Source of the DNA: Solirubrobacterales bacterium
GTDB taxonomy: Bacteria; Actinomycetota; Thermoleophilia; Solirubrobacterales; 70-9
Direction: 5' to 3'
Assembly: GCA_009379895.1 (NCBI GenBank)
Contig: WHSW01000004.1
Location: 1-55,234 of the forward strand
Length of the DNA: 55,234 nucleotides
Both the position numbers and the translations under genes were made by a program. Positions 1 to 55,234 of this stretch are shown piece by piece (the first letter of the stretch is position 1; each line of letters opens with the position of its first letter). A model generated the notes under the pieces. It worked only from the letters and a program-made list of their open reading frames with translations, made no database searches and was not told the origin of the DNA.

Positions 1-60
<60 letters not shown>

Positions 61-109
61 CTGAGGGAGGAGCGATTCTAGACGCAGGGGCGCCCACCGC
101 CGCCTGCGA

Positions 110-138
110 TTGCATCCGTCCGCAGGGGGGTCTACTAT
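110..138 (+). promoter_or_regulatory. lexA promoter
   Basis: A -35-like TTGCAT (110-115) and a -10-like TACTAT (133-138) are separated by exactly 17 bp. The predicted transcription start near 145 falls inside the SOS box, which suits repression by occlusion. The hexamers are seen in the sequence; promoter activity is inferred. Confidence 0.55.
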
Positions 139-140
139 CC

Positions 141-154
141 CGAACATGTGTTCT
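141..154. promoter_or_regulatory. SOS box (LexA operator)
   Basis: CGAACATGTGTTCT matches the actinobacterial/Bacillus-type LexA operator pattern CGAAC-N4-GTTCG, with the last base deviating. It lies 50 bp before lexA and just downstream of the -10 hexamer, so LexA very probably represses its own gene. Confidence 0.85.
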
Positions 155-203
155 GGTCATCGACGCGGATCGACCGCAAGCCAAGCGAGGGAGTGAGCCT
201 GCA

Positions 204-806
204 GTGGACCTGACCAAGCGCCAGAAGGAGATCTTCGACTTCATCGGCAAGTACGCCGCCAAGTACGGCTACCCGCCGACGGTGCGTGAGATCGGCAAGG
301 CCGTCGGCCTGCATTCGTCCTCGACCGTCCATGCCCATCTGGCGAATCTGGAGAAGATCGGCCTGCTGCGCCGCGATCCGACCAAGCCCCGGGCGATGGA
401 GGTGTTGGTCGGCAAGGCGAAGAAGGCCATCCGGCGCCCCGGGCTGCCGCTCGTCGGCGAGGTCGCCGCCGGCCAGCCGGTGCTGGCCGAGGAGCGGATC
501 GAGGAGTACCTCGAGGTGCCCGACGTGATCGGCGGCGAGTCGGGCGACTACATACTGCGGGTCAAGGGCGATTCGATGAAGGACGCGGGGATCCTCGAGG
601 GCGACTACGTGGTCGTGCGCCCCGCCGAGGTCGCAAGCAACGGCGAGATCGTCGTCGCGGTGCTTGACGACGAGGCGACGGTCAAGCGCTTCTACAAGGA
701 GAAGCGGCGCGTCCGGCTCGAGCCGGCCAACGACGCCTACGAGCCGATCCACAGCGATGCGGTCGACCTGCTCGGCAGGGTGGTCGGAGTCTTCAGGAAG
801 GTTTAG
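204..806 (+). CDS. lexA: LexA SOS repressor/autoprotease
   Basis: This 200-residue protein is the normal LexA size. It represses the DNA-damage regulon and cleaves itself when activated RecA filaments form. Residues 1-65 are the winged-helix DNA-binding domain (opening DLTKRQKEIFDFI, recognition region around HSSSTVHAHL). The hinge is followed by the S24 peptidase domain. The scissile bond is Ala89-Gly90 in EVAAGQP, the nucleophile is Ser124 in KGDSM, and the general base is Lys161 in TVKRFY; all are present, so the protease should be active. The start is GTG at 204, in line with the usual N-terminus. A promoter and SOS box lie upstream. The small zinc-ribbon gene follows within 5 bp and is probably cotranscribed. 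Confidence 0.97.
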   Translation: MDLTKRQKEIFDFIGKYAAKYGYPPTVREIGKAVGLHSSSTVHAHLANLEKIGLLRRDPTKPRAMEVLVGKAKKAIRRPGLPLVGEVAAGQPVLAEERIEEYLEVPDVIGGESGDYILRVKGDSMKDAGILEGDYVVVRPAEVASNGEIVVAVLDDEATVKRFYKEKRRVRLEPANDAYEPIHSDAVDLLGRVVGVFRKV

Positions 807-810
807 TGCC

Positions 811-1029
811 GTGATCGCGACAAGTGCGCGCCCGGCCTTGATCACGGATCCGCCCGCGGCGGCGCGCTCGGCGCAACGCCTGTTCGAGCCCGGTGGGGTT
901 TCGCTCGAGGAGACGATCCTCCGCACCTGGGAGGACCTCACGGGCCCAGGCCGCACCGAGTGCCCCGTCTGCGGCGGGCGGATGCGGGTCGCGCACGGCT
1001 GCGAGGCCTGCGGCTCGCAGCTCAGCTGA
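811..1029 (+). CDS. small zinc-ribbon protein downstream of lexA
   Basis: A 72-residue protein of unknown function. The C-terminus carries two paired cysteine knuckles, CPVC and CEAC, separated by 11 residues, the layout of a treble-clef or zinc-ribbon site. The N-terminal 45 residues are not recognised but include a short amphipathic stretch (LEETILRTWEDLTG). GTG at 811 was chosen because it begins 4 bp after the lexA stop; longer starts in this frame would lie inside lexA. Its position makes it a likely member of the SOS transcription unit. Codon use matches its neighbours. It may bind nucleic acid or a protein partner, but nothing in the sequence decides this. Confidence 0.7.
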   Translation: MIATSARPALITDPPAAARSAQRLFEPGGVSLEETILRTWEDLTGPGRTECPVCGGRMRVAHGCEACGSQLS

Positions 1030-1035
1030 GCTGCA

Positions 1036-1055
1036 CGCGGTTCCGCGGAACCGCG
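1036..1055. terminator. perfect 20-bp palindrome between convergent genes
   Basis: CGCGGTTCCG followed directly by its reverse complement CGGAACCGCG forms a perfect palindrome between the ends of the zinc-ribbon gene and the P5C dehydrogenase gene. The location fits a bidirectional transcription stop, although no T-tract follows. The rest of 1030-1142 is GC-rich with no gene visible. Confidence 0.45.
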
Positions 1056-1142
1056 GCGTTCCCGGCGACCCGCCCCGTCTTCCTGCCGCCTCGCCCGGCG
1101 TCCCGGGCGACGCCCCGGCCCGGCGACTCGGCCGCACGGTCG

Positions 1143-2726
1143 TCAGTCCACCACCAGCCCCTGGCGGGTCGTGTCCTCGGTGATCACCCGAGGCTCGAGG
1201 AACTGCAGCAGGTAGTCGGGCCCGCCCGCCGAGGCCCCCGTCCCGGAGAGCCGGTTGCCCCCGAACGGCTGGCGCCCGACCATCGCCCCGGTCGTATGGC
1301 GGTTGACGTAGAGGTTGCCGACCGGCGAGCGCTCGGCGACGGCCGCCACGGTCTCTGGGTTGCGCGCGAAGAGCGCGCCGGTGAGCGCGAACGGCAGGGC
1401 CTCGATCCGCTCGCACGCCGCCTCGACGGACGGCACCCGCTCGAGCGCGAGCAGCGGGCCGAAGACCTCCTCACGGAGGACCCGCGAGGAGGGGTCGAGG
1501 TCGCCGACCAGGGTCGGCGCACAGAACCACCCCGGGCCCGTGGGCACCGGCGCGGTCGCGAGCGAGCGCCCGTCGCCGGCCGCGAGCTCGACGTAGGCGA
1601 GGATCCGCTCCCGCGCCTCGCGCTCGATCACCGGCGGGACGTCGGTCTCGAGCTCTGCGGCGGGGCCGACGCGCAGCAGCTCGACCATCCCGGCGAGCCG
1701 CTCGGCGAGGGTGTCGGCGATCGACTCGTGGACCAGCACCCGCGAGGCCGCGGAGCATTTCTGGCCGGCGTAGACGAAGGCGACCGCGGCCGGGACCGCC
1801 TGGTCCAGGTCGGCGTCGTCGTCCACGATCAGGGGGTTCTTGCCGCCCATCTCGGCGACGACCCGCTTGACGTGCGCCTGGCCGTCGGGCGTCCGAGCCG
1901 CGACGCGAACGATCTCGCGGCCGACGGCGCTCGAGCCGGTGAAGGCGATCACGTGCACGCCCGGATGCTCGACCAGGGCCGCGCCGACCTCGCCGTGGCC
2001 GGGCAGGAGCGCGATCGTCCCCGCGGGCAGACCCGCCTCGTGCAGGGCCTCGACCAGCGCGAGCGCCGTCGCGGGCGACTGCTCGGCGGGCTTCAGGACC
2101 GCCGCGTTTCCCGCCGCCAGCGCCGCCGCGGTCATCCCGGTGGGGATCGCGAGCGGGAAGTTCCAGGGTGCGATCACCGCGACGACCCCCGCCGCCACGT
2201 AGCGCATCGTGTTGCGCTCGCCTCGGGCCTGATCGAGCGTGGGCCCGCGCTCGAGTCGGATCGCCTCGCGGGCGTAGTACTCGAGGAAGTCGATCGCCTC
2301 GCAGACGTCGGCGTCGGCCTCCGGCCACGGCTTGGCGCATTCGCGGACCTCGAGCGCGGCGAGCTCGAGCCGCCGACGCCGTAGCACCGCCGCCGCGGCC
2401 ACGAGCACCTTGGCGCGCTCGGCGGCCGGGCGCCGGCCCCAGTGGCGTTGCGCCTCGGCGGCCCGCGCGACCGCTGCGTCGACGTCGGCCGCGCTCGCCT
2501 CGGCGGCGACGGCGACCCGCCGCTCCGGCTCGCCGGGATCGGTCGAGGCGAAGTCCTCGCCGGTGCGATGGTCGTCGCCAACCCAGACGGGCACCGCCAG
2601 CGGCAGGCGGGCGTCGAGCTCGGCGAGCGATGCGCGCAGCGACTCGCGCTCGGCCGCCCGCCGCAGCTCGAGCACCGGCTCGTTGCGAAATGGTGGTAGC
2701 GCCGGAGCTTCGTCGCGCCCGCTCAT
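1143..2726 (-). CDS. 1-pyrroline-5-carboxylate dehydrogenase (glutamate semialdehyde dehydrogenase)
   Basis: A 527-residue NAD(P)-dependent aldehyde dehydrogenase that oxidises glutamate-5-semialdehyde (from P5C) to glutamate, the second step of proline breakdown. The Rossmann nucleotide-binding region includes APWNFP (187-191) and LKPAEQ with Lys212. The catalytic general base is Glu292 in AEMGGKNP and the nucleophile is Cys324 in GQKCSAA. The C-terminus carries the substrate-site run PFGGNRLSGTGA typical of P5C dehydrogenases. The ATG at 2726 gives the usual N-terminus (PPFRNEPVLEL); earlier in-frame starts would run into the upstream gene. It follows proline dehydrogenase on the same strand after 53 bp, so the pair forms an operon equivalent to the two halves of PutA. 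Usual symbols are rocA or pruA. Confidence 0.93.
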   Translation of the reverse strand: MSGRDEAPALPPFRNEPVLELRRAAERESLRASLAELDARLPLAVPVWVGDDHRTGEDFASTDPGEPERRVAVAAEASAADVDAAVARAAEAQRHWGRRPAAERAKVLVAAAAVLRRRRLELAALEVRECAKPWPEADADVCEAIDFLEYYAREAIRLERGPTLDQARGERNTMRYVAAGVVAVIAPWNFPLAIPTGMTAAALAAGNAAVLKPAEQSPATALALVEALHEAGLPAGTIALLPGHGEVGAALVEHPGVHVIAFTGSSAVGREIVRVAARTPDGQAHVKRVVAEMGGKNPLIVDDDADLDQAVPAAVAFVYAGQKCSAASRVLVHESIADTLAERLAGMVELLRVGPAAELETDVPPVIEREARERILAYVELAAGDGRSLATAPVPTGPGWFCAPTLVGDLDPSSRVLREEVFGPLLALERVPSVEAACERIEALPFALTGALFARNPETVAAVAERSPVGNLYVNRHTTGAMVGRQPFGGNRLSGTGASAGGPDYLLQFLEPRVITEDTTRQGLVVD

Positions 2727-2779
2727 GCCAGCCGCCTCAAACAACGGCGGGGTTCGGCTTCGTCCTGTCGGACCCCGCC

Positions 2780-4150
2780 TCACGGTGGCGCCAGGAGCTC
2801 GTCGAGCGGCGTGCCCTGGGCGCGATCGGCGAGGAACGACTCGTTCGCCGTGTTCTCGAGCAGGCGCCTGACCAGGTAGGCCATGCCGGCGACCAGGTCG
2901 CCGACCGGGCAGTAGCTGCGCGCGCGCAGCCCCGCGCCTGCCAGCGCGACCGCGAGGTCGTCGCCGAGCCCCCGCAGCACCTGGACCTCGAGCCCGGCGT
3001 CGTCGCCGCCGGCCAGTCGGTGGACGGCGATCGCGTGGGCGATCGAGCGCAGGTTGTGCGAGGCGATCGCGGCGCGCACGCTCGCCGGTCGCTCCCGGGC
3101 GCGCTCCAGCAGCCGGTGGCTGAGGCGCTCGAAGTTGCGGTCCGACTCGGGCTTTAGCTCGAACACCGGCGGCTTCCACCCGTGCTGGCCGGCCTCGACC
3201 ACCTCGTGATCCCAGTAGGCGCCCTTGACCAGGCGCACGGTCAGCGGCGAAGAGCGCTCGCTCCCCTCCGCCCAGGCGACCAGCCGCTCGAGCTCGGCGG
3301 GCGAGTCGCGAAGGTAGGCCTGCACGACGATGCCGATCGAGGGCCCGGAGCGAAACTCGGCCTCGTCGAGCAGGGCGAAGAGCAGCTCGAGGGTCGTCTC
3401 ACGCGTGTCGAAGGACTCCATGTCGACGTGCAGATGGGCGTCCAGGTCGCGCGCCAGGCACAGGAGCGGCCGCAGGCGCCCGGCGGCGTCGTCGGCGCCC
3501 CGGCGGGGAGCATCGGGGCGCAGCAGCGGGGTCAGCGCGGTCACCTTGACCGAGAGGTTCGCGCGCGGCAGCGCGCCGGCCGGGTCGCGCTCGAGCACCG
3601 GCCGCGGCGGGTATCGGGCCGCGGCGGCGCTGGTCGTCTCGAGCGCCTCGCGGCAGCGATCGGCGTAGTGGTCCGCCTCGGCGCTGGTCACCGCCGCCTC
3701 GCCGAGCAGGTCCACCGAGCTGGCGATCCCGGCGAGCCACAGGCGGCGCAACTCGCCGAGCGCCCGCTGCGGGTCGGGGCCGGCGATGAAACGGTGCGCC
3801 ATGTGGCGCACGCCGCCGGCCACCGCCGCGCCCAGCGCCACCCGCCCCGCCCTGGTGCCGGCCGCTCGCATCGCGGCCCCCAGCGGCGCGGCAGGCTGGT
3901 CGACTTCGCCCGCGAACGCGGCGAGGTGTCGCGCCAGGTCGTCGAGCGAGCGACAGGCGGGGCTCACGTCGACCAACCGGAAGAGCGCGGCGCGGAGCGC
4001 GGCATCGCGGGTGGAGAGCTGGATCGCACGCTCGTCGAGCGCGCGGATCGGATGCCGGACCGGGGAGGGGTAGTGGTCGACGAGGTCGCGACCGACCGCC
4101 TCGATCTCCCGCTCGAGCCGCGCCGGGTCGGTCGTCGTGTTCACCGCCAC
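2780..4150 (-). CDS. proline dehydrogenase (FAD-dependent)
   Basis: A 456-residue flavoenzyme that oxidises proline to P5C and passes electrons to the quinone pool. The TIM-barrel ProDH core is recognisable by the conserved strands RLVKGAYWDHE, SHNLRSIAHAI, EVQVLRGLGDD and the C-terminal YLVRRLLENTANESF, whose arginines bind the proline carboxylate. The N-terminal ~150 residues are helical and resemble the region before the barrel in PutA-type enzymes, making it longer than Bacillus PutB. GTG at 4150 is used here; a second GTG two codons later is equally possible. It is the promoter-proximal gene of the proline operon and reads away from rnpB. Usual symbols are putB or pruB. Confidence 0.9.
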   Translation of the reverse strand: MAVNTTTDPARLEREIEAVGRDLVDHYPSPVRHPIRALDERAIQLSTRDAALRAALFRLVDVSPACRSLDDLARHLAAFAGEVDQPAAPLGAAMRAAGTRAGRVALGAAVAGGVRHMAHRFIAGPDPQRALGELRRLWLAGIASSVDLLGEAAVTSAEADHYADRCREALETTSAAAARYPPRPVLERDPAGALPRANLSVKVTALTPLLRPDAPRRGADDAAGRLRPLLCLARDLDAHLHVDMESFDTRETTLELLFALLDEAEFRSGPSIGIVVQAYLRDSPAELERLVAWAEGSERSSPLTVRLVKGAYWDHEVVEAGQHGWKPPVFELKPESDRNFERLSHRLLERARERPASVRAAIASHNLRSIAHAIAVHRLAGGDDAGLEVQVLRGLGDDLAVALAGAGLRARSYCPVGDLVAGMAYLVRRLLENTANESFLADRAQGTPLDELLAPP

Positions 4151-4211
4151 GCCCCTGATTGTCCCCCCTCGCGCCGCTTCTCAAGCAGCCCCGCGTGGCC
4201 TACACTTGATC

Positions 4212-4568
4212 GGCTGGCTATGCGGTCGCGGGAGGTGTGCCTCTCGAGGAAAGTCCGGACACCGAAGGGCGCGGGCGGTGGGTGAATCCCACCCGGGGAA
4301 ACCCGCGGGAAAGTGCCACAGAAACACACGGCCGATGGCGCGCCAGTCACGTGAGCGCGCACAGGTAAAGGTGAAAGGGTGCGGTAAGAGCGCACCGGCG
4401 TCGCGGCGACGCGGCGGCCAGGCAAACCCCGCCCGGTGCAAGGCCAAGCAGGATCGTTGACCCGGCCCGGCGAGATCCAGGTGGGCCGCAGGGCGAAAGC
4501 CCCGCCGAGACCCAGGTCCCGGCGAGACGGATGACCGCGCAAGACAGAATCCGGCTTACCGGCCAGCT
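4212..4568 (+). ncRNA. rnpB: RNase P RNA, bacterial class A
   Basis: The catalytic RNA subunit that trims tRNA 5' leaders. The 5' conserved core GAGGAAAGTCCGGAC (4237-4251) and the matching 3' core ACAGAATCCGGCTTA (4544-4558) are both present. The 5' GCTGGC and 3' GCCAGC ends pair as helix P1. Internal landmarks include GGTAAAGGTGAAAGGGTGCGGTAAGAG and CCAGGCAAACCCC-type runs characteristic of type A. The length of about 357 nt is normal for high-GC actinobacteria. End positions are set by P1 and may be off by a few bases. A strong hairpin terminator follows within 5 nt. Confidence 0.95.
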
Positions 4569-4572
4569 AAGG

Positions 4573-4603
4573 AAGGGGCCCCGGCAACGGGGCCTCTTCT
4601 ATT
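4573..4603 (+). terminator. rnpB terminator
   Basis: An 11-bp stem (4573-4583 with 4588-4598, one G-U pair) is closed by a GCAA tetraloop and followed by CTATT. This is an intrinsic terminator immediately after the RNase P RNA. The convergent SDR gene ends 14 bp further on, so it may act in both directions. Confidence 0.85.
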
Positions 4604-4616
4604 GGCCCGGGCGGGC

Positions 4617-5441
4617 TCACGGCCCGTCGCCGGATTCGATCCGACGCTTCCAGTGCCGCTGGCGGCGCCGTGCGTCGCGCATCCACACCGGCATGATCCG
4701 CGCGCTGAGGCCGGGCAGCGCGTCGAAGAGGCGCACGAACGCGCCGCGCCACCTGGGGATCGTGAGCACCACGCGCGGGCGGTCGAGCAGCGCGACGACC
4801 CGATCGGCGACGTCCTCGGGCCGCAGCAGAACCCCGGAGAACGACGGCGCCGCGTCGGGGTCGTCGAGGCGGTCGTGGAGCATGGGAGTCCAGACCCCGT
4901 CGGGGCAGACGGCCGAGAGCCGGACCCCGCGCGAGCCCGAGCGGCGCAGGTCGGCCAGCGCGCCGAGCGTGAACGCCATCGCGCCGTGCTTGGTCGCCGC
5001 GTACAGCGCCTCGCCCGGCGGCGCGCCGAGCCCGGCCAGCGAGACGACGTTGATCACGTGACCGCGATCGAGCGGGCGCATCAGCTCGAGCGCCGCGAGC
5101 GTGCCGTTGATCGTGCCCATCGCGTTGACCTCGAACAGGGTTCGCCGAAGCGCGTCGTCGTGCTCCCAGACGTGGCCGGTGACCAGCAGCCCGGCGTTGT
5201 TGACCCAGACCGCGAGCGGGCCGGCGCGCTCCGCCGCGTCGGCCGCCGCGGCGCGGCACGCCGCGGCGTCGCGAACGTCGAGCGCCGACGCCCAGGCGCG
5301 AGCGCCGATCCGTCGCGCGGCCGCCTCGGCCGCCTCGGCGTCGACGTCGGTGACGTTGACCGCGAGCCCGCGCCGGGCGAGGCCGCGGGCGATCTCGAAG
5401 CCGAGTCCCCGCGCCGCCCCGGTGACGACCGCGGCGCTCAC
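4617..5441 (-). CDS. short-chain dehydrogenase/reductase (SDR)
   Basis: A 274-residue classical SDR of unknown substrate. It has the nucleotide-binding motif TGAARGLG near the N-terminus, NNAG after strand 4, a serine in NVVSLAG, and the catalytic YAATK pair, so the Ser-Tyr-Lys site is complete. Asp in NVTDVDAEAA after beta-2 suggests NAD(H) preference. The C-terminus has an aromatic/arginine-rich tail (RWRGAFVRLFDAL and later RRRQRHWKRR), often seen in membrane-associated SDRs that act on lipids; this is only suggestive. GTG at 5441 starts the Rossmann fold directly. The gene diverges from the riboswitch-controlled RlpA-like gene. Confidence 0.85.
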   Translation of the reverse strand: MSAAVVTGAARGLGFEIARGLARRGLAVNVTDVDAEAAEAAARRIGARAWASALDVRDAAACRAAAADAAERAGPLAVWVNNAGLLVTGHVWEHDDALRRTLFEVNAMGTINGTLAALELMRPLDRGHVINVVSLAGLGAPPGEALYAATKHGAMAFTLGALADLRRSGSRGVRLSAVCPDGVWTPMLHDRLDDPDAAPSFSGVLLRPEDVADRVVALLDRPRVVLTIPRWRGAFVRLFDALPGLSARIMPVWMRDARRRQRHWKRRIESGDGP

Positions 5442-5529
5442 CGCTCCACGCTCGCGCTTGGCGCCGAGGCACGGCTCTCCTGGCCTCGCTCCGCGCTCAC
5501 CGGGCGATCCTATGCCTCTGTTAATCTGG

Positions 5530-5691
5530 CGCGCGCACCGCTGAGTCCTCGCCACATATGCGAGGAGCGGGGGACCCACCGAGGGGGATCTATCTGCCTC
5601 GGCTTCGGGGCGAATCGCCGGCATCCGCCGCGTAGCGCCATCTCTTTCGGCGCGAGCCCGTCAGCTAACCCCGCAAGCGCCGAAAGAGATG
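5530..5691 (+). promoter_or_regulatory. c-di-AMP riboswitch (ydaO/yuaA class)
   Basis: The leader contains the hallmark segments of the c-di-AMP aptamer in order: GCTGAGTCC (5539-5547), GGAGCGGGGGACCCA (5564-5578), GGGGCGAATCG (5607-5617) and CCCGTCAGCTAACCCCG (5657-5673). Local helices CCTCGC/GCGAGG and CCGAGG/CCTCGG also form. The last conserved segment is enclosed by a perfect 15-bp helix (5639-5653 with 5677-5691) that contains the bases just before the next gene and its ATG. Ligand-stabilised closure would be expected to block translation. This class is known to sit before cell-wall hydrolase genes in actinobacteria. A TAATCT -10-like element lies at 5522-5527. Confidence 0.88.
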
Positions 5692-6483
5692 AACGAACCC
5701 CCGCGCCGCGCTGCGGCAAACCACAACCGAGATCGCCGAGGTCGTCCCCGCCGTGCGCCGAGCCTCGCCGAGCGGCCCGACCGGATCGCGCTCTGGGCGG
5801 TGGTGCTCGCGGTGGTCGCGATGATCGCCGGGGCGGCGAGCGCCCGCGCCGGCATCGGCGGCGTCGCCGCCGGGTCCGGCAGTGATCGCGGTGGGCCCGA
5901 CAGCGCGAGCTCGGCCGGCATCGCGAACTCGGCCGGCCTCGGCGCCGGTGCCGATGCCTCGGGCTGCCTGGACACCGAGTTCGGTCGTCGCACCCTCCAG
6001 GTCGGTGACTGCGGCGACGATGTCGCGACCCTGAACTGGATCCTGAGGTCCGACTATCGCGAGGCGCCGCTCGCCGACAGCTTCGCGGACGGGACCGAGG
6101 CCGCGGTCGCGAGGTTTCAGAGCGACGCGGACCTCCCGCCCGACGGGGTCGTCGACGAGACGACCAGCCGGGCGCTGGTCCGCGACATGTCGAGGCAGCG
6201 GGCCACCTGGTACGGCCCGGGGCTCTACGGCAACCCGCTCGCCTGCGGCGGCACGCTCAGGCGCGCAACGGTCGGCGTCGCCCACAAGACGCTGCCCTGC
6301 GGCTCGAAGGTGGTCATCCGTTACAAGGGCCACTACGTGCGCACCCGGGTGCTCGACCGCGGGCCCTTCTCGCGTGGCCTTCGATGGGACCTCACCCAGG
6401 CCGCCGCCGACCGGGTCGGGCTCGAGGCCGACGGCGCCGGCAAGGTCCGCGTCGCCTCGATCCCCAAGCCCAGGAAGCGGTAG
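5689..6483 (+). CDS. membrane-anchored peptidoglycan-binding / RlpA-like double-psi barrel protein
   Basis: A 264-residue envelope protein probably acting in cell-wall remodelling. An Arg-rich cytoplasmic N-terminus is followed by one hydrophobic segment at about 33-52 (signal anchor or uncleaved signal). A PG_binding_1-type domain spans about 93-165 (LQVGDCGDDVATLNWIL ... DGTEAAVARFQ). An RlpA/expansin-like double-psi beta-barrel spans about 172-260 (ATWYGPGLYGNPLACGGTL ... VRVLDRGPF). The barrel keeps the aspartate in LDRGPF that lytic RlpA enzymes use. ATG at 5689 is the first start and lies inside the terminal helix of the riboswitch. Regulation by c-di-AMP links it to turgor and cell-wall homeostasis. 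The substrate is not shown by the sequence. Confidence 0.88.
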   Translation: MNEPPRRAAANHNRDRRGRPRRAPSLAERPDRIALWAVVLAVVAMIAGAASARAGIGGVAAGSGSDRGGPDSASSAGIANSAGLGAGADASGCLDTEFGRRTLQVGDCGDDVATLNWILRSDYREAPLADSFADGTEAAVARFQSDADLPPDGVVDETTSRALVRDMSRQRATWYGPGLYGNPLACGGTLRRATVGVAHKTLPCGSKVVIRYKGHYVRTRVLDRGPFSRGLRWDLTQAAADRVGLEADGAGKVRVASIPKPRKR

Positions 6484-6574
6484 GGCCCCGGGCCCCCGGC
6501 TCCCGGAGCCCCGGCGGGCGGGACCGCGGGGCCCGCGGTCCGCAACCCGGGACCGCGGCGCCGCGGCGGCGAAC

Positions 6575-7141
6575 CTAGGCCGCCGAGGGCAGCACCGAGG
6601 TGTCGCCCTGGTCCTGGGGCAGCGCCGCCGCATTGGCGATCAGGCTCTGGAACTCGTTCATCGCCAGATGGGCGACCGCCTCGAGCATCTCCTCGTCGGT
6701 CCAATCGTGCTCCCGCGCCTCCTCGGCGAGGTGCTGGGCCGGGCGCCCGTCGGTGGCGATCAGGGCCTCGAGGAAGGCGAGCAGCGATTCCTCCCTGGGG
6801 TTGGAGGACTTGAAGCTGCGCGCGAGCGAGATCTCGTCGAGGCCGAGGCCCGCGGCGCGCGCCGTCTTCGCGTGCTGGGCGATCGAGTAGGGATCGCCGC
6901 GGCGCTCCGCGATCGCGAGCCCGATCCGCTCGCGCGTGGCCTGGGGAAGCGACCCGCCGCGCAGCTCGTGGCGCATGCGCGCGTAGGAGCGCAGTGCGGC
7001 CGGCGCCCCGGCGAGGACCCCGATGAACTTCGAGACGGAACCACCGGCGCTCTGCACGCCCTTGAGGATCTTGACGCTGCCGTTGGGGGCGGTGAGCTCG
7101 TCGTGGATGTGAAAGCGGCTGATGTCTGTCTTTGCGGTCAC
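6575..7141 (-). CDS. carboxymuconolactone decarboxylase/AhpD-like fold protein lacking cysteines
   Basis: A 188-residue helical protein. The segment YSIAQHAKTARAAGLGLDEI aligns by eye with the CMD/AhpD signature (CEYCvaaHtxxARxxGLsxeEI), but both CXXC cysteines are replaced (S and A), and the whole protein has no cysteine. It therefore cannot be an AhpD-type disulfide reductase; members of this kind keep the His and may use other chemistry. A second helical half (EEMLEAVAHLAMNEFQSLI) resembles the oligomerisation helices of the family. The start is GTG at 7141. A perfect palindrome 30 bp upstream suggests regulation by a dimeric repressor. Substrate unknown. Confidence 0.75.
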   Translation of the reverse strand: MTAKTDISRFHIHDELTAPNGSVKILKGVQSAGGSVSKFIGVLAGAPAALRSYARMRHELRGGSLPQATRERIGLAIAERRGDPYSIAQHAKTARAAGLGLDEISLARSFKSSNPREESLLAFLEALIATDGRPAQHLAEEAREHDWTDEEMLEAVAHLAMNEFQSLIANAAALPQDQGDTSVLPSAA

Positions 7142-7170
7142 TGTCGGCCTTTACTTTACTTTTAGCTTGT

Positions 7171-7189
7171 TACTTACGTGCGGTAAGTA
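7171..7189. promoter_or_regulatory. palindromic operator upstream of CMD-like gene
   Basis: TACTTAC-gtgcg-GTAAGTA is a perfect 7-bp inverted repeat with a 5-bp spacer, preceded by T-rich TTTACTTTACTTTT unusual in this GC-rich DNA. The size fits a TetR- or MarR-type dimer site. It lies 30 bp before the CMD-like gene and about 190 bp before glnA. No regulator gene is adjacent. Confidence 0.6.
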
Positions 7190-7243
7190 GCGTATCCCAA
7201 ACATGGGTGTCACGCAACCTCGTCGGCGACCGGCCGCGCCCAA

Positions 7244-7266
7244 CCGGGCAACGCTGGTCTGCCCGG
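7244..7266 (+). promoter_or_regulatory. hairpin in the glnA leader
   Basis: CCGGGCA and TGCCCGG form a perfect 7-bp stem around a 9-nt loop, 115 bp before glnA. It could be a leader structure or the end of an upstream transcript. No T-tract follows. The remaining glnA leader (7267-7370) shows no recognised riboswitch. Confidence 0.3.
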
Positions 7267-7380
7267 TAGTACGCGCGAGGGCGCCCCTTGGATCTGTGCC
7301 CGCCACGAGACCGTTACCCGGGCGGTGCCGGCGCGGGGATAGGGTTGCGATCGAGAGTCCCGACGAGGCGAGGAGGACCG

Positions 7381-8733
7381 ATGGCAGACGAGCGCCCGCG
7401 AAGCGCCGAGGACGTGATCAAGGCCGCGCAGGAGAGCGACGTCCGCTTCATCCGCCTCTGGTTCACCGATGTCCTCGGCCAGCTCAAGAGCTTCTCGATC
7501 AACTCCTCGGAGCTCGAGGACGCCTTCGAGGGCGGGATGGGCTTCGACGGCTCCTCGATCACCGGCTTCAACCCGATCGAGGAGTCGGACATGATCGCGA
7601 TGCCCGACCCGTCGAGCTTCGCGGTGCTGCCGTGGCGCCCGGAGGAGAAGTCGACCGCCCGGATGTTCTGCGACGTCCAGGTCCCGGGCGGGGAGCCCTA
7701 TGAGGGCGATCCGCGCTGGATCCTGCGCCGGGCCCTGCAACGCGCCTCGGAGCTCGGCTTCGACGACTACAACATCGGCCCGGAGCTCGAGTACTTCTAC
7801 TTCAAGGACGCGCGCCCCGAAGGCGGCACGCCCGAGATCCTCGACGAGGGCGGCTACTTCGACCTGACCACGCTCGACGCGGGCTCCGACGTCCGCCGCG
7901 AGACAGTCCTCGCCCTCGAGCAGCTCGGGATCCACGTGGAGTACACCCACCACGAGGTCGGTCCCTCCCAGCACGAGGTCGACATGCGCTACAAGGGCGC
8001 GCTCGCGATGTCTGACGACTGCATGACCTACCGGATCGTGGTCAAGGAGTACGCGATGAAGTACGGCATGCACGCGACCTTCATGCCCAAGCCCCTGTTC
8101 GGCGAGAACGGCTCCGGCATGCACGTGCACCAGTCGCTGTCGAAGGACGGGCGCAACGCCTTCTATGACCCCGACGACCAGTACTTCCTCTCGCAGACTG
8201 CGAAGGCGTTCATCGCCGGCCAGCTGCGCCACGCACGCGAGATCTCACCCCTGTTCGCCCAGTGGGTGAACTCCTACAAGCGGCTGGTCCCCGGCTTCGA
8301 GGCCCCCGTCTACCTCGCCTGGTCGCGGCGCAACCGCTCGGCGCTGATCCGGGTGCCGCTCTATCACCCGGGCAAGGAGCAGGCGACCCGTGCCGAGCTG
8401 CGCTGCCCGGACCCGGCGAGCAACCCGTACCTTTGCTTCGCGGGCATGCTCCACGCCGGGCTGGAGGGCATCGAGAAGGGCTACGAGCTGCCCGAGCCGA
8501 TGGAGCAGAACCTCTATCACCTGACCCCGGAGGAGCGCACCCAGCGGGGGATCGAACAGCTCCCCGAGACGCTCGGGGAGGCGATCGAGCTCGCCTCCGA
8601 GTCCGAGCTCGTGCTCCGCACGCTCGGCGAGCACACCTTCAAGCGCTTCATCGAGATCAAGCGCGAGGAGTGGGAGGAGTACCGCGTCCAGGTGACGCCC
8701 TGGGAGCTCGAGCGCTTCCTGCCGATCCTCTGA
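7381..8733 (+). CDS. glnA: glutamine synthetase type I
   Basis: A 450-residue ATP-dependent enzyme that condenses glutamate and ammonia, central to nitrogen assimilation. The N-terminal beta-grasp includes the latch-type GMGFDGSSITGF. The catalytic barrel has the metal/ATP motifs NIGPELEYFYF, EVGPSQHEVDMRY and the flexible-loop NGSGMHVHQSL; substrate residues appear in LVPGFEAPVYLAWSRRNRS. The length and lack of the 25-residue insertion fit GSI-alpha rather than the 469-residue beta form. The Tyr at the adenylylation position is kept in NLYHLTPEE, but control by adenylylation is not typical of alpha enzymes. ATG at 7381 follows an AGGAGG ribosome site 4 bp upstream. Glutamate from the proline operon could feed it. 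Confidence 0.96.
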   Translation: MADERPRSAEDVIKAAQESDVRFIRLWFTDVLGQLKSFSINSSELEDAFEGGMGFDGSSITGFNPIEESDMIAMPDPSSFAVLPWRPEEKSTARMFCDVQVPGGEPYEGDPRWILRRALQRASELGFDDYNIGPELEYFYFKDARPEGGTPEILDEGGYFDLTTLDAGSDVRRETVLALEQLGIHVEYTHHEVGPSQHEVDMRYKGALAMSDDCMTYRIVVKEYAMKYGMHATFMPKPLFGENGSGMHVHQSLSKDGRNAFYDPDDQYFLSQTAKAFIAGQLRHAREISPLFAQWVNSYKRLVPGFEAPVYLAWSRRNRSALIRVPLYHPGKEQATRAELRCPDPASNPYLCFAGMLHAGLEGIEKGYELPEPMEQNLYHLTPEERTQRGIEQLPETLGEAIELASESELVLRTLGEHTFKRFIEIKREEWEEYRVQVTPWELERFLPIL

Positions 8734-8772
8734 CGCTCGGCGTCGCGCCGCGCCGGGCCGGCGCCTTGTGGC

Positions 8773-10038
8773 TCAGCCGGACCCGCCCGCGTCGGGCGCG
8801 GCAGCGATCGGCTCCGGCACCCGCGAGCGCGCGTAGCGGTTGGCGAGCGCGGTGGCCAATGCCAGTGCGATCACGGCGGCGCCGAAGATCCGGAAGGTGG
8901 GCTCGAGCCCGAGCTCCGCGGCCACGAAGCCGGCGATCACGGCGGGGATCGAGATCGAGACGTAGGCGACGATGTAGAAGGCCGACATCACCGCGGCGCG
9001 CTGGTCGGGCGGGCTGGCGGTGGAGACGGCGCGAACGGCGCCCATGAACGCGACGCCGAACCCCGCGCCCGCGACGATCGACCCGGCGAAGAAGAGGGGC
9101 GCCGACTCCGGCGACAGCGCCGCCACCGTGATCGCCATGCCGAGCGCGAGGGCGAGCAGCCCGCCCCCGATTGCCCGATCGGTGTCGAGGTTTCGGAACG
9201 CGGCCTGGCTCAGCGCGCCCGTGCCCCCGAGCGCGAAGATCGCCGCGCCGCCGACCAGGTGGCTGGTGCTGTGCAGCATGTCGGTCGCCAGCGACGGCGC
9301 CAGCGACAGGTACACGCCGCCGATCGACCAGGAGGCGATCACGCCGCCGCTGGCGATCACGAACGGGGTGCGGACCGCGCGGGGAATGCGCGGGCGCTGC
9401 GGGCGGAGACGAGGTCGGGCGGCGCGGGCGACCGGCTCGGGGAGCGCCAGGGTGCCGACCAGCGCGACGGCGAACAGGCCGAAGAGGACCGCGTAGGGGG
9501 TCACCCGCGGGTCGGGCGCGAGCTGGACGAGCAGCGAGGAGACGAGCGCGCCAAATCCGAGTCCGGCGGCCGAGCCGACCCCGTTGACGAGCGCGGCCTG
9601 ACGGGCGTCGCCGCGGGGATGGAGGTCGAGCAGCGCGGCCCCGGCGGCGCCGAGCGCGGCGCCGGTCGCCAGGCCCTGGAGCGCCCGGGCGGCGAACAGC
9701 CAGGCGACCGACTGGGCCGCCATGAACAGGACCGTCGAGCCGAGGAGCGCGATCAGGGCGCCGATCAGCACCGGACGCCGACCGAGCTCGTCCGAGAGCC
9801 GCCCGATCAGCAGCAGGGCGGCCAGGACGCCGACCGCGTAGGTCGCGTAGACGCTGGTCAGGGTGACGGTCGAGAAATGCCAGCGGGCGGCGTAGTCGCC
9901 GTAAAGGGGCGTCGGCGTCGCGGAGGCGAACAGGGCGAGGGTGATGATCCCGCCGACCAGCGCGAAGGCAAGGGGCAGCGAGAGGCGGCGGGAATCCTGC
10001 GGACTGGGGTTCGAGGCTCCGGGGAGGCGACCGATCAC
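8773..10038 (-). CDS. MFS transporter, probable drug or metabolite efflux
   Basis: A 421-residue major facilitator protein with about 12 hydrophobic helices. The loop 2-3 signature is GRLSDELGRRPVLIG. The second half begins near 225 after a basic central loop (ARPRLRPQRPRIPRAV). The first helices (LALFASATPTPLYGDYAARWHF) resemble the YbiF/CynX-like or multidrug branches. GTG at 10038 is the start. An ArsR-type regulator is encoded 98 bp upstream on the same strand and probably controls it. The substrate cannot be read from the sequence. Confidence 0.82.
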   Translation of the reverse strand: MIGRLPGASNPSPQDSRRLSLPLAFALVGGIITLALFASATPTPLYGDYAARWHFSTVTLTSVYATYAVGVLAALLLIGRLSDELGRRPVLIGALIALLGSTVLFMAAQSVAWLFAARALQGLATGAALGAAGAALLDLHPRGDARQAALVNGVGSAAGLGFGALVSSLLVQLAPDPRVTPYAVLFGLFAVALVGTLALPEPVARAARPRLRPQRPRIPRAVRTPFVIASGGVIASWSIGGVYLSLAPSLATDMLHSTSHLVGGAAIFALGGTGALSQAAFRNLDTDRAIGGGLLALALGMAITVAALSPESAPLFFAGSIVAGAGFGVAFMGAVRAVSTASPPDQRAAVMSAFYIVAYVSISIPAVIAGFVAAELGLEPTFRIFGAAVIALALATALANRYARSRVPEPIAAAPDAGGSG

Positions 10039-10073
10039 GCTTAGAAGCCTATCGAACTATCGAAGCAAGTCGT

Positions 10074-10088
10074 GTGACGATTGGTCAC
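10074..10088. promoter_or_regulatory. possible ArsR-family operator
   Basis: GTGAC-gattg-GTCAC is a perfect 5-bp inverted repeat in the 98-bp gap between the ArsR-type gene and the MFS gene, and two ATCGAA direct repeats lie nearby at 10053-10067. Weak evidence; the position is what makes it worth noting. Confidence 0.3.
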
Positions 10089-10136
10089 TGAAGGGCGGGG
10101 GCCGGAGGCGACCGGGGCCGGCCAGCGTGGCGGCGG

Positions 10137-10454
10137 TCAGGCGGGTGCCGGCGCCGCGGCGACCACCGACTCGAGCAGGCCCGGGAACCGCGCTTCGAGC
10201 TCCTCGCGGCGCAGCGACGTGTGGCGGCACTTGCCGTCGATCCGGGTCCGGGTCACACCCGCCTCGCGCAGCACTCGGAAGTGGTGCGAGAGGGTCGCCG
10301 CCGAGACGCCACCGGGTGCTTCGAAGGAGCCGCAGGTCCGCTCCCCCTCGGCGGCGAGAGTGCGGACGATGAACAGCCGGGTGGGATCGCTGAGCGCGTG
10401 CAGGACGGAGACCAGCTCGAGCTCCTCGACGGGGGGATGGAACGGTTCGCGCAC
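10137..10454 (-). CDS. ArsR-family winged-helix repressor
   Basis: A 105-residue single-domain regulator. The fold runs ELELVSVLHALSDPTRLFIVRTL, then a helix-turn-helix around VSAATLSHHFRVLREAGV and the wing TRTRIDGKCRHTSL. The segment GERTCGSFEAPGG sits where alpha-3 metal-sensing ArsR proteins carry their cysteines, but only one Cys is there and a second in GKCRH, so metal sensing is uncertain. GTG at 10454 gives the start. It precedes the MFS gene on the same strand and probably represses the pair. Confidence 0.87.
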   Translation of the reverse strand: MREPFHPPVEELELVSVLHALSDPTRLFIVRTLAAEGERTCGSFEAPGGVSAATLSHHFRVLREAGVTRTRIDGKCRHTSLRREELEARFPGLLESVVAAAPAPA

Positions 10455-10506
10455 GCGACCAGCATACCTCTGTTCGATCTGCGCCTAAGCGTCGAACCCA
10501 GCCGCG

Positions 10507-11334
10507 CTACAGCGAGTACACGCGGCGGGCGTTCTCGCCCAGGTACAGGCGCTCGGTCTCCTCGTCGAGGCCGAGCTCGGCGAGGCCCTCGAGGCAGCGC
10601 GCCGGCGCGATCATCGGCCAGTTGGAGCCGAACAGGACCCGGGTGCGCCCCCGACCGCGCAGCCACTCGACGAACGGCCCGGGCAGCCGGCGCACCGTGT
10701 AGGCGGAGGTGTCGACGTAGAGGTTCTCGTACTTGGTCGTCAGGGAGACGATCTCGTCGACCCACGGAAATCCCACGTGCCCGCCGACGACGACGAGCTC
10801 GGGAAACTCGAGCAGCACGTGGTCGAGGTAGGGGATCGGGCGCCCGGGCTCGGAGGGCCGCAGCGGGCCGGTGTGGCCGACCTGGGTGCAGAACGGCACC
10901 CCGGCCTCCACGCAGGCGGCGTAGACCGGGTAGAAGCGCCGGTCGTCGGGCGGCAGGTTCCAGAGCCAGGGCAGGGCGCGGACCGCGACGAAGCCGAGCT
11001 CCTCGACGCAGCGCCGGACCTCCCGCACCGCGGCCATCGGGTCGTTGAGGTCGACCGAGGCGACGCCACGAAAGCGCTCGGGTGCCGCCTCGATGAAGCC
11101 GGCGACCTCGTCGTTGGAGATCAGGGCGCCGCTCGGGCCGTGCCAGGCGTTGAGCAGCGCGAGCTCGACCCCGGCCTCCTCCATCGCCGCCACGGTCGAC
11201 TCGAGCGGCGGCGCCTCCCTGCGGTTGCCGGTCCAGCGCAAGAGCGTGGCCAGCCACGGCTCGGCCATGAACCGCTCGGTCGGGTGCTGCGCCCAGGCGT
11301 CGACGATGGGCGCCGCGCGGGCCTGCTCGGACAC
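10507..11334 (-). CDS. amidohydrolase-2 (ACMSD-like) TIM-barrel protein with degenerate metal motif
   Basis: A 275-residue TIM-barrel protein of the amidohydrolase-related superfamily. Conserved pieces are the beta-5/6 strands VPFCTQVGHTGPL and LVVVGGHVGFPWVDE, and the C-terminal FGSNWPMI followed by LYLGENARRVY. The N-terminal metal-binding DxHxH is replaced by DAWAQH, and the usual aspartate of FGSDxP is Asn. Both changes weaken metal binding, so it may work with fewer ligands, as lactonase-like members can, or may be inactive. The start is GTG at 11334. It lies 20 bp after the SnoaL-like gene on the same strand and is probably cotranscribed. Substrate unknown. Confidence 0.78.
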   Translation of the reverse strand: MSEQARAAPIVDAWAQHPTERFMAEPWLATLLRWTGNRREAPPLESTVAAMEEAGVELALLNAWHGPSGALISNDEVAGFIEAAPERFRGVASVDLNDPMAAVREVRRCVEELGFVAVRALPWLWNLPPDDRRFYPVYAACVEAGVPFCTQVGHTGPLRPSEPGRPIPYLDHVLLEFPELVVVGGHVGFPWVDEIVSLTTKYENLYVDTSAYTVRRLPGPFVEWLRGRGRTRVLFGSNWPMIAPARCLEGLAELGLDEETERLYLGENARRVYSL

Positions 11335-11353
11335 GGGCCTCGCGCCGGGGCGC

Positions 11354-11884
11354 TCAGCCCTCGCGCAGCTTGCGAAGCGCGGCGGCGGCCGCCGTCCTGG
11401 CGTTGAAGGCGCCGGTCACCGCGCGGTCGGCCAACGAGCCCTGCTTGGGGAGCATGCCGAGCTGCTGGGCGAGGTCGGTGCCGCTGGTGTAGGCGTTGTT
11501 CTCGACGATCTGACCGTCGACGACGCGCAGCATGTCGCAGCCCTCGACCACGACCGGGGCCCCCGTGGGCGCAAGGCCCTGGAAGTGGCCCGGGCCGGAG
11601 AAGGTCGCCGCGGTGCGCCAACGGACGCCCGCGTTCTGTCCACTCGCGGCGAGCTCCAGGACCTCGAACTCCCAGTCCGGGAAGGCGGCGAACAGGTTGG
11701 CGAAGAACTGCGTGACCCCGCCCGGCGCCTCCAGCTCGGCGAGCCCGTGCAGGTGGTCCGTGCCGCCGGGCTTCCAGAGCGCCGTCGCGGCCTCGAGATC
11801 CTGCTCGGCGAGCGCGGCGAAGTAGGCGCGCGCGACCTGCGCGGTCGTCATCGGCTTCTGCTCGGACTTGTCGTCGGCGGCCAC
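11354..11884 (-). CDS. SnoaL-like polyketide cyclase/ester cyclase family protein
   Basis: A 176-residue NTF2-fold protein. The alpha+beta cone begins AQVARAYFAALAEQDLEAATALWKPGG and continues through FPDWEFEVLELAASGQNAGVRWRTAATFSGP, with the typical family strand ending VVEGCDMLRVVDGQIVENNAYTSG. The C-terminal ~45 residues (AVTGAFNARTAAAAALRKL) form an added helix. GTG at 11884 was taken; an in-frame ATG 11 codons later is a real alternative. It is followed at once by the amidohydrolase, suggesting a two-gene unit. Catalysis in this fold is varied, so no reaction is assigned. Confidence 0.8.
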   Translation of the reverse strand: MAADDKSEQKPMTTAQVARAYFAALAEQDLEAATALWKPGGTDHLHGLAELEAPGGVTQFFANLFAAFPDWEFEVLELAASGQNAGVRWRTAATFSGPGHFQGLAPTGAPVVVEGCDMLRVVDGQIVENNAYTSGTDLAQQLGMLPKQGSLADRAVTGAFNARTAAAAALRKLREG

Positions 11885-11970
11885 GGTGGCAATCTATCCG
11901 GCTCTTCGGCGGCACGGCGGGCGCTTGCCGTCGCGCGGGGCGGTCGGGCACGCCGGCGCCGCCCGTGCGC

Positions 11971-13971
<2,001 letters not shown>

Positions 13972-14106
13972 GCCTTGAGGCTACCCGCGTCGCGCCGCGC
14001 GATTCGGCCTCGCCGGGCCGCGAGTAGCCGGGCCCGGGCTCGCGGCCGTCGGCGAGGTGAGCCGGGGGGGACCGGGCCGCCGCGACCTCGGCTACTGTCG
14101 CGGGGG

Positions 14107-15723
14107 GTGCGTGGCGAGGAATCGCAGAGCGGCGATCACGTCCGCGCCGAGGGTGAGCCGGTCCGGGCCGCGGAGCTGATCGCGGCGCTGTGCTTGGCGA
14201 CGGACCTCGGGATGGGCTTTCCGTTCGAGCACGGATTGCAGAGCACGCTGATCGCAATGCGGCTCGCCGACCGGCTGGGAGTCGATCACGAGACCGCCTC
14301 GCAGACCTACCACGCTTGCCTGCTCTCCCATTCGGGCTGTACCACCGATGCCCACGTCACCGCCGAGGTCTTCGGCGATTCGCTCACCGCTCATCTCCAC
14401 CCGGTCATGTACGGGACGCGACGCGAGGTCATGACCGGGATCGTCCGCGCGCTGCCCGACCCGGGGCGCGCGGCGCCCGTGCGCGCGCTTCAGGTTGCGC
14501 GGCGGCTGCCGAGGGCCGCGCGCGAGCAGCGACCGCACCTGGCCGCCATGTGCGAGGTGGCGGGGATGCTGGCCGACGGGCTGGGGCTTTCACCCTCGGT
14601 GCAGGGCCTGCTCGCCCACCTCACCGAGCGCTGGGACGGCAAGGGACCGCTCGGCCGGGCGAGGGGTGAGGAGATCCCGCTGCCGATGCGGATCGTCCAC
14701 GTCGCGACAGATGCCGCCTTTCAGCGTCTTCTCGGCGGCGCAGAGCACGCCGTCCGCCTGGTGCGCGAGCGCGCCGGGCACGCGTTCGACCCCGAGGTCG
14801 CCGCCTGCCTCACCGACGACGCCACGACGATCCTCGCGCTCGACCCGCCTGCGTCGGTGTGGGAGGAGACGCTCGAGGGCGAGCCGCGCCCGCCGCCGAT
14901 GCTCGCGGGCGAGGCGCTGGATCGCGCGCTGGCGGCGATGGGCGACTTCGCCGATCTCGTCTCGCCGTATCTGGCGGGTCACTCGCTCGGGGTGGCGCAG
15001 CTCGCGGCCGCGGCCGCGCGGCATTGCCGGATCGACGATGCCGGCGTGACCGCGATCCGGCGGGCGGCGCTCGTCCACGACCTCGGACGCGTCGCGGTCC
15101 AGCCGCGGATCTGGCAGGAGCCGCGGCCGCTGAGCGCGCACGAATGGGAGCAGGTGCGGCTGCACCCGTACCAGACCGAGCGCGTGCTGGCGCGCTCGCC
15201 GTTCCTGTCCGCGCTGGGCGCGGTTGCCGGCGCCCACCACGAGCGCCTCGACGGATCGGGCTATCACCGCGGGGCCGCGGGCGCGGAGCTCGCCCTGCCC
15301 GCTCGCCTGCAAGCCGCGGCGGACGCCTACCACGCGATGACCGAGCCGCGGCCCTACCGCGAGCCGTTGGCGCCAGATCGGGCCGCCGAGGAGCTGGCCG
15401 AGGCGGCGAACGCCGGACTTCTGGATGCCGACGCCGTCACCGCGGTGGTCGCGGCGGCCGGCCAGCGGGCGCCGCGGCTCGAGCGACCGGCGGGTCTGAC
15501 CGAGCGCGAGGCCGAGGTCGTCGGCATGCTCGCCCGCGGGCTGCAGACCAAGCAGGTCGCCCACGCGCTCGGGATCTCGGTCAAGACCGCCGACCGCCAC
15601 GTCCAGAACGCCTACCGCAAGATCGGCGTCTCGACCCGGGCGGCGGCGACCCTGTTTGCGATGGAGCACGGGCTGGTGGCATGGGGAGAACTCCCGATTG
15701 CCCGTGCCCCCGTTCGCTCGTAG
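14107..15723 (+). CDS. tandem HD-GYP-like signalling protein with C-terminal LuxR DNA-binding domain
   Basis: A 538-residue protein. Two HD-GYP-like halves are visible. The first (about 20-240) keeps ERWDGKGP and IPLPMRIVHVATDAAF but has lost the clear HD pair. The second (about 310-420) has LVHDLGRVAV, GAHHERLDGSGYHRG and LQAAADAYHAMTEPRPYREPL, close to the full HD-GYP signature except His for Asp in ADAYHAMT. Residues 463-525 are a LuxR/FixJ helix-turn-helix (GLTEREAEVVGMLARG ... KTADRHVQNAYRKIGVST). The layout suggests a phosphodiesterase-type sensor that acts directly on transcription. GTG at 14107 gives a start just before the domain; a TTG at 13975 is far less likely. Confidence 0.85.
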   Translation: MRGEESQSGDHVRAEGEPVRAAELIAALCLATDLGMGFPFEHGLQSTLIAMRLADRLGVDHETASQTYHACLLSHSGCTTDAHVTAEVFGDSLTAHLHPVMYGTRREVMTGIVRALPDPGRAAPVRALQVARRLPRAAREQRPHLAAMCEVAGMLADGLGLSPSVQGLLAHLTERWDGKGPLGRARGEEIPLPMRIVHVATDAAFQRLLGGAEHAVRLVRERAGHAFDPEVAACLTDDATTILALDPPASVWEETLEGEPRPPPMLAGEALDRALAAMGDFADLVSPYLAGHSLGVAQLAAAAARHCRIDDAGVTAIRRAALVHDLGRVAVQPRIWQEPRPLSAHEWEQVRLHPYQTERVLARSPFLSALGAVAGAHHERLDGSGYHRGAAGAELALPARLQAAADAYHAMTEPRPYREPLAPDRAAEELAEAANAGLLDADAVTAVVAAAGQRAPRLERPAGLTEREAEVVGMLARGLQTKQVAHALGISVKTADRHVQNAYRKIGVSTRAAATLFAMEHGLVAWGELPIARAPVRS

Positions 15724-15777
15724 CGTCGTCTGCGGCTCGGCAACCGCCGAGCGCCGGTACGAGGGGCGGAGGACGGG

Positions 15778-16626
15778 ATGGCAACCGAGGCGATTGAGGA
15801 CCAGCGGCGCGAGATCTACGAGATCGCCGAGGCGCTTGCTCCGACATGGGAGGCCCGCCGCGACGACATCGAGCGAGTCTGCGCGCCGGTTCGCGAGTGG
15901 ATGCTGCGTGAGCTGGCCCCGCGTGAGGGCGACACGGTCCTCGAGCTAGCCGCCGGCACCGGCGACACCGGCTTCGAGGCGGCCGCCCTCGTCGGCGAGG
16001 GCGGCCGGTTGATCGCCAGCGACTTCTCGCCGGCGATGCTGGAGGCATGCCGTAGGCGAGGCGCCGAGCTGGGGGCCCGCAACGTCGAATACCGCATCAT
16101 TGACGCCGAGCGGATCGAGCTCGAGGACCATGCGGTCGACGGCGTCCTGTGCCGGTTCGGCTACATGCTGATGGCGGACCCGGCCGCGGCCCTGGTGGAG
16201 GCGCGCCGCGTTCTGCGTCCGGGTGGGCGCCTGGCGCTGGCCGTCTGGGGCGCCCTCGAGCGAAACCCGTTCTTCGGGATCGTCGCGATCAGCCTCGTTC
16301 AGCACGGCCACCTGCCGCCGCCCGAGCCCCCGGGCCCGCCGGCCTTCAGCATGGCGAGCGCCGAGCGCACGAGCGGGCTGGTCGCGGGCTCGGGGTTTGG
16401 CGAGGTCCGGACCGAGGAGGTCTCGGTGGCGTTCGAGATCCCGGACGTCGACGAGTACCTGAGCGTCGTCGCCGACACATCCGGCCCGATCGGGCTCGCT
16501 CTGCGGGGGCTCTCGGATCCCGACAGGGCGGAGATCCGGGCCGAGGCCGAGGACTCGCTCGCGCGTTTCGCGGCCGAGCGCGGCTATGCGCTCCCCGGCG
16601 TCGTCCTCTGCGCGGTGGCGAGCTGA
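15778..16626 (+). CDS. class I SAM-dependent methyltransferase
   Basis: A 282-residue methyltransferase of the Methyltransf_11/UbiE style. Motif I is VLELAAGTGDTGFEAA, followed by the acidic beta-2 end LIASDFSPAMLEACRRRG, the motif II region IDAERIELEDHAVDGVLCRFGYMLM and post-II RVLRPGGRLALAVWG. The C-terminal cap (FSMASAERTSGLVAGSGFGEVRTEEVSVAFE) resembles polyketide or quinone methyltransferases. A GGAGGACGGG ribosome site precedes ATG at 15778. It lies 27 bp before an alpha/beta hydrolase on the same strand. Substrate unknown. Confidence 0.88.
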   Translation: MATEAIEDQRREIYEIAEALAPTWEARRDDIERVCAPVREWMLRELAPREGDTVLELAAGTGDTGFEAAALVGEGGRLIASDFSPAMLEACRRRGAELGARNVEYRIIDAERIELEDHAVDGVLCRFGYMLMADPAAALVEARRVLRPGGRLALAVWGALERNPFFGIVAISLVQHGHLPPPEPPGPPAFSMASAERTSGLVAGSGFGEVRTEEVSVAFEIPDVDEYLSVVADTSGPIGLALRGLSDPDRAEIRAEAEDSLARFAAERGYALPGVVLCAVAS

Positions 16627-16653
16627 GGGCAACGACTAGGGAGATGAGACGAG

Positions 16654-17733
16654 ATGATCGAGGAGAGGACTGGCTCGCCGGCGCTCGCTCAGTTCGAGGC
16701 GGCCGAGCGCGCGCTGTTTGAGCGCTACGGGTTCGGCCTCCAGGCGCGTCGGCTGGCCGTGCGTGAGCCCGCTCTGGCGGTGCGGGTCGTCGAGCGCGGC
16801 GAAGGGGATCCCCTCGTCTTCGTTCACGGCGGCGGCAGCACCGCCGCCGAGTGGGCGCCGCTCCTCGCCGAGCTTCACGACCACCGATGCCTGGCCGTCG
16901 ACCGCCCGGGCTGCGGCGCGACCGACCCGTTCGACTACACGGGAATCGACCTGCGCCGGCACGCGGTCGAGTTCCTGGCCGGGTTGCTCGATGGTCTCGA
17001 GCTGGAGCGAGCCTCGTTCGTCGCCAATTCGATGGGCGGCCTCTGGAGCCTGTGGCTCGCGCTCGAGCGACCCGAGCGGGTGTCGTCCCTGGCGCTGCTC
17101 GGCGCCCCGGCTGTGATCCTGGGCTCGAGCGCCCCGTTGCCGATGCGGCTGCTGGGCGTGCGCGGGCTCAACCGCCTGCTGCTTCGGCTCCAGCGGCCGA
17201 GCCGCAAGCAGATGCGTGGTGTCCTCGAACGGGTCGCCGGCGCGACGGCGCTCGAACGGATGTCGCCCGAGTTCGTCGAGGCTTCCCTTCGAGCCGAGCT
17301 CGTTCCCGGGGCCGAGCTCGCCGGGCGGACGCTGCTGGAGCGGGTGGTATCGCTTCGCGGCGCGAGGCTGCGCCTCGGCGAGGATGAGCTTCGCCGCATC
17401 CGCCAGCCGGTGCTGTTCGTCTGGGGCGACGAGGATGCCTTCGCCGGGCCGCAAGTTGGCCGGCGGGCCTGCGCCGTGATGCCGGACGCGATGCTCGAGG
17501 TGCTCGCGGGCGGCCACCTGCCGTGGTGGGACGAGCCGCGACGCTGCGCCGAGCTCGTCTCCTCCTTTGTGCGCTCGCCGGAGACGATTGCCGGACAGCG
17601 CGCTGCCAGCGTCCCCGGCCCCGATGGCCCCGCGCCTGCTCCCGCCCACCTGGACGCTGCTGCCGGGGAACGATCGCGGAGCGCCCACGGGCGACGATCG
17701 CCCCCCATCGAGCAACGAGGAGGAACCCCGTGA
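16654..17733 (+). CDS. alpha/beta-fold hydrolase
   Basis: A 359-residue hydrolase, subcellular location probably cytoplasmic. The oxyanion-hole loop is FVHGGGSTAAEW. The nucleophile elbow is ANSMGG, i.e. Ala replaces the first Gly of GxSxG. The acid is the Asp of WGDEDAFAGP and the His is in GGHLPWWDEP, so the triad is complete. The last ~50 residues (after SSFVRSPET) are Pro/Ala/Arg-rich and look disordered, an unusual tail for this family; they may reflect read-through of a spacer region. The stop codon overlaps the GTG of the delta-60 gene by 3 bases, suggesting translational coupling. Probably cotranscribed with the methyltransferase. Confidence 0.85.
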   Translation: MIEERTGSPALAQFEAAERALFERYGFGLQARRLAVREPALAVRVVERGEGDPLVFVHGGGSTAAEWAPLLAELHDHRCLAVDRPGCGATDPFDYTGIDLRRHAVEFLAGLLDGLELERASFVANSMGGLWSLWLALERPERVSSLALLGAPAVILGSSAPLPMRLLGVRGLNRLLLRLQRPSRKQMRGVLERVAGATALERMSPEFVEASLRAELVPGAELAGRTLLERVVSLRGARLRLGEDELRRIRQPVLFVWGDEDAFAGPQVGRRACAVMPDAMLEVLAGGHLPWWDEPRRCAELVSSFVRSPETIAGQRAASVPGPDGPAPAPAHLDAAAGERSRSAHGRRSPPIEQRGGTP

Positions 17734-20060
17734 GGAGCAAGCAGACACGACAAATCAAGCTCGGGCCCCGCTCGCCGGCGCTGGTGGTGAGCTGCGCGCT
17801 CGGGGTCCTGGTCGGCCTCGCCGTCGTCGTCCCCAATGGCGCCCAGGCGGCCACCGCCGGCGACCTCGACACGAGCTTCGGCGGCGACGGGAAGGTCACG
17901 TTCGACGTCTTCGGCGGCGTCGATGACGCCGCCAACGCGGTCGCGATCCAGGCCGACGGCAAGATCGTCGCCGCCGGCTCGTGGTGCGGGTTCGGCGCCG
18001 GATGCACGACCCGCGGCTTCGCGCTTGCCCGCTTCGATGCGGACGGCTCGCTCGACGCCTCGTTCGGGGTCAATGGCAGGGCCCTGGTCACCTTCCCCAA
18101 CGGACCCGCCGAGGCAGCGGGCGTGGCGATCCAGCCCGACGGCAAGATCGTCGCCGCCGGCTGGCGCGACGACGACGACGGCGTCGACGACGCCGACTTC
18201 GCGCTCGTTCGCCTCGAGCCCGACGGTGAGCTCGACCCGAGCTTCTCGGGCGACGGCAAGCTGATCACGAGCTTCGGCGGGCATGACGTCGGGCACGCGC
18301 TCGCGATCCAGGCGGATGGCGGGATCGTCGTCGCGGGAGAGCATTGGAGCGGCGACGACGGCGACTTCGCCCTCGCCCGCTACAACGAGAACGGGGCGCT
18401 CGATGCCTCCTTCGACGGGGACGGCAGGGTGACGACGGGCTTCGACAGCGATGGGGACGAGGCCTACGCAGTCGCGATCCAGGCCGACGGGCAGATCGTC
18501 GCGGCGGGCCACAGCCTGGACGACTGCGATTTCGGCGAGGTCTGTATCGATCACGATTTCACCCTCGCCCGTTACAACCGGAACGGGACCCTCGACATCT
18601 CCTTCTCGGGCGACGGCAAGGTCGCCGTGGGCCTCGGCGAGCAGGACATCGCCTACGCGGTCGCGATCCAGGCCGACGGCAGGATCGTCGCCGCCGGGGG
18701 TGCCGGCGGATTCGCCGCCTTTGGGGATTTCGCGCTCGCGCGCTTCAACCCGAACGGCTCGCTCGACGCCTCGCTCGATGGCGACGGCAAGCTGACGACG
18801 GACTTCGGCAGCGCCTACGACCGCGCCGGTGGGATGGCGATTCAGGCCGACGGCAAGATCGTCGCCGCCGGGCGCTTTGGAACCTCAGAGCTCGCCCTCG
18901 CCCGCTACCACCCGAGTGGTGTGCTGGACAGCACCTTCTCCGGCGACGGCAGGTTGACGACCGACTTCGGCCAGTTCGACTACGCCGGGGCGGTCGCGAT
19001 CCAGGCCGACGGCAAGATCGTCGCCGCGGGCACCACGCGCGGCTCCGAGTCCGCCGACGACGGCGACATCGCCCTCGCGCGCTACCACGGGGTCATCGAC
19101 GACACCCCGCCCGAGACGACGATCACCGCGGGGCCATCCGCACTCACCAACGATCCGACGCCCACCTTCGGCTTCGAGTCCAGCGAGCCGGGGTCGACGT
19201 TCCGCTGCAGCCTCGACGGCGCCGTTTACTCGCCCTGCGACTCGCCCCACACCACGGCCGCGCTCGCCGACGGGGCGCACACCCTCCGCGTGCGGGCGAT
19301 CGACGGCGCAGGCAATATCGAACCGGACCCGGCCGAGCGCGGCTTCACGGTCGACACCACTCCCCCGAACACGATCATCGACTCGGGGCCCGCGGGGACG
19401 ACCGCCGACCGGACGCCGACCTTCGCCTTCCGCTCCAGCGAGGCGGACTCGAGCTTCCGGTGCAGGGTCGACGGCGCCGGGTTCGCGCCCTGCGCCTCGC
19501 CCCACACCACGGCCGCGCTCGCCGCAGGGGAGCACATCTTCCGCGTGCGGGCGATCGACGAGCCCGGCAACTCCGATCCGACCCCGGCCAGGCGCGCCTT
19601 CACGGTTGATACGGGCGGCCCGATCGACGATCCCGAGGATCCGCCGGCCTCCGGCCCAGATGACGGCGCCGGTCCCTCGGCAGCGGCCCTCGCCCAAGAC
19701 ACGACGGTCTCGATCCAGGTCCGCGGCAGGCGTCTGAAGCTCAGGCAGGACCGCCGCGCGGTCCTCCGGCTCGCCTGCCCGCCAACCGAGGTCTCGCCCC
19801 CGTGCACGGGCGACCTCAGGTTGAGGACGGCCATGAAGGTCGGCTATCGCGGCAAGACGCGCAGGCTGACCCTGGCCAGGGGCGGTTACTCGATCGGCGC
19901 CGGCGAGACGCGGGCGGTGAAGCCGCGGCTCTCGAGGAGGAAGGCGAAGCTGGTCCACACGAGCCGCAAGGCCCGCAAGGTGAAGGCGATCATCCGGGCC
20001 TCCGACGGGGCGGGCAACACGGCGCTGGTCACGGCGCGGGTGAGGTTGAAGCCGGCGTGA
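17730..20060 (+). CDS. secreted delta-60 repeat protein (seven repeats) with Ig-like domains
   Basis: A 776-residue exported protein. An N-terminal signal (SPALVVSCALGVLVGLAVVV, cleavage probably after GAQA) is followed by seven delta-60 repeats of about 55-65 residues (about 43-453), each with LDxSFsGDGKvttdF, VAIQADGKIVAAG and FALARYnxdG. Seven copies fit a single beta-propeller. Residues about 458-545 and 546-628 are two Ig-like repeats (PPETTITAGPS ... ADGAHTLRVRAIDGAGN). A Ser/Pro-rich linker leads to a basic C-terminal beta domain (650-776). GTG at 17730 is preceded by GAGGAGGAA. Role unknown; probably cell-surface. Confidence 0.88.
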   Translation: MRSKQTRQIKLGPRSPALVVSCALGVLVGLAVVVPNGAQAATAGDLDTSFGGDGKVTFDVFGGVDDAANAVAIQADGKIVAAGSWCGFGAGCTTRGFALARFDADGSLDASFGVNGRALVTFPNGPAEAAGVAIQPDGKIVAAGWRDDDDGVDDADFALVRLEPDGELDPSFSGDGKLITSFGGHDVGHALAIQADGGIVVAGEHWSGDDGDFALARYNENGALDASFDGDGRVTTGFDSDGDEAYAVAIQADGQIVAAGHSLDDCDFGEVCIDHDFTLARYNRNGTLDISFSGDGKVAVGLGEQDIAYAVAIQADGRIVAAGGAGGFAAFGDFALARFNPNGSLDASLDGDGKLTTDFGSAYDRAGGMAIQADGKIVAAGRFGTSELALARYHPSGVLDSTFSGDGRLTTDFGQFDYAGAVAIQADGKIVAAGTTRGSESADDGDIALARYHGVIDDTPPETTITAGPSALTNDPTPTFGFESSEPGSTFRCSLDGAVYSPCDSPHTTAALADGAHTLRVRAIDGAGNIEPDPAERGFTVDTTPPNTIIDSGPAGTTADRTPTFAFRSSEADSSFRCRVDGAGFAPCASPHTTAALAAGEHIFRVRAIDEPGNSDPTPARRAFTVDTGGPIDDPEDPPASGPDDGAGPSAAALAQDTTVSIQVRGRRLKLRQDRRAVLRLACPPTEVSPPCTGDLRLRTAMKVGYRGKTRRLTLARGGYSIGAGETRAVKPRLSRRKAKLVHTSRKARKVKAIIRASDGAGNTALVTARVRLKPA

Positions 20061-20135
20061 GCGCGCCGGGTCGGTAGGTGCGCGGCAGCCGCTCATCGAC
20101 GCGGTCCAGCGGCGCGAGACAGAAAGGACGATTCG

Positions 20136-20951
20136 ATGAGACGGATTGAGATCGACCGGCCCTCGCCCGCCCTGGTGGTGAGCTGCGTGGCGCTGTTCGT
20201 GGGGCTCTCGGGGACCGCGGTGGCCCTCAACGCCAACAGCGTCGGCTCGAAGGAGCTGAAGCGAAGCGCGGTCAAGTCCAAGCACGTAAAGAACAACAAC
20301 CTGAAATCCAAGGACCTCAGGAACGGCAAGGCCGTGACCGGCGCGGACGTCGTCGACGACAGCCTCCAGGGCGCCGACATCGACGAGTCGACACTCAACG
20401 TCGGTCAGGGCGGCGGCTCGCCCACCGGACCGGCCGGCGGCAGCCTCGCCGGCCAGTACCCCAACCCGGGCCTGGCGCCGGGCAGCGTCGGCAGCGAGGA
20501 GCTCGCCGACGACGCCGTCAACTCGGCGAAGGTCGCCGACGGGACGCTGACCGGCGGCGACGTCCTCGACGGCTCGCTGGACGGCGGCGATGTCGCCAAC
20601 CAGGGCCTGACCGGCCAGGACGTCGCCGACGGCACCCTCGGCGCCGTCGATCTCGATGCAAACTCGGTCGACAGCGGCGAGATCGTCAACGGCGCGGTCC
20701 ACGCGGCCGACCTGGGACCCATGGTCGTGCGGACCGACGGATTCGCCGTCCCTGCTGGAAGCGGTGGCGTGTTCGTCAACTGTCCCGCGGCGGAGACGAG
20801 GATCTCGGGCGGAGCGGTGCTGCCCGCCGGCAACAACCGTGGGCTGCAGTCGACGTTCCCGAACGGCGTCAACGGCTGGACCTCGATCATCCGAAACAAC
20901 ACGGGCGCCGATCTCAACGTGACGGCATACGTGCTCTGCCTGCGGGGCTGA
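20136..20951 (+). CDS. secreted repeat protein with SPALVVS-type signal
   Basis: A 271-residue protein of unknown function. It begins with a signal-like segment PSPALVVSCVALFVGLSGTAVAL that closely resembles that of the upstream delta-60 gene. A low-complexity repeat region (about 33-190) consists of short units such as NSVGSKELKRSAVKSKHVK, GADVVDDSLQGADIDEST and GGDVLDGSLDGGDVANQGLT, reminiscent of pentapeptide-like beta-helices. A C-terminal beta domain of about 70 residues holds two cysteines (FVNCPAAE and YVLCLRG) that could form a disulfide. Such proteins are common in Solirubrobacterales. ATG at 20136 follows AGAAAGGA. Probably a cell-surface structural protein. Confidence 0.75.
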   Translation: MRRIEIDRPSPALVVSCVALFVGLSGTAVALNANSVGSKELKRSAVKSKHVKNNNLKSKDLRNGKAVTGADVVDDSLQGADIDESTLNVGQGGGSPTGPAGGSLAGQYPNPGLAPGSVGSEELADDAVNSAKVADGTLTGGDVLDGSLDGGDVANQGLTGQDVADGTLGAVDLDANSVDSGEIVNGAVHAADLGPMVVRTDGFAVPAGSGGVFVNCPAAETRISGGAVLPAGNNRGLQSTFPNGVNGWTSIIRNNTGADLNVTAYVLCLRG

Positions 20952-20956
20952 CTGGC

Positions 20957-21604
20957 TCAGTAGGCCCGCGGTCGCTCGCCGACCCGCCCGATCCAGGCGC
21001 GAAGATTGGGGTGATCCTCGCCGAGCGGCTGGCGCTCGGCGAGGATGCGATGAAAGAGCTCGTCGTCGGCCGGATCGCGCCCGGCCGTGTATTTGAGGAA
21101 CGGATAGGCGACGCAGTCGGCGGCGGAGAAGTTACCGAACAGGTACTCGCGCCCCTCGAGCAGGCGCTCGAGCAGGTCGAGGTGCGACCGCATCCGCGCG
21201 CCGAGGCGGTCGAGCAGCGCGCGGTCCGGCTCAACTCCCTCGCGCTCCCCGCGCTCGAGCTCGGCCTCGATCGCGTTGGGAGGCTCCTTGTAGGCGCGCT
21301 CGAACCAGTCGATGAACAGATCGAGCTCGGCCCGGCGCGCCGCCGGAACGGGAAACAGCCGCGGCTCGGGGTTGCGCCGCTCGAGATGGCGGATGATCGC
21401 CACCGAGTCGCTGACCACCTCGCCGGCGTCCTCGATCACCGGCACCAGCCCCTGGCCGCTGATCGCCTGCACCGGCCCGCGGTTTGAGTACTCGATCAGC
21501 ACCGACTGCGCGCCGATGTCCTTGTGGGCGAGCGCCAACCCGACCCGCTCGCAGTTCGTCGACCACTCCGCCCGGTAGAGGCGGATCGACGGGCCACCCG
21601 CCAT
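20957..21604 (-). CDS. glutathione S-transferase-like protein
   Basis: A 215-residue two-domain GST-fold protein. The thioredoxin-like half starts IRLYRAEWSTNCERVGLALAHKDI, continues VPVIEDAGEVVSDSVAIIRHLE with the glutathione-contacting Glu/Asp-Ser pair, and leads to a helical half ending NFSAADCVAYPFLKY. Actinobacteria mostly lack glutathione, so the natural thiol or substrate is uncertain. Its end is 5 bp from the convergent secreted protein gene. It lies 22 bp downstream of the aminotransferase gene on the same strand and is probably cotranscribed with it. Confidence 0.85.
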   Translation of the reverse strand: MAGGPSIRLYRAEWSTNCERVGLALAHKDIGAQSVLIEYSNRGPVQAISGQGLVPVIEDAGEVVSDSVAIIRHLERRNPEPRLFPVPAARRAELDLFIDWFERAYKEPPNAIEAELERGEREGVEPDRALLDRLGARMRSHLDLLERLLEGREYLFGNFSAADCVAYPFLKYTAGRDPADDELFHRILAERQPLGEDHPNLRAWIGRVGERPRAY

Positions 21605-21626
21605 CGGCGGCGAGGACCGCGCCGGC

Positions 21627-23018
21627 TCAGCCCGCGGTGACGTCGCGGGCGAACGCCTCGAGGGCGTCCGCGAAGACCCGCAGGTCGTCCTCGGAGTGGG
21701 CGATCGAGATCGTCCACTCCTCCTCGACCCCCGGCGTCATGAAGACGCCGTGGTTCATGTGGTAGAGCCAGGCCAGGGTCGAGAGCTCGGCATCGACCTT
21801 GGTCAGGTAGTCGCGGAACTCGCGCAGGGGCTCGCGGGCGAAGACCACGCAGCCCTTGGCGCCCAGGCCCTCGGTGTAGCAGGGCAGCCCGTAGCGCTCG
21901 ATGATCGAGTCGCAGGCCCCCCGCAGCCACTCGTTCGCGCTCTCGAGCTGGGCGTATGCGTCGTCGGTCAGGACCTCGATCAGGGTCGCCTCGGCGGCGG
22001 CCATAACCAGCGGGTTGCCGTTGAAGGTCCCGTACTGGTGGACCCGGCCGTCCGCGACCGCGGCGGCGACCTCGTCGGTCATCCCGATCGCGCCGCCGGG
22101 GTAGCCCCCGCAGACGGCCTTGGCGAGGGTGATCATGTCGGGCTCGACGCCGAATCTCCGCGTCGCCCCGCCGCGAGCGATCGTGGCGCCCGTCTTGACC
22201 TCGTCGAAGATCAGCTGCACGCCGTGGGCGGTACAGAGCTCGCGGACGCGCTCCAGATAGCCCTCGACGGGCGGGATGATGTTGATGTTCATCATCGCCG
22301 GCTCCATGATCAGTCCGGCGACCTCGCCGTCGAGCTTCGCGAGCACGCTCTCGAGTGCTCCAGCGTCATTGAACGGGACCGCCCGGGTGAGCTCGGTCAG
22401 CGCCAGCGGATAGCCCTCGCCGTAGGGGACCGAGCGCGGGTCGTCGCGCTCGCCGAGCGCCTCGAGCGGCGGGTAGACCGAGACCATGACCGCGTCGTGA
22501 TGGCCGTGGTAGGAGCCCTCGATCTTGAGGAGCACGTCGCGCCCGGTGACCCCGCGGGCCAGATGCACGGCGTCCATCGTCGACTCGGTGCCCGAGTTGG
22601 TGAAGCGCCACTGGGGCAGCCCGAAGCGGTCGACCAGCTCCTCGGCGACGACGATCGAGCCGTCGGTCGGCGCGGCGAAGTGGGTGCCCAGATCGACGCG
22701 GGCCTTGACCGCGGCACCGACGGTCGGGTTGGCGTGGCCGATGGCCATCACGCCGAAGCCGTTGTGGAAGTCGACATACTCGTGGCCGTCGACGTCCCAG
22801 ACCCGCGCGCCCTGCCCGCGTTCGAGGTAGACCGGCCAGGGGTCGTTCTCCTGGAAGGAGGACGGGACGCCCCCCGGCATCACCTTGACCCCGCGCTCGT
22901 AGCGCTGCTTGGAGCGGGGGGTGCGGTCGGCGAGCTTGGCGAGCTCGCGCTCGGTCAGCTCGGCGATGCGCTCGCGGTTGATCTCCGACGTGCCTTCGGT
23001 ACTGGTCTCGACGGTCAT
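21627..23018 (-). CDS. PLP-dependent class III aminotransferase, glutamate-1-semialdehyde aminomutase-like
   Basis: A 463-residue fold-type I PLP enzyme. Family motifs include YVDFHNGFGVMAIGHANP, RFTNSGTEST for cofactor phosphate binding, KIEGSYHGHHDAVMV, the PLP-ring Asp in LIFDEVKTGAT and the Schiff-base Lys in MITLAKAVCGGYPGGAIG. The 50-residue N-terminal extension (residues 1-50) and the absence of nearby heme genes argue against a true HemL; an amino-acid or aminoketone transaminase is more likely. ATG at 23018 was chosen. The partner substrate is not shown. Confidence 0.85.
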   Translation of the reverse strand: MTVETSTEGTSEINRERIAELTERELAKLADRTPRSKQRYERGVKVMPGGVPSSFQENDPWPVYLERGQGARVWDVDGHEYVDFHNGFGVMAIGHANPTVGAAVKARVDLGTHFAAPTDGSIVVAEELVDRFGLPQWRFTNSGTESTMDAVHLARGVTGRDVLLKIEGSYHGHHDAVMVSVYPPLEALGERDDPRSVPYGEGYPLALTELTRAVPFNDAGALESVLAKLDGEVAGLIMEPAMMNINIIPPVEGYLERVRELCTAHGVQLIFDEVKTGATIARGGATRRFGVEPDMITLAKAVCGGYPGGAIGMTDEVAAAVADGRVHQYGTFNGNPLVMAAAEATLIEVLTDDAYAQLESANEWLRGACDSIIERYGLPCYTEGLGAKGCVVFAREPLREFRDYLTKVDAELSTLAWLYHMNHGVFMTPGVEEEWTISIAHSEDDLRVFADALEAFARDVTAG

Positions 23019-23091
23019 CTGCGCAGCGTACCCGCACCCGGCGGGCCGCTTCGTCCAACGACCGCGCGCCGGTTGCGCCGAGGCGGACGGC

Positions 23092-23559
23092 TCATGCCGG
23101 CGCCGCCTCGTCGGCGAGCAGGCGCTGCCAGATCGCACCGAGCTCCTCGATCTCGTCGGGTGCGAGCCTGGAGATGAAATGGCGGCGGACGCCCGCGAGG
23201 TGGGCGGGGCGGGCGGCGGCGAGCTTGTCGCGACCCGCGGGGGTGAGGTAGGCGTACAGCCCGCGCCCGTCGTTCTCGCAGCGCCGCCGGCCGATCAAGC
23301 CCTGGCGCTCGAGCCGGTCGGCGAGCCTGGTGATGCCGCTGCGGCTGAGCAGCAGCCGGTCGGCGAGCTCGCCCATGCGCAGGTGCCCGCCGTCGGCGTC
23401 GCCGAGGTACATGAGCACCTCGTAGGAGGTCAGCGGCAGGCCGTGGTCGCGCTCGAGCTCGGCGTCGAGGCGCGCCAGCAGCCGACTGTGGGCCGCGAGC
23501 ATCCCCTTCCAGGCGGCCAGCTCTCGGGGCGCCAACGCGGTGGGAGACTGGGTGGACAC
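23092..23559 (-). CDS. MarR-family repressor (MhqR-like context)
   Basis: A 155-residue winged-helix regulator. The dimer helix PRELAAWKGMLAAHSRLLARLDAEL is followed by the core LTSYEVLMYLGDADGGHLRMGELADRL, the recognition helix SRSGITRLADRLERQGLI and the wing RRRCENDGRGLYAYLT. GTG at 23559 is chosen because longer forms run into the operator DNA. It diverges from a VOC dioxygenase and an esterase, the same trio as Bacillus mhqR-mhqO-mhqD, where the regulator senses quinones. A perfect 10-bp inverted repeat sits between the divergent genes. Confidence 0.88.
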   Translation of the reverse strand: MSTQSPTALAPRELAAWKGMLAAHSRLLARLDAELERDHGLPLTSYEVLMYLGDADGGHLRMGELADRLLLSRSGITRLADRLERQGLIGRRRCENDGRGLYAYLTPAGRDKLAAARPAHLAGVRRHFISRLAPDEIEELGAIWQRLLADEAAPA

Positions 23560-23584
23560 GCCGATCAGGTTAGCAGTGGTTGTA

Positions 23585-23611
23585 GACGCAACTACCTGAT
23601 ATAGTTGCGTC
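23585..23611. promoter_or_regulatory. MarR operator, perfect 10-bp inverted repeat
   Basis: GACGCAACTA-cctgata-TAGTTGCGTC is a perfect inverted repeat with a 7-bp spacer, placed 26 bp from the MarR start and 56 bp from the dioxygenase start. It contains a GATATA -10-like element. Length and placement are as expected for a MarR dimer site controlling both directions. Confidence 0.8.
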
Positions 23612-23666
23612 CGCAATCATTTCGAGGCGATCGAAGGACCGGTCGAATCGAAGCGGAGGGACAGCG

Positions 23667-24587
23667 ATGAAGCTCGAGGGAATCCACCACATCACCGCGA
23701 TCACCGGCGACGCGCAGCGCAACGTCGACTTCTACGCGGGGACGCTCGGGCTGCGCATGGTCAAGAAGACCGTCAACCAGGACCAGCCGAGCGTCTATCA
23801 CCTCTTCTACGCCGACGAGCGGGGCAGCGCCGGATCGGACATCACGTTCTTCGAGTTCCCGGATGCGGCGCGCGGGCGCCCCGGCGCCGGGATGGTCCAC
23901 CGGATCGGTTGGCGCGTCGGCTCGCCGGAGGCGCTCGACTTCTGGGTCGAGCGGCTGCGCGCCGCGGGGGCCGCGCCCGAGCGCGACTCAGACCGGCTGC
24001 GGTTCGCCGACCCCGAGGGTCTCGAGCACGAGCTGATCGTCGCCGAGACCGGCGACGAGCCCCTGAGCGCCGATCATCCCGAGATCCCGATCGAGCTCGC
24101 CTTGCAGGGCTTTCGCTCGGCCCGCGCTTACAGCGCCGACCCCGACCGCAGCACCGCGCTGCTCGCGGAGGCGCTCGGGTTCGAGCCGGTCGACGGCGTG
24201 TGGCAGGCTCGAGGCGAGCGCCGCGGCGGCCTCTGGCACTACGACGAGCCCCCGGCGCAGCCGGGCATCCAGGGCGCCGGCACCGTCCATCACATCGCCT
24301 GGGCGTCGGAGACGGACGAGCACGAGGCGTGGCGCGAGCGGGTGCTCGAGGGCGGCGCCCGCCCGACCCCGGTGATCGACCGGTTCTGGTTTCACTCGAT
24401 CTACTTTCGCGAGCCGAGCGGGGTTCTGTTCGAGATCGCGAGCCTGGGGCCCGGATTCGACGCCGATGAGGATCCCGAGCACCTCGGCGAGAAGCTCGTC
24501 CTGCCGCCGTTCCTCGAGGACCGACGCGCCGAGATCGAGGCGATCCTGACGCCGATCGAGAACCCGCGGCTCGCCGCTCGTCGATGA
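23667..24587 (+). CDS. VOC-family ring-cleaving dioxygenase-like protein (MhqO/MhqA type)
   Basis: A 306-residue protein with two vicinal-oxygen-chelate modules. The first starts EGIHHITAITGDAQRNVDFYAGTLGLRMVKKTVNQD, a segment highly characteristic of the MhqO/LinE-like family; the second holds TVHHIAWASETDEHEAWR and FREPSGVLFEIASLGPGF. Metal ligands His8 (HHITAI), His in TVHHIAW and Glu in LFEIAS are present. In Bacillus, MhqO homologues help detoxify quinones and other electrophiles. ATG at 23667 follows GGAGGGAC. Its stop overlaps the next ATG by 4 bases (ATGA), so the two products are translationally coupled. Confidence 0.92.
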   Translation: MKLEGIHHITAITGDAQRNVDFYAGTLGLRMVKKTVNQDQPSVYHLFYADERGSAGSDITFFEFPDAARGRPGAGMVHRIGWRVGSPEALDFWVERLRAAGAAPERDSDRLRFADPEGLEHELIVAETGDEPLSADHPEIPIELALQGFRSARAYSADPDRSTALLAEALGFEPVDGVWQARGERRGGLWHYDEPPAQPGIQGAGTVHHIAWASETDEHEAWRERVLEGGARPTPVIDRFWFHSIYFREPSGVLFEIASLGPGFDADEDPEHLGEKLVLPPFLEDRRAEIEAILTPIENPRLAARR

Positions 24588-25243
24588 GCGGCGAGGTCGT
24601 CCAGGTGCTGCGCGAGCCGGCGGGCGCGCCCGAGGGGGCGCTGGTCCTCAACCACGGCCGCGGCGCCGACGAGCGCGACCTGTTCGGGCTGCTCGACGAG
24701 CTCGATCCCGAGCGGCGCCTGCTCGGCGTGAGCACCGGCGCGCCGCTGACCGGGATCCCGCCCGGAGGGCGGCATTGGTACCTGGTCGAGCGGGTGGGCC
24801 ATCCGGACCGCGCCACGTTCCAGGCCAGCTACGAGCGCCTGACCGACTATCTCGACCGGCTGCTCGCCGAGCGGGGGATCGGCTGGGAGCGCACGGTGAT
24901 CGGCGGCTTCTCGATGGGCGCGGTGATGTCGTACGCGGTCGGGCTCGGCCCGGGCCGCCCCTCGCCCGCGGGGATCCTGGCGCTCAGCGGCTTCATCCCC
25001 ACGGTCGACGGCTGGCGGCCCGAGCTCGCCGGGCGGGGGTCGCTGCCGGTGCTGATCCACCACGGTCGCCGCGACCCCGTGATCGGCGTCGAGTTCGCCC
25101 ATCGAGCCCGCGACCTGCTCGTCGCCGGCGGGCTCGAGCCCGACTACCTCGAGACCGACGCCGCCCACTCGATTCCGCCCGAGGCGATCCCGCGGGCTCG
25201 GGCGCTGGTCGCCGCGGCGTCCGGCGCCCGGCTCGAGTCCTAA
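24584..25243 (+). CDS. carboxylesterase/phospholipase-like hydrolase (MhqD/YtpP-like)
   Basis: A 219-residue compact alpha/beta hydrolase. The triad is Ser110 in GGFSMGA, Asp164 in GRRDPVI and His195 in AAHSIPP; the oxyanion loop is LNHGRGADERDLFGLLDEL, typical of the acyl-protein thioesterase/MhqD branch. It overlaps the dioxygenase gene by ATGA and shares its regulation by the divergent MarR. In the MhqR regulon of Bacillus the homologous pair confers quinone resistance. The exact ester substrate is unknown. Confidence 0.9.
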   Translation: MSGEVVQVLREPAGAPEGALVLNHGRGADERDLFGLLDELDPERRLLGVSTGAPLTGIPPGGRHWYLVERVGHPDRATFQASYERLTDYLDRLLAERGIGWERTVIGGFSMGAVMSYAVGLGPGRPSPAGILALSGFIPTVDGWRPELAGRGSLPVLIHHGRRDPVIGVEFAHRARDLLVAGGLEPDYLETDAAHSIPPEAIPRARALVAAASGARLES

Positions 25244-25326
25244 ACCAGGCCGCCGATCTGCACGTCCGGGGCCGCGGCGCGGCGCGCCCGGCGAGGCCGA
25301 GGTGCGCGCCTGGCTAGCCTTGACGG

Positions 25327-26373
25327 GTGCCTTCGCTTCGTCTCATCGACGGCAGGGCGTCGGCCGGGGAGTCGGATCCGCCCTCGGCGTTCGACGTCCC
25401 GCTCGACGATGCGAGCCTCGACTCGCCCTCCGAGGCCGAGGCCCTGGACGCGTACTCGCGGGCGGTCTCGGGCGTTGCCGAGCGCCTGGCTCCCTCGGTG
25501 GCGAGCCTGCGGGTGCAGCGCCGCACGCGGCGCGGCCGGGTCCTGGCGGGCGCGGGGAGCGGTGTGGTGCTCACCCACGACGGCTTCATCCTCACCTCGG
25601 CGCACGTGGTCGAGGGCGCGGACGCGGGTGGGTCGGCCCGCTTCACCGACGGACGCGACCTGCGCTTCACCGTCACCGGCAGCGACTCGCTCTCCGACCT
25701 CGCCGTCCTGCGGGCCGAGGGCGCCGAGCTGACCCCGGCCGAGCTCGGCGACGCCGAGCGGCTGCACGTCGGCCAGCTCGTGGTCGCGATCGGCAACCCG
25801 AACGGGTTCGAGGGCTCGGTCACCGCGGGCGTCGTCTCGGCGCTCGGGCGCGCGCTGCCCGCCAGGGCGCGCGGCGCCGTGCGCGTGATCGACAACGTGA
25901 TCCAGACCGACGCGGCGCTCAACCCCGGCAACTCCGGCGGCGCGCTCGCCGACTCGCGCGGGCGGGTGGTCGGGGTCAACACCGCCGTCGCCGGCGTCGG
26001 GCTCGGCCTCGCGGTCCCGGTGAGCGCGACCACGCAGCGGATCATCGCCGCGCTGATCTCCGAGGGCCGGGTGCGGCGCGCCTACCTGGGCATCGCGGGC
26101 GGCCCCCGCCCGCTGCCGCCCCGGGCGCGCGCCGCGACCGGCGCCGAGCGCGGGGTGGAGGTGGTCGAGGTGCTCGCCGGGAGCCCGGCGGAGCGCGCGG
26201 GCCTGCGCGTCGGCGACGTCATCTTCGAGCTCGACGGGATCGCGATCGAGAGCGCCACCGACCTCCAGCGGCTGATGGTCGCCGAGCGGATCGGCAGCGC
26301 GACGGCCGCCCGTCTCGTCCGCGACGGGACGGCGCTCGAGCTGCGCATCGTCCCGGCCGAGCTCGAGATCTGA
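25327..26373 (+). CDS. HtrA/DegP-like S1C serine protease with PDZ domain, no export signal
   Basis: A 348-residue protease. The trypsin-like domain (about 45-255) has His93 in TSAHVVEG, Asp124 in SDLAVLR and Ser203 in GNSGGAL, so the triad is intact. One PDZ domain covers about 265-345 (GVEVVEVLAGSPAERAGLRVGDVIFELDG). Unlike most HtrA proteins there is no signal peptide or membrane anchor; the N-terminal 45 residues are acidic and Ser/Asp/Glu-rich, implying a cytoplasmic location. GTG at 25327. It may belong to the stress-response group with the preceding MarR-controlled genes, but 83 bp separate them. Confidence 0.92.
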   Translation: MPSLRLIDGRASAGESDPPSAFDVPLDDASLDSPSEAEALDAYSRAVSGVAERLAPSVASLRVQRRTRRGRVLAGAGSGVVLTHDGFILTSAHVVEGADAGGSARFTDGRDLRFTVTGSDSLSDLAVLRAEGAELTPAELGDAERLHVGQLVVAIGNPNGFEGSVTAGVVSALGRALPARARGAVRVIDNVIQTDAALNPGNSGGALADSRGRVVGVNTAVAGVGLGLAVPVSATTQRIIAALISEGRVRRAYLGIAGGPRPLPPRARAATGAERGVEVVEVLAGSPAERAGLRVGDVIFELDGIAIESATDLQRLMVAERIGSATAARLVRDGTALELRIVPAELEI

Positions 26374-26436
26374 CCGCGCCGGCTGCACGCGGCGAGTCGC
26401 GGCGGTTACGGGTCGGCAACCCCGACCGGATCTCGT

Positions 26437-26485
26437 CACGCCGGGCTGATTTCCACAGCCTCGCAGTGGAATTCGGCCCGGCGTG
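26437..26485. repeat. 20-bp imperfect inverted repeat (long hairpin) between convergent genes
   Basis: The arms 26437-26456 and 26466-26485 pair over 20 bp with a single mismatch and one G-U pair around a 9-nt loop; the outer 10 bp (CACGCCGGGC/GCCCGGCGTG) are perfect. It lies in the 178-bp gap between the HtrA-like and DHA2 transporter genes, whose remaining sequence holds no gene. A two-way terminator is the simple reading; the absence of a T-tract and the length leave a mobile-element remnant or regulatory RNA possible. Confidence 0.7.
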
Positions 26486-26551
26486 GCGGGCGGGCGGGCG
26501 TAACGCGCGCGAACCGCTCCCGCGACGCGCGAGCCCGCGGCTGTCGCGCGC

Positions 26552-28003
26552 CTACCGCTCGCCGACGAGCTGCGGCTCGGGAGCGCCGGGAGCGCCCGGC
26601 CCCGCGCCCATGGCCCCGGCGCGGCGTGACGGGACCGCGAGCGCGGCGCAGAAGGCCGCGGCGGCCCCGACCGCCGAGATCGCGAAGGAGATCGTAAAGC
26701 CCGACTCCGCGGGCAGCGCGGTGCCCGCGATCACCTGGGCGGCGATCACGGTGGCGGCGATCTGGCCGCCGAGCGAGCCTCCGATCGTGCGCATGATCGT
26801 GTTCATCGCGGTCGCGACCGAGGTCTGGGTGCGGTCGACCGCCTCGACGATCAGGTTCGCCATCGAGGCGAAGGCGAAGGCGATCCCGAGGCCCATCAGG
26901 GCGGAGCCGACGTAGATCTCCCAGCGCTGGTCGTGGGCGACCGCGAGGAAGGCAAAGCTCAGCGCCGCGATCGAGGTCCCGAGCAGCAGCGGCAGCCGGG
27001 AGCCGAACCGGGTCCCGAGCCAGCCGGCGAGCGGCCCGGCGATCAGCATCACCGCCGCCGAGGGCAGCATGAAGAGCCCGGCCTCGGTGACCGTGGCGCC
27101 GAAGCCGAACCCGGTCTGCTCGGGGACCACCTGGACGAAGCGGGGGACGATGATGAACGAGCCGAACATCCCGAAGCCGACCAGGAGGCCGGTCAGGTTG
27201 GTCGTCCACACGCCGCGCCTGGCCATCATCCGCATGTCGACCAGCGGCGCGGGGACGCGACGCTCCCAGCGGATCCAGATCGCGAGCACGACCGCGGCGA
27301 GACAGAAGAGGCCGATCACGGCGGGCGAGGCCCAGCCCCATGCGTTGCCCTCGCTGACGCCGATCAACAGAGCCGAGAGACCCACGGCGAGCATCCCCGC
27401 GCCCGCCCAATCGATCCTCGACGGCGACTTGATCGGCGACTCGGGGACGAACAGGTGCGTGGCGACGACCGCGACCGCGACGGACACGAAGCCGAGCCAG
27501 AAGATCCACTCGTAGGAGAGGTTGTCGACGATCACCCCGCTGAGCACCAGGCCGGCGCCGCCGCCGATCCCGAAGGTGGCGCTGATCAGCCCGATCCCGG
27601 TCGCCACCCGCTCGGGCGGGAACTCGTCGCGGATGATCCCGAAGGCGAGCGGGAAGACGGCGCCGCCGACCCCCTGGATCGCACGACCGGCGATCAGCAA
27701 CGCGATCGAGTGCGAGAGCGCCGCCACCAGCGAGCCGAGCCCGAAGACGATCAGGGTGATGACCAGCAGACGCTCCTTGCCGAACATGTCGCCGAGCCGG
27801 CCGACGATCGGGGTCGCGATCGAGGCGGTGAGCAGGTAGACGGTGAGCACGAAGGTGACGGTCGTCGTCGAGGTGCCGAGATCGCGCTGGATCTCCGGCA
27901 GCGCCGGGGCGACCATCGTCTGCGACAGCGCGTAGGCGAGCGCGCTGATCACCAGCACCCCGAGGGTGAGCCCGTAGTGCTGGCGGGCGGGCTCGGGACT
28001 CAC
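26552..28003 (-). CDS. MFS transporter, DHA2 (EmrB/QacA) family
   Basis: A 483-residue drug:H+ antiporter with about 14 hydrophobic helices. It has the DHA2 segment FVLTVYLLTASIATPIVGRLGDMFGKERLL for motif A and, further on, IQGVGGAVFPLAFGIIRDEFPPER and GPLAGWLGTRFGSRLPLLLG. The C-terminus (after AALAVPSRR) is a Gly/Ala/Pro-rich tail. GTG at 28003 overlaps the stop of the MarR gene by 4 bases (GTGA), so the pair is translationally coupled. Probable efflux of a toxic compound recognised by the MarR protein. Confidence 0.88.
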   Translation of the reverse strand: MSPEPARQHYGLTLGVLVISALAYALSQTMVAPALPEIQRDLGTSTTTVTFVLTVYLLTASIATPIVGRLGDMFGKERLLVITLIVFGLGSLVAALSHSIALLIAGRAIQGVGGAVFPLAFGIIRDEFPPERVATGIGLISATFGIGGGAGLVLSGVIVDNLSYEWIFWLGFVSVAVAVVATHLFVPESPIKSPSRIDWAGAGMLAVGLSALLIGVSEGNAWGWASPAVIGLFCLAAVVLAIWIRWERRVPAPLVDMRMMARRGVWTTNLTGLLVGFGMFGSFIIVPRFVQVVPEQTGFGFGATVTEAGLFMLPSAAVMLIAGPLAGWLGTRFGSRLPLLLGTSIAALSFAFLAVAHDQRWEIYVGSALMGLGIAFAFASMANLIVEAVDRTQTSVATAMNTIMRTIGGSLGGQIAATVIAAQVIAGTALPAESGFTISFAISAVGAAAAFCAALAVPSRRAGAMGAGPGAPGAPEPQLVGER

Positions 28004-28509
28004 CGGCGCTCCCCGATCGCCGCGGCCAGCGCACGCAGCAACCCGGCGGCGCGCTCGCGATCGCCGGGCTCGAGCGACTCGTAGACGGCGCGGCGCTTGG
28101 CCGCGACCAGGTCGCGCTTGTGATCGAGCAGGCGGCGGCCGCGTGCGGTGAGCGCGACGATCACGCTGCGGCGGTCCTCGCTCGAGGGCCGGCGCTCGAC
28201 GACGCCGTGGCGCTCGAGCGCGTCGAGCGTGCGCGTCGCGGTCGGCTGCGCGACGCCCGCGGCATCGGCGAGCGCGCCGACGGGCAGGCTGTCGACGCGG
28301 TCGCGCTCGGCGAAGGGGTAGAGGAGCTGGAACTGAGCGAGGCTGAGCCCCTCGCGCTCGGCCTCCTGCGCCGCGCGGCCGCGTGCGCGGCGGATCGCGG
28401 CGAAGAACTCGTCCCAGGCCGCGTCGAAGTCCGCGCGCCCGTCGGCCGACGGGCGCTGATCGCGGGTGTCTCCCGAGGCGGCGGCGGGGCCTGGGTCGGC
28501 GATCGGCAT
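28000..28509 (-). CDS. MarR-family repressor of the DHA2 pump
   Basis: A 169-residue winged-helix regulator. The dimer helices DAAWDEFFAAIRRARGRAAQEAE and GDRERAAGLLRALAAAIGE flank a core with LSLAQFQLLYPFAE, the recognition helix AQPTATRTLDALERHGVV and the wing RRPSSEDRRSVIVALT. ATG at 28509. It is the first gene of the unit and overlaps the pump gene by GTGA. AT-rich TAGC repeats lie just upstream and are a likely operator. Confidence 0.88.
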   Translation of the reverse strand: MPIADPGPAAASGDTRDQRPSADGRADFDAAWDEFFAAIRRARGRAAQEAEREGLSLAQFQLLYPFAERDRVDSLPVGALADAAGVAQPTATRTLDALERHGVVERRPSSEDRRSVIVALTARGRRLLDHKRDLVAAKRRAVYESLEPGDRERAAGLLRALAAAIGERR

Positions 28510-28518
28510 CGCGCGAGG

Positions 28519-28542
28519 TTAGCAACTAGATAGCTAGCTACA
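28519..28542. promoter_or_regulatory. probable MarR operator (TAGC-rich)
   Basis: The stretch 28519-28542 contains the perfect palindrome TAGCTAGCTA (28531-28540) next to TAGCAACTAGA. It is conspicuously AT-richer than its surroundings and lies 10-33 bp before the MarR start. Position and symmetry suggest autoregulation. Confidence 0.5.
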
Positions 28543-28616
28543 TATTCGCCCGCATCCGCGTGCGTCGCGGGCCCAATGCCCAGGGCGTCGTCCGAGCGAT
28601 CTGCGAACATGCGTTC

Positions 28617-29644
28617 GTGCGTTGGGAGAATCTGGAGAGAGGAGAGAGCACGCAGGGCTCGCTCCCCGGTCTGGGTGAGGTCGTGGTCCGCACGTTCGAG
28701 GCTCCGGAGGCGCTCGGCATCCGCTTTCACGAGGTGCAGGCGCGTTCGGCGATCAACGAGGTGCCAAAGCGTTCGCGGATGCCGTTTCGTTACACGATCA
28801 ACCCTTACCGCGGGTGCACCCACGCGTGCGTCTTATCTACTGCTTCGCGCGGCCCACGCACGCCTACCTGGACCTGAACGCGCGCGAGGACTTCGAGCGC
28901 GAGATCGTGGTCAAGGTCAACCTGCCGGAGCTGGTGCGGGCCGAGCTGGCGAAGCGATCGTGGCGGGGCGATCACGTGGCGCTCGGCACCAACACCGACC
29001 CCTACCAGTGGGTCGAGGGGCGCTACGAGTTGACGCGCGGGGTCTGGGAGGCGATGCGCGACTTCCGCAACCCATGCTCGGTGCTGACCAAGTCCCCGCT
29101 GCTGCTCCGCGACCTGTCGCTGTTTCGGGAGCTGGCCGCGCGCACCGAGTTCGTCGCCAACCTCTCGATCCCGACGCTCGAGGAGCGGGCGTGGCGGGCG
29201 ACCGAGCCGCACACGCCGCATCCGCGCAAGCGGGTCGAGGCGGTCGCCGAGCTGAACCGCAACGGGATCCCGACCGGGGTCCTGGTCGCGCCGCTGATGC
29301 CGGGCGTCAACGACGACCCGCGACAGGTCGAGGAGCTGCTCGGGCTGCTCGGCGAGGCGGGCGCGCAGAGCGTCGGCGGCGTCGGCCTGCACCTGCGCGG
29401 CGAGGTGCGCGAGATCTGGTTCGACTGGCTGCGCCAGTACCGGCCGGACCTGGTCGCCCACTACGAGGAGCTCTACGCCCGCGGCGCCTACCTGCCCAAG
29501 CACGAGGCCGCCCGGCTCTCGAAGCTGGCGCGCGGGCCCTCGGGTCCGCGCAGGTTCACCTCCGAGCGCCGTACCGGGCACGAGCGCTCGGTCACTAGGG
29601 CGGCGCCGGCGCCGGCGCCGGCAACCCAGCCGAGGCTCTTCTGA
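28617..29644 (+). pseudogene. Rv2578c-family radical SAM protein, frameshifted inside the 4Fe-4S motif
   Basis: All parts of an Rv2578c-like radical SAM enzyme are present: the N-terminus VRWENLE ... SLPGL, HEVQARSAINEVP, PFRYTINPYRGCTHAC, then in another frame YCFARPTHAYLDLN, ALGTNTDPYQWVEG, LTKSPLLLRDL and the C-terminal QPRLF. The reading frame changes exactly inside the CX3CX2C cluster: after GTC (Val) at 28830-28832 five extra bases TTATC (28833-28837) precede TAC TGC. Cys 1 and 2 are in one frame and Cys 3 in the other. The extra bases look like slippage at TCTTATCTA. As written the gene gives a 86-residue fragment plus a body without its own clear start. A sequencing or assembly error is a serious alternative, since the rest looks intact. 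Confidence 0.85.
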
Positions 29645-30911
29645 GCGTGAGCGCGACGGCCACGGTCGCCAGGGCGCAGGCGGCGGCCAGCGCGAACGCC
29701 GCCGAGTAGCCGCCGAGGGCCGCGGCGGCGCCGGCGAGCGGACCGCCGACGCCCATGCCGAGGTCGAAGAAGGCCGTGAAGGTCCCCATCGCGACGCCGC
29801 GGCGTTCCTCGGGCACCCGGTTGACGACGAGCAGCGCCAGCGACGGGAACAGCAGCGAGAACCCGGCCCCCATCGCCATCGCCCCGATCAGCGCCGCTGC
29901 GAAGCTGTCGGCCGCCGCGATCACCACCAGGCCGGCCGCCTCGACGAGCGCGGCACCGATCGCGCAGCGGATCGACCCGTAGCGATCGGGCAGCCAGCCG
30001 CCGACGACCCGCATCGCGACGACGCTCACCGCGAAGGCAGCGAACACCGCCGCGCCGTGGCCGATCGCGCGCTGGTCGAGGTGCAGGACGACGAACGCGG
30101 CCATCGCCGCGTAGCCGACGATCCCGAGCGCGAGCCCGAGTCCCGGCCGCAGCGCCTCGCGGGCGAGCAAGGCGCGCTCGTACTCGTAGTCGTGGCGCGG
30201 GCGAAAGCGCTCGGGGATCCGGATCGCGACCAGGGCGCCGAGCAGGGGGGCGGCGGTCGCGACCGCCCAGACCCAGTCGAAGCTCGACGCATGCAGGACC
30301 AGCTCCCCGAGTGGGGGGCCGAGCGCCAGCCCGCCCCAGATCGCGAGCCCGTAGAGGCCGATGATCCGCCCGCGGCGCTCGGGCGGGGCGAGATCGACGA
30401 TCCAGGCCGACCCGGCCGTGTAGACGGCGCCCTCTCCGGCGCCGAGGAACAGGCGCGAGGCGATCACCCCGACGATCCCCGCCGGGACGAAGAGCAGCAG
30501 GCCCGAGACCGCGGTCAACAGCGAGCCGACGAGCACCACCCGCTTGCGCCCGCGCCGGTCCGCCAGGTGCCCGGCGAGCGGCCGGCAGGCGAGGCCGGTG
30601 ATCGCGAAGGCGCCGGTCACGATCCCGACCTCGAGGTCACCGCCGCCGAGCGGCCCGGAGACGTAACGGGGCAATATCGGGAGCGTCGCACCGACCGAGA
30701 GCAGGCCGAGCCCGGTGACGATGAAGATCCCGGCGAACGCCGCCTGGGCGGCCGAGAACCGCCCGGCCAGGCCGCCCGTCCGCTTGTCCTGGCCGCCGAC
30801 GATCGCGCAATGATCGACGATCAGCAGCCGCTCAAGCGCGGCGCTACTCAGGGCGCGACGCCAGGGGCGCCCCGAACGCGACAAGGTCCCCGCATGACGT
30901 CGCGTGTGCAC
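29595..30911 (-). CDS. MFS transporter
   Basis: A protein of up to 438 residues with 12 predicted membrane helices. The first helix begins near residue 50 (AAFAGIFIVTGLGLLSVGATLPILP), motif A is GHLADRRGRKRVVLVG, and the second half has GGWLPDRYGSIRCAIG. The cytoplasmic N-terminus of about 50 residues is long for the family; GTG at 30911 is the only good canonical start seen, with a TTG nine codons later. The last 50 bp overlap the 3' end of the convergent radical SAM gene, encoding an Ala/Pro tail. The upstream region holds two tandem palindromes. Substrate unknown. Confidence 0.78.
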   Translation of the reverse strand: MHTRRHAGTLSRSGRPWRRALSSAALERLLIVDHCAIVGGQDKRTGGLAGRFSAAQAAFAGIFIVTGLGLLSVGATLPILPRYVSGPLGGGDLEVGIVTGAFAITGLACRPLAGHLADRRGRKRVVLVGSLLTAVSGLLLFVPAGIVGVIASRLFLGAGEGAVYTAGSAWIVDLAPPERRGRIIGLYGLAIWGGLALGPPLGELVLHASSFDWVWAVATAAPLLGALVAIRIPERFRPRHDYEYERALLAREALRPGLGLALGIVGYAAMAAFVVLHLDQRAIGHGAAVFAAFAVSVVAMRVVGGWLPDRYGSIRCAIGAALVEAAGLVVIAAADSFAAALIGAMAMGAGFSLLFPSLALLVVNRVPEERRGVAMGTFTAFFDLGMGVGGPLAGAAAALGGYSAAFALAAACALATVAVALTLRRASAGLPAPAPAPP

Positions 30912-30925
30912 CCGTAGGCACCCAT

Positions 30926-30963
30926 GTAAGCCTGCTTACCCGGCCGGGTGTCAGCCTGCTGAC
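30926..30963. promoter_or_regulatory. two tandem 14-bp palindromes between MFS and acetate permease genes
   Basis: GTAAGC-CT-GCTTAC (30926-30939) and GTCAGC-CT-GCTGAC (30950-30963) are both perfect apart from the shared CT centre, with centres 24 bp apart. They differ by one symmetric base pair change, so the symmetry is preserved in both half-sites. This is the pattern of a pair of sites for one dimeric regulator. They lie 83 bp before the acetate permease and 15 bp before the divergent MFS gene. Confidence 0.75.
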
Positions 30964-31045
30964 CGGCGCGTCGTTTCCCCGGTGTCGACCCGACGCAATT
31001 GGGTAGGGCCGCCGCAAGGGAAATCGCTCCAACAGGAGGAGACAT

Positions 31046-31705
31046 ATGGAAGCGACGACTGCTCCGGGCGCGCGCTCGGGGGCGCGGCCAACGGATGCCA
31101 CCGCCGGGGAATCCGCCCGCGAGGCGGTGGAGACGGTGCCGGCGCCGATCGCCGACCCGGCGCCCCTCGGCCTGGGCGCGTTCGCGTTGACGACGTTCGT
31201 GCTCAGCTTCTTCAACGCGGGCCTGGTCAGCGACGCGGGCGAGCCGATCGTCTTCGGCCTCGCGATCGCCTACGGCGGCCTGGCGCAGCTCCTGGCCGGG
31301 ATGTGGGAGTTCAAGAACAACAACACGTTCGGCGCCACGGCGTTCACTTCGTTCGGGGCCTTCTGGCTCTCGCTGGCCGCCTACGCGCTGTTCTTCGCCG
31401 AGTCGATCCCGGCCGAGAACGTGGGCGACGCGGTCGGCCTGTACCTGATCGCGTGGGGCATCTTCACCGCCTACATGTGGATCGCCTCGTTTCGGGTCAG
31501 CCTCGCGGTCATGCTCGTCTTCGCGCTCCTGGCGCCGACCTTCGTCGTGCTCGGGATCGGCGATGCGGCGGGCAACGAGACGATCACCCACATCGGCGGC
31601 TGGCTCGGGATCGCGACGGCCGTGGTGGCCTGGTACGCGTCGTTCGCCGGGGTCACGAACAAGACCTTCGGGCGGGTGGTGCTGCCGGTGCGCCCGCTGA
31701 AGTGA
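31046..31705 (+). CDS. acetate uptake transporter, GPR1/FUN34/YaaH (SatP) family
   Basis: A 219-residue inner-membrane carrier with six hydrophobic helices (about 42-205). The family signature appears as ADPAPLGLGAFALTTFVLSFFNAG at the start of helix 1, with FGLAIAYGGLAQLLAGMWEFKNNNTFGATAFTSFGAFWLS following; Asn/Thr residues of FKNNNTFG and the Phe-rich helix 3 belong to the substrate path in SatP structures. Its ~40-residue N-terminal tail is disordered. A GGAGGA site precedes ATG at 31046. It is followed by acetyl-CoA synthetase, which traps imported acetate. Confidence 0.93.
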   Translation: MEATTAPGARSGARPTDATAGESAREAVETVPAPIADPAPLGLGAFALTTFVLSFFNAGLVSDAGEPIVFGLAIAYGGLAQLLAGMWEFKNNNTFGATAFTSFGAFWLSLAAYALFFAESIPAENVGDAVGLYLIAWGIFTAYMWIASFRVSLAVMLVFALLAPTFVVLGIGDAAGNETITHIGGWLGIATAVVAWYASFAGVTNKTFGRVVLPVRPLK

Positions 31706-31717
31706 GCTGATGCGACA

Positions 31718-31748
31718 CCCTCGTGCGGGCCCGTCGCCCGCACGAGGG
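31718..31748 (+). terminator. strong hairpin between acetate permease and acs
   Basis: CCCTCGTGCGGGC and GCCCGCACGAGGG form a perfect 13-bp stem around a CCGTC loop, starting 12 bp after the permease stop. There is no T-tract. It may end or reduce transcription into acs, or protect the permease mRNA 3' end. Confidence 0.65.
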
Positions 31749-31807
31749 GTCACGACGCACCGGCGTAGGCTAGGCCGAAGAACCGCAGCGAGGAAGGAAG
31801 GGAGACC

Positions 31808-33826
31808 ATGGCAAGTGAACCCGCGAGCGCAACCGGTGACGGTGGTGGCGATGCGATGGCCGCGATCGAGGTCCTGGTGCGCGAGGGAAGGACCTTCCCG
31901 CCGTCGGACGACTTCGTCGCCCAGGCCCTGATCAAGGACGCCTCGGTCTACGAGGACGCCGAGCGTGACTACGAGGGCTTCTGGCTCGAGCGGGCGAAGG
32001 AGTTCGTCGAGTGGTTCACCGAGCCCACCGAGTCGCTCGAGTGGGACCCGCCGCACTGCACCTGGTTCGCCGACGGCGAGCTCAACGTCTCCTACAACTG
32101 CCTCGACAAGCAGGTCAACGCCGGCCGCGGGGACAAGGTGGCCTACCACTACGTCCCAGAGCCGCCCGACGAGGAGCATCGCTCGATCACGTTCGCGGAG
32201 CTGCGGGACGAGGTCAGTCGCTTCGCCAACGCGCTTCGCGGGCTCGGCGTCAAGAAGGGCGACCGGGTCGGGATCTACATGGGCATGGTCCCCGAGCTGC
32301 CGATCGCGATGCTCGCCTGCGCGCGGATCGGCGCGCCGCACGTGGTCGTCTTCGGTGGCTTCTCCGCCGACTCGCTGGGTGAGCGCATGGAGAGCACCGG
32401 CGCCTCGGTGCTGATCACCCAGGACGAGGGCTGGCGCAAGGGCAAGAAGATCGCGCTGAAGGCGATCGCCGACGAGGCGGTCAAGCTCGCCCCCACCGTC
32501 GAGCGGGTGATCGTCCTGCGGCGGACCGGCGACCAGGTGCCGTTCGCCGAGGGGCGCGACCTGTGGTGGCACGAGCTCGTCGAGGGCGAGTCGACCGAGT
32601 GCGAGCCCGAGCGCTGCAACGCGGAGGACGTCCTCTACCTGCTCCACACCTCCGGCACGACGGCCAAGCCGAAGGCGGCGCAGCACACCACCGGCGGCTA
32701 CCTGACCTACGTCTCATGCACGCACAAGTGGATCTTCGACGTCCACGACGAGGACGTCTGGTGGTGCGCGGCGGACGTCGGCTGGGTCACCGGCCACAGC
32801 TACATCGTCTACGGGCCGCTCAACAACGGCACCACCGGCGTGCTCTACGAGGGCGACCCCGCCTACCCGGCGGTCGACCGCCATTGGGAGATCGTCGAGC
32901 GCTACCGGGTCAACCAGTACTACACGGCGCCGACCCTGATCCGCGCCTTCATCAAGGCCGGCCCCGAGCACCCGCAAAAGCACGACCTCTCGTCGTTGAA
33001 GCTGCTCGGGACCGTCGGTGAGCCGATCAACCCCGAGGCCTGGGTCTGGTACTGGAAGTACATCGGCGGCGAGCGCTGCCCGGTCGTCGACACGTGGTGG
33101 CAGACCGAGAACGGCGGCATCCTGATCTCGGCCCTGCCCGGGCTGACGACCCTGAAGCCGGGCTCGGCGACGGTGCCCTTCCCCGGCAACCAGCCCGCGA
33201 TCCTCGACGAGCAGGGCAACCCGGTCCCGCAGGGCCAGGGCGGCTACATCGTGATGACGAAGCCGTGGCCCGGCATGTTCCGCACCCTGTGGGAGGACGA
33301 CGAGCGCTTCGTCTCCAACTACTTCTCCAAGTACGGCCCGTCGGTCTACTTCGCGGGCGACGGCGCCAAGCAGGACGACGACGGCTACTACTGGCTGCTC
33401 GGCCGGATCGACGACGTGATGAACGTCTCCGGGCACCGGCTGTCGACGATCGAGATCGAGTCGGCGCTGGTCGCCCACGAGGCCGTGGCGGAGGCGGCCG
33501 CGGCGGCGGCCCCCGACGAGCTGACCGGCCAGACGCCGCTCTGCTTCGTGGTCCTGCGCAGCGGCTACGAGCCCTCCGATGAGCTCGCCGCGGAGCTGCG
33601 CGAGTGGGTCGGCACGCAGATCGGCAAGATCGCCCGCCCGAAGGCCGTGCTGTTCGGCGCCGATCTGCCGAAGACCCGTTCGGGGAAGATCATGCGGCGG
33701 CTGCTCAAGGACATCGCCGAGGGCGCCGAGCTCGGCGACACCACCACCCTTCGCGATCCCGAGATCGTCGAGGCGCTGAAGCGCGAGGCCGACGAGTCGC
33801 TCGGCAGGCAGGCGGCGGCGTCGTAG
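31808..33826 (+). CDS. acs: acetyl-CoA synthetase (AMP-forming)
   Basis: A 672-residue ANL-superfamily ligase that activates acetate to acetyl-CoA through acetyl-AMP. Residues 1-110 contain the ACAS_N domain (YEDAERDYEGFWLERAKEFVEW). Core motifs are A3-like LHTSGTTAKPKAAQHTTGGYL, WWCAADVGWVTGHSYIVYGPL with the acetate-pocket Trp later in VDTWWQTENGG, and the hinge FAGDGAKQDDDGYYWLLGRIDDVMNVSGHRL. The C-terminal lysine used for adenylation and inactivated by acetylation is Lys627 in TRSGKIMRR. The P-loop reads SGTTAKPK where SGSTGKPK is usual. ATG at 31808. It follows the acetate permease. Confidence 0.96.
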   Translation: MASEPASATGDGGGDAMAAIEVLVREGRTFPPSDDFVAQALIKDASVYEDAERDYEGFWLERAKEFVEWFTEPTESLEWDPPHCTWFADGELNVSYNCLDKQVNAGRGDKVAYHYVPEPPDEEHRSITFAELRDEVSRFANALRGLGVKKGDRVGIYMGMVPELPIAMLACARIGAPHVVVFGGFSADSLGERMESTGASVLITQDEGWRKGKKIALKAIADEAVKLAPTVERVIVLRRTGDQVPFAEGRDLWWHELVEGESTECEPERCNAEDVLYLLHTSGTTAKPKAAQHTTGGYLTYVSCTHKWIFDVHDEDVWWCAADVGWVTGHSYIVYGPLNNGTTGVLYEGDPAYPAVDRHWEIVERYRVNQYYTAPTLIRAFIKAGPEHPQKHDLSSLKLLGTVGEPINPEAWVWYWKYIGGERCPVVDTWWQTENGGILISALPGLTTLKPGSATVPFPGNQPAILDEQGNPVPQGQGGYIVMTKPWPGMFRTLWEDDERFVSNYFSKYGPSVYFAGDGAKQDDDGYYWLLGRIDDVMNVSGHRLSTIEIESALVAHEAVAEAAAAAAPDELTGQTPLCFVVLRSGYEPSDELAAELREWVGTQIGKIARPKAVLFGADLPKTRSGKIMRRLLKDIAEGAELGDTTTLRDPEIVEALKREADESLGRQAAAS

Positions 33827-33829
33827 CGC

Positions 33830-35347
33830 CTACCGCCCGAGCTCGCGCAGCTGTGCGCGCTTGACCTTGCCGCTGGCGGTCCGCGGCAGCGTCTCGACGA
33901 AGTCGACGATCCGCGGGTACTTGTAGGGCGCGGTGACGGCCTTGACGTGATCCTGGAGCTCGCGCGCGAGGCCCGCCGAGGGCCCGCGCTCGCGCGGGAC
34001 GACGATCGCGCGGACGATCGCGCCCCGCTCGGCATCCGGCGCCGAGACCGCCGCGGCCTCGGCGACGGCCGGGTGGCTGAGCAGCGCCGACTCCACCTCG
34101 AACGGGCCGATCCGGTAGCCGGCGGAGAGGATCAGGTCGTCGTTTCGCCCCTCGTACCAGAGGAACCCGTCCTCGTCGCGGCGGACGACGTCGCCGGTCG
34201 GCCACCACTCGCCCGCGAACGGCTCGCCGTCCAGGTAGCGGGCAAAGAAGGTGGGGCAGCTCTCGACTCGGAGCTGAAGCTCGCCAGCGCGTCGGTCGCC
34301 CTCCGGCTCGCCGGGCCCGGCCTCGCGCTCCGGCTCGCCGTCGCGGGCCTCGCGCTCCTCGACGATCCGCAGCTCATAGCCGGGCAGCGGCCGGCCCATC
34401 GAGCCCTCGCGCAGCGGGTCGCCGACCAGGTTCCCAGTCAGGTGCCCGGTCTCGGTCTGGCCGTAGCCGTCGCAGATCTCCAGGCCGCAGCCCTCGCGCC
34501 AGGCGGCGATCACCTCCGGGTTGAGCGCCTCGCCCGCCGAGACCGCCCGGCGCACGGACGGCAGCGGGCGCAGGCCGGCGCGCTTGGCGAGCACCCGGTA
34601 CTCGGTCGGCGCCTGGCAGAGCACGCTGACCCGCTCGCGGTCGATCAGCTCGAGGCGCTCGGGGGGCTCGAAGCGACCGTCGACGATCATCGCCGCGGCC
34701 CCGCACAGCCAGGGCGCGACGAAGACGTTGCGCGCCGACTTCGACCAGCCGGTCGCGGTCGTGCACCAGACGAGGTCGCCGTCGCGGGCGCCGAGCCAGC
34801 TCTCGGCCTGCGAGCGCTGGCCGGGCAGGTAGCGCTGGGCGTGAAGCGCCGCGCGCGGCTCGCCCGTTGTTCCCGAGGTGAAGACGATCAGCGCCGGGTC
34901 GGCGGGGTCGAGCTCGGCGACCGCCATCGGCGTCGCCCCCGGGAGGTCCTCGTCGAGCGCCGCCGAGACCTCGCCCAGGGTCATGTAGGCGATGCCGTCG
35001 GGCAGCTCGCCGAGCAGCTCCTCGTCGCCGACGCACAGCGCCGGGCCCGCGACGCCGGCGCGCAGCTCGAGGTCCTTGCGCCGCAGCTGCGTGTTGCAGG
35101 GCAGGGCGACGGCACCCATCCGCCAGCAGGCGAGCATGCTCAGCACCCACTCGAGGCGGTTGCCGACCAGGGTCATGACGACGTCGCCGCGACCGACGCC
35201 GCGGGCGCCGAGCGCGCCCGAGAGCCCCGCGGACATCGCGATCAGCTCGCCGAAGTGCCAGACCCGCCGCTCGCCGTCACGATCGATCGCCAGCAGCGCC
35301 GGCCTCGCCGCCGCGAAGCGCTCGAGCACGTCCTCGATGAAGTTCAC
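33830..35347 (-). CDS. acyl-CoA synthetase (medium-chain/ACSM-like AMP ligase)
   Basis: A 505-residue ANL ligase shorter than Acs and without the ACAS_N domain. Motifs are FTSGTTGEPRAALHAQRYLPGQ, TATGWSKSARNVFVAPWLCGA (ACSM/benzoate-ligase type), DGYGQTETGHLTGN, WWPTGDVVRRDEDGFLWYEGRNDDLILSAGYRIGPFEVE and the C-terminal catalytic Lys in PRTASGKVKR. A 35-residue acidic insert (EREARDGEPEREAGPGEPEGDR) interrupts the C-domain before the hinge. Its stop lies 3 bp from the convergent acs stop. The MarR gene 78 bp upstream on the same strand may regulate it. Likely substrate: a carboxylic or fatty acid; not resolved. Confidence 0.88.
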   Translation of the reverse strand: MNFIEDVLERFAAARPALLAIDRDGERRVWHFGELIAMSAGLSGALGARGVGRGDVVMTLVGNRLEWVLSMLACWRMGAVALPCNTQLRRKDLELRAGVAGPALCVGDEELLGELPDGIAYMTLGEVSAALDEDLPGATPMAVAELDPADPALIVFTSGTTGEPRAALHAQRYLPGQRSQAESWLGARDGDLVWCTTATGWSKSARNVFVAPWLCGAAAMIVDGRFEPPERLELIDRERVSVLCQAPTEYRVLAKRAGLRPLPSVRRAVSAGEALNPEVIAAWREGCGLEICDGYGQTETGHLTGNLVGDPLREGSMGRPLPGYELRIVEEREARDGEPEREAGPGEPEGDRRAGELQLRVESCPTFFARYLDGEPFAGEWWPTGDVVRRDEDGFLWYEGRNDDLILSAGYRIGPFEVESALLSHPAVAEAAAVSAPDAERGAIVRAIVVPRERGPSAGLARELQDHVKAVTAPYKYPRIVDFVETLPRTASGKVKRAQLRELGR

Positions 35348-35425
35348 CGGCGGCAGTCTGTCGCACCGAGGCTCGGCGACGGCATCACCCGCACGGGTAG
35401 TGCGAACCGCGGTGCTCGGCGGCGG

Positions 35426-35989
35426 TCAGTCGTCGATCGGCAGCGCTTCGGGCGGCGGCAGGCCGAGCTCGATCTGGCGGGCGACGACCGGGCAGGCGAC
35501 CCGCCGGCAGCGCCCCATGTCGCAGAGGCGGCAGATCGTCGTACCGGGCGAATCCGACATCCGCGCCAGCGCCCGCTCGAGCACCTCCGCGAGCGTGCTC
35601 GCCTCGGCGGGGGAGAGCTCGGGGAGCGCTTCGGCCAGGACTCGCCGGCGGAGCTCGAGAATCCGGCGAGCCCGGCGCCGTCCGGCCGATGTCGTGCTCA
35701 ACGCGACCGCTGGTCCGCGGCCGGCGGCGCGCCGTTCGACCAGCCCGTCGGCGACCAGCCGGTCGACGACCCGGACGGCCGCGGGCTGCGAGAGGCCGAC
35801 CGCCCGCCGCAGGTCCTCGACCGTGCGATCGGGGAACTGGGCGATCGTCACCAGGGCGCCCGCGGCGGCGCCACTGTGGCCGACCGCGCCCTCGGCCTCG
35901 CCGCGGATCCGGTCGGCGACCGCGAGCGCGAACGCCCCCAGCAGGTTGTCGCGGCGGGCGGCTTGGGGATCTCGGCGGGCGGCTTGCAC
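35426..35989 (-). CDS. MarR-family regulator with C-terminal cysteine cluster
   Basis: A 187-residue regulator. The winged helix is visible in TIAQFPDRTVEDLRRAVGLSQPAAVRVVDRLVADGLVERR. After the dimer helices a C-terminal knuckle CRLCDMGRCRRVACPV (CX2C-X4-C-X4-C) is added, which looks able to bind zinc or an iron-sulfur cluster. This type of tail is known from a subset of MarR proteins, so it may sense redox state or metal. GTG at 35989. It diverges from an NmrA-like gene; a perfect palindrome lies between them. Confidence 0.85.
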   Translation of the reverse strand: MQAARRDPQAARRDNLLGAFALAVADRIRGEAEGAVGHSGAAAGALVTIAQFPDRTVEDLRRAVGLSQPAAVRVVDRLVADGLVERRAAGRGPAVALSTTSAGRRRARRILELRRRVLAEALPELSPAEASTLAEVLERALARMSDSPGTTICRLCDMGRCRRVACPVVARQIELGLPPPEALPIDD

Positions 35990-35998
35990 GGCGTTGAT

Positions 35999-36055
35999 TA
36001 TGCGTGGTGCATGCTTCTGTCGCGTCTGTTACGGTCTTGTATGCAAGCTGCATAC
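35999..36055. promoter_or_regulatory. MarR operator region with perfect GTATGCA palindrome
   Basis: GTATGCA-agc-TGCATAC (36039-36055) is a perfect 7-bp inverted repeat, and a looser copy (TATGC-gtg-GTGCATG) is at 35999-36014 right beside the MarR start. Both lie in the 87-bp gap between the divergent MarR and NmrA-like genes. The two sites suggest cooperative autoregulation and control of the NmrA-like gene. Confidence 0.75.
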
Positions 36056-36076
36056 TAGGGGGATCGGAGGTTGACG

Positions 36077-36928
36077 ATGATCCTTGTCACGGGCGCAAGG
36101 GGCAATGTGGGAAGCGAGCTGGTCCGGACGTTGCTCGCGCAGGGCGAGCGGGTGCGGGCGCTCGTCCGGCGCGAAGCCGATCGGGCGGGGCTGCCCGAGG
36201 GCGCCGAGGGCGTGGTCGGAGACCTCAACGAGCCCGCGAGCCTCTCCGCCGCGCTGGAGGGCGCAAGCGCCGCCCACCTGCTCAGCGGGTACGCCGACAT
36301 GCCGGGGCTGATGGCTCAGATCCGGCGGGCGGGCGTCGAGCGGGTTGTCCTGCAGTCCAGCAGCGCGGTCCCCGGCGGCGACATGGACAACGCCGTCGCC
36401 CGGTACCACATCCTCTCCGAGCGGGCGGTGCGCGAGTCGGGCGTTCCGTGGACCTTCCTGCAGCCGAACAGCTTCATGACCAACACGTTGGACTGGGTGG
36501 CGCAGCTGCGCGACGGCAACACGATCACCGCGCCGTTCGCGGGCGTGCGAGTTGCGGCCATCGACCCCGCCGACGTCGCGGCGGTCGCGTCGCGGGCGCT
36601 GGCCTCCGGCGCGCACGAGGGGCGCACGTACCGGCTCAGCGGTCCCGAGTCGCTCGCACCGGCCGATCGGGCGGCGATCCTCGCCGAGGTCCTCGGCCGC
36701 GACCTGCGCTTCGAGGCGCAGTCGGACGCCGACGCCAGGGCCGAGATGAGCGCGTCGATGCCCTCCGAGTACGTGGACGCGTTCTTCAGCTTCTTCGTCG
36801 ACGGCAAGCTCGACGAGTCCGAGGTGCTGCCCACGGTGCGCGAGGTGACCGGTGCCGAGCCCGGCTCGTTCGAGCGGTGGGCGCGCGCCCATGCTGGGGC
36901 CTACGAGGAGGCGACGCCGGCGGCGTAG
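36077..36928 (+). CDS. NmrA-like NAD(P)-binding protein (atypical SDR)
   Basis: A 283-residue Rossmann-fold protein. The dinucleotide site is MILVTGARGNVGSELVRTLL, with Arg-rich ALVRREADRAGL after beta-2 favouring NADP(H). Further conserved pieces are RVVLQSSSAVPGG and WTFLQPNSFMTN, the NmrA/QOR2-like region. ATG at 36077 lies 6 bp after GGAGG; a TTG at 36071 abuts the ribosome site and is unlikely. Homologues such as QorB act as quinone reductases or redox sensors. Regulation by the divergent Cys-cluster MarR protein would fit a redox role. Confidence 0.87.
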   Translation: MILVTGARGNVGSELVRTLLAQGERVRALVRREADRAGLPEGAEGVVGDLNEPASLSAALEGASAAHLLSGYADMPGLMAQIRRAGVERVVLQSSSAVPGGDMDNAVARYHILSERAVRESGVPWTFLQPNSFMTNTLDWVAQLRDGNTITAPFAGVRVAAIDPADVAAVASRALASGAHEGRTYRLSGPESLAPADRAAILAEVLGRDLRFEAQSDADARAEMSASMPSEYVDAFFSFFVDGKLDESEVLPTVREVTGAEPGSFERWARAHAGAYEEATPAA

Positions 36929-36964
36929 GCGCTGCGCGAACCGCCCGGCGCCGCGGCGCCAGCG

Positions 36965-37216
36965 TCAGCGCTCGAGCCGGGTGCCGTCGTAGAGCTTGCG
37001 GACCACGACCGTCCCCCGCGGCGCGGCCTCGACGCAGAGCTCGCAGAGCACGCACTCGTCGAGGTTCTCGCGCGCGATCTCGACCGTTCCACCCGCGGCG
37101 GCGAAGATGTCGACCGGGCAGACCTCCTCGAGCTTGCGCGCCAGCTCGGGATCCGAGGCGGCCGCGCCGGAGACCTCGACGTCGATGAAGGTGCCGTGCA
37201 TGGCCTCGGGACTCAC
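36965..37216 (-). CDS. single-cluster [4Fe-4S] ferredoxin-like protein coupled to sucD-like gene
   Basis: An 83-residue ferredoxin-fold protein. Cys33 in EEVCPVDIF and Cys55, Cys58 and Cys61 in DECVLCELCVEAAP supply four ligands for one [4Fe-4S] cluster; the second-cluster cysteine after CVEAA is missing, as in FixX-type proteins. GTG at 37216 overlaps the stop of the ligase alpha gene by 4 bases (GTGA), so translation is coupled; an ATG 5 codons later is an alternative. It is the last gene of a three-gene operon with a CoA ligase, an unusual partner for a ferredoxin. Confidence 0.85.
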   Translation of the reverse strand: MSPEAMHGTFIDVEVSGAAASDPELARKLEEVCPVDIFAAAGGTVEIARENLDECVLCELCVEAAPRGTVVVRKLYDGTRLER

Positions 37217-38130
37217 GCCGCGGCCCCCAGCTTCTGCTTGACGGCCGCGGGGATCTCGTCGATGCGCTCGACGACCGGGATGCCGGCCGCCTCGAGGCGG
37301 GCGATCTTCTCGGTCGCCGAGTCCTCCTTGCCCTCGACGATCGTCCCCGCGTGGCCGAAGCTCATCCCCTGCATCTCCTCGTCGTCCATGAACCGGCCGG
37401 CCATGAAGGCGACGATCGGCAGCTCGGAGCCGGCCCGCTCGCGCCAGTCGACCAGCTCGGCCTCCATCCGCCCACCAGGCTCGGTGTAGATCACGATCGC
37501 CTCGGTCTGCTCGTCGGCGTCGAAGAGCGGCATCAGCTCGGCGTAGGTCGAGCCGATGATCGCGTCGCCGCCGATCGAGACCGCGGTCGAGACCCCGAGC
37601 CCGGCGGCGGTCAGGGTCGAGGAGATCTCGGTCGTCATCCCGCCCGAGCGCGACATGACGCCCACCGGCCCGGGCGCGTAGGCCTTGGCGGCGTCGCGGG
37701 CGGGGCCGCCGATGCCGCCCATCTTGGCGACCCCCGGCACGATCACCCCGAGGCAGTTGGGGCCGATGATCCTCGCGCCGCGCTCGTTCGCGAGCTCGAC
37801 CATCTGGGCGACGTCGGCGCGCGGGATGCGCTCGGTGACCACCACGATCAGCCCGATGCCGTTCTCGATCGCCTCCAGCACGGCGTCCTTGGTGAAGGCG
37901 GGGGGGACGGTCACCACGGCGCCGTCGGGCGCCGACCCGTGGTGCTCGACGACCTGCTCGACGGTGTCGAACACGGGCACGCCGTGCACCTCGCGGCCCT
38001 TGCGCCCCGGGGTCACCCCGCCGACGATCGCCGACCCGAAGTCGAGGCACTCGCGGGTCAGGTTGACCGCTTCGCGCCCGGTGATCCCCTGGACGATGAA
38101 GGTGAAGTCCTCGTGCAGCAGGACGCTCAC
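37213..38130 (-). CDS. succinyl-CoA ligase-like alpha subunit (ADP-forming)
   Basis: A 305-residue CoA-binding/ligase subunit. It begins with the expected SVLLHEDFTFIVQGITGREA, the CoA-binding Rossmann domain. NCLGVIVPG and GPVGVMSRSGGMTTEISSTL follow, and the phosphorylated histidine lies in SFGHAGTIVEG. This is the full SucD length. GTG at 38130 has a GAGGGGAG site upstream. Substrate may be succinate or, by analogy with MtkB, malate; the sequence does not decide. It lies 79 bp after the beta subunit gene and overlaps the ferredoxin gene. Confidence 0.85.
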   Translation of the reverse strand: MSVLLHEDFTFIVQGITGREAVNLTRECLDFGSAIVGGVTPGRKGREVHGVPVFDTVEQVVEHHGSAPDGAVVTVPPAFTKDAVLEAIENGIGLIVVVTERIPRADVAQMVELANERGARIIGPNCLGVIVPGVAKMGGIGGPARDAAKAYAPGPVGVMSRSGGMTTEISSTLTAAGLGVSTAVSIGGDAIIGSTYAELMPLFDADEQTEAIVIYTEPGGRMEAELVDWRERAGSELPIVAFMAGRFMDDEEMQGMSFGHAGTIVEGKEDSATEKIARLEAAGIPVVERIDEIPAAVKQKLGAAA

Positions 38131-38209
38131 CGGGGGGCTCCCCTCGATCGTCCGGGGCGAGTTGTGCTCGCATACCGGTGACAAGTCGCCCCGCGGCCGC
38201 GCCACGCCC

Positions 38210-39433
38210 TCACTGTGAGCCCGTCCGGTCGCCCTGCACCCTGGCCACCGCGCGCCCGGCCGCCTCCCACATGCTCACCGAGCGATCGCAGTACTCGACC
38301 CCGTAGCGGTCGAGGATCCTGTAGCCCTCCTCCTCCCAGGCGCCCGGGATGCGGAAGATCGCGATCGTCTCGGCCGGGTCCTTGCCGAGCTCCAGGCAGG
38401 CCTTGATCACGCCGCGCGCGACGATGTCGACCCGGGTGTTGGAGACGATCGACATCATCACCGCGATCTTCTCGACCCCGTCCTTGCGCAGGACCTCGAT
38501 CGCCAGGCCCTTCGACTTCGCCACCGAGGGGTTGCCGCCGATCTCGGCGTAGTTGGCGGGTCTGCCGCCCTGGCTGCGGACGGCGTCGGTGAGCGTCAGC
38601 GAGCCGCCGCCGGCACCGATCACCAGGCCCAGGTCGCCGTGGAAGCCGTGATCCTTGCCCTGGATCACGCCGCGGTGGTCGGCGGCGTCGATCGCCTTCA
38701 CGTTGCGCTCGAACTCCGAGGGCTCATAGAGCTCGCGCGGCTCGTCTAGATCGACGCCGATCTCGTGCAGCATCGGCTTGTGGCGCCCGACCGCCTCGTC
38801 CTCCATCTCCATGTGGGCGTCGAGGGCGACGAATGAGCCGTCGGCAAGGCGCGCCAGCGGGTTGATCTCGGCGAGGGTCATGTCGTAGTCGCGCTGCAGG
38901 CGTGCGAGACGGGCCAGCACAGCGCTGGCGCGGTTGAGCGCGGAGCCGGTCATCCCGCAGCGGGCGACGGCCTGCTTGGCCTCGAAGTCGGCGATCGGGT
39001 GCAGGTTCGAGAGGTGACCGCGGCCGACGTGGTCGGGATGCTCGGCGGCGACCTGCTCGATGTCGATCCCGCCCATGTCGCTGAACAGCATCATCGGGCG
39101 CTTCGCGCGACCGTCCCAGAGCACCGCGGCGTAGTACTCCTGCTCGATCTCGGCCTTCGGGTCGACGAGCACGCCGACCGGCACGTGGCCGCCGATCTCG
39201 AGCTCGAGGATCTCGGCCGCGTCGGCCTCGGCCTGCTCGGGGGAGTCGGCGAACCTGACGCCCCCGGCCTTCATCCGCCCGCCGGTCAGCACCTGCGACT
39301 TGATCACGGTCGGCCCGCCGATCCGCTCGGCGGCCTGGCCCGCCTCGGCGGCGGTCGTGGCGAAGCCGTAGTCGGTGACCGGGATCCCGGCCCGCTCGAC
39401 GATCCGGCGTGATTCGTACTCGTAGAAGCGCAT
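38210..39433 (-). CDS. succinyl-CoA ligase-like beta subunit (ATP-grasp)
   Basis: A 407-residue ATP-grasp subunit. The N-terminus (MRFYEYESRRIVERAGIPV) carries VIKSQVLTGGRMKAGGVRF for ATP binding and the metal-site region TLAEINPLARLADGSFVALDAHMEMED. The C-terminal CoA-ligase domain includes GLVIGAGGGSLTLTDAVRSQGGRPANYAEIGGNP, with a GAGGGS loop where canonical SucC has NGAGLAM, and MMSIVSNTRVDIVARGV. These departures suggest a paralogue: it may be a malate thiokinase or another acyl-CoA ligase. ATG at 39433. First gene of the operon with the alpha subunit and the ferredoxin. Confidence 0.83.
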   Translation of the reverse strand: MRFYEYESRRIVERAGIPVTDYGFATTAAEAGQAAERIGGPTVIKSQVLTGGRMKAGGVRFADSPEQAEADAAEILELEIGGHVPVGVLVDPKAEIEQEYYAAVLWDGRAKRPMMLFSDMGGIDIEQVAAEHPDHVGRGHLSNLHPIADFEAKQAVARCGMTGSALNRASAVLARLARLQRDYDMTLAEINPLARLADGSFVALDAHMEMEDEAVGRHKPMLHEIGVDLDEPRELYEPSEFERNVKAIDAADHRGVIQGKDHGFHGDLGLVIGAGGGSLTLTDAVRSQGGRPANYAEIGGNPSVAKSKGLAIEVLRKDGVEKIAVMMSIVSNTRVDIVARGVIKACLELGKDPAETIAIFRIPGAWEEEGYRILDRYGVEYCDRSVSMWEAAGRAVARVQGDRTGSQ

Positions 39434-39497
39434 TGCTCGCGGCGCGGAACCCTACCCATTGAACCCTCGACGGTGCCCGCACTAGGCTCAGACCGTG

Positions 39498-39935
39498 ATG
39501 CCGAGCGAGGCGCGCGAAACGGAGGTCGTCGTGGTCGGCGCGGGGCTCGCGGGGCTCGCCGCGGCGCGCGAGCTACGACGCTCGGGCCGCGACGTGATCG
39601 TGCTCGAGGCGCGCGACCGGGTCGGCGGGCGGACGCTCAACGAGCCGATCGGCGACGGCAAGGTGCTCGAGATCGGGGCCCAGTGGGTGGGGCCGACCCA
39701 GGACCGGATCCTCGGCCTGATCGACGAGCTCGGGCTCGAGACCTTCCCCACGCATGCGGCCGGGGCAAGCATCTTCGAGCGCCGCGGCCGAGGCGCTGGG
39801 CGCACTCGAGGGGTCGGCGCCGGTCGGCGGGTGAGCGCCGGCTTGCACCCTCCGCCGGCCCGCCGGATCGGGCCCGGCATTCGAGTTTTGCTCCTCGATC
39901 GCCACTGGACCGATGCCCGGGATGTGCGAGGCTAA
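39498..39935 (+). pseudogene. flavin amine oxidase, N-terminal fragment
   Basis: The first ~95 codons encode a convincing FAD-binding N-terminus of a monoamine-oxidase-type enzyme: EVVVVGAGLAGLAAARELRRSG, VIVLEARDRVGGRT and GAQWVGPTQDRILGLIDELGL. After THAAGASIFERR (about base 39785) family similarity ends, and the frame continues for about 50 Arg/Gly-rich residues to a stop. A real enzyme needs some 350 more residues. It is therefore a truncated remnant, probably deletion-derived, between the ligase operon and pckG. ATG at 39498; a GTG directly before it is equally possible. Confidence 0.8.
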
Positions 39936-40050
39936 AAGCGCGCTGTGAACGAGCTGTGACCCCACGGCGCCCAGGTTTACGAGACAATCGCGCCTCAAAT
40001 TCCCGGTCAGCCGGGCAAACCGAGCGCCCCCGAGCGCCACGAGAGAGGAG

Positions 40051-41874
40051 TTGAGCCACAACTTGAGCGAGACCACGGCCACCGCGGAGGCCCTGACCAA
40101 GAACCCGAAGCTGATCTCGTGGGTGGAGGAGATCGCCGAGCTGACCCAGCCCGACTCGATCCACTGGTGCGACGGCTCGGCCGAGGAGTACGACACCCTC
40201 TGTCGCGAGCTGGTCGAAGCCGGCACCTTCGAACGTCTCTCCGACGCCAAGCGGCCGAACTCGTATCTGTCTCGCTCCGACCCGGCCGACGTCGCCCGGG
40301 TCGAGGACCGCACCTTCATCTGCGCCGAGACCGCCGAGCAGGCGGGGCCGACCAACAACTGGCGCGAGCCCGAGGGCATGCGCGCGGAGCTCGAGGGCCT
40401 GTTCCGGGGCTCGATGCGGGGCCGAACCATGTACGTGGTCCCGTTCTCGATGGGGCCGCTGGGCTTGCACATCTCCCACATCGGCGTCCAGCTCACCGAT
40501 TCGGCCTACGTCGCGACCTCGATGCGGATCATGACCCGGATGGGAGCCGGCGCGCTCAACGCGCTCGGGGAGAAGGGCGAGTTCGTGCCCTGCGTGCACT
40601 CGGTCGGCGCCCCGCTGGCCGAGGGCGAGCGCGACGTGCCGTGGCCGTGCGACGCGGAGAACAAGTACATCGTCCACTTCCCCGAGACGCGCGAGATCTG
40701 GTCCTACGGGTCGGGCTACGGGGGCAACGCGCTGCTCGGCAAGAAGTGCTTCGCGCTGCGCATCGCGTCGGTCATGGCGCGCGACGAGGGCTGGATGGCC
40801 GAGCACATGCTGATCCTCAAGCTGACCTCGCCCGAGGGCGCGGTCAAGTACGTGAGCGGCGCCTTTCCCTCGGCCTGCGGGAAGACCAACCTCGCGATGC
40901 TGATCCCGACGCTCGAGGGCTGGACCGTCGAGACCGTCGGCGACGACATCGCCTGGATGAAGTTCGGCGACGACGGGCGGCTGCGCGCCGTCAACCCGGA
41001 GGCGGGCTTCTTCGGCGTCGCCCCCAACACCAGCCACAAGACGAACCCGAACGCGATGGACACGGTCGAGCGCAACACGATCTTCACCAACTGCGCGCGC
41101 ACGGACGACGGCGACATCTGGTGGGAGGGGATGACCGGCGAGCCGCCGGCGCACGCGATCGACTGGAAGGGCAATGACTGGACGCCCGACTCCGAGGAGC
41201 CCGCGGCGCACCCGAACGCGCGCTTCACCACGCCGGCCGCGCAGTGCCCGTCGATCGCCCCGGAGTGGGAGGACCCGGCCGGGGTGCCGATCTCGGCCAT
41301 CCTCTTCGGCGGCCGCCGGGCGACCAACGTGCCGCTCGTGACCGAGGCGTTCGACTGGGAGCACGGCGTCTTCCTCGGGGCGACGATGTCCTCCGAGACG
41401 ACCGCCGCCGCAGCCGGGGAGGTCGGCAAGCTGCGCTTCGACCCGATGGCCATGCTCCCGTTCTGCGGCTACAACATGGCCTCCTATTTCGAGCACTGGC
41501 TGGGGCTCGGACGCGAGCACCCGAACCGCATGCCCCGGATCTTCCTCGTCAACTGGTTTCGCAAGGACGAGAACGGCAAGTTCATCTGGCCCGGCTTCGG
41601 CGAGAACAGCCGCGTGCTGGAGTGGATCTGTCGCCGCTGTGACGGCGAGGGCGAGACGGTCGAGACGCCGATCGGGCTGGTGCCCGCCGAGGGCCAGCTC
41701 CAGCTCGAGGGGGTCGAGGTCTCGGCGGATCAGATGCGCGAGCTGCTCACCGTCGACGCCGACCAGGTCCGCGCCCAGCTGCCCCAGGCCGAGGAGTTCC
41801 TGAGCCAGTTCGGCGACGGGCTGCCGGAGGAGATCGGCCGCCAGCTCGAGGCCCTGCGCGAGCGCCTCGGGTAA
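40051..41874 (+). CDS. pckG: phosphoenolpyruvate carboxykinase (GTP)
   Basis: A 607-residue enzyme converting oxaloacetate and GTP to PEP, GDP and CO2, the entry to gluconeogenesis. The P-loop/kinase-1 region is [12 protein letters not shown] with the reactive Cys276, Lys278 and Thr279. Substrate motifs include [29 protein letters not shown] and [12 protein letters not shown], and guanine-ring contacts [14 protein letters not shown]. Length is typical of the GTP class (about 600-620). The start is TTG at 40051, adjacent to GAGAGGAG, or TTG at 40063, 12 bp from it; both are imperfect. Expected to be induced with acetate or other gluconeogenic carbon. Confidence 0.95.
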
Positions 41875-41884
41875 CAGGGCCGCG

Positions 41885-42997
41885 TCAGCCCGGTTCGCGC
41901 CAGCCGCGCCGAGCGAGCTCGGTGAAGACGCCGGCGCACTCGACCACCTGGCGGGCGTCGATGTGCTCCTCGGGCGTGTGTGCCGTGTCGAAGCCCCCGG
42001 GGCCGAAGACGACGACCTCGGCCCCGGCGAAGGCATGGAAGTTGTGGGCGTCGGTCCAGGCCGGCACCCCGATCGGCTCCGACCCGCGGCCGACCACCTG
42101 CCTGCACGCGGCATCGAGGCCTTCGACGACGCGCGAGGCGGCGGGCGTCTCGATCGGCGCGGTGACCTCGATCAGCTCGACGTATGCGAAGTGGTCGAGC
42201 GCGAGCCGCTCGAGCGCCGCGAGCGTGCGCTCGACGCTCTGCCCCGGAACCAGCCGGATGCCGAGCTTGAAGCTGCAGCGATCGGGGATCGTGTTGAACT
42301 CCGTGCCCGCGCCGATCGTGCTCACCTCGGCGGAGGAGGCACCGAGCAATGCGTGGCTGTGGCGCGCCAGCTCGAGGCTCGGCAGCGCGTTGATCATCGC
42401 CACGGCGCGGTCGATCGCGTTCACGCCGAGGTCGGCTCTGGCGCCGTGGGCGGACTCGCCGCCCACGTGGACGATCCCCTCGATGTCGCCGATCTCGGCG
42501 GTCCCCGTGTTCAGCTCGGTGGCCTCGAGCGCGATCGCGTAGCGCGGGCGCAGCTCGAGCGCGAGCGCGCGCGAGCCCGAGCCGCCACGCTCCTCGTCGA
42601 CCGGCAGCGCGAAGGTGACGCCGAGCCGCGCCAGGTCGTCACCGCCGCGGCGCAGCTCGCGGGCGGCGAGCAGGCAGGCGACCACCCCGCCCTTGTCGTC
42701 GACGGCGCCGAGGCCGTGGACGATCGTCCCCTCGACCCGCGCTCGCGCCGGCCAGGGGGCGTCGACCGTGTCGAGGTGAGCGGCGATCGCCAGCGCCGGG
42801 TCCGGTGGGCCGACGACGAGGCTGTCCCGGCCGGTCTCGCTGCCGACGCGCCGGCAGTCCAGCTCCCATTCGGCGCACAGCTGCTCGACCCGCTCGACGA
42901 TCCGCCCCTCGGCCCCGGAGGGGGAGGGGACGTCGATCAGCTCGGCGAGCAGCGCCGCCGCCTCGTCGACCGCCTCGGGCGCCGGCGCGCGGGTCAA
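41885..42997 (-). CDS. M20 metallopeptidase (ArgE/DapE/LysK type)
   Basis: A 370-residue zinc-dependent amidohydrolase. The first metal His-Asp pair is in AIAAHLDTVDAP, the bridging Asp in GLGAVDDKGGVVA, the catalytic Glu in PVDEERGGSGS and a C-terminal metal His in GFDTAHTPEEHID; the dimerisation domain lies between. The pattern resembles LysK/ArgE-like deacetylases, acting on an N-acyl amino acid or short peptide. TTG at 42997 overlaps the solute-binding-protein stop by 4 bases (TTGA), indicating translational coupling. It ends 10 bp from the convergent pckG stop. Confidence 0.87.
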   Translation of the reverse strand: MTRAPAPEAVDEAAALLAELIDVPSPSGAEGRIVERVEQLCAEWELDCRRVGSETGRDSLVVGPPDPALAIAAHLDTVDAPWPARARVEGTIVHGLGAVDDKGGVVACLLAARELRRGGDDLARLGVTFALPVDEERGGSGSRALALELRPRYAIALEATELNTGTAEIGDIEGIVHVGGESAHGARADLGVNAIDRAVAMINALPSLELARHSHALLGASSAEVSTIGAGTEFNTIPDRCSFKLGIRLVPGQSVERTLAALERLALDHFAYVELIEVTAPIETPAASRVVEGLDAACRQVVGRGSEPIGVPAWTDAHNFHAFAGAEVVVFGPGGFDTAHTPEEHIDARQVVECAGVFTELARRGWREPG

Positions 42998-44085
42998 GCC
43001 CCGGATTTCACTTCCCGCCAGGCGCGCTCCCAGGTCTGCCAGTTGTCCGGCTGCACCTCGGGGATCACGCCCTCGAGGGACCTGGGGTCGGCGGTGTAGC
43101 GGAGCTTCTTCGGCACCCGCGAGATCGTGTCCAGGTTGACCATCGTCAGCCCCGCCTCGGCGATCACCTTCTGGCCTGCGGCGGAGACGAAGTAGTTCAT
43201 CAGCTTGTAGGCGGCGTCGACGTTCTCGGCGTCCGAGGTGATCGCGAGCCCGCAGACCCAGGCCATCGCGCCTTCCTTGGGCGCGACCCACTTGACCGGC
43301 TCACCGTCTTCCTGGAGCGCGGCGGCGGTGCCGCGGCCACCATCGGAGATCACGATCTCGCCGGCCTTGAACAGGTTCTGCTTGTCGGCGTCGGACTCGA
43401 TCAGGCTGCGGAACTGGTCGCGGTGGTCGATCAAGTAGTCCTTCGCCTGCTCGACCTGTTCGTCGGTCATCGACATGGGATCGTCGAACCCGAGCGCCAT
43501 CCCGGCCTCGGCGATCGGGGTCAGCCAGGTGCCGCCGTCGATCGAGACGCGGCCGCTGTAGGCCGGGTCGAAGAGGTCGGCCCACGAGTCCGGGGCCTCG
43601 TCGATCTCCTCGGTGTTGTAGATGATCCCCTGGGGGCCGGCCGCGATCGGGACGAAGTTGACCAGGCCGTCCGGGCGCAGGATCCCCTCGTCGTCGCGAA
43701 ACGCGAGCCTGTCCCAGTTCTTGATTCCGTCGGGGTCGATTGGGCGCAGCAGGTCGCGCTCGATGAGCGGCTGATACTCGTCCGCGCAGGGCTGGACGAT
43801 GTCGGTCTCGAACCCACCCGCGATCTTCGCGGCGCCGGATTGGACGCTGTTGAAGGTCGCCGTCTTGAGGTCGAGGTCGGGGTTCTGCCTGCGGAACGGG
43901 CCGAGCAAGGCGTCGCTCGCGGTGTCGCCGTAGGTGAGGGTGCGCAGGGTCCCGGTCGCGGCCTGGTCGGGCTCGGCCGGCGCCGTCGCGGGGGCGTCGT
44001 TCCCGTTCCCGCTCCCGCAGCCCCACAGGCCGCCCGCCGCGATCGAAAACGCCGCCGCCGCGCCCCACAACCTCAGGTTTCGCAT
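42994..44085 (-). CDS. lipoprotein solute-binding protein, PotD-like (spermidine/putrescine-type)
   Basis: A 363-residue periplasmic-type binding protein. The lipobox LWGC places the lipidated cysteine at residue 23; an N-terminal MRN basic segment and hydrophobic h-region precede it. The ligand-binding fold of the PotD/PotF group is seen in TLRTLTYGDTAS, DIVQPCADEYQPLIERDLLRP, LVNFVPIAAGPQGIIYNTEEI, and the C-lobe GMALGFDDPMSMTDEQVEQAKDYL. No ABC permease or ATPase gene is nearby, so it is an orphan. It is translationally coupled to the M20 peptidase. The Gly/Asp/Ala-rich linker after the lipobox acts as a tether. Confidence 0.87.
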   Translation of the reverse strand: MRNLRLWGAAAAFSIAAGGLWGCGSGNGNDAPATAPAEPDQAATGTLRTLTYGDTASDALLGPFRRQNPDLDLKTATFNSVQSGAAKIAGGFETDIVQPCADEYQPLIERDLLRPIDPDGIKNWDRLAFRDDEGILRPDGLVNFVPIAAGPQGIIYNTEEIDEAPDSWADLFDPAYSGRVSIDGGTWLTPIAEAGMALGFDDPMSMTDEQVEQAKDYLIDHRDQFRSLIESDADKQNLFKAGEIVISDGGRGTAAALQEDGEPVKWVAPKEGAMAWVCGLAITSDAENVDAAYKLMNYFVSAAGQKVIAEAGLTMVNLDTISRVPKKLRYTADPRSLEGVIPEVQPDNWQTWERAWREVKSGA

Positions 44086-44132
44086 TCGCCTCGGCCTCCC
44101 GTCCCGCTGCCCGACCCCCCGGGCAGGCAGAA

Positions 44133-44187
44133 TTGTTGAACAGTTCACCGATCAGCACGATACAGCTTCTGATCAATCGTTCAACAA
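44133..44187. promoter_or_regulatory. nested inverted repeats upstream of the solute-binding-protein gene
   Basis: TTGTTGAAC (44133-44141) and GTTCAACAA (44179-44187) are perfect inverted copies 37 bp apart. Inside them GATCA/TGATC pair, and the left side also forms TGAACAGTTCA, a small palindrome (44137-44147). The stretch is far AT-richer than the surroundings. It lies 48-102 bp before the binding-protein start and probably holds its promoter and operators. No regulator gene is adjacent. Confidence 0.6.
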
Positions 44188-44372
44188 GAATCCGAACGGA
44201 GCGGATGTGCGTTAATCGACCCCATGTGCGATCGACTCGGCGACGCCCCGACCCCAGGACCATCGGATCGGTCGATCGAGAGGGTGAATCGGCGGCCCGA
44301 CAGGCGGCGCCCGAGGGGTGGCGCGGGCAGTCGCGATTGCGCCGGCGGGGGATCGGGTACCGCCGCCCGGCG

Positions 44373-45569
44373 ATGGTAGGGGCGCCGAGGCAACGGCGAC
44401 GGACGAACCCGCGCCTGCCGATCGTGGCGCTGCTGCTGGTCGTGCTGGGCGCCGGCGCCGCGCTCGGCGGCTCGAGCTCGGCCTCGGGCCGGGGATCGAT
44501 CGAGGCCGAGGCGCTGCCCGTCGACCCGCTTGCCGGCCCGCGGGCGATGCGGGCGATCGACGTCGCTCGCGACCGCCTCGGAGGCCGCTTCGCCGGCGCC
44601 TGGATCGACCGCTCCGGGGACCGACCCCGGCTCACGGTGGCGACCAGCGGGAGCGCGCCCGCCGCGGCCGAGCGCCTGGACGGAGCCGGCGCGATCGACG
44701 TCGTCTCAGCTGCCGCGTCGAGCTCGCAGCTGGCGCGGGCGCGGCGCGCGGCGGTGGACCTGCTCGACCGAAGCGCGAGCCATTTCGCGGTCGGGGTCGA
44801 CCCGGCCGCCGGGGTGGTGGAGGTGCGGGCGGCCGGGCTCGACCGCTCGTCCCGCGAGGCGATCGAGCGCCGGCTCGGCGAGGTCGCGGTGAGCTTCGAC
44901 GGGGGCCGGTTCGAATTCCGCCACATGGCCACCTGTCCGGCCTGCTTTCCGCCGTTCCGGGGCGGGCTCGCGGTGCGGATCGGCAGGGCGGGGTGCACGA
45001 GCGGGTTCACGATGAAGCGCACTCGCCGCCGGTTCGTCGGCGTCACCGCGGGCCACTGCCGCCCCGGGGGCGAGCGCCGGGTGTTCATCGGGGGCCGCAA
45101 GGTCGGCCGGGTCGACAAGAACAGCTACCGCGGCGATCGCCGCGTCGAGGTGGACGCCCTGCGTTTCCCCGTGCCGCGCTCTGCCAAGCGGCCCCGCGTC
45201 TACATTCCGGCCTTCGGCATCGACCTTCCGGTGCGCGGCAGGCTCCGCGAGCGCGACATGGTCCCCGGCACGGCGATGTGCTTCGTCGGGGTCAGCTCCG
45301 GGGGCGCCTGTAGCGTCGTCACCCGCACCAACCTGACGATCAAGGCGGGGCGCAAGATCCAGTCGGGCCTGTGGTGCATCGGCGCCCCGGCGATCCCCGG
45401 CGACAGCGGTGGGCCGGCGATTCAGCCGCAGCCCGCGGGCGCGGTGCGCGCCGGCGGGATCGTCTCGGGCACGTTGTTCACCGAGACCACCGAGGAGATG
45501 TGCTACTCGCCGATCTCTCGGGTCGCGAGGAGGATGAACGCCCGGCTGCTCAGCCAGCGCGGCGGCTGA
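44373..45569 (+). CDS. secreted/membrane-anchored streptogrisin-like serine protease with propeptide
   Basis: A 398-residue S1 protease. A hydrophobic segment (PIVALLLVVLGAGAALGG, 15-33) serves as signal or anchor. Residues about 45-185 resemble an alpha-lytic/streptogrisin-type prodomain (VDVVSAAASSSQLARARRAA and GVVEVRAAGLDRSSREAIERRL). The chymotrypsin-like domain has His228 in GVTAGHCR, Asp261 in EVDALRF and Ser345 in PGDSGGPAI; Cys208-Cys229 and Cys303-Cys313 are probable disulfides. ATG at 44373 gives a compact signal, but an ATG at 44205 with a GGAG nearby would add 56 basic residues and cannot be excluded. The target protein is unknown. Confidence 0.82.
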   Translation: MVGAPRQRRRTNPRLPIVALLLVVLGAGAALGGSSSASGRGSIEAEALPVDPLAGPRAMRAIDVARDRLGGRFAGAWIDRSGDRPRLTVATSGSAPAAAERLDGAGAIDVVSAAASSSQLARARRAAVDLLDRSASHFAVGVDPAAGVVEVRAAGLDRSSREAIERRLGEVAVSFDGGRFEFRHMATCPACFPPFRGGLAVRIGRAGCTSGFTMKRTRRRFVGVTAGHCRPGGERRVFIGGRKVGRVDKNSYRGDRRVEVDALRFPVPRSAKRPRVYIPAFGIDLPVRGRLRERDMVPGTAMCFVGVSSGGACSVVTRTNLTIKAGRKIQSGLWCIGAPAIPGDSGGPAIQPQPAGAVRAGGIVSGTLFTETTEEMCYSPISRVARRMNARLLSQRGG

Positions 45570-45593
45570 ACGAGGAGCGGGGGACGGCGCCGG

Positions 45594-46643
45594 TCAGAGC
45601 TCGTAGGCCTTGGCCAGCTCGGGGTCGTTCTCGGCGAGCTGCTCGGCGAGGGTGACCATCACCTTGCACTGCTTCCAGGTCGCGTCGTCCTGCATCTTGC
45701 CGTCGATCATGTGGACGCCGCGGCCGTCGGGGATCGCCTCGAGCACCTTCTTGGCGAACAGGACCTCGTCCGGCGGCGGGCTGAAGACCCGCTTCGCGAT
45801 CTCGATCTGCGCCGGGTGCAGCGACCAGGCGCCGACGCAGCCGAGCAGGAAGGCGGCGCGGAACTGCGTCTCGCAGCCCTCGGCGTCGCGGATGTCGCCG
45901 TAGGGCCCGTAGAAGGGGAGGATCCCGGCCGAGTTGCAGGCGTCGACCATGCGCGCGATCGAGTAGTGCCAGGGGTCCTGCTGCGCGGTTGCGCGCGCCG
46001 CCGCGGGGTCGTCGGGATCGGGGTCCTCGATCACCCGGTAGCCGGGGTGACCGCCGCCGACCCGGGTCGTCTTCATCCGGCGCGAGGCGGCGAGGTCGGC
46101 GGGACCGAAGCTCATGCCCTGCATCCGGGGCGAGGCGGTGGCGATCTCCTCGAGGTTCGAGACCCCGAGCGAGGTCTCGAGGATCGCGTGCACGAGGATC
46201 GGCCGCTCGAGGCGCGCCTTCGCCTCGAGCTGGGCGAGCAGGCGGTCGACGTAGTGGATGTCCCAGGCCCCTTCGACCTTGGGCACCATGATCACGTCCA
46301 GCCGGTCGCCGATCTCGCCGACCAGCTCCGTGAGGTCGTCGAGGACCCAGGGGCTCTCGAGCGCGTTGACGCGGGTCCAGAGCTGGGCTTGGCCGAGCCC
46401 GAGCTCCTTGCCGACGCGGATCAGGCCCGCGCGCGCCGCCAGCTTGCGGTCGACCGGGACCGCGTCCTCGAGGTTGCCGAGCAGGATGTCGACGGTGGGC
46501 GCGATCTCGGGCGCCTTGGCGACCATCTTCTCGTTCGAGAAGTCGAGGAAGTGGATCATGCGGGAGGGCTTGAAGGGAACCTCGCGGATCGGATCCGGAG
46601 CGTCGATCGCGAGCGGCTTGAGGAAGTCTCTGGGATTGCGCAT
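45594..46643 (-). CDS. L-malyl-CoA/beta-methylmalyl-CoA lyase-like (HpcH/HpaI/citrate lyase family)
   Basis: A 349-residue CoA-ester lyase. It closely resembles the Chloroflexus-type Mcl in its N-terminal [22 protein letters not shown], the metal and acceptor regions [20 protein letters not shown] and [64 protein letters not shown], and the C-terminal [18 protein letters not shown]. Expected reactions are malyl-CoA to acetyl-CoA plus glyoxylate and beta-methylmalyl-CoA to propionyl-CoA plus glyoxylate; citramalyl-CoA cleavage is also possible. ATG at 46643. It stands alone on its strand and diverges from the GNAT gene. Confidence 0.87.
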
Positions 46644-46684
46644 GGGCGCCAATCTATCGGTGCGCCCTGGCGTAGGCTGAGCTC

Positions 46685-47269
46685 GTGCAAGCGACGATCC
46701 GAGCCGCGCGCGAGGGGGAGGAGGAGCGGCTGGTGGCGCTGTACGAGTGGCTGTTCGCGCCGCCGGGCGCCCGACCGGCGGCCTGGGACGAGCGCCGCGC
46801 GGCGGTCGCCCTGCGCGAGGCGATCCGCTCCCACGACGCCGTGGTGCTGGTCGCCGAGGAGGCCGTCCCTTCGGCTGACCCGGCCGCCCCCGGAGGCGGA
46901 GCCGAGGAGGCCGTCCCTTCAGCTGACCCGTCCGCCCCCGGACGAATCCGAGCGGAGCTCGGATCACCGGTCGCTGACGCTCCCTGGGAGGAGGCGGACG
47001 GAACGTTGGTGGGCTTCTGTACCGCCTACCAGGACCTGCACTCGGTCCGTTACGGCTATCGCGCCTGGGTCGAGGACCTCGCCGTCGCCCCCGACCGCCG
47101 CTCGCGCGGGATCGGCAAGGCGCTGCTCGACGCCGCCAGGGCCTGGGCGCGCGAGCGCGGCGCGACCCACCTCGAGCTCGACTCGGCCGAGGCGCGCGCC
47201 GACGCCCACCGCTTCTACGAGCGCGAGGGCGCTCAGTACCGGTCGGTCGCCTTCGGCTGGGAGCTCTGA
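46685..47269 (+). CDS. GNAT N-acetyltransferase with inserted 16-residue duplication
   Basis: A 194-residue GNAT protein. The acetyl-CoA site (motif A) is [24 protein letters not shown] and motif B is [24 protein letters not shown]. Between beta-2 and beta-4 it carries an unusual insert of about 35 residues, made of two near-identical units [13 protein letters not shown] and [13 protein letters not shown]. The insert is Pro/Ala/Glu-rich and probably a surface loop. GTG at 46685. The stop lies 5 bp before the next start. Substrate unknown. Confidence 0.83.
46853..46942 (+). repeat. in-frame 42-bp duplication within the GNAT gene
   Basis: Bases 46853-46894 recur at 46901-46942 with 2 differences in 42, separated by GGCGGA, giving a 48-bp (16-codon) period that keeps the frame. 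The low divergence implies a fairly recent duplication. Confidence 0.9.
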
Positions 47270-47274
47270 GGCGG

Positions 47275-48372
47275 GTGGCCGGTCGGATCGTCGTCTTCGG
47301 AGCGACCGGCTACACCGGCCGCCTGACCGTCGAGGCGCTGATCGAGCGCGGCGAGCGCCCGGTGCTCGCCGGGCGCGACGCCGCGCGCTTGCGCGGGCTC
47401 GCCTCCGAGCTGGGCTCCGAGCTCGAGACCGCCGTCGCGGACGTCGCGCGGCCGGCGAGCATCGCCGAGCTGGTTGGGCCGGCGGACGTCCTGGTCGCCA
47501 CCGTGGGCCCGTTCGCGCGCTTCGGCGACGCGGCCGCCGAGGCCGCGATCGCGGCCGGCGCGCACTACCTCGACTCGACCGGCGAGCCGGCCTTCATCCG
47601 CCGCGTCTTCGAGCGCTTCGGGTCGCGCGCCGCCGAGGCCCGGATCGCGATGGTCACGGCCTTCGGCTACGACTGGGTGCCCGGCAACCTCGCCGGGGCC
47701 CTGGCGCTGCGCGAGGCTCGCGGTGCCGCGACCCGGGTCGACCTCGGCTACTTCACCACCGGCGGCGGGCTGGGCGGGATGAGCGGCGGCACGCGCGCCT
47801 CGCTGGCCGGCGCCCTGCTCGAGCCGTCCTTCGTCTGGCGCGACGGGATCCGCACCGAGCGCGCCGCGGTCCGGGTGCGATCGTTCGCGGCGGCGGGACG
47901 GCGACGAGAGGCGATCTCGGTCGGCTCCTCGGAGCACTTCACGCTGCCGCGCCTCGAGTCGGGCCTGCGCGAGGTGAACGCCTACCTCGGCTGGTTCGGC
48001 GGGGCCTCGCGCGGGATGCAGGTGTTCTCGGCGGCGAACGCCGCGGTCATGCAGGTGCCTGGCGTCAGGGCAGGGGCCGAGGCGCTGATCGGCCGGCTCG
48101 TGCGTGGCTCGACCGGCGGGCCGGACGCCGCCGCGCGCGAGGGGACCGGCTCGGCGGTCGTCGCGGTCGCCTACGCCGACGGCGCCGAGCTCGCGTCGGT
48201 CGAGGTCCGCGGCGTCAACGGCTACGAGTTCACCGGCCGGATCCTGGCCTGGGGCGCGACGGCCGCCGCCGGCGGCGGACTGCGCGGCAGCGGGGCGCTT
48301 GGCCCCGCCGAGGCGTTCGGGCTCGACGCGCTCGAGGCGGGCTGTCGCGAGGCGGGCATCGAGCGGGTCTGA
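47275..48372 (+). CDS. saccharopine dehydrogenase-like / trans-acting enoyl reductase family protein
   Basis: A 365-residue Rossmann-fold protein. The nucleotide-binding loop is [22 protein letters not shown], with Arg after beta-2 ([10 protein letters not shown]) favouring NADPH. SGTGEPAF-like [16 protein letters not shown] and the C-terminal domain [21 protein letters not shown] match the saccharopine-dehydrogenase-like group that contains mycobacterial Rv2449c/Rv2953. In mycobacteria Rv2953 reduces a double bond in phthiocerol lipids; a lipid role here is only a suggestion. GTG at 47275, 5 bp after the GNAT stop, so cotranscription is likely. Confidence 0.85.
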
Positions 48373-48467
48373 CCGGCGCCCTCGATCCCACCTTTCGAGC
48401 CGGCGCGCCGCGCGCGGCCGGCGAGCGGGCTCTCGGGTTCACCCTCGCGGGTGCGGGGCCGTCGCGG

Positions 48468-48902
48468 TCACGCCTCGAGCCCCGCGGCGTCCAGCGCCCA
48501 CGCGCGGTCGAGGTGGAACTCGACCCGTTCGATCCTCGAGTCGCGAAAGAAGAACGCGCCCGCGCTCTCGGTGACGATCTCGGCGGCGCCGCCCCTGGGC
48601 ATGCCGCGCTGGCGGACGAGGACGACGACCACCTCGCCGCCGTCGATCAGCTCCTCGAACTGGAGCCCGAAGCGCTCGAAGCCCACCGTCCACTCATCGA
48701 AGGCGCCGACGAACCCGTCGATCCCGTTGCGCTCCATGGTCCAGCCGTCGGCGGCGATCATCGCGGTCTCGAAGTCGGGGTGCGCCGCCTCGCTCAGGAC
48801 CGCGGTCGCCCGCGCCCGGGCCGCCGGGTCCGCGCGGGTCGCAATGAAGTCCTCGGGGAAGGTCCCGATCAGCTCGCGCACGATGCCGGCGTTCTCCGAC
48901 AC
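48468..48902 (-). CDS. NTF2/SnoaL-like protein
   Basis: A 144-residue alpha+beta cone protein. The long helix SENAGIVRELIGTFPEDFIA leads to HPDFETAMIAADGWTMERNGIDGFVGAFDEWTVGFERF and the beta-sheet strands VVVVLVRQRGMPRGGAAEI, FFFRDSRIERVEFHLDR. This is the SnoaL-4-like pattern seen in many small actinobacterial proteins. GTG at 48902 fits best; a longer version would run into the promoter of the divergent acyl-CoA dehydrogenase. Function unknown. Confidence 0.8.
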   Translation of the reverse strand: MSENAGIVRELIGTFPEDFIATRADPAARARATAVLSEAAHPDFETAMIAADGWTMERNGIDGFVGAFDEWTVGFERFGLQFEELIDGGEVVVVLVRQRGMPRGGAAEIVTESAGAFFFRDSRIERVEFHLDRAWALDAAGLEA

Positions 48903-48999
48903 GCGCCCCAGTATCCCGCAGGCCTCGAGGTTGCCGCGGGTATCCTTCGCGTCGCCTCGAGGGTTCGCCGGCGAGGCCGACAACCGACCCGAAGGAGCC

Positions 49000-50214
49000 A
49001 TGGCCGTAGCGACCGCCGCCTACCCGCAGATGACCGACGAGCAGAGGGCGATCACCGAGATGGTGCGCCAGTTCGTCGACAACGAGATCCTCCCCGTCGC
49101 GGAGGAGTTCGACCACGAGGACAAGTTCCCGGAGGCGATCGTCGAGCAGATGAAGGAGCTCGGGCTGTTCGGGGTCACGATCCCCGAGGAGTACGGGGGC
49201 ATGGGACTGGACCTGACGACCTACGCGATGATCGTCGAGGAGCTCTCGCGCGGCTGGATCTCGATCTCGGGGGTCGTCAACACCCACTTCATCGGCTCCT
49301 ATCTGCTGATCAAGTTCGGCACCGACGAGCAGCGCGACCACTTCCTGCCGCGGATGGCGACGGGCGAGATCCGCGCCGCCTTCTCGCTCTCGGAGCCCGA
49401 GGTCGGCTCCGACGTGCAGGGCATCAAGTCGACCGCCAAGCGCGCCGACGACGGCGCCTGGGAGCTCAACGGCCAGAAGATGTGGGTCACCAACGGCCTC
49501 GGCTCGGGCGTCGTCTTCGTGCTCATGAAGTCGGACCCCAAGGCCGACCCGCCCTACCGGGGGATGACCTGCTTCATCACCGAGAAGGAGCCCTGGGTCG
49601 AGAAGAACGAGGGCGACTACGCCGGCCTCGAGATCCCGCCGAAGATCAAGAAGATGGGCTACAAGGGCGTCGAGTCGACCGAGCTCGTCTACGACGGCTA
49701 CCGCTGCCCGCCCGATCGCATCCTCGGCGCCGAGGAGGCCGGGCTCGGCCAGGGCTTCAAGCAGATGATGGACGCGCTCGAGGTCGGGCGAGTCAACGTC
49801 GCCGCGCGCGGCGTCGGGATCGCCCAGCGGGCGCTCGAGCTGGCCCTGCGCTATGCCCAGGAGCGCAAGGCGTTCGGCAAGCCGATCGCCGAGCACCAGG
49901 CGATCCAGTTCAAGCTCGCCGACATGGCCACCAAGGTCGAGGCCGCCCGCCTGATGACGATGAAGGCCGCCCGGATGAAGGACGCCGGCCAGCGCTCCGA
50001 CCTCGAGGCGGGGATGGCGAAGCTGCTCGCCAGCGAGACCGGCAAGGAGGTCGTCGAGGAGTGCTTTCGCATCCACGGCGGCTACGGCTACTCGAAGGAG
50101 TACGAGATCGAGCGCCTCTATCGCGACGCGCCGCTGCTCTTGATCGGCGAGGGCACCTCCGAGATCCAGCGCATGGTGATCGGCAAGAAGGTTCTCCAAA
50201 GAAACAGGATCTGA
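49000..50214 (+). CDS. acyl-CoA dehydrogenase
   Basis: A 404-residue FAD-dependent acyl-CoA dehydrogenase. The N-terminal helical domain starts MTDEQRAITEMVRQFVDNEILPVAEEFDHEDKFP. The FAD-contact motif is AFSLSEPEVGSDVQGIKSTAKR, followed by NGQKMWVTNG. The catalytic base Glu is in LLLIGEGTSEIQRMVIG, the short/medium/branched-chain position. Its nearest style is the short/branched or glutaryl-type enzyme; it is smaller than the ~550-residue methylsuccinyl-CoA dehydrogenases. ATG at 49000 follows GAAGGAG. Products are carried to the electron chain by ETF; no ETF gene is nearby. Confidence 0.93.
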   Translation: MAVATAAYPQMTDEQRAITEMVRQFVDNEILPVAEEFDHEDKFPEAIVEQMKELGLFGVTIPEEYGGMGLDLTTYAMIVEELSRGWISISGVVNTHFIGSYLLIKFGTDEQRDHFLPRMATGEIRAAFSLSEPEVGSDVQGIKSTAKRADDGAWELNGQKMWVTNGLGSGVVFVLMKSDPKADPPYRGMTCFITEKEPWVEKNEGDYAGLEIPPKIKKMGYKGVESTELVYDGYRCPPDRILGAEEAGLGQGFKQMMDALEVGRVNVAARGVGIAQRALELALRYAQERKAFGKPIAEHQAIQFKLADMATKVEAARLMTMKAARMKDAGQRSDLEAGMAKLLASETGKEVVEECFRIHGGYGYSKEYEIERLYRDAPLLLIGEGTSEIQRMVIGKKVLQRNRI

Positions 50215-50284
50215 CCGCGTGCTCCGCTCACCGGCCGACCGCGTGCTCGGCCCACCCGCCGACCGCGTGCTCCGCTTCGCGTCC
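50213..50284 (+). repeat. three 24-bp tandem repeats after the acyl-CoA dehydrogenase gene
   Basis: Three consecutive 24-bp units (50213-50236, 50237-50260, 50261-50284) each begin GACCGCGTGCTC and then diverge (CGCTCACCGGCC, GGCCCACCCGCC, CGCTTCGCGTCC). The first overlaps the stop codon of the dehydrogenase. The remaining 50285-50319 holds no gene. Confidence 0.75.
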
Positions 50285-50319
50285 GCCGCGGTCGGGTCTG
50301 TGGCAGGCTGAGCTGACCG

Positions 50320-50682
50320 ATGGCTTCGACGCAGGAACTGATCTCCGGGGCGATCGCCCGGATCCAGGGTGAGGCGCCGGCGCTGGCGAAGCTGAAGCTG
50401 GTCTTCGGCCTCGAGCTGCCCGCGCGCGGCGACGTGCAGGTCTTCCGGGTCGAGCTCCCGGGTCCGCAGCTGAGCAAGGGCTTCGCCGACGACGAGCGGC
50501 TGCGGGTCTCGGTGCCGCGCACGATGTTCAACGTGCTCGCCACCGAGGGGCAGCTCGCCGACTGGCGCGAGGCGTACGAGCACGGCCACGTCAAGGTCGA
50601 GGGCGACCCGCGGGTGCAGAGGCTGATCGGCCAGGTGATCGCCAAGCAGGAGGCTCGCGGCCGGCTGCGACGGGCGCGCTGA
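50320..50682 (+). CDS. SCP2 sterol-binding domain protein
   Basis: A 120-residue single SCP2 domain. The fold is seen in LISGAIARIQGEAPALAKLKLVFGLEL, VQVFRVELPGPQLSKGFADDERLRVSVPRTMFNVLATEG and DWREAYEHGHVKVEGDPRVQRLIGQVIAK. SCP2 domains bind lipids or acyl-CoA in a tunnel; this fits its place after an acyl-CoA dehydrogenase. The gene is separated by the 24-bp repeats and may share its transcript. Ligand unknown. Confidence 0.88.
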   Translation: MASTQELISGAIARIQGEAPALAKLKLVFGLELPARGDVQVFRVELPGPQLSKGFADDERLRVSVPRTMFNVLATEGQLADWREAYEHGHVKVEGDPRVQRLIGQVIAKQEARGRLRRAR

Positions 50683-50801
50683 GCTCGCGAGCGTCGACGA
50701 CGAGTGCGCCGCGTCGCGAGCCGCCGGCCCGGCGCCTCGCCGTCCGGCGGGCCGCCTCGCAGCTCCTCGCGCGCCCGGCCCGCGTTGCCCACCCCGCCGA
50801 C

Positions 50802-51806
50802 GTGACCCGGCTCGCGGGCCCGGTCCAGGCCCAGGAGCCGCGCGCCGCGCGGCTCGCCTTCCGCGCCCGCGCCCGAGGCCTGCTCGCCGCCGACGTCGAC
50901 CGCGCCCGTTGCGAGGAACGATCGCTGCTGCGCGCCTGGATGATGCGCCGCACGGCCCACCTGATCGCGACCGAGGACGCCGGCTGGCTGCTGCCCCTGT
51001 TCGCCGACTCGCTCGCGCGACAGGCACGCAAGCGGATGGCGGACTTTGGGCTCGACCGCGAGGGCCAGGATCGGGCCCTGAGCCTGCTGCAGGGGGCGGT
51101 CCAATCCGACGGGCCACTGACCCGACCCGAGCTCGCGGTGCGGCTGACCGAGGCCGGCTTCGACGCGTCGCAGCAGATCAAGGTGCACCTCTGGGTGCTG
51201 GCGACCGTCGAGGGCGGGCTCTGCCTCGGTCCCGACCGCGGTGGGCAGACCTGCCTGGTGGCGACCCGCGACTGGATCGGCGAGCTCGAGCGACCGTCGC
51301 GCGAGGCCTCGCTGGCCGAGCTGGCCCGCCGCTACCTGCGCGCCTACGCGCCCGCCGACGCGCGCGACCTGGCGCGCTGGGCCGGGCTTCCCCAGCGCGA
51401 CGCCCGCGCGGGGTTCGAGGCGATCGCTCCCGAGCTCAGCGCGGCGCGCGGCGCGGGGGAGACCCTGTACTCGCTCGCGGCCGAGCGCCGCCGTGCGGCG
51501 GCGGGGCCAGTGGTGCGCATGCTGGGCGCCTACGACAACTACAACCTCGGCTACGTGAGTCGCGAGTTCGCCGTCTCGCCGGACCACGAGCGCCGGATCG
51601 CCCCGGGCGGCGGCATCATCCGCCCGACGATCAGCGTCGACGGCCGCTTCGTCGGCACCTGGGCCTCGAAGCGCAGCGGCTCGCGGCTCGCGGTCACGAT
51701 CGAGCCCTTCGGCGAGCTCGAGCCGGCCGTCGAGGAGGCGATCGAGGCGGAGATCGCCGACCTCGGGCGCTTCGAAGGGCTCTCGGCCGAGCGCGTGGTG
51801 ATCTAG
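50802..51806 (+). CDS. winged-helix DNA-binding protein (HTH_42 / AlkZ-like fold)
   Basis: A protein of 334 residues from the GTG at 50802. The family, DUF1006/HTH_42, includes DNA glycosylases AlkZ and YcaQ. Tandem winged helices run from LAGPVQAQEPRAARLAFRARARGLL to the C-terminal beta-rich part with LGAYDNYNLGYVSR and IAPGGGIIRPTISVDGRFVGTW, the latter resembling the QxQ/QxD-bearing region. The frame stays open upstream to base 50679 and encodes a family-like N-terminus (RLAVRRAASQLLARPARVAHPADV) but has no ATG, GTG or TTG there; only a CTG overlaps the SCP2 stop. The true start may therefore be upstream. It might unhook crosslinks as a glycosylase; unproved. Confidence 0.82.
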   Translation: MTRLAGPVQAQEPRAARLAFRARARGLLAADVDRARCEERSLLRAWMMRRTAHLIATEDAGWLLPLFADSLARQARKRMADFGLDREGQDRALSLLQGAVQSDGPLTRPELAVRLTEAGFDASQQIKVHLWVLATVEGGLCLGPDRGGQTCLVATRDWIGELERPSREASLAELARRYLRAYAPADARDLARWAGLPQRDARAGFEAIAPELSAARGAGETLYSLAAERRRAAAGPVVRMLGAYDNYNLGYVSREFAVSPDHERRIAPGGGIIRPTISVDGRFVGTWASKRSGSRLAVTIEPFGELEPAVEEAIEAEIADLGRFEGLSAERVVI

Positions 51807-51849
51807 GATCCCGCGCCTTGGAGGAGAGGGCAGCCGACCCCAAGGAGAA

Positions 51850-52413
51850 ATGCACGCAGTGAGCGAAGAAACGCAGCGGCTCTCAACCGACCAGGCCGAG
51901 CGCGAGGCCTCGGGCGCGCACCCCTACGGGCGCTACCTCGAGGAGTTCGACGTCGGCGCGGTCTATAAGCACTGGCCCGCGAAGACGGTCACCGAGGCGG
52001 ACGACCACCTCTTCTGCCTGATCACGATGAACCACCACCCGCTGCATCTCAACGACGTCTACGCGTCGGACTCGCAGCAGGGCCAGAACGTGGTCGTCGG
52101 CCCGCTGGTGTATTCACTCGCCCTCGGGATGTCGGTCTCCGACGTCTCGGGCAAGGCGATCGCCAACCTGGCGACCGAGGAGCTCAGCCACCCCGCCCCG
52201 GTATTCCACGGCGACACGCTGTTCTGCGAGTCGGAGGTGCTCGACGTCCGACCCTCCTCCTCGAAGCCCGACCGCGGCGTCGTCCGCGTCCACACCCGCG
52301 TCCACAAGCAGGACGGGACCCTGGTCGCCGAGTTCAAGCGGGCGGTGCTGGTCCCTCGCAAACCGGGCGCGGACGGGGGCCGGGCGCCGACCCCCGAGGG
52401 CGACGTCGACTGA
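51850..52413 (+). CDS. MaoC-like acyl-CoA hydratase (Rv2499c-like)
   Basis: A 187-residue hot-dog hydratase. It has GRYLEEFDVGAVYKHWPAKTVTEADDHLF, LITMNHHPLHLNDVYASDS and FHGDTLFCESEVLDVRPS. The hydratase-2 motif Asp/His is found in the pair TMNHHPLHLND, where the catalytic Asp and His are conserved. It resembles mycobacterial Rv2499c, which neighbours a CoA-ester lyase and an acyl-CoA dehydrogenase, and the mesaconyl/itaconyl-CoA hydratases. ATG at 51850 was chosen; an in-frame GTG four codons later is possible. Its partners in this window are the lyase at 45.6-46.6 kb and the dehydrogenase at 49 kb, though not in one operon. Confidence 0.86.
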   Translation: MHAVSEETQRLSTDQAEREASGAHPYGRYLEEFDVGAVYKHWPAKTVTEADDHLFCLITMNHHPLHLNDVYASDSQQGQNVVVGPLVYSLALGMSVSDVSGKAIANLATEELSHPAPVFHGDTLFCESEVLDVRPSSSKPDRGVVRVHTRVHKQDGTLVAEFKRAVLVPRKPGADGGRAPTPEGDVD

Positions 52414-52426
52414 GGCCCCGCTCGGG

Positions 52427-53404
52427 TCAGATCAGCTCGGCGACCGCCTCGAGCCCGGCGTCGAAGTCCGTCCGCGGCAGACCGCCGACGCAGGGGGAGG
52501 TGACCCCCGCGTCCCGATAGCGGCGCACCGCGCCCCGCACGCCCTCCGTGCCGCCGATCCCGGCGAGCGCGTCGAGCATCCGGTCCGAGAGCCCCGCCTT
52601 CGCTCCCTCGACGTCCCCCGCGGAGAGTCCCGCGTCGAAGGCCGCGAGCTCCTCGCCGAAGCCCGACGCCTCGAGCATCGCGCGGTAGAAGGGCAGTGAC
52701 GCGTAGGGGACGAGGTCCTGGCGCAGGCTGGCCCTGGCGCCTTGCACGTCGTCGGTGAGCGCGATCGGCACCGCGGCGACGACGTCGAAGGCGTCGGCCG
52801 AGCGCCCGGCGGCTTCGAGGCCCTCGCGGACGCTCGGGATCACCGTGTCGCGGATGTAGGAGGGAGCGCAGAGCCAGAGCATCACCCCGTCGGCGACCTG
52901 CCCGGCGAGCCGCAGCATGCTGGGCGACAGCGCCGCGACGTAGATCGGCAGGTCGGCCCGCGCCTCGTAACCCATGAACGCGAACTTGGTCGGGAAGCGC
53001 TCGCTGTCGGGCGGCTCGACGCCGCCCAGGATCGCGCGCAGCGCGGCGACGTACTCGCGCATCTGGGTGACCGGCCTGTCGATCCGCGCCCCGTGCCAGC
53101 GCTCGACCGTGACCCGGTGCGAGACGCCGAGCCCGAGCACCATCCGCCCGCCCGAGTGCTCGTCGATCGTGGCCGCCGTCTGGGCCATGGTCGCCGGCGT
53201 GCGCGAGAAGATCGGCACCACCCCGGTGCCGAGCCGGATCCGCTCGCTGACCGTTGCGTAAGCCATCAGCGTGGTCAGCGAGTCGCGACCCGCGATGTGG
53301 GTCACATAGGCGGCGTCGAAGCCGAGCCGGTCGGCGAGCGCGACCCGCTCGAGCGTCCGCGGCAGGTCGCGGCCGGGGGAGATGAAGGCGCCAATCCCGG
53401 GCAT
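52427..53404 (-). CDS. LLM-class F420-dependent oxidoreductase
   Basis: A 325-residue bacterial-luciferase-like TIM barrel. The family shows MPGIGAFISPGRDLPRTLERVALADRLGFDAAYVTH, ATVSERIRLGTGVVPIFSRTPATMAQTAATIDEHSGGRMVLGLGVSH and PIYVAALSPSMLRLAGQVADGVMLWLC. The cofactor F420 is inferred, since FMN is possible but rare for this actinobacterial group. The substrate is not known. ATG at 53404. The gene ends 13 bp after the convergent MaoC gene and starts 8 bp after the MprF-like gene, so it is probably in the MprF-like transcript. Confidence 0.9.
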   Translation of the reverse strand: MPGIGAFISPGRDLPRTLERVALADRLGFDAAYVTHIAGRDSLTTLMAYATVSERIRLGTGVVPIFSRTPATMAQTAATIDEHSGGRMVLGLGVSHRVTVERWHGARIDRPVTQMREYVAALRAILGGVEPPDSERFPTKFAFMGYEARADLPIYVAALSPSMLRLAGQVADGVMLWLCAPSYIRDTVIPSVREGLEAAGRSADAFDVVAAVPIALTDDVQGARASLRQDLVPYASLPFYRAMLEASGFGEELAAFDAGLSAGDVEGAKAGLSDRMLDALAGIGGTEGVRGAVRRYRDAGVTSPCVGGLPRTDFDAGLEAVAELI

Positions 53405-53412
53405 GCGAGGCG

Positions 53413-55234
53413 CTAGGCCTCCGACCGCGAACGCTCGCCGTCCTCGGCGAGGCGGATCGGCGGGGTGAGCATCCTGCCAACCAGGGGCAGGTCGGTGAAC
53501 CCCTCGACGCTCGTGTACAGCAGCGCCACCTTCGGCAGGTCGGCTGCGTCGTCGATGACCAGCGAGCGCGGCAGCCACTCGGGGTCGAACTTCTGATTGA
53601 AGTCGCGCAGCGATTGGATCTGAAAGAACGGGTTCAGCCCGCGCGCCAGGCGGCGCTCGACCCGGCCCCAGAAGCCGGCGTCCTCGGCGCTGTCGAGCAG
53701 CCGACCCCAGGCGGCGAAGTTGAGCGACAGGCGCTTGAACCCGCGGGCGCCGAGCGCCAGCGCCGCGTTCGCGATCAGGAACTCGGTCAGCCCGTTGGCT
53801 GCGTCCGGACGCCGGCGCATGAGGTCGAGCGAGTACCCCGGGTCGTCGCCGTAGCAGGGCACGAAGCGCAGGAAGCCGGCGACCCGGCCGGACCCGTCGC
53901 GGGCGAGCGCGATCGCGAAATCCTCCTCGCTGCCCTCGACCTCCTGGCCGAGCTCCATCGTGAAGCCGCGCTCCGCGGCGCCGTCGCGCCACTCGGCGCT
54001 GATCTCGTTCAGCTCGGCGACCAGCTCCGGGGCGGCGTCGGACTCGCGCAGCAGCTCGAAGGAGTGGTCGCGGTCGACCCGGCGAACTGCCGAGCGAACC
54101 GCCTTCATCTCGACGCCCTCGAGCGTGAACTGATCGCAGCGCAGGATCGCCTCGTCGCCGAGGTAGAGCGAGTGCATGCCGCGATCGCGATACAGCGGCG
54201 CGTCGGCCTCGCGCACGGCCAGGAACGCGACCCGCCAGCCGCGCTCGGCGCAGAAGGCGAGGAACTCGTCGATCGTCCGCTCGATGTCCTGCGGCGGGCC
54301 GATCGGATCGGCGGCGACCATCGCGTGACCGCGGACGTATACGTAGGCGATCAGCGAGCGCCCGTCGGAGGAGAAGAAGTAGTTCTTGTCGCGGCGCAGG
54401 GCGAAGTAGGCGAGCGTGTCCGAGCCGTGGGCGCGGACGATCTCGCGGGCGCGCGCCCGGCGAGCCTCGGTCGGCGGTCGGCGCTGGGTCAGCGGGCGCA
54501 GGATCAGGTAGAGCAGCGCCGCGAGGCCGCCGATCCCGAGGACGAGGAGCGCGGTCTCGAAGAAGTCGCCGAAGAGCTCGCTGCGAAACGTGTACGGGCC
54601 GTCGAGCCCGATCAGCCCGCCGAAGACGGTCTTGAGCATGCCGCCGAAGCCGAGCGCGGGCGTGATCCGGTCCTGCTCGAACAGCAACGAGGCGAACCCG
54701 AAGGCGAAGACCGCGGCGAGGTAGAGGGGGACGAACGCGATCGCGGTCGTGCGCGAGCGCGGGTCGCTGCGCGCGCGGAAGTCGGCGCGGAACCAGATCA
54801 GGGCGACGAGCATTGCCGCGTCGACCCCGAACGCGATCGGGTCGGGCCCCTTGAGCACGTGCAGGACGGCGGCGACCGCGAACAGCGCGACCGCGATCGC
54901 CCACGCCTGGCGCTTGCCGCGCGAGATCCCCCGGACCACCGCCAGGAGCCCGAGCCCGACCGCCACCGAGAGCACGAAGGTGACCGCGCGGCTGGGCCGC
55001 GAGAGCAGGTCGCCGAAGCCGAGCGAGACGTGGAACACCGGCGCCGTCGGCAGGATCGAGAGCGCGGCGATGATCGCCGTGAGCCAGGCGAGCGCACGCG
55101 GCGAGCGCGGCCGTCGCGCCGGCTCCGCCCCCGGGGGCGGGTCGACGATCGGCGCCGGCGCCGGGAGCGCCGAGATCCGGGCGGCGTCGTCGGGCGGGGC
55201 GAGGCCGTCGGCGCCGGCCGCGGTCGGGCCGTCG
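53413..55234 (-). CDS. MprF/LysX-like lysylphosphatidylglycerol synthase family, partial at right edge
   Basis: About 607 residues of a membrane protein open at the window end. From the visible N-terminal side there are several hydrophobic helices (TAIIAALSILPTAP, VTFVLSVAVGLGLLAVVRG, WAIAVALFAVAAVLHV, TTAIAFVPLYLAAVFAFGFASLLF, ALLVLGIGGLAALLYLIL), then a DUF2156 GNAT-like catalytic domain from about SDTLAYFALRRDKNYFFSSDGRSLIAY to the C-terminus with FNQKFDPEWLPRS. The frame is open to base 55233 and no canonical start is visible upstream of a GTG at 55038, so the true start lies outside. DUF2156 enzymes transfer aminoacyl groups from tRNA to lipids, altering surface charge; here the specificity is unknown. 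Confidence 0.87.
   Translation of the reverse strand, partial: DGPTAAGADGLAPPDDAARISALPAPAPIVDPPPGAEPARRPRSPRALAWLTAIIAALSILPTAPVFHVSLGFGDLLSRPSRAVTFVLSVAVGLGLLAVVRGISRGKRQAWAIAVALFAVAAVLHVLKGPDPIAFGVDAAMLVALIWFRADFRARSDPRSRTTAIAFVPLYLAAVFAFGFASLLFEQDRITPALGFGGMLKTVFGGLIGLDGPYTFRSELFGDFFETALLVLGIGGLAALLYLILRPLTQRRPPTEARRARAREIVRAHGSDTLAYFALRRDKNYFFSSDGRSLIAYVYVRGHAMVAADPIGPPQDIERTIDEFLAFCAERGWRVAFLAVREADAPLYRDRGMHSLYLGDEAILRCDQFTLEGVEMKAVRSAVRRVDRDHSFELLRESDAAPELVAELNEISAEWRDGAAERGFTMELGQEVEGSEEDFAIALARDGSGRVAGFLRFVPCYGDDPGYSLDLMRRRPDAANGLTEFLIANAALALGARGFKRLSLNFAAWGRLLDSAEDAGFWGRVERRLARGLNPFFQIQSLRDFNQKFDPEWLPRSLVIDDAADLPKVALLYTSVEGFTDLPLVGRMLTPPIRLAEDGERSRSEA

What the first reader, a model, noticed from the sequence alone, without database searches (positions are those of the whole stretch)
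5639..5691. c-di-AMP riboswitch whose final helix contains the start codon
The last conserved aptamer segment (CCCGTCAGCTAACCCCG) is enclosed by a perfect 15-bp helix pairing 5639-5653 with 5677-5691; the right strand is the translation start region including the ATG. Known c-di-AMP riboswitches often act through a separate terminator. Here aptamer and expression platform appear fused, so ligand binding itself would be expected to hide the start of an RlpA-like cell-wall gene.
Basis: partly seen in the sequence, partly recalled or inferred. Interest (0 to 1): 0.75.

Follow-up and report, generated by a model that had tools for sequence, protein, structure and literature searches.

The report
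c-di-AMP riboswitch abutting its start codon
Upstream of a cell-wall gene in an actinobacterium sits a genuine c-di-AMP riboswitch whose built-in pseudoknot ends right at the gene's start codon, so binding the signal molecule should block translation directly; this is a known class working in a recently proposed way, with a start-codon twist that recurs in its relatives.

Summary
In detail: Rfam RF00379 (c-di-AMP) matches 5529-5693 at 70.7 bits, and 5639-5653/5677-5691 is a perfect 15-bp match, the only one of its kind in the window. The reading needs correcting. The 15-bp helix is not the aptamer's last helix: it re-uses the P6 and P1 3' strands and so excludes the aptamer fold. What fits the aptamer, and what evolution conserves, is a 7-bp pseudoknot between the P6 loop (5642-5648, CUCUUUC) and the tail (5682-5688, GAAAGAG), ending directly before AUG 5689. 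Across 150 riboswitches from 61 related genomes this core covaries (0/500 shuffles); the other eight pairs do not, and no other member exceeds 11 bp. The pseudoknot and RBS-docking OFF mechanism are already described for this class. Less familiar is a two-mode layout: pseudoknots carrying GGAG sit 4-13 nt before the start, whereas GAAAGAG ones often abut it (0-3 nt) without a canonical Shine-Dalgarno; in a second gene of this genome the AUG itself lies in the pseudoknot. Best reading: translational OFF switch by start-site occlusion. The 15-bp hairpin is a genome-specific extra that might hide the start even without ligand.

The parts
5529..5693 (+). c-di-AMP (ydaO/yuaA) riboswitch aptamer, full-length model match 1-134
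   Evidence: Rfam RF00379, 70.7 bits, E 1.9e-14
5539..5542 (+). P1 5' strand (CGCU)
   Evidence: Rfam consensus alignment
5676..5679 (+). P1 3' strand (AGCG); 5677-5679 are also in the right arm of the 15-bp helix, so the two compete
   Evidence: Rfam consensus alignment; sequence
5635..5639 (+). P6-type hairpin 5' strand (GCGCC); identical in sequence to 5677-5681
   Evidence: alignment; sequence
5649..5653 (+). P6-type hairpin 3' strand (GGCGC), also part of the left arm of the 15-bp helix
   Evidence: alignment; sequence
5642..5648 (+). Pseudoknot 5' strand, P6 loop CUCUUUC (pairing extends to A5640-U5641 in this genome)
   Evidence: Covariation over 150 homologues; homologous to the CUCCUUCG loop of the 4QLM RNA (PMC5393176)
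5682..5688 (+). Pseudoknot 3' strand, tail GAAAGAG, ends directly before the start codon
   Evidence: Covariation; start-gap survey
5639..5653 (+). Left arm of the perfect 15-bp alternative hairpin
   Evidence: unique among 150 homologues
5677..5691 (+). Right arm of the 15-bp alternative hairpin, includes ATG 5689-5691
5689..6483 (+). Regulated gene, 264 aa: N-terminal hydrophobic segment, PG_binding_1 and DPBB_1 (RlpA-like) domains
   Evidence: Pfam; first in-frame start, next one at 5800 inside the hydrophobic segment; N-terminus conserved in the same-genus orthologue

Best explanation
A c-di-AMP riboswitch controls translation of a peptidoglycan-acting (RlpA-like) protein. When c-di-AMP binds, the aptamer (P1 to P6) is held together and its P6 loop (5642-5648) docks with the tail (5682-5688) as a 7-bp pseudoknot, extended by two A-U pairs into the AUG in this genome. 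This puts the start codon and the bases just upstream inside structure and blocks the 30S subunit, so the gene is OFF. Without ligand the docking should be weaker and the start site more open. Shown here: family membership, gene identity, a conserved and covarying pseudoknot, the start position relative to it, absence of a terminator-like site. Inferred: ligand binding by this RNA, OFF polarity, translational rather than transcriptional effect, and the ligand-free state.
For: RF00379 at 70.7 bits. 150 homologues: pseudoknot cells 80% paired, all 7 pairs with two-sided changes, e.g. U-A 84 / C-G 28 / U-G 24 at one pair, 0/500 shuffles as high; a pairing-blind anchoring agrees (88.7% paired against 84.7 +- 0.4% permuted), and covariation is confined to the 7-bp core. 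The first start codon lies -3 to +20 nt from the pseudoknot 3' end in 120 of 137 (median 6). GGAG-bearing pseudoknots keep Shine-Dalgarno spacing (gap <=3 in 1 of 30), AGAG-type ones abut the start in 37 of 94 (Fisher p 7e-5, not corrected for relatedness). No terminator-like site at the locus; T5 runs within 120 nt in only 5 of 150. Orthologue G001 has the same loop, GAAAGAG and an ATG 2 nt on, with conserved N-terminus RRAA..HNR. The C. glutamicum nlpC riboswitch lowers reporter protein without changing transcript level (PMC9960051).
Against: The isolated leader is predicted to prefer the nested 15-bp hairpin over the P6-containing fold by about 16 kcal/mol before crediting the pseudoknot (about -9.7) and ligand, so the start may be hidden with or without ligand. 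Energy models here do not score the pseudoknot or ligand. Streptomyces rpfA, of the same class, is reported to act by transcription termination (PMC10117811). The pseudoknot is general to the aptamer class, so its conservation alone does not prove ribosome occlusion.
Confidence: 0.75

Rival explanations
1. The 15-bp hairpin is the ligand-free structure and keeps the gene constitutively OFF (or leaky-off); the riboswitch in this species is locked or biased, and ligand merely exchanges one start-hiding structure for a shorter one, possibly even opening the site slightly.
For: The minimum-free-energy fold holds the 15-bp helix; enforcing P6 costs 16.4 kcal/mol in the leader; the window is the most extreme of 145 homologues for this gap (16.7 against median 2.5, orthologues 3.6-7.1). 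5677-5681 copies the P6 5' strand, so the tail could branch-migrate into P6 from the loop.
Against: Not conserved: 1 of 150 has 15 bp, orthologues 7-9 bp; no covariation in the extra pairs. Cotranscriptional folding forms P6 before the tail exists. Nested energies ignore pseudoknot and ligand.
Confidence: 0.15
2. Ligand binding acts on transcription (Rho-dependent or unusual termination in the early coding region), and the closeness of the start codon is incidental.
For: The S. coelicolor rpfA riboswitch, same class and similar target, is reported to give c-di-AMP-dependent termination in vitro (PMC10117811; PMC9960051).
Against: No terminator-like site at 5380-6700, almost no T-runs downstream in 150 homologues, start codons clustered next to the pseudoknot.
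Confidence: 0.07
3. The pseudoknot is only a structural brace of the aptamer and the gene starts elsewhere or is regulated in another way such as mRNA stability.
For: The loop-tail pseudoknot occurs across the class, including the crystallised 4QLM RNA (PMC5393176).
Against: GGAG-type pseudoknots keep canonical spacing to the start, which a mere brace would not need; no other in-frame start between the stop at 5542 and 5800.
Confidence: 0.03

Closest known systems
c-di-AMP riboswitch RF00379 (ydaO/yuaA/kimA leader)
   Same: Full-length covariance match, core CCCGTCAGCTAACCCCG, P1, P6-type hairpin, loop-tail pseudoknot
   Different: Pseudoknot 3' strand is GAAAGAG directly before AUG rather than followed by a terminator (as reported for B. 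subtilis ydaO)
C. glutamicum nlpC (cg2402) c-di-AMP riboswitch, PMC9960051
   Same: Actinobacterial, cell-wall gene, no terminator, proposed loop-to-start-region pseudoknot, translational OFF
   Different: There a CTCC is proposed to pair with GGAG of the RBS; here there is no canonical Shine-Dalgarno and the pseudoknot abuts and extends into the start codon
4QLM/4QLN ydaO RNA (RNA-Puzzle 12, PMC5393176)
   Same: Homologous loop CUCCUUCG and tail CGAAGGAG (alignment); pseudoknot described as having many base pairs and being stable
   Different: Tail holds AAGGAG; only 8 bp, no extension competing with P6
S. coelicolor rpfA c-di-AMP riboswitch (PMC10117811)
   Same: Same class, peptidoglycan hydrolase target, no canonical terminator
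   Different: Reported to act on transcription termination
Docking and direct-occlusion riboswitches (preQ1-III, cobalamin env8, SAM-II; PMC10907184)
   Same: Ligand favours a pseudoknot or kissing helix that hides the ribosome-binding region
   Different: Unrelated aptamers; the RBS rather than the start codon is described as occluded

Membership tests
c-di-AMP riboswitch RF00379 | Covariance-model match above the curated gathering score | tested here: met
   70.7 against 38 bits, model positions 1-134 complete
c-di-AMP riboswitch RF00379 | Conserved 3' core (CCCGUCAGCUAACC.CGC) and P1/P6 helices | tested here: met
   Exact core upstream of 5674; alignment
c-di-AMP riboswitch RF00379 | P6-loop to 3'-tail pseudoknot | tested here: met
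   5642-5648/5682-5688, with covariation over 150 homologues
c-di-AMP riboswitch RF00379 | Binds c-di-AMP at two sites | not testable with these tools
   needs in-line probing or calorimetry
Translational c-di-AMP riboswitch of the C. glutamicum nlpC type | No intrinsic terminator between aptamer and gene | tested here: met
   0 terminator-like sites; T5 runs downstream in 5 of 150 homologues
Translational c-di-AMP riboswitch of the C. glutamicum nlpC type | Pseudoknot strand contains the Shine-Dalgarno GGAG | tested here: not met
   Tail is GAAAGAG ending at the AUG; GGAG-ending strands occur in 30 of 124 scored homologues
Translational c-di-AMP riboswitch of the C. glutamicum nlpC type | Protein, not transcript, falls with c-di-AMP | not testable with these tools
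   needs reporter and RT-qPCR
   No excess pairing at offsets -1 to -3 and 7 to 11; orthologues have 7-9 bp

The most novel reading that the evidence does not exclude
Solirubrobacterales use two layouts of the c-di-AMP riboswitch platform: one hides a Shine-Dalgarno inside the aptamer pseudoknot, the other has no canonical Shine-Dalgarno and places the start codon itself against or inside the pseudoknot, as here and, with an unrelated pairing (GCCCAU/AUGGGC), at a transglycosylase gene of the same genus. Start-codon docking without a Shine-Dalgarno would be a new expression-platform variant for this class.
Probability: 0.45. Interest if true: 0.5.

Novelty: new variant of a known kind. Interest (0 to 1): 0.4.

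Why it matters
In the papers found, translational control by c-di-AMP riboswitches rests on one experimental case. The order-wide data show that start sites are tied to the pseudoknot, predict which genes are controlled by hiding a Shine-Dalgarno and which by hiding the start codon, and give a clean test of whether a riboswitch can silence a gene that lacks a Shine-Dalgarno. The regulon (RlpA-like, M23, transglycosylase, CAP proteins) ties c-di-AMP to cell-wall remodelling in a little-studied actinobacterial group.

Tried and rejected
The 15-bp helix as the aptamer's final helix: rejected, it conflicts with P1 and P6 and is not conserved. An intrinsic terminator platform: none found. A start further downstream: the next in-frame start is at 5800 inside the hydrophobic segment, and the orthologue's N-terminus aligns from its own ATG next to GAAAGAG. 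Own 16S for the anti-Shine-Dalgarno: not in this assembly; related genomes carry GGATCACCTCCTTTCT. MAFFT left the tail ungapped, so register shifts lower the counts; a motif-anchored count was added. Papers on the 2013 discovery, the crystal structures and one rpfA study were not held. Start choice in the survey uses an open-frame and GC3 rule and is approximate.

Full report
OBSERVATION. The two arms 5639-5653 and 5677-5691 are exact reverse complements and the right arm ends with ATG 5689-5691. No other perfect 15-bp inverted repeat with a loop under 60 nt exists in the window; 20 simulated windows held one in total. Rfam finds RF00379, c-di-AMP riboswitch, at 5529-5693 (70.7 bits, gathering score 38, E 1.9e-14). 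The gene at 5689-6483 has PG_binding_1 and DPBB_1 domains. The organism belongs to or near the Solirubrobacterales: the nearest named hit is a Solirubrobacterales MAG.

ANATOMY. The Rfam alignment places P1 at 5539-5542/5676-5679 and the last hairpin (called P6 here) at 5635-5639/5649-5653 with loop 5640-5648. The 15-bp helix re-uses the P6 3' strand (5649-5653) and part of the P1 3' strand (5677-5679), so it cannot form together with the aptamer. The part that can is the loop-tail pairing 5640-5648/5682-5690: a pseudoknot of 9 bp in this genome, with 7 bp as its conserved core (CUCUUUC/GAAAGAG). The RNA crystallised as 4QLM (sequence in PMC5393176) has the homologous CUCCUUCG/CGAAGGAG pairing (alignment), and the RNA-Puzzles paper says its pseudoknot has many base pairs and is stable.

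COMPARATIVE TEST. All 61 genomes searched carry RF00379, nine copies in this genome. From these, 150 distinct riboswitches were read. On a MAFFT alignment every one of the 7 pseudoknot pairs shows changes on both sides and 0 of 500 shuffles reach the observed values; the most telling pair is U-A in 84, C-G in 28 and U-G in 24. With the tail anchored by its purine motif without reference to the loop, pairing is 88.7% against 84.7 +- 0.4% after permutation. Position by position, clear excess over permutation is found within the 7-bp core (z 8.5, 4.3, 6.3). The positions that would pair with the start codon and those that invade P6 and P1 show none; one offset beyond the 15-bp helix (c=12) gives z 3.4 and is unexplained. 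The window is the only one of 150 with a 15-bp match; next are 11 and 10, orthologues 7-9. Shuffles do not remove relatedness, so these are not probabilities.

START CODON. 5689 is the first possible start after the in-frame stop at 5542; the next are 5800 and beyond, inside the hydrophobic segment. The same-genus orthologue has the same loop, the same GAAAGAG and an ATG two bases later, with a conserved N-terminus (RRAA..HNR and LAERPDR). In the survey the first start in the best frame lies from -3 to +20 nt of the pseudoknot in 120 of 137 cases, median 6. When the tail strand ends in GGAG the gap is at least 4 nt in 29 of 30, mostly 6-8; when it does not, 37 of 94 start within 3 nt. In a cruder classification, 45 leaders have the start within 3 nt of the pseudoknot or overlapping it, and 38 of these have no canonical Shine-Dalgarno tetramer at normal spacing; of 75 with a gap of 4-20 nt, 58 have one overlapping the pseudoknot.

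A SECOND CASE IN THE SAME GENUS. The riboswitch before a transglycosylase gene (L039/L177; RF00379 59 bits) pairs loop GCCCAU with AUGGGC, the start codon plus one codon; the same-genus relative (L178) keeps it, while genomes of another genus in the family (L179-L181) pair UCCUUC with GAAGGA touching or just before AUG. Pairing is kept although sequence and register changed. A 6-bp match is short and AUGGGC is also coding, so this is supporting rather than decisive.

ALTERNATIVE HAIRPIN. The leader's minimum-free-energy fold contains the 15-bp hairpin. Forcing P6 costs 16.4 kcal/mol, before crediting the pseudoknot (about -9.7) or ligand. Over 145 homologues this gap has median 2.5 and the window is the maximum, 16.7; orthologues 3.6-7.1. 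So the extra pairs look like a genome-specific strengthening that may bias this switch to OFF regardless of ligand. This is the main uncertainty about how well it switches.

MECHANISM. Best supported: ligand stabilises the aptamer and with it the docking of the P6 loop onto the tail, which closes the start site. Terminator-like sites are absent and T-runs rare downstream. Ligand binding, polarity and level of control are inferred from the class: C. glutamicum nlpC is a c-di-AMP OFF switch acting most likely on translation, with a proposed CTCC:GGAG pseudoknot (PMC9960051); a 2024 review places ydaO among docking riboswitches that occlude the RBS (PMC10907184); Streptomyces rpfA is reported to act on termination (PMC10117811).

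NOVELTY. Class, pseudoknot and RBS-docking idea are known, so the fused aptamer and platform is not new. The abutting, Shine-Dalgarno-less layout and its split from the GGAG layout across an order were not found in the papers searched, a library that lacks most subscription journals. Hence: a variant of a known kind, moderate interest.

Noticed in passing
L039/L177 (G000:C90:2813-2984, minus strand) and L178: c-di-AMP riboswitch before a transglycosylase gene whose loop GCCCAU pairs with AUGGGC, i.e. the start codon itself is in the pseudoknot; relatives use UCCUUC/GAAGGA instead.
   Followed up: partly
L038 (G000:C609:7062-7216): c-di-AMP riboswitch before an M23 peptidase gene with only a short P6 loop and no evident loop-tail pseudoknot.
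   Followed up: no
whole genome G000, L031-L039: Nine c-di-AMP riboswitches; downstream genes with Pfam hits are peptidoglycan-type or secreted: transglycosylase-like (2), M23 (2), CAP, RlpA-like. Two had no Pfam hit and one was not scanned.
   Followed up: partly
window 4210-4574; L041 757-1124; L042 1-328: An RNase P RNA gene lies upstream of this riboswitch in the window and in two orthologous loci; in the window an SDR-like gene on the other strand lies between them.
   Followed up: no
window 5677-5681 and 5635-5639: The bases after P1 (GCGCC) copy the P6 5' strand, so the tail could displace it by branch migration; this is what lengthens the pairing to 15 bp.
   Followed up: partly
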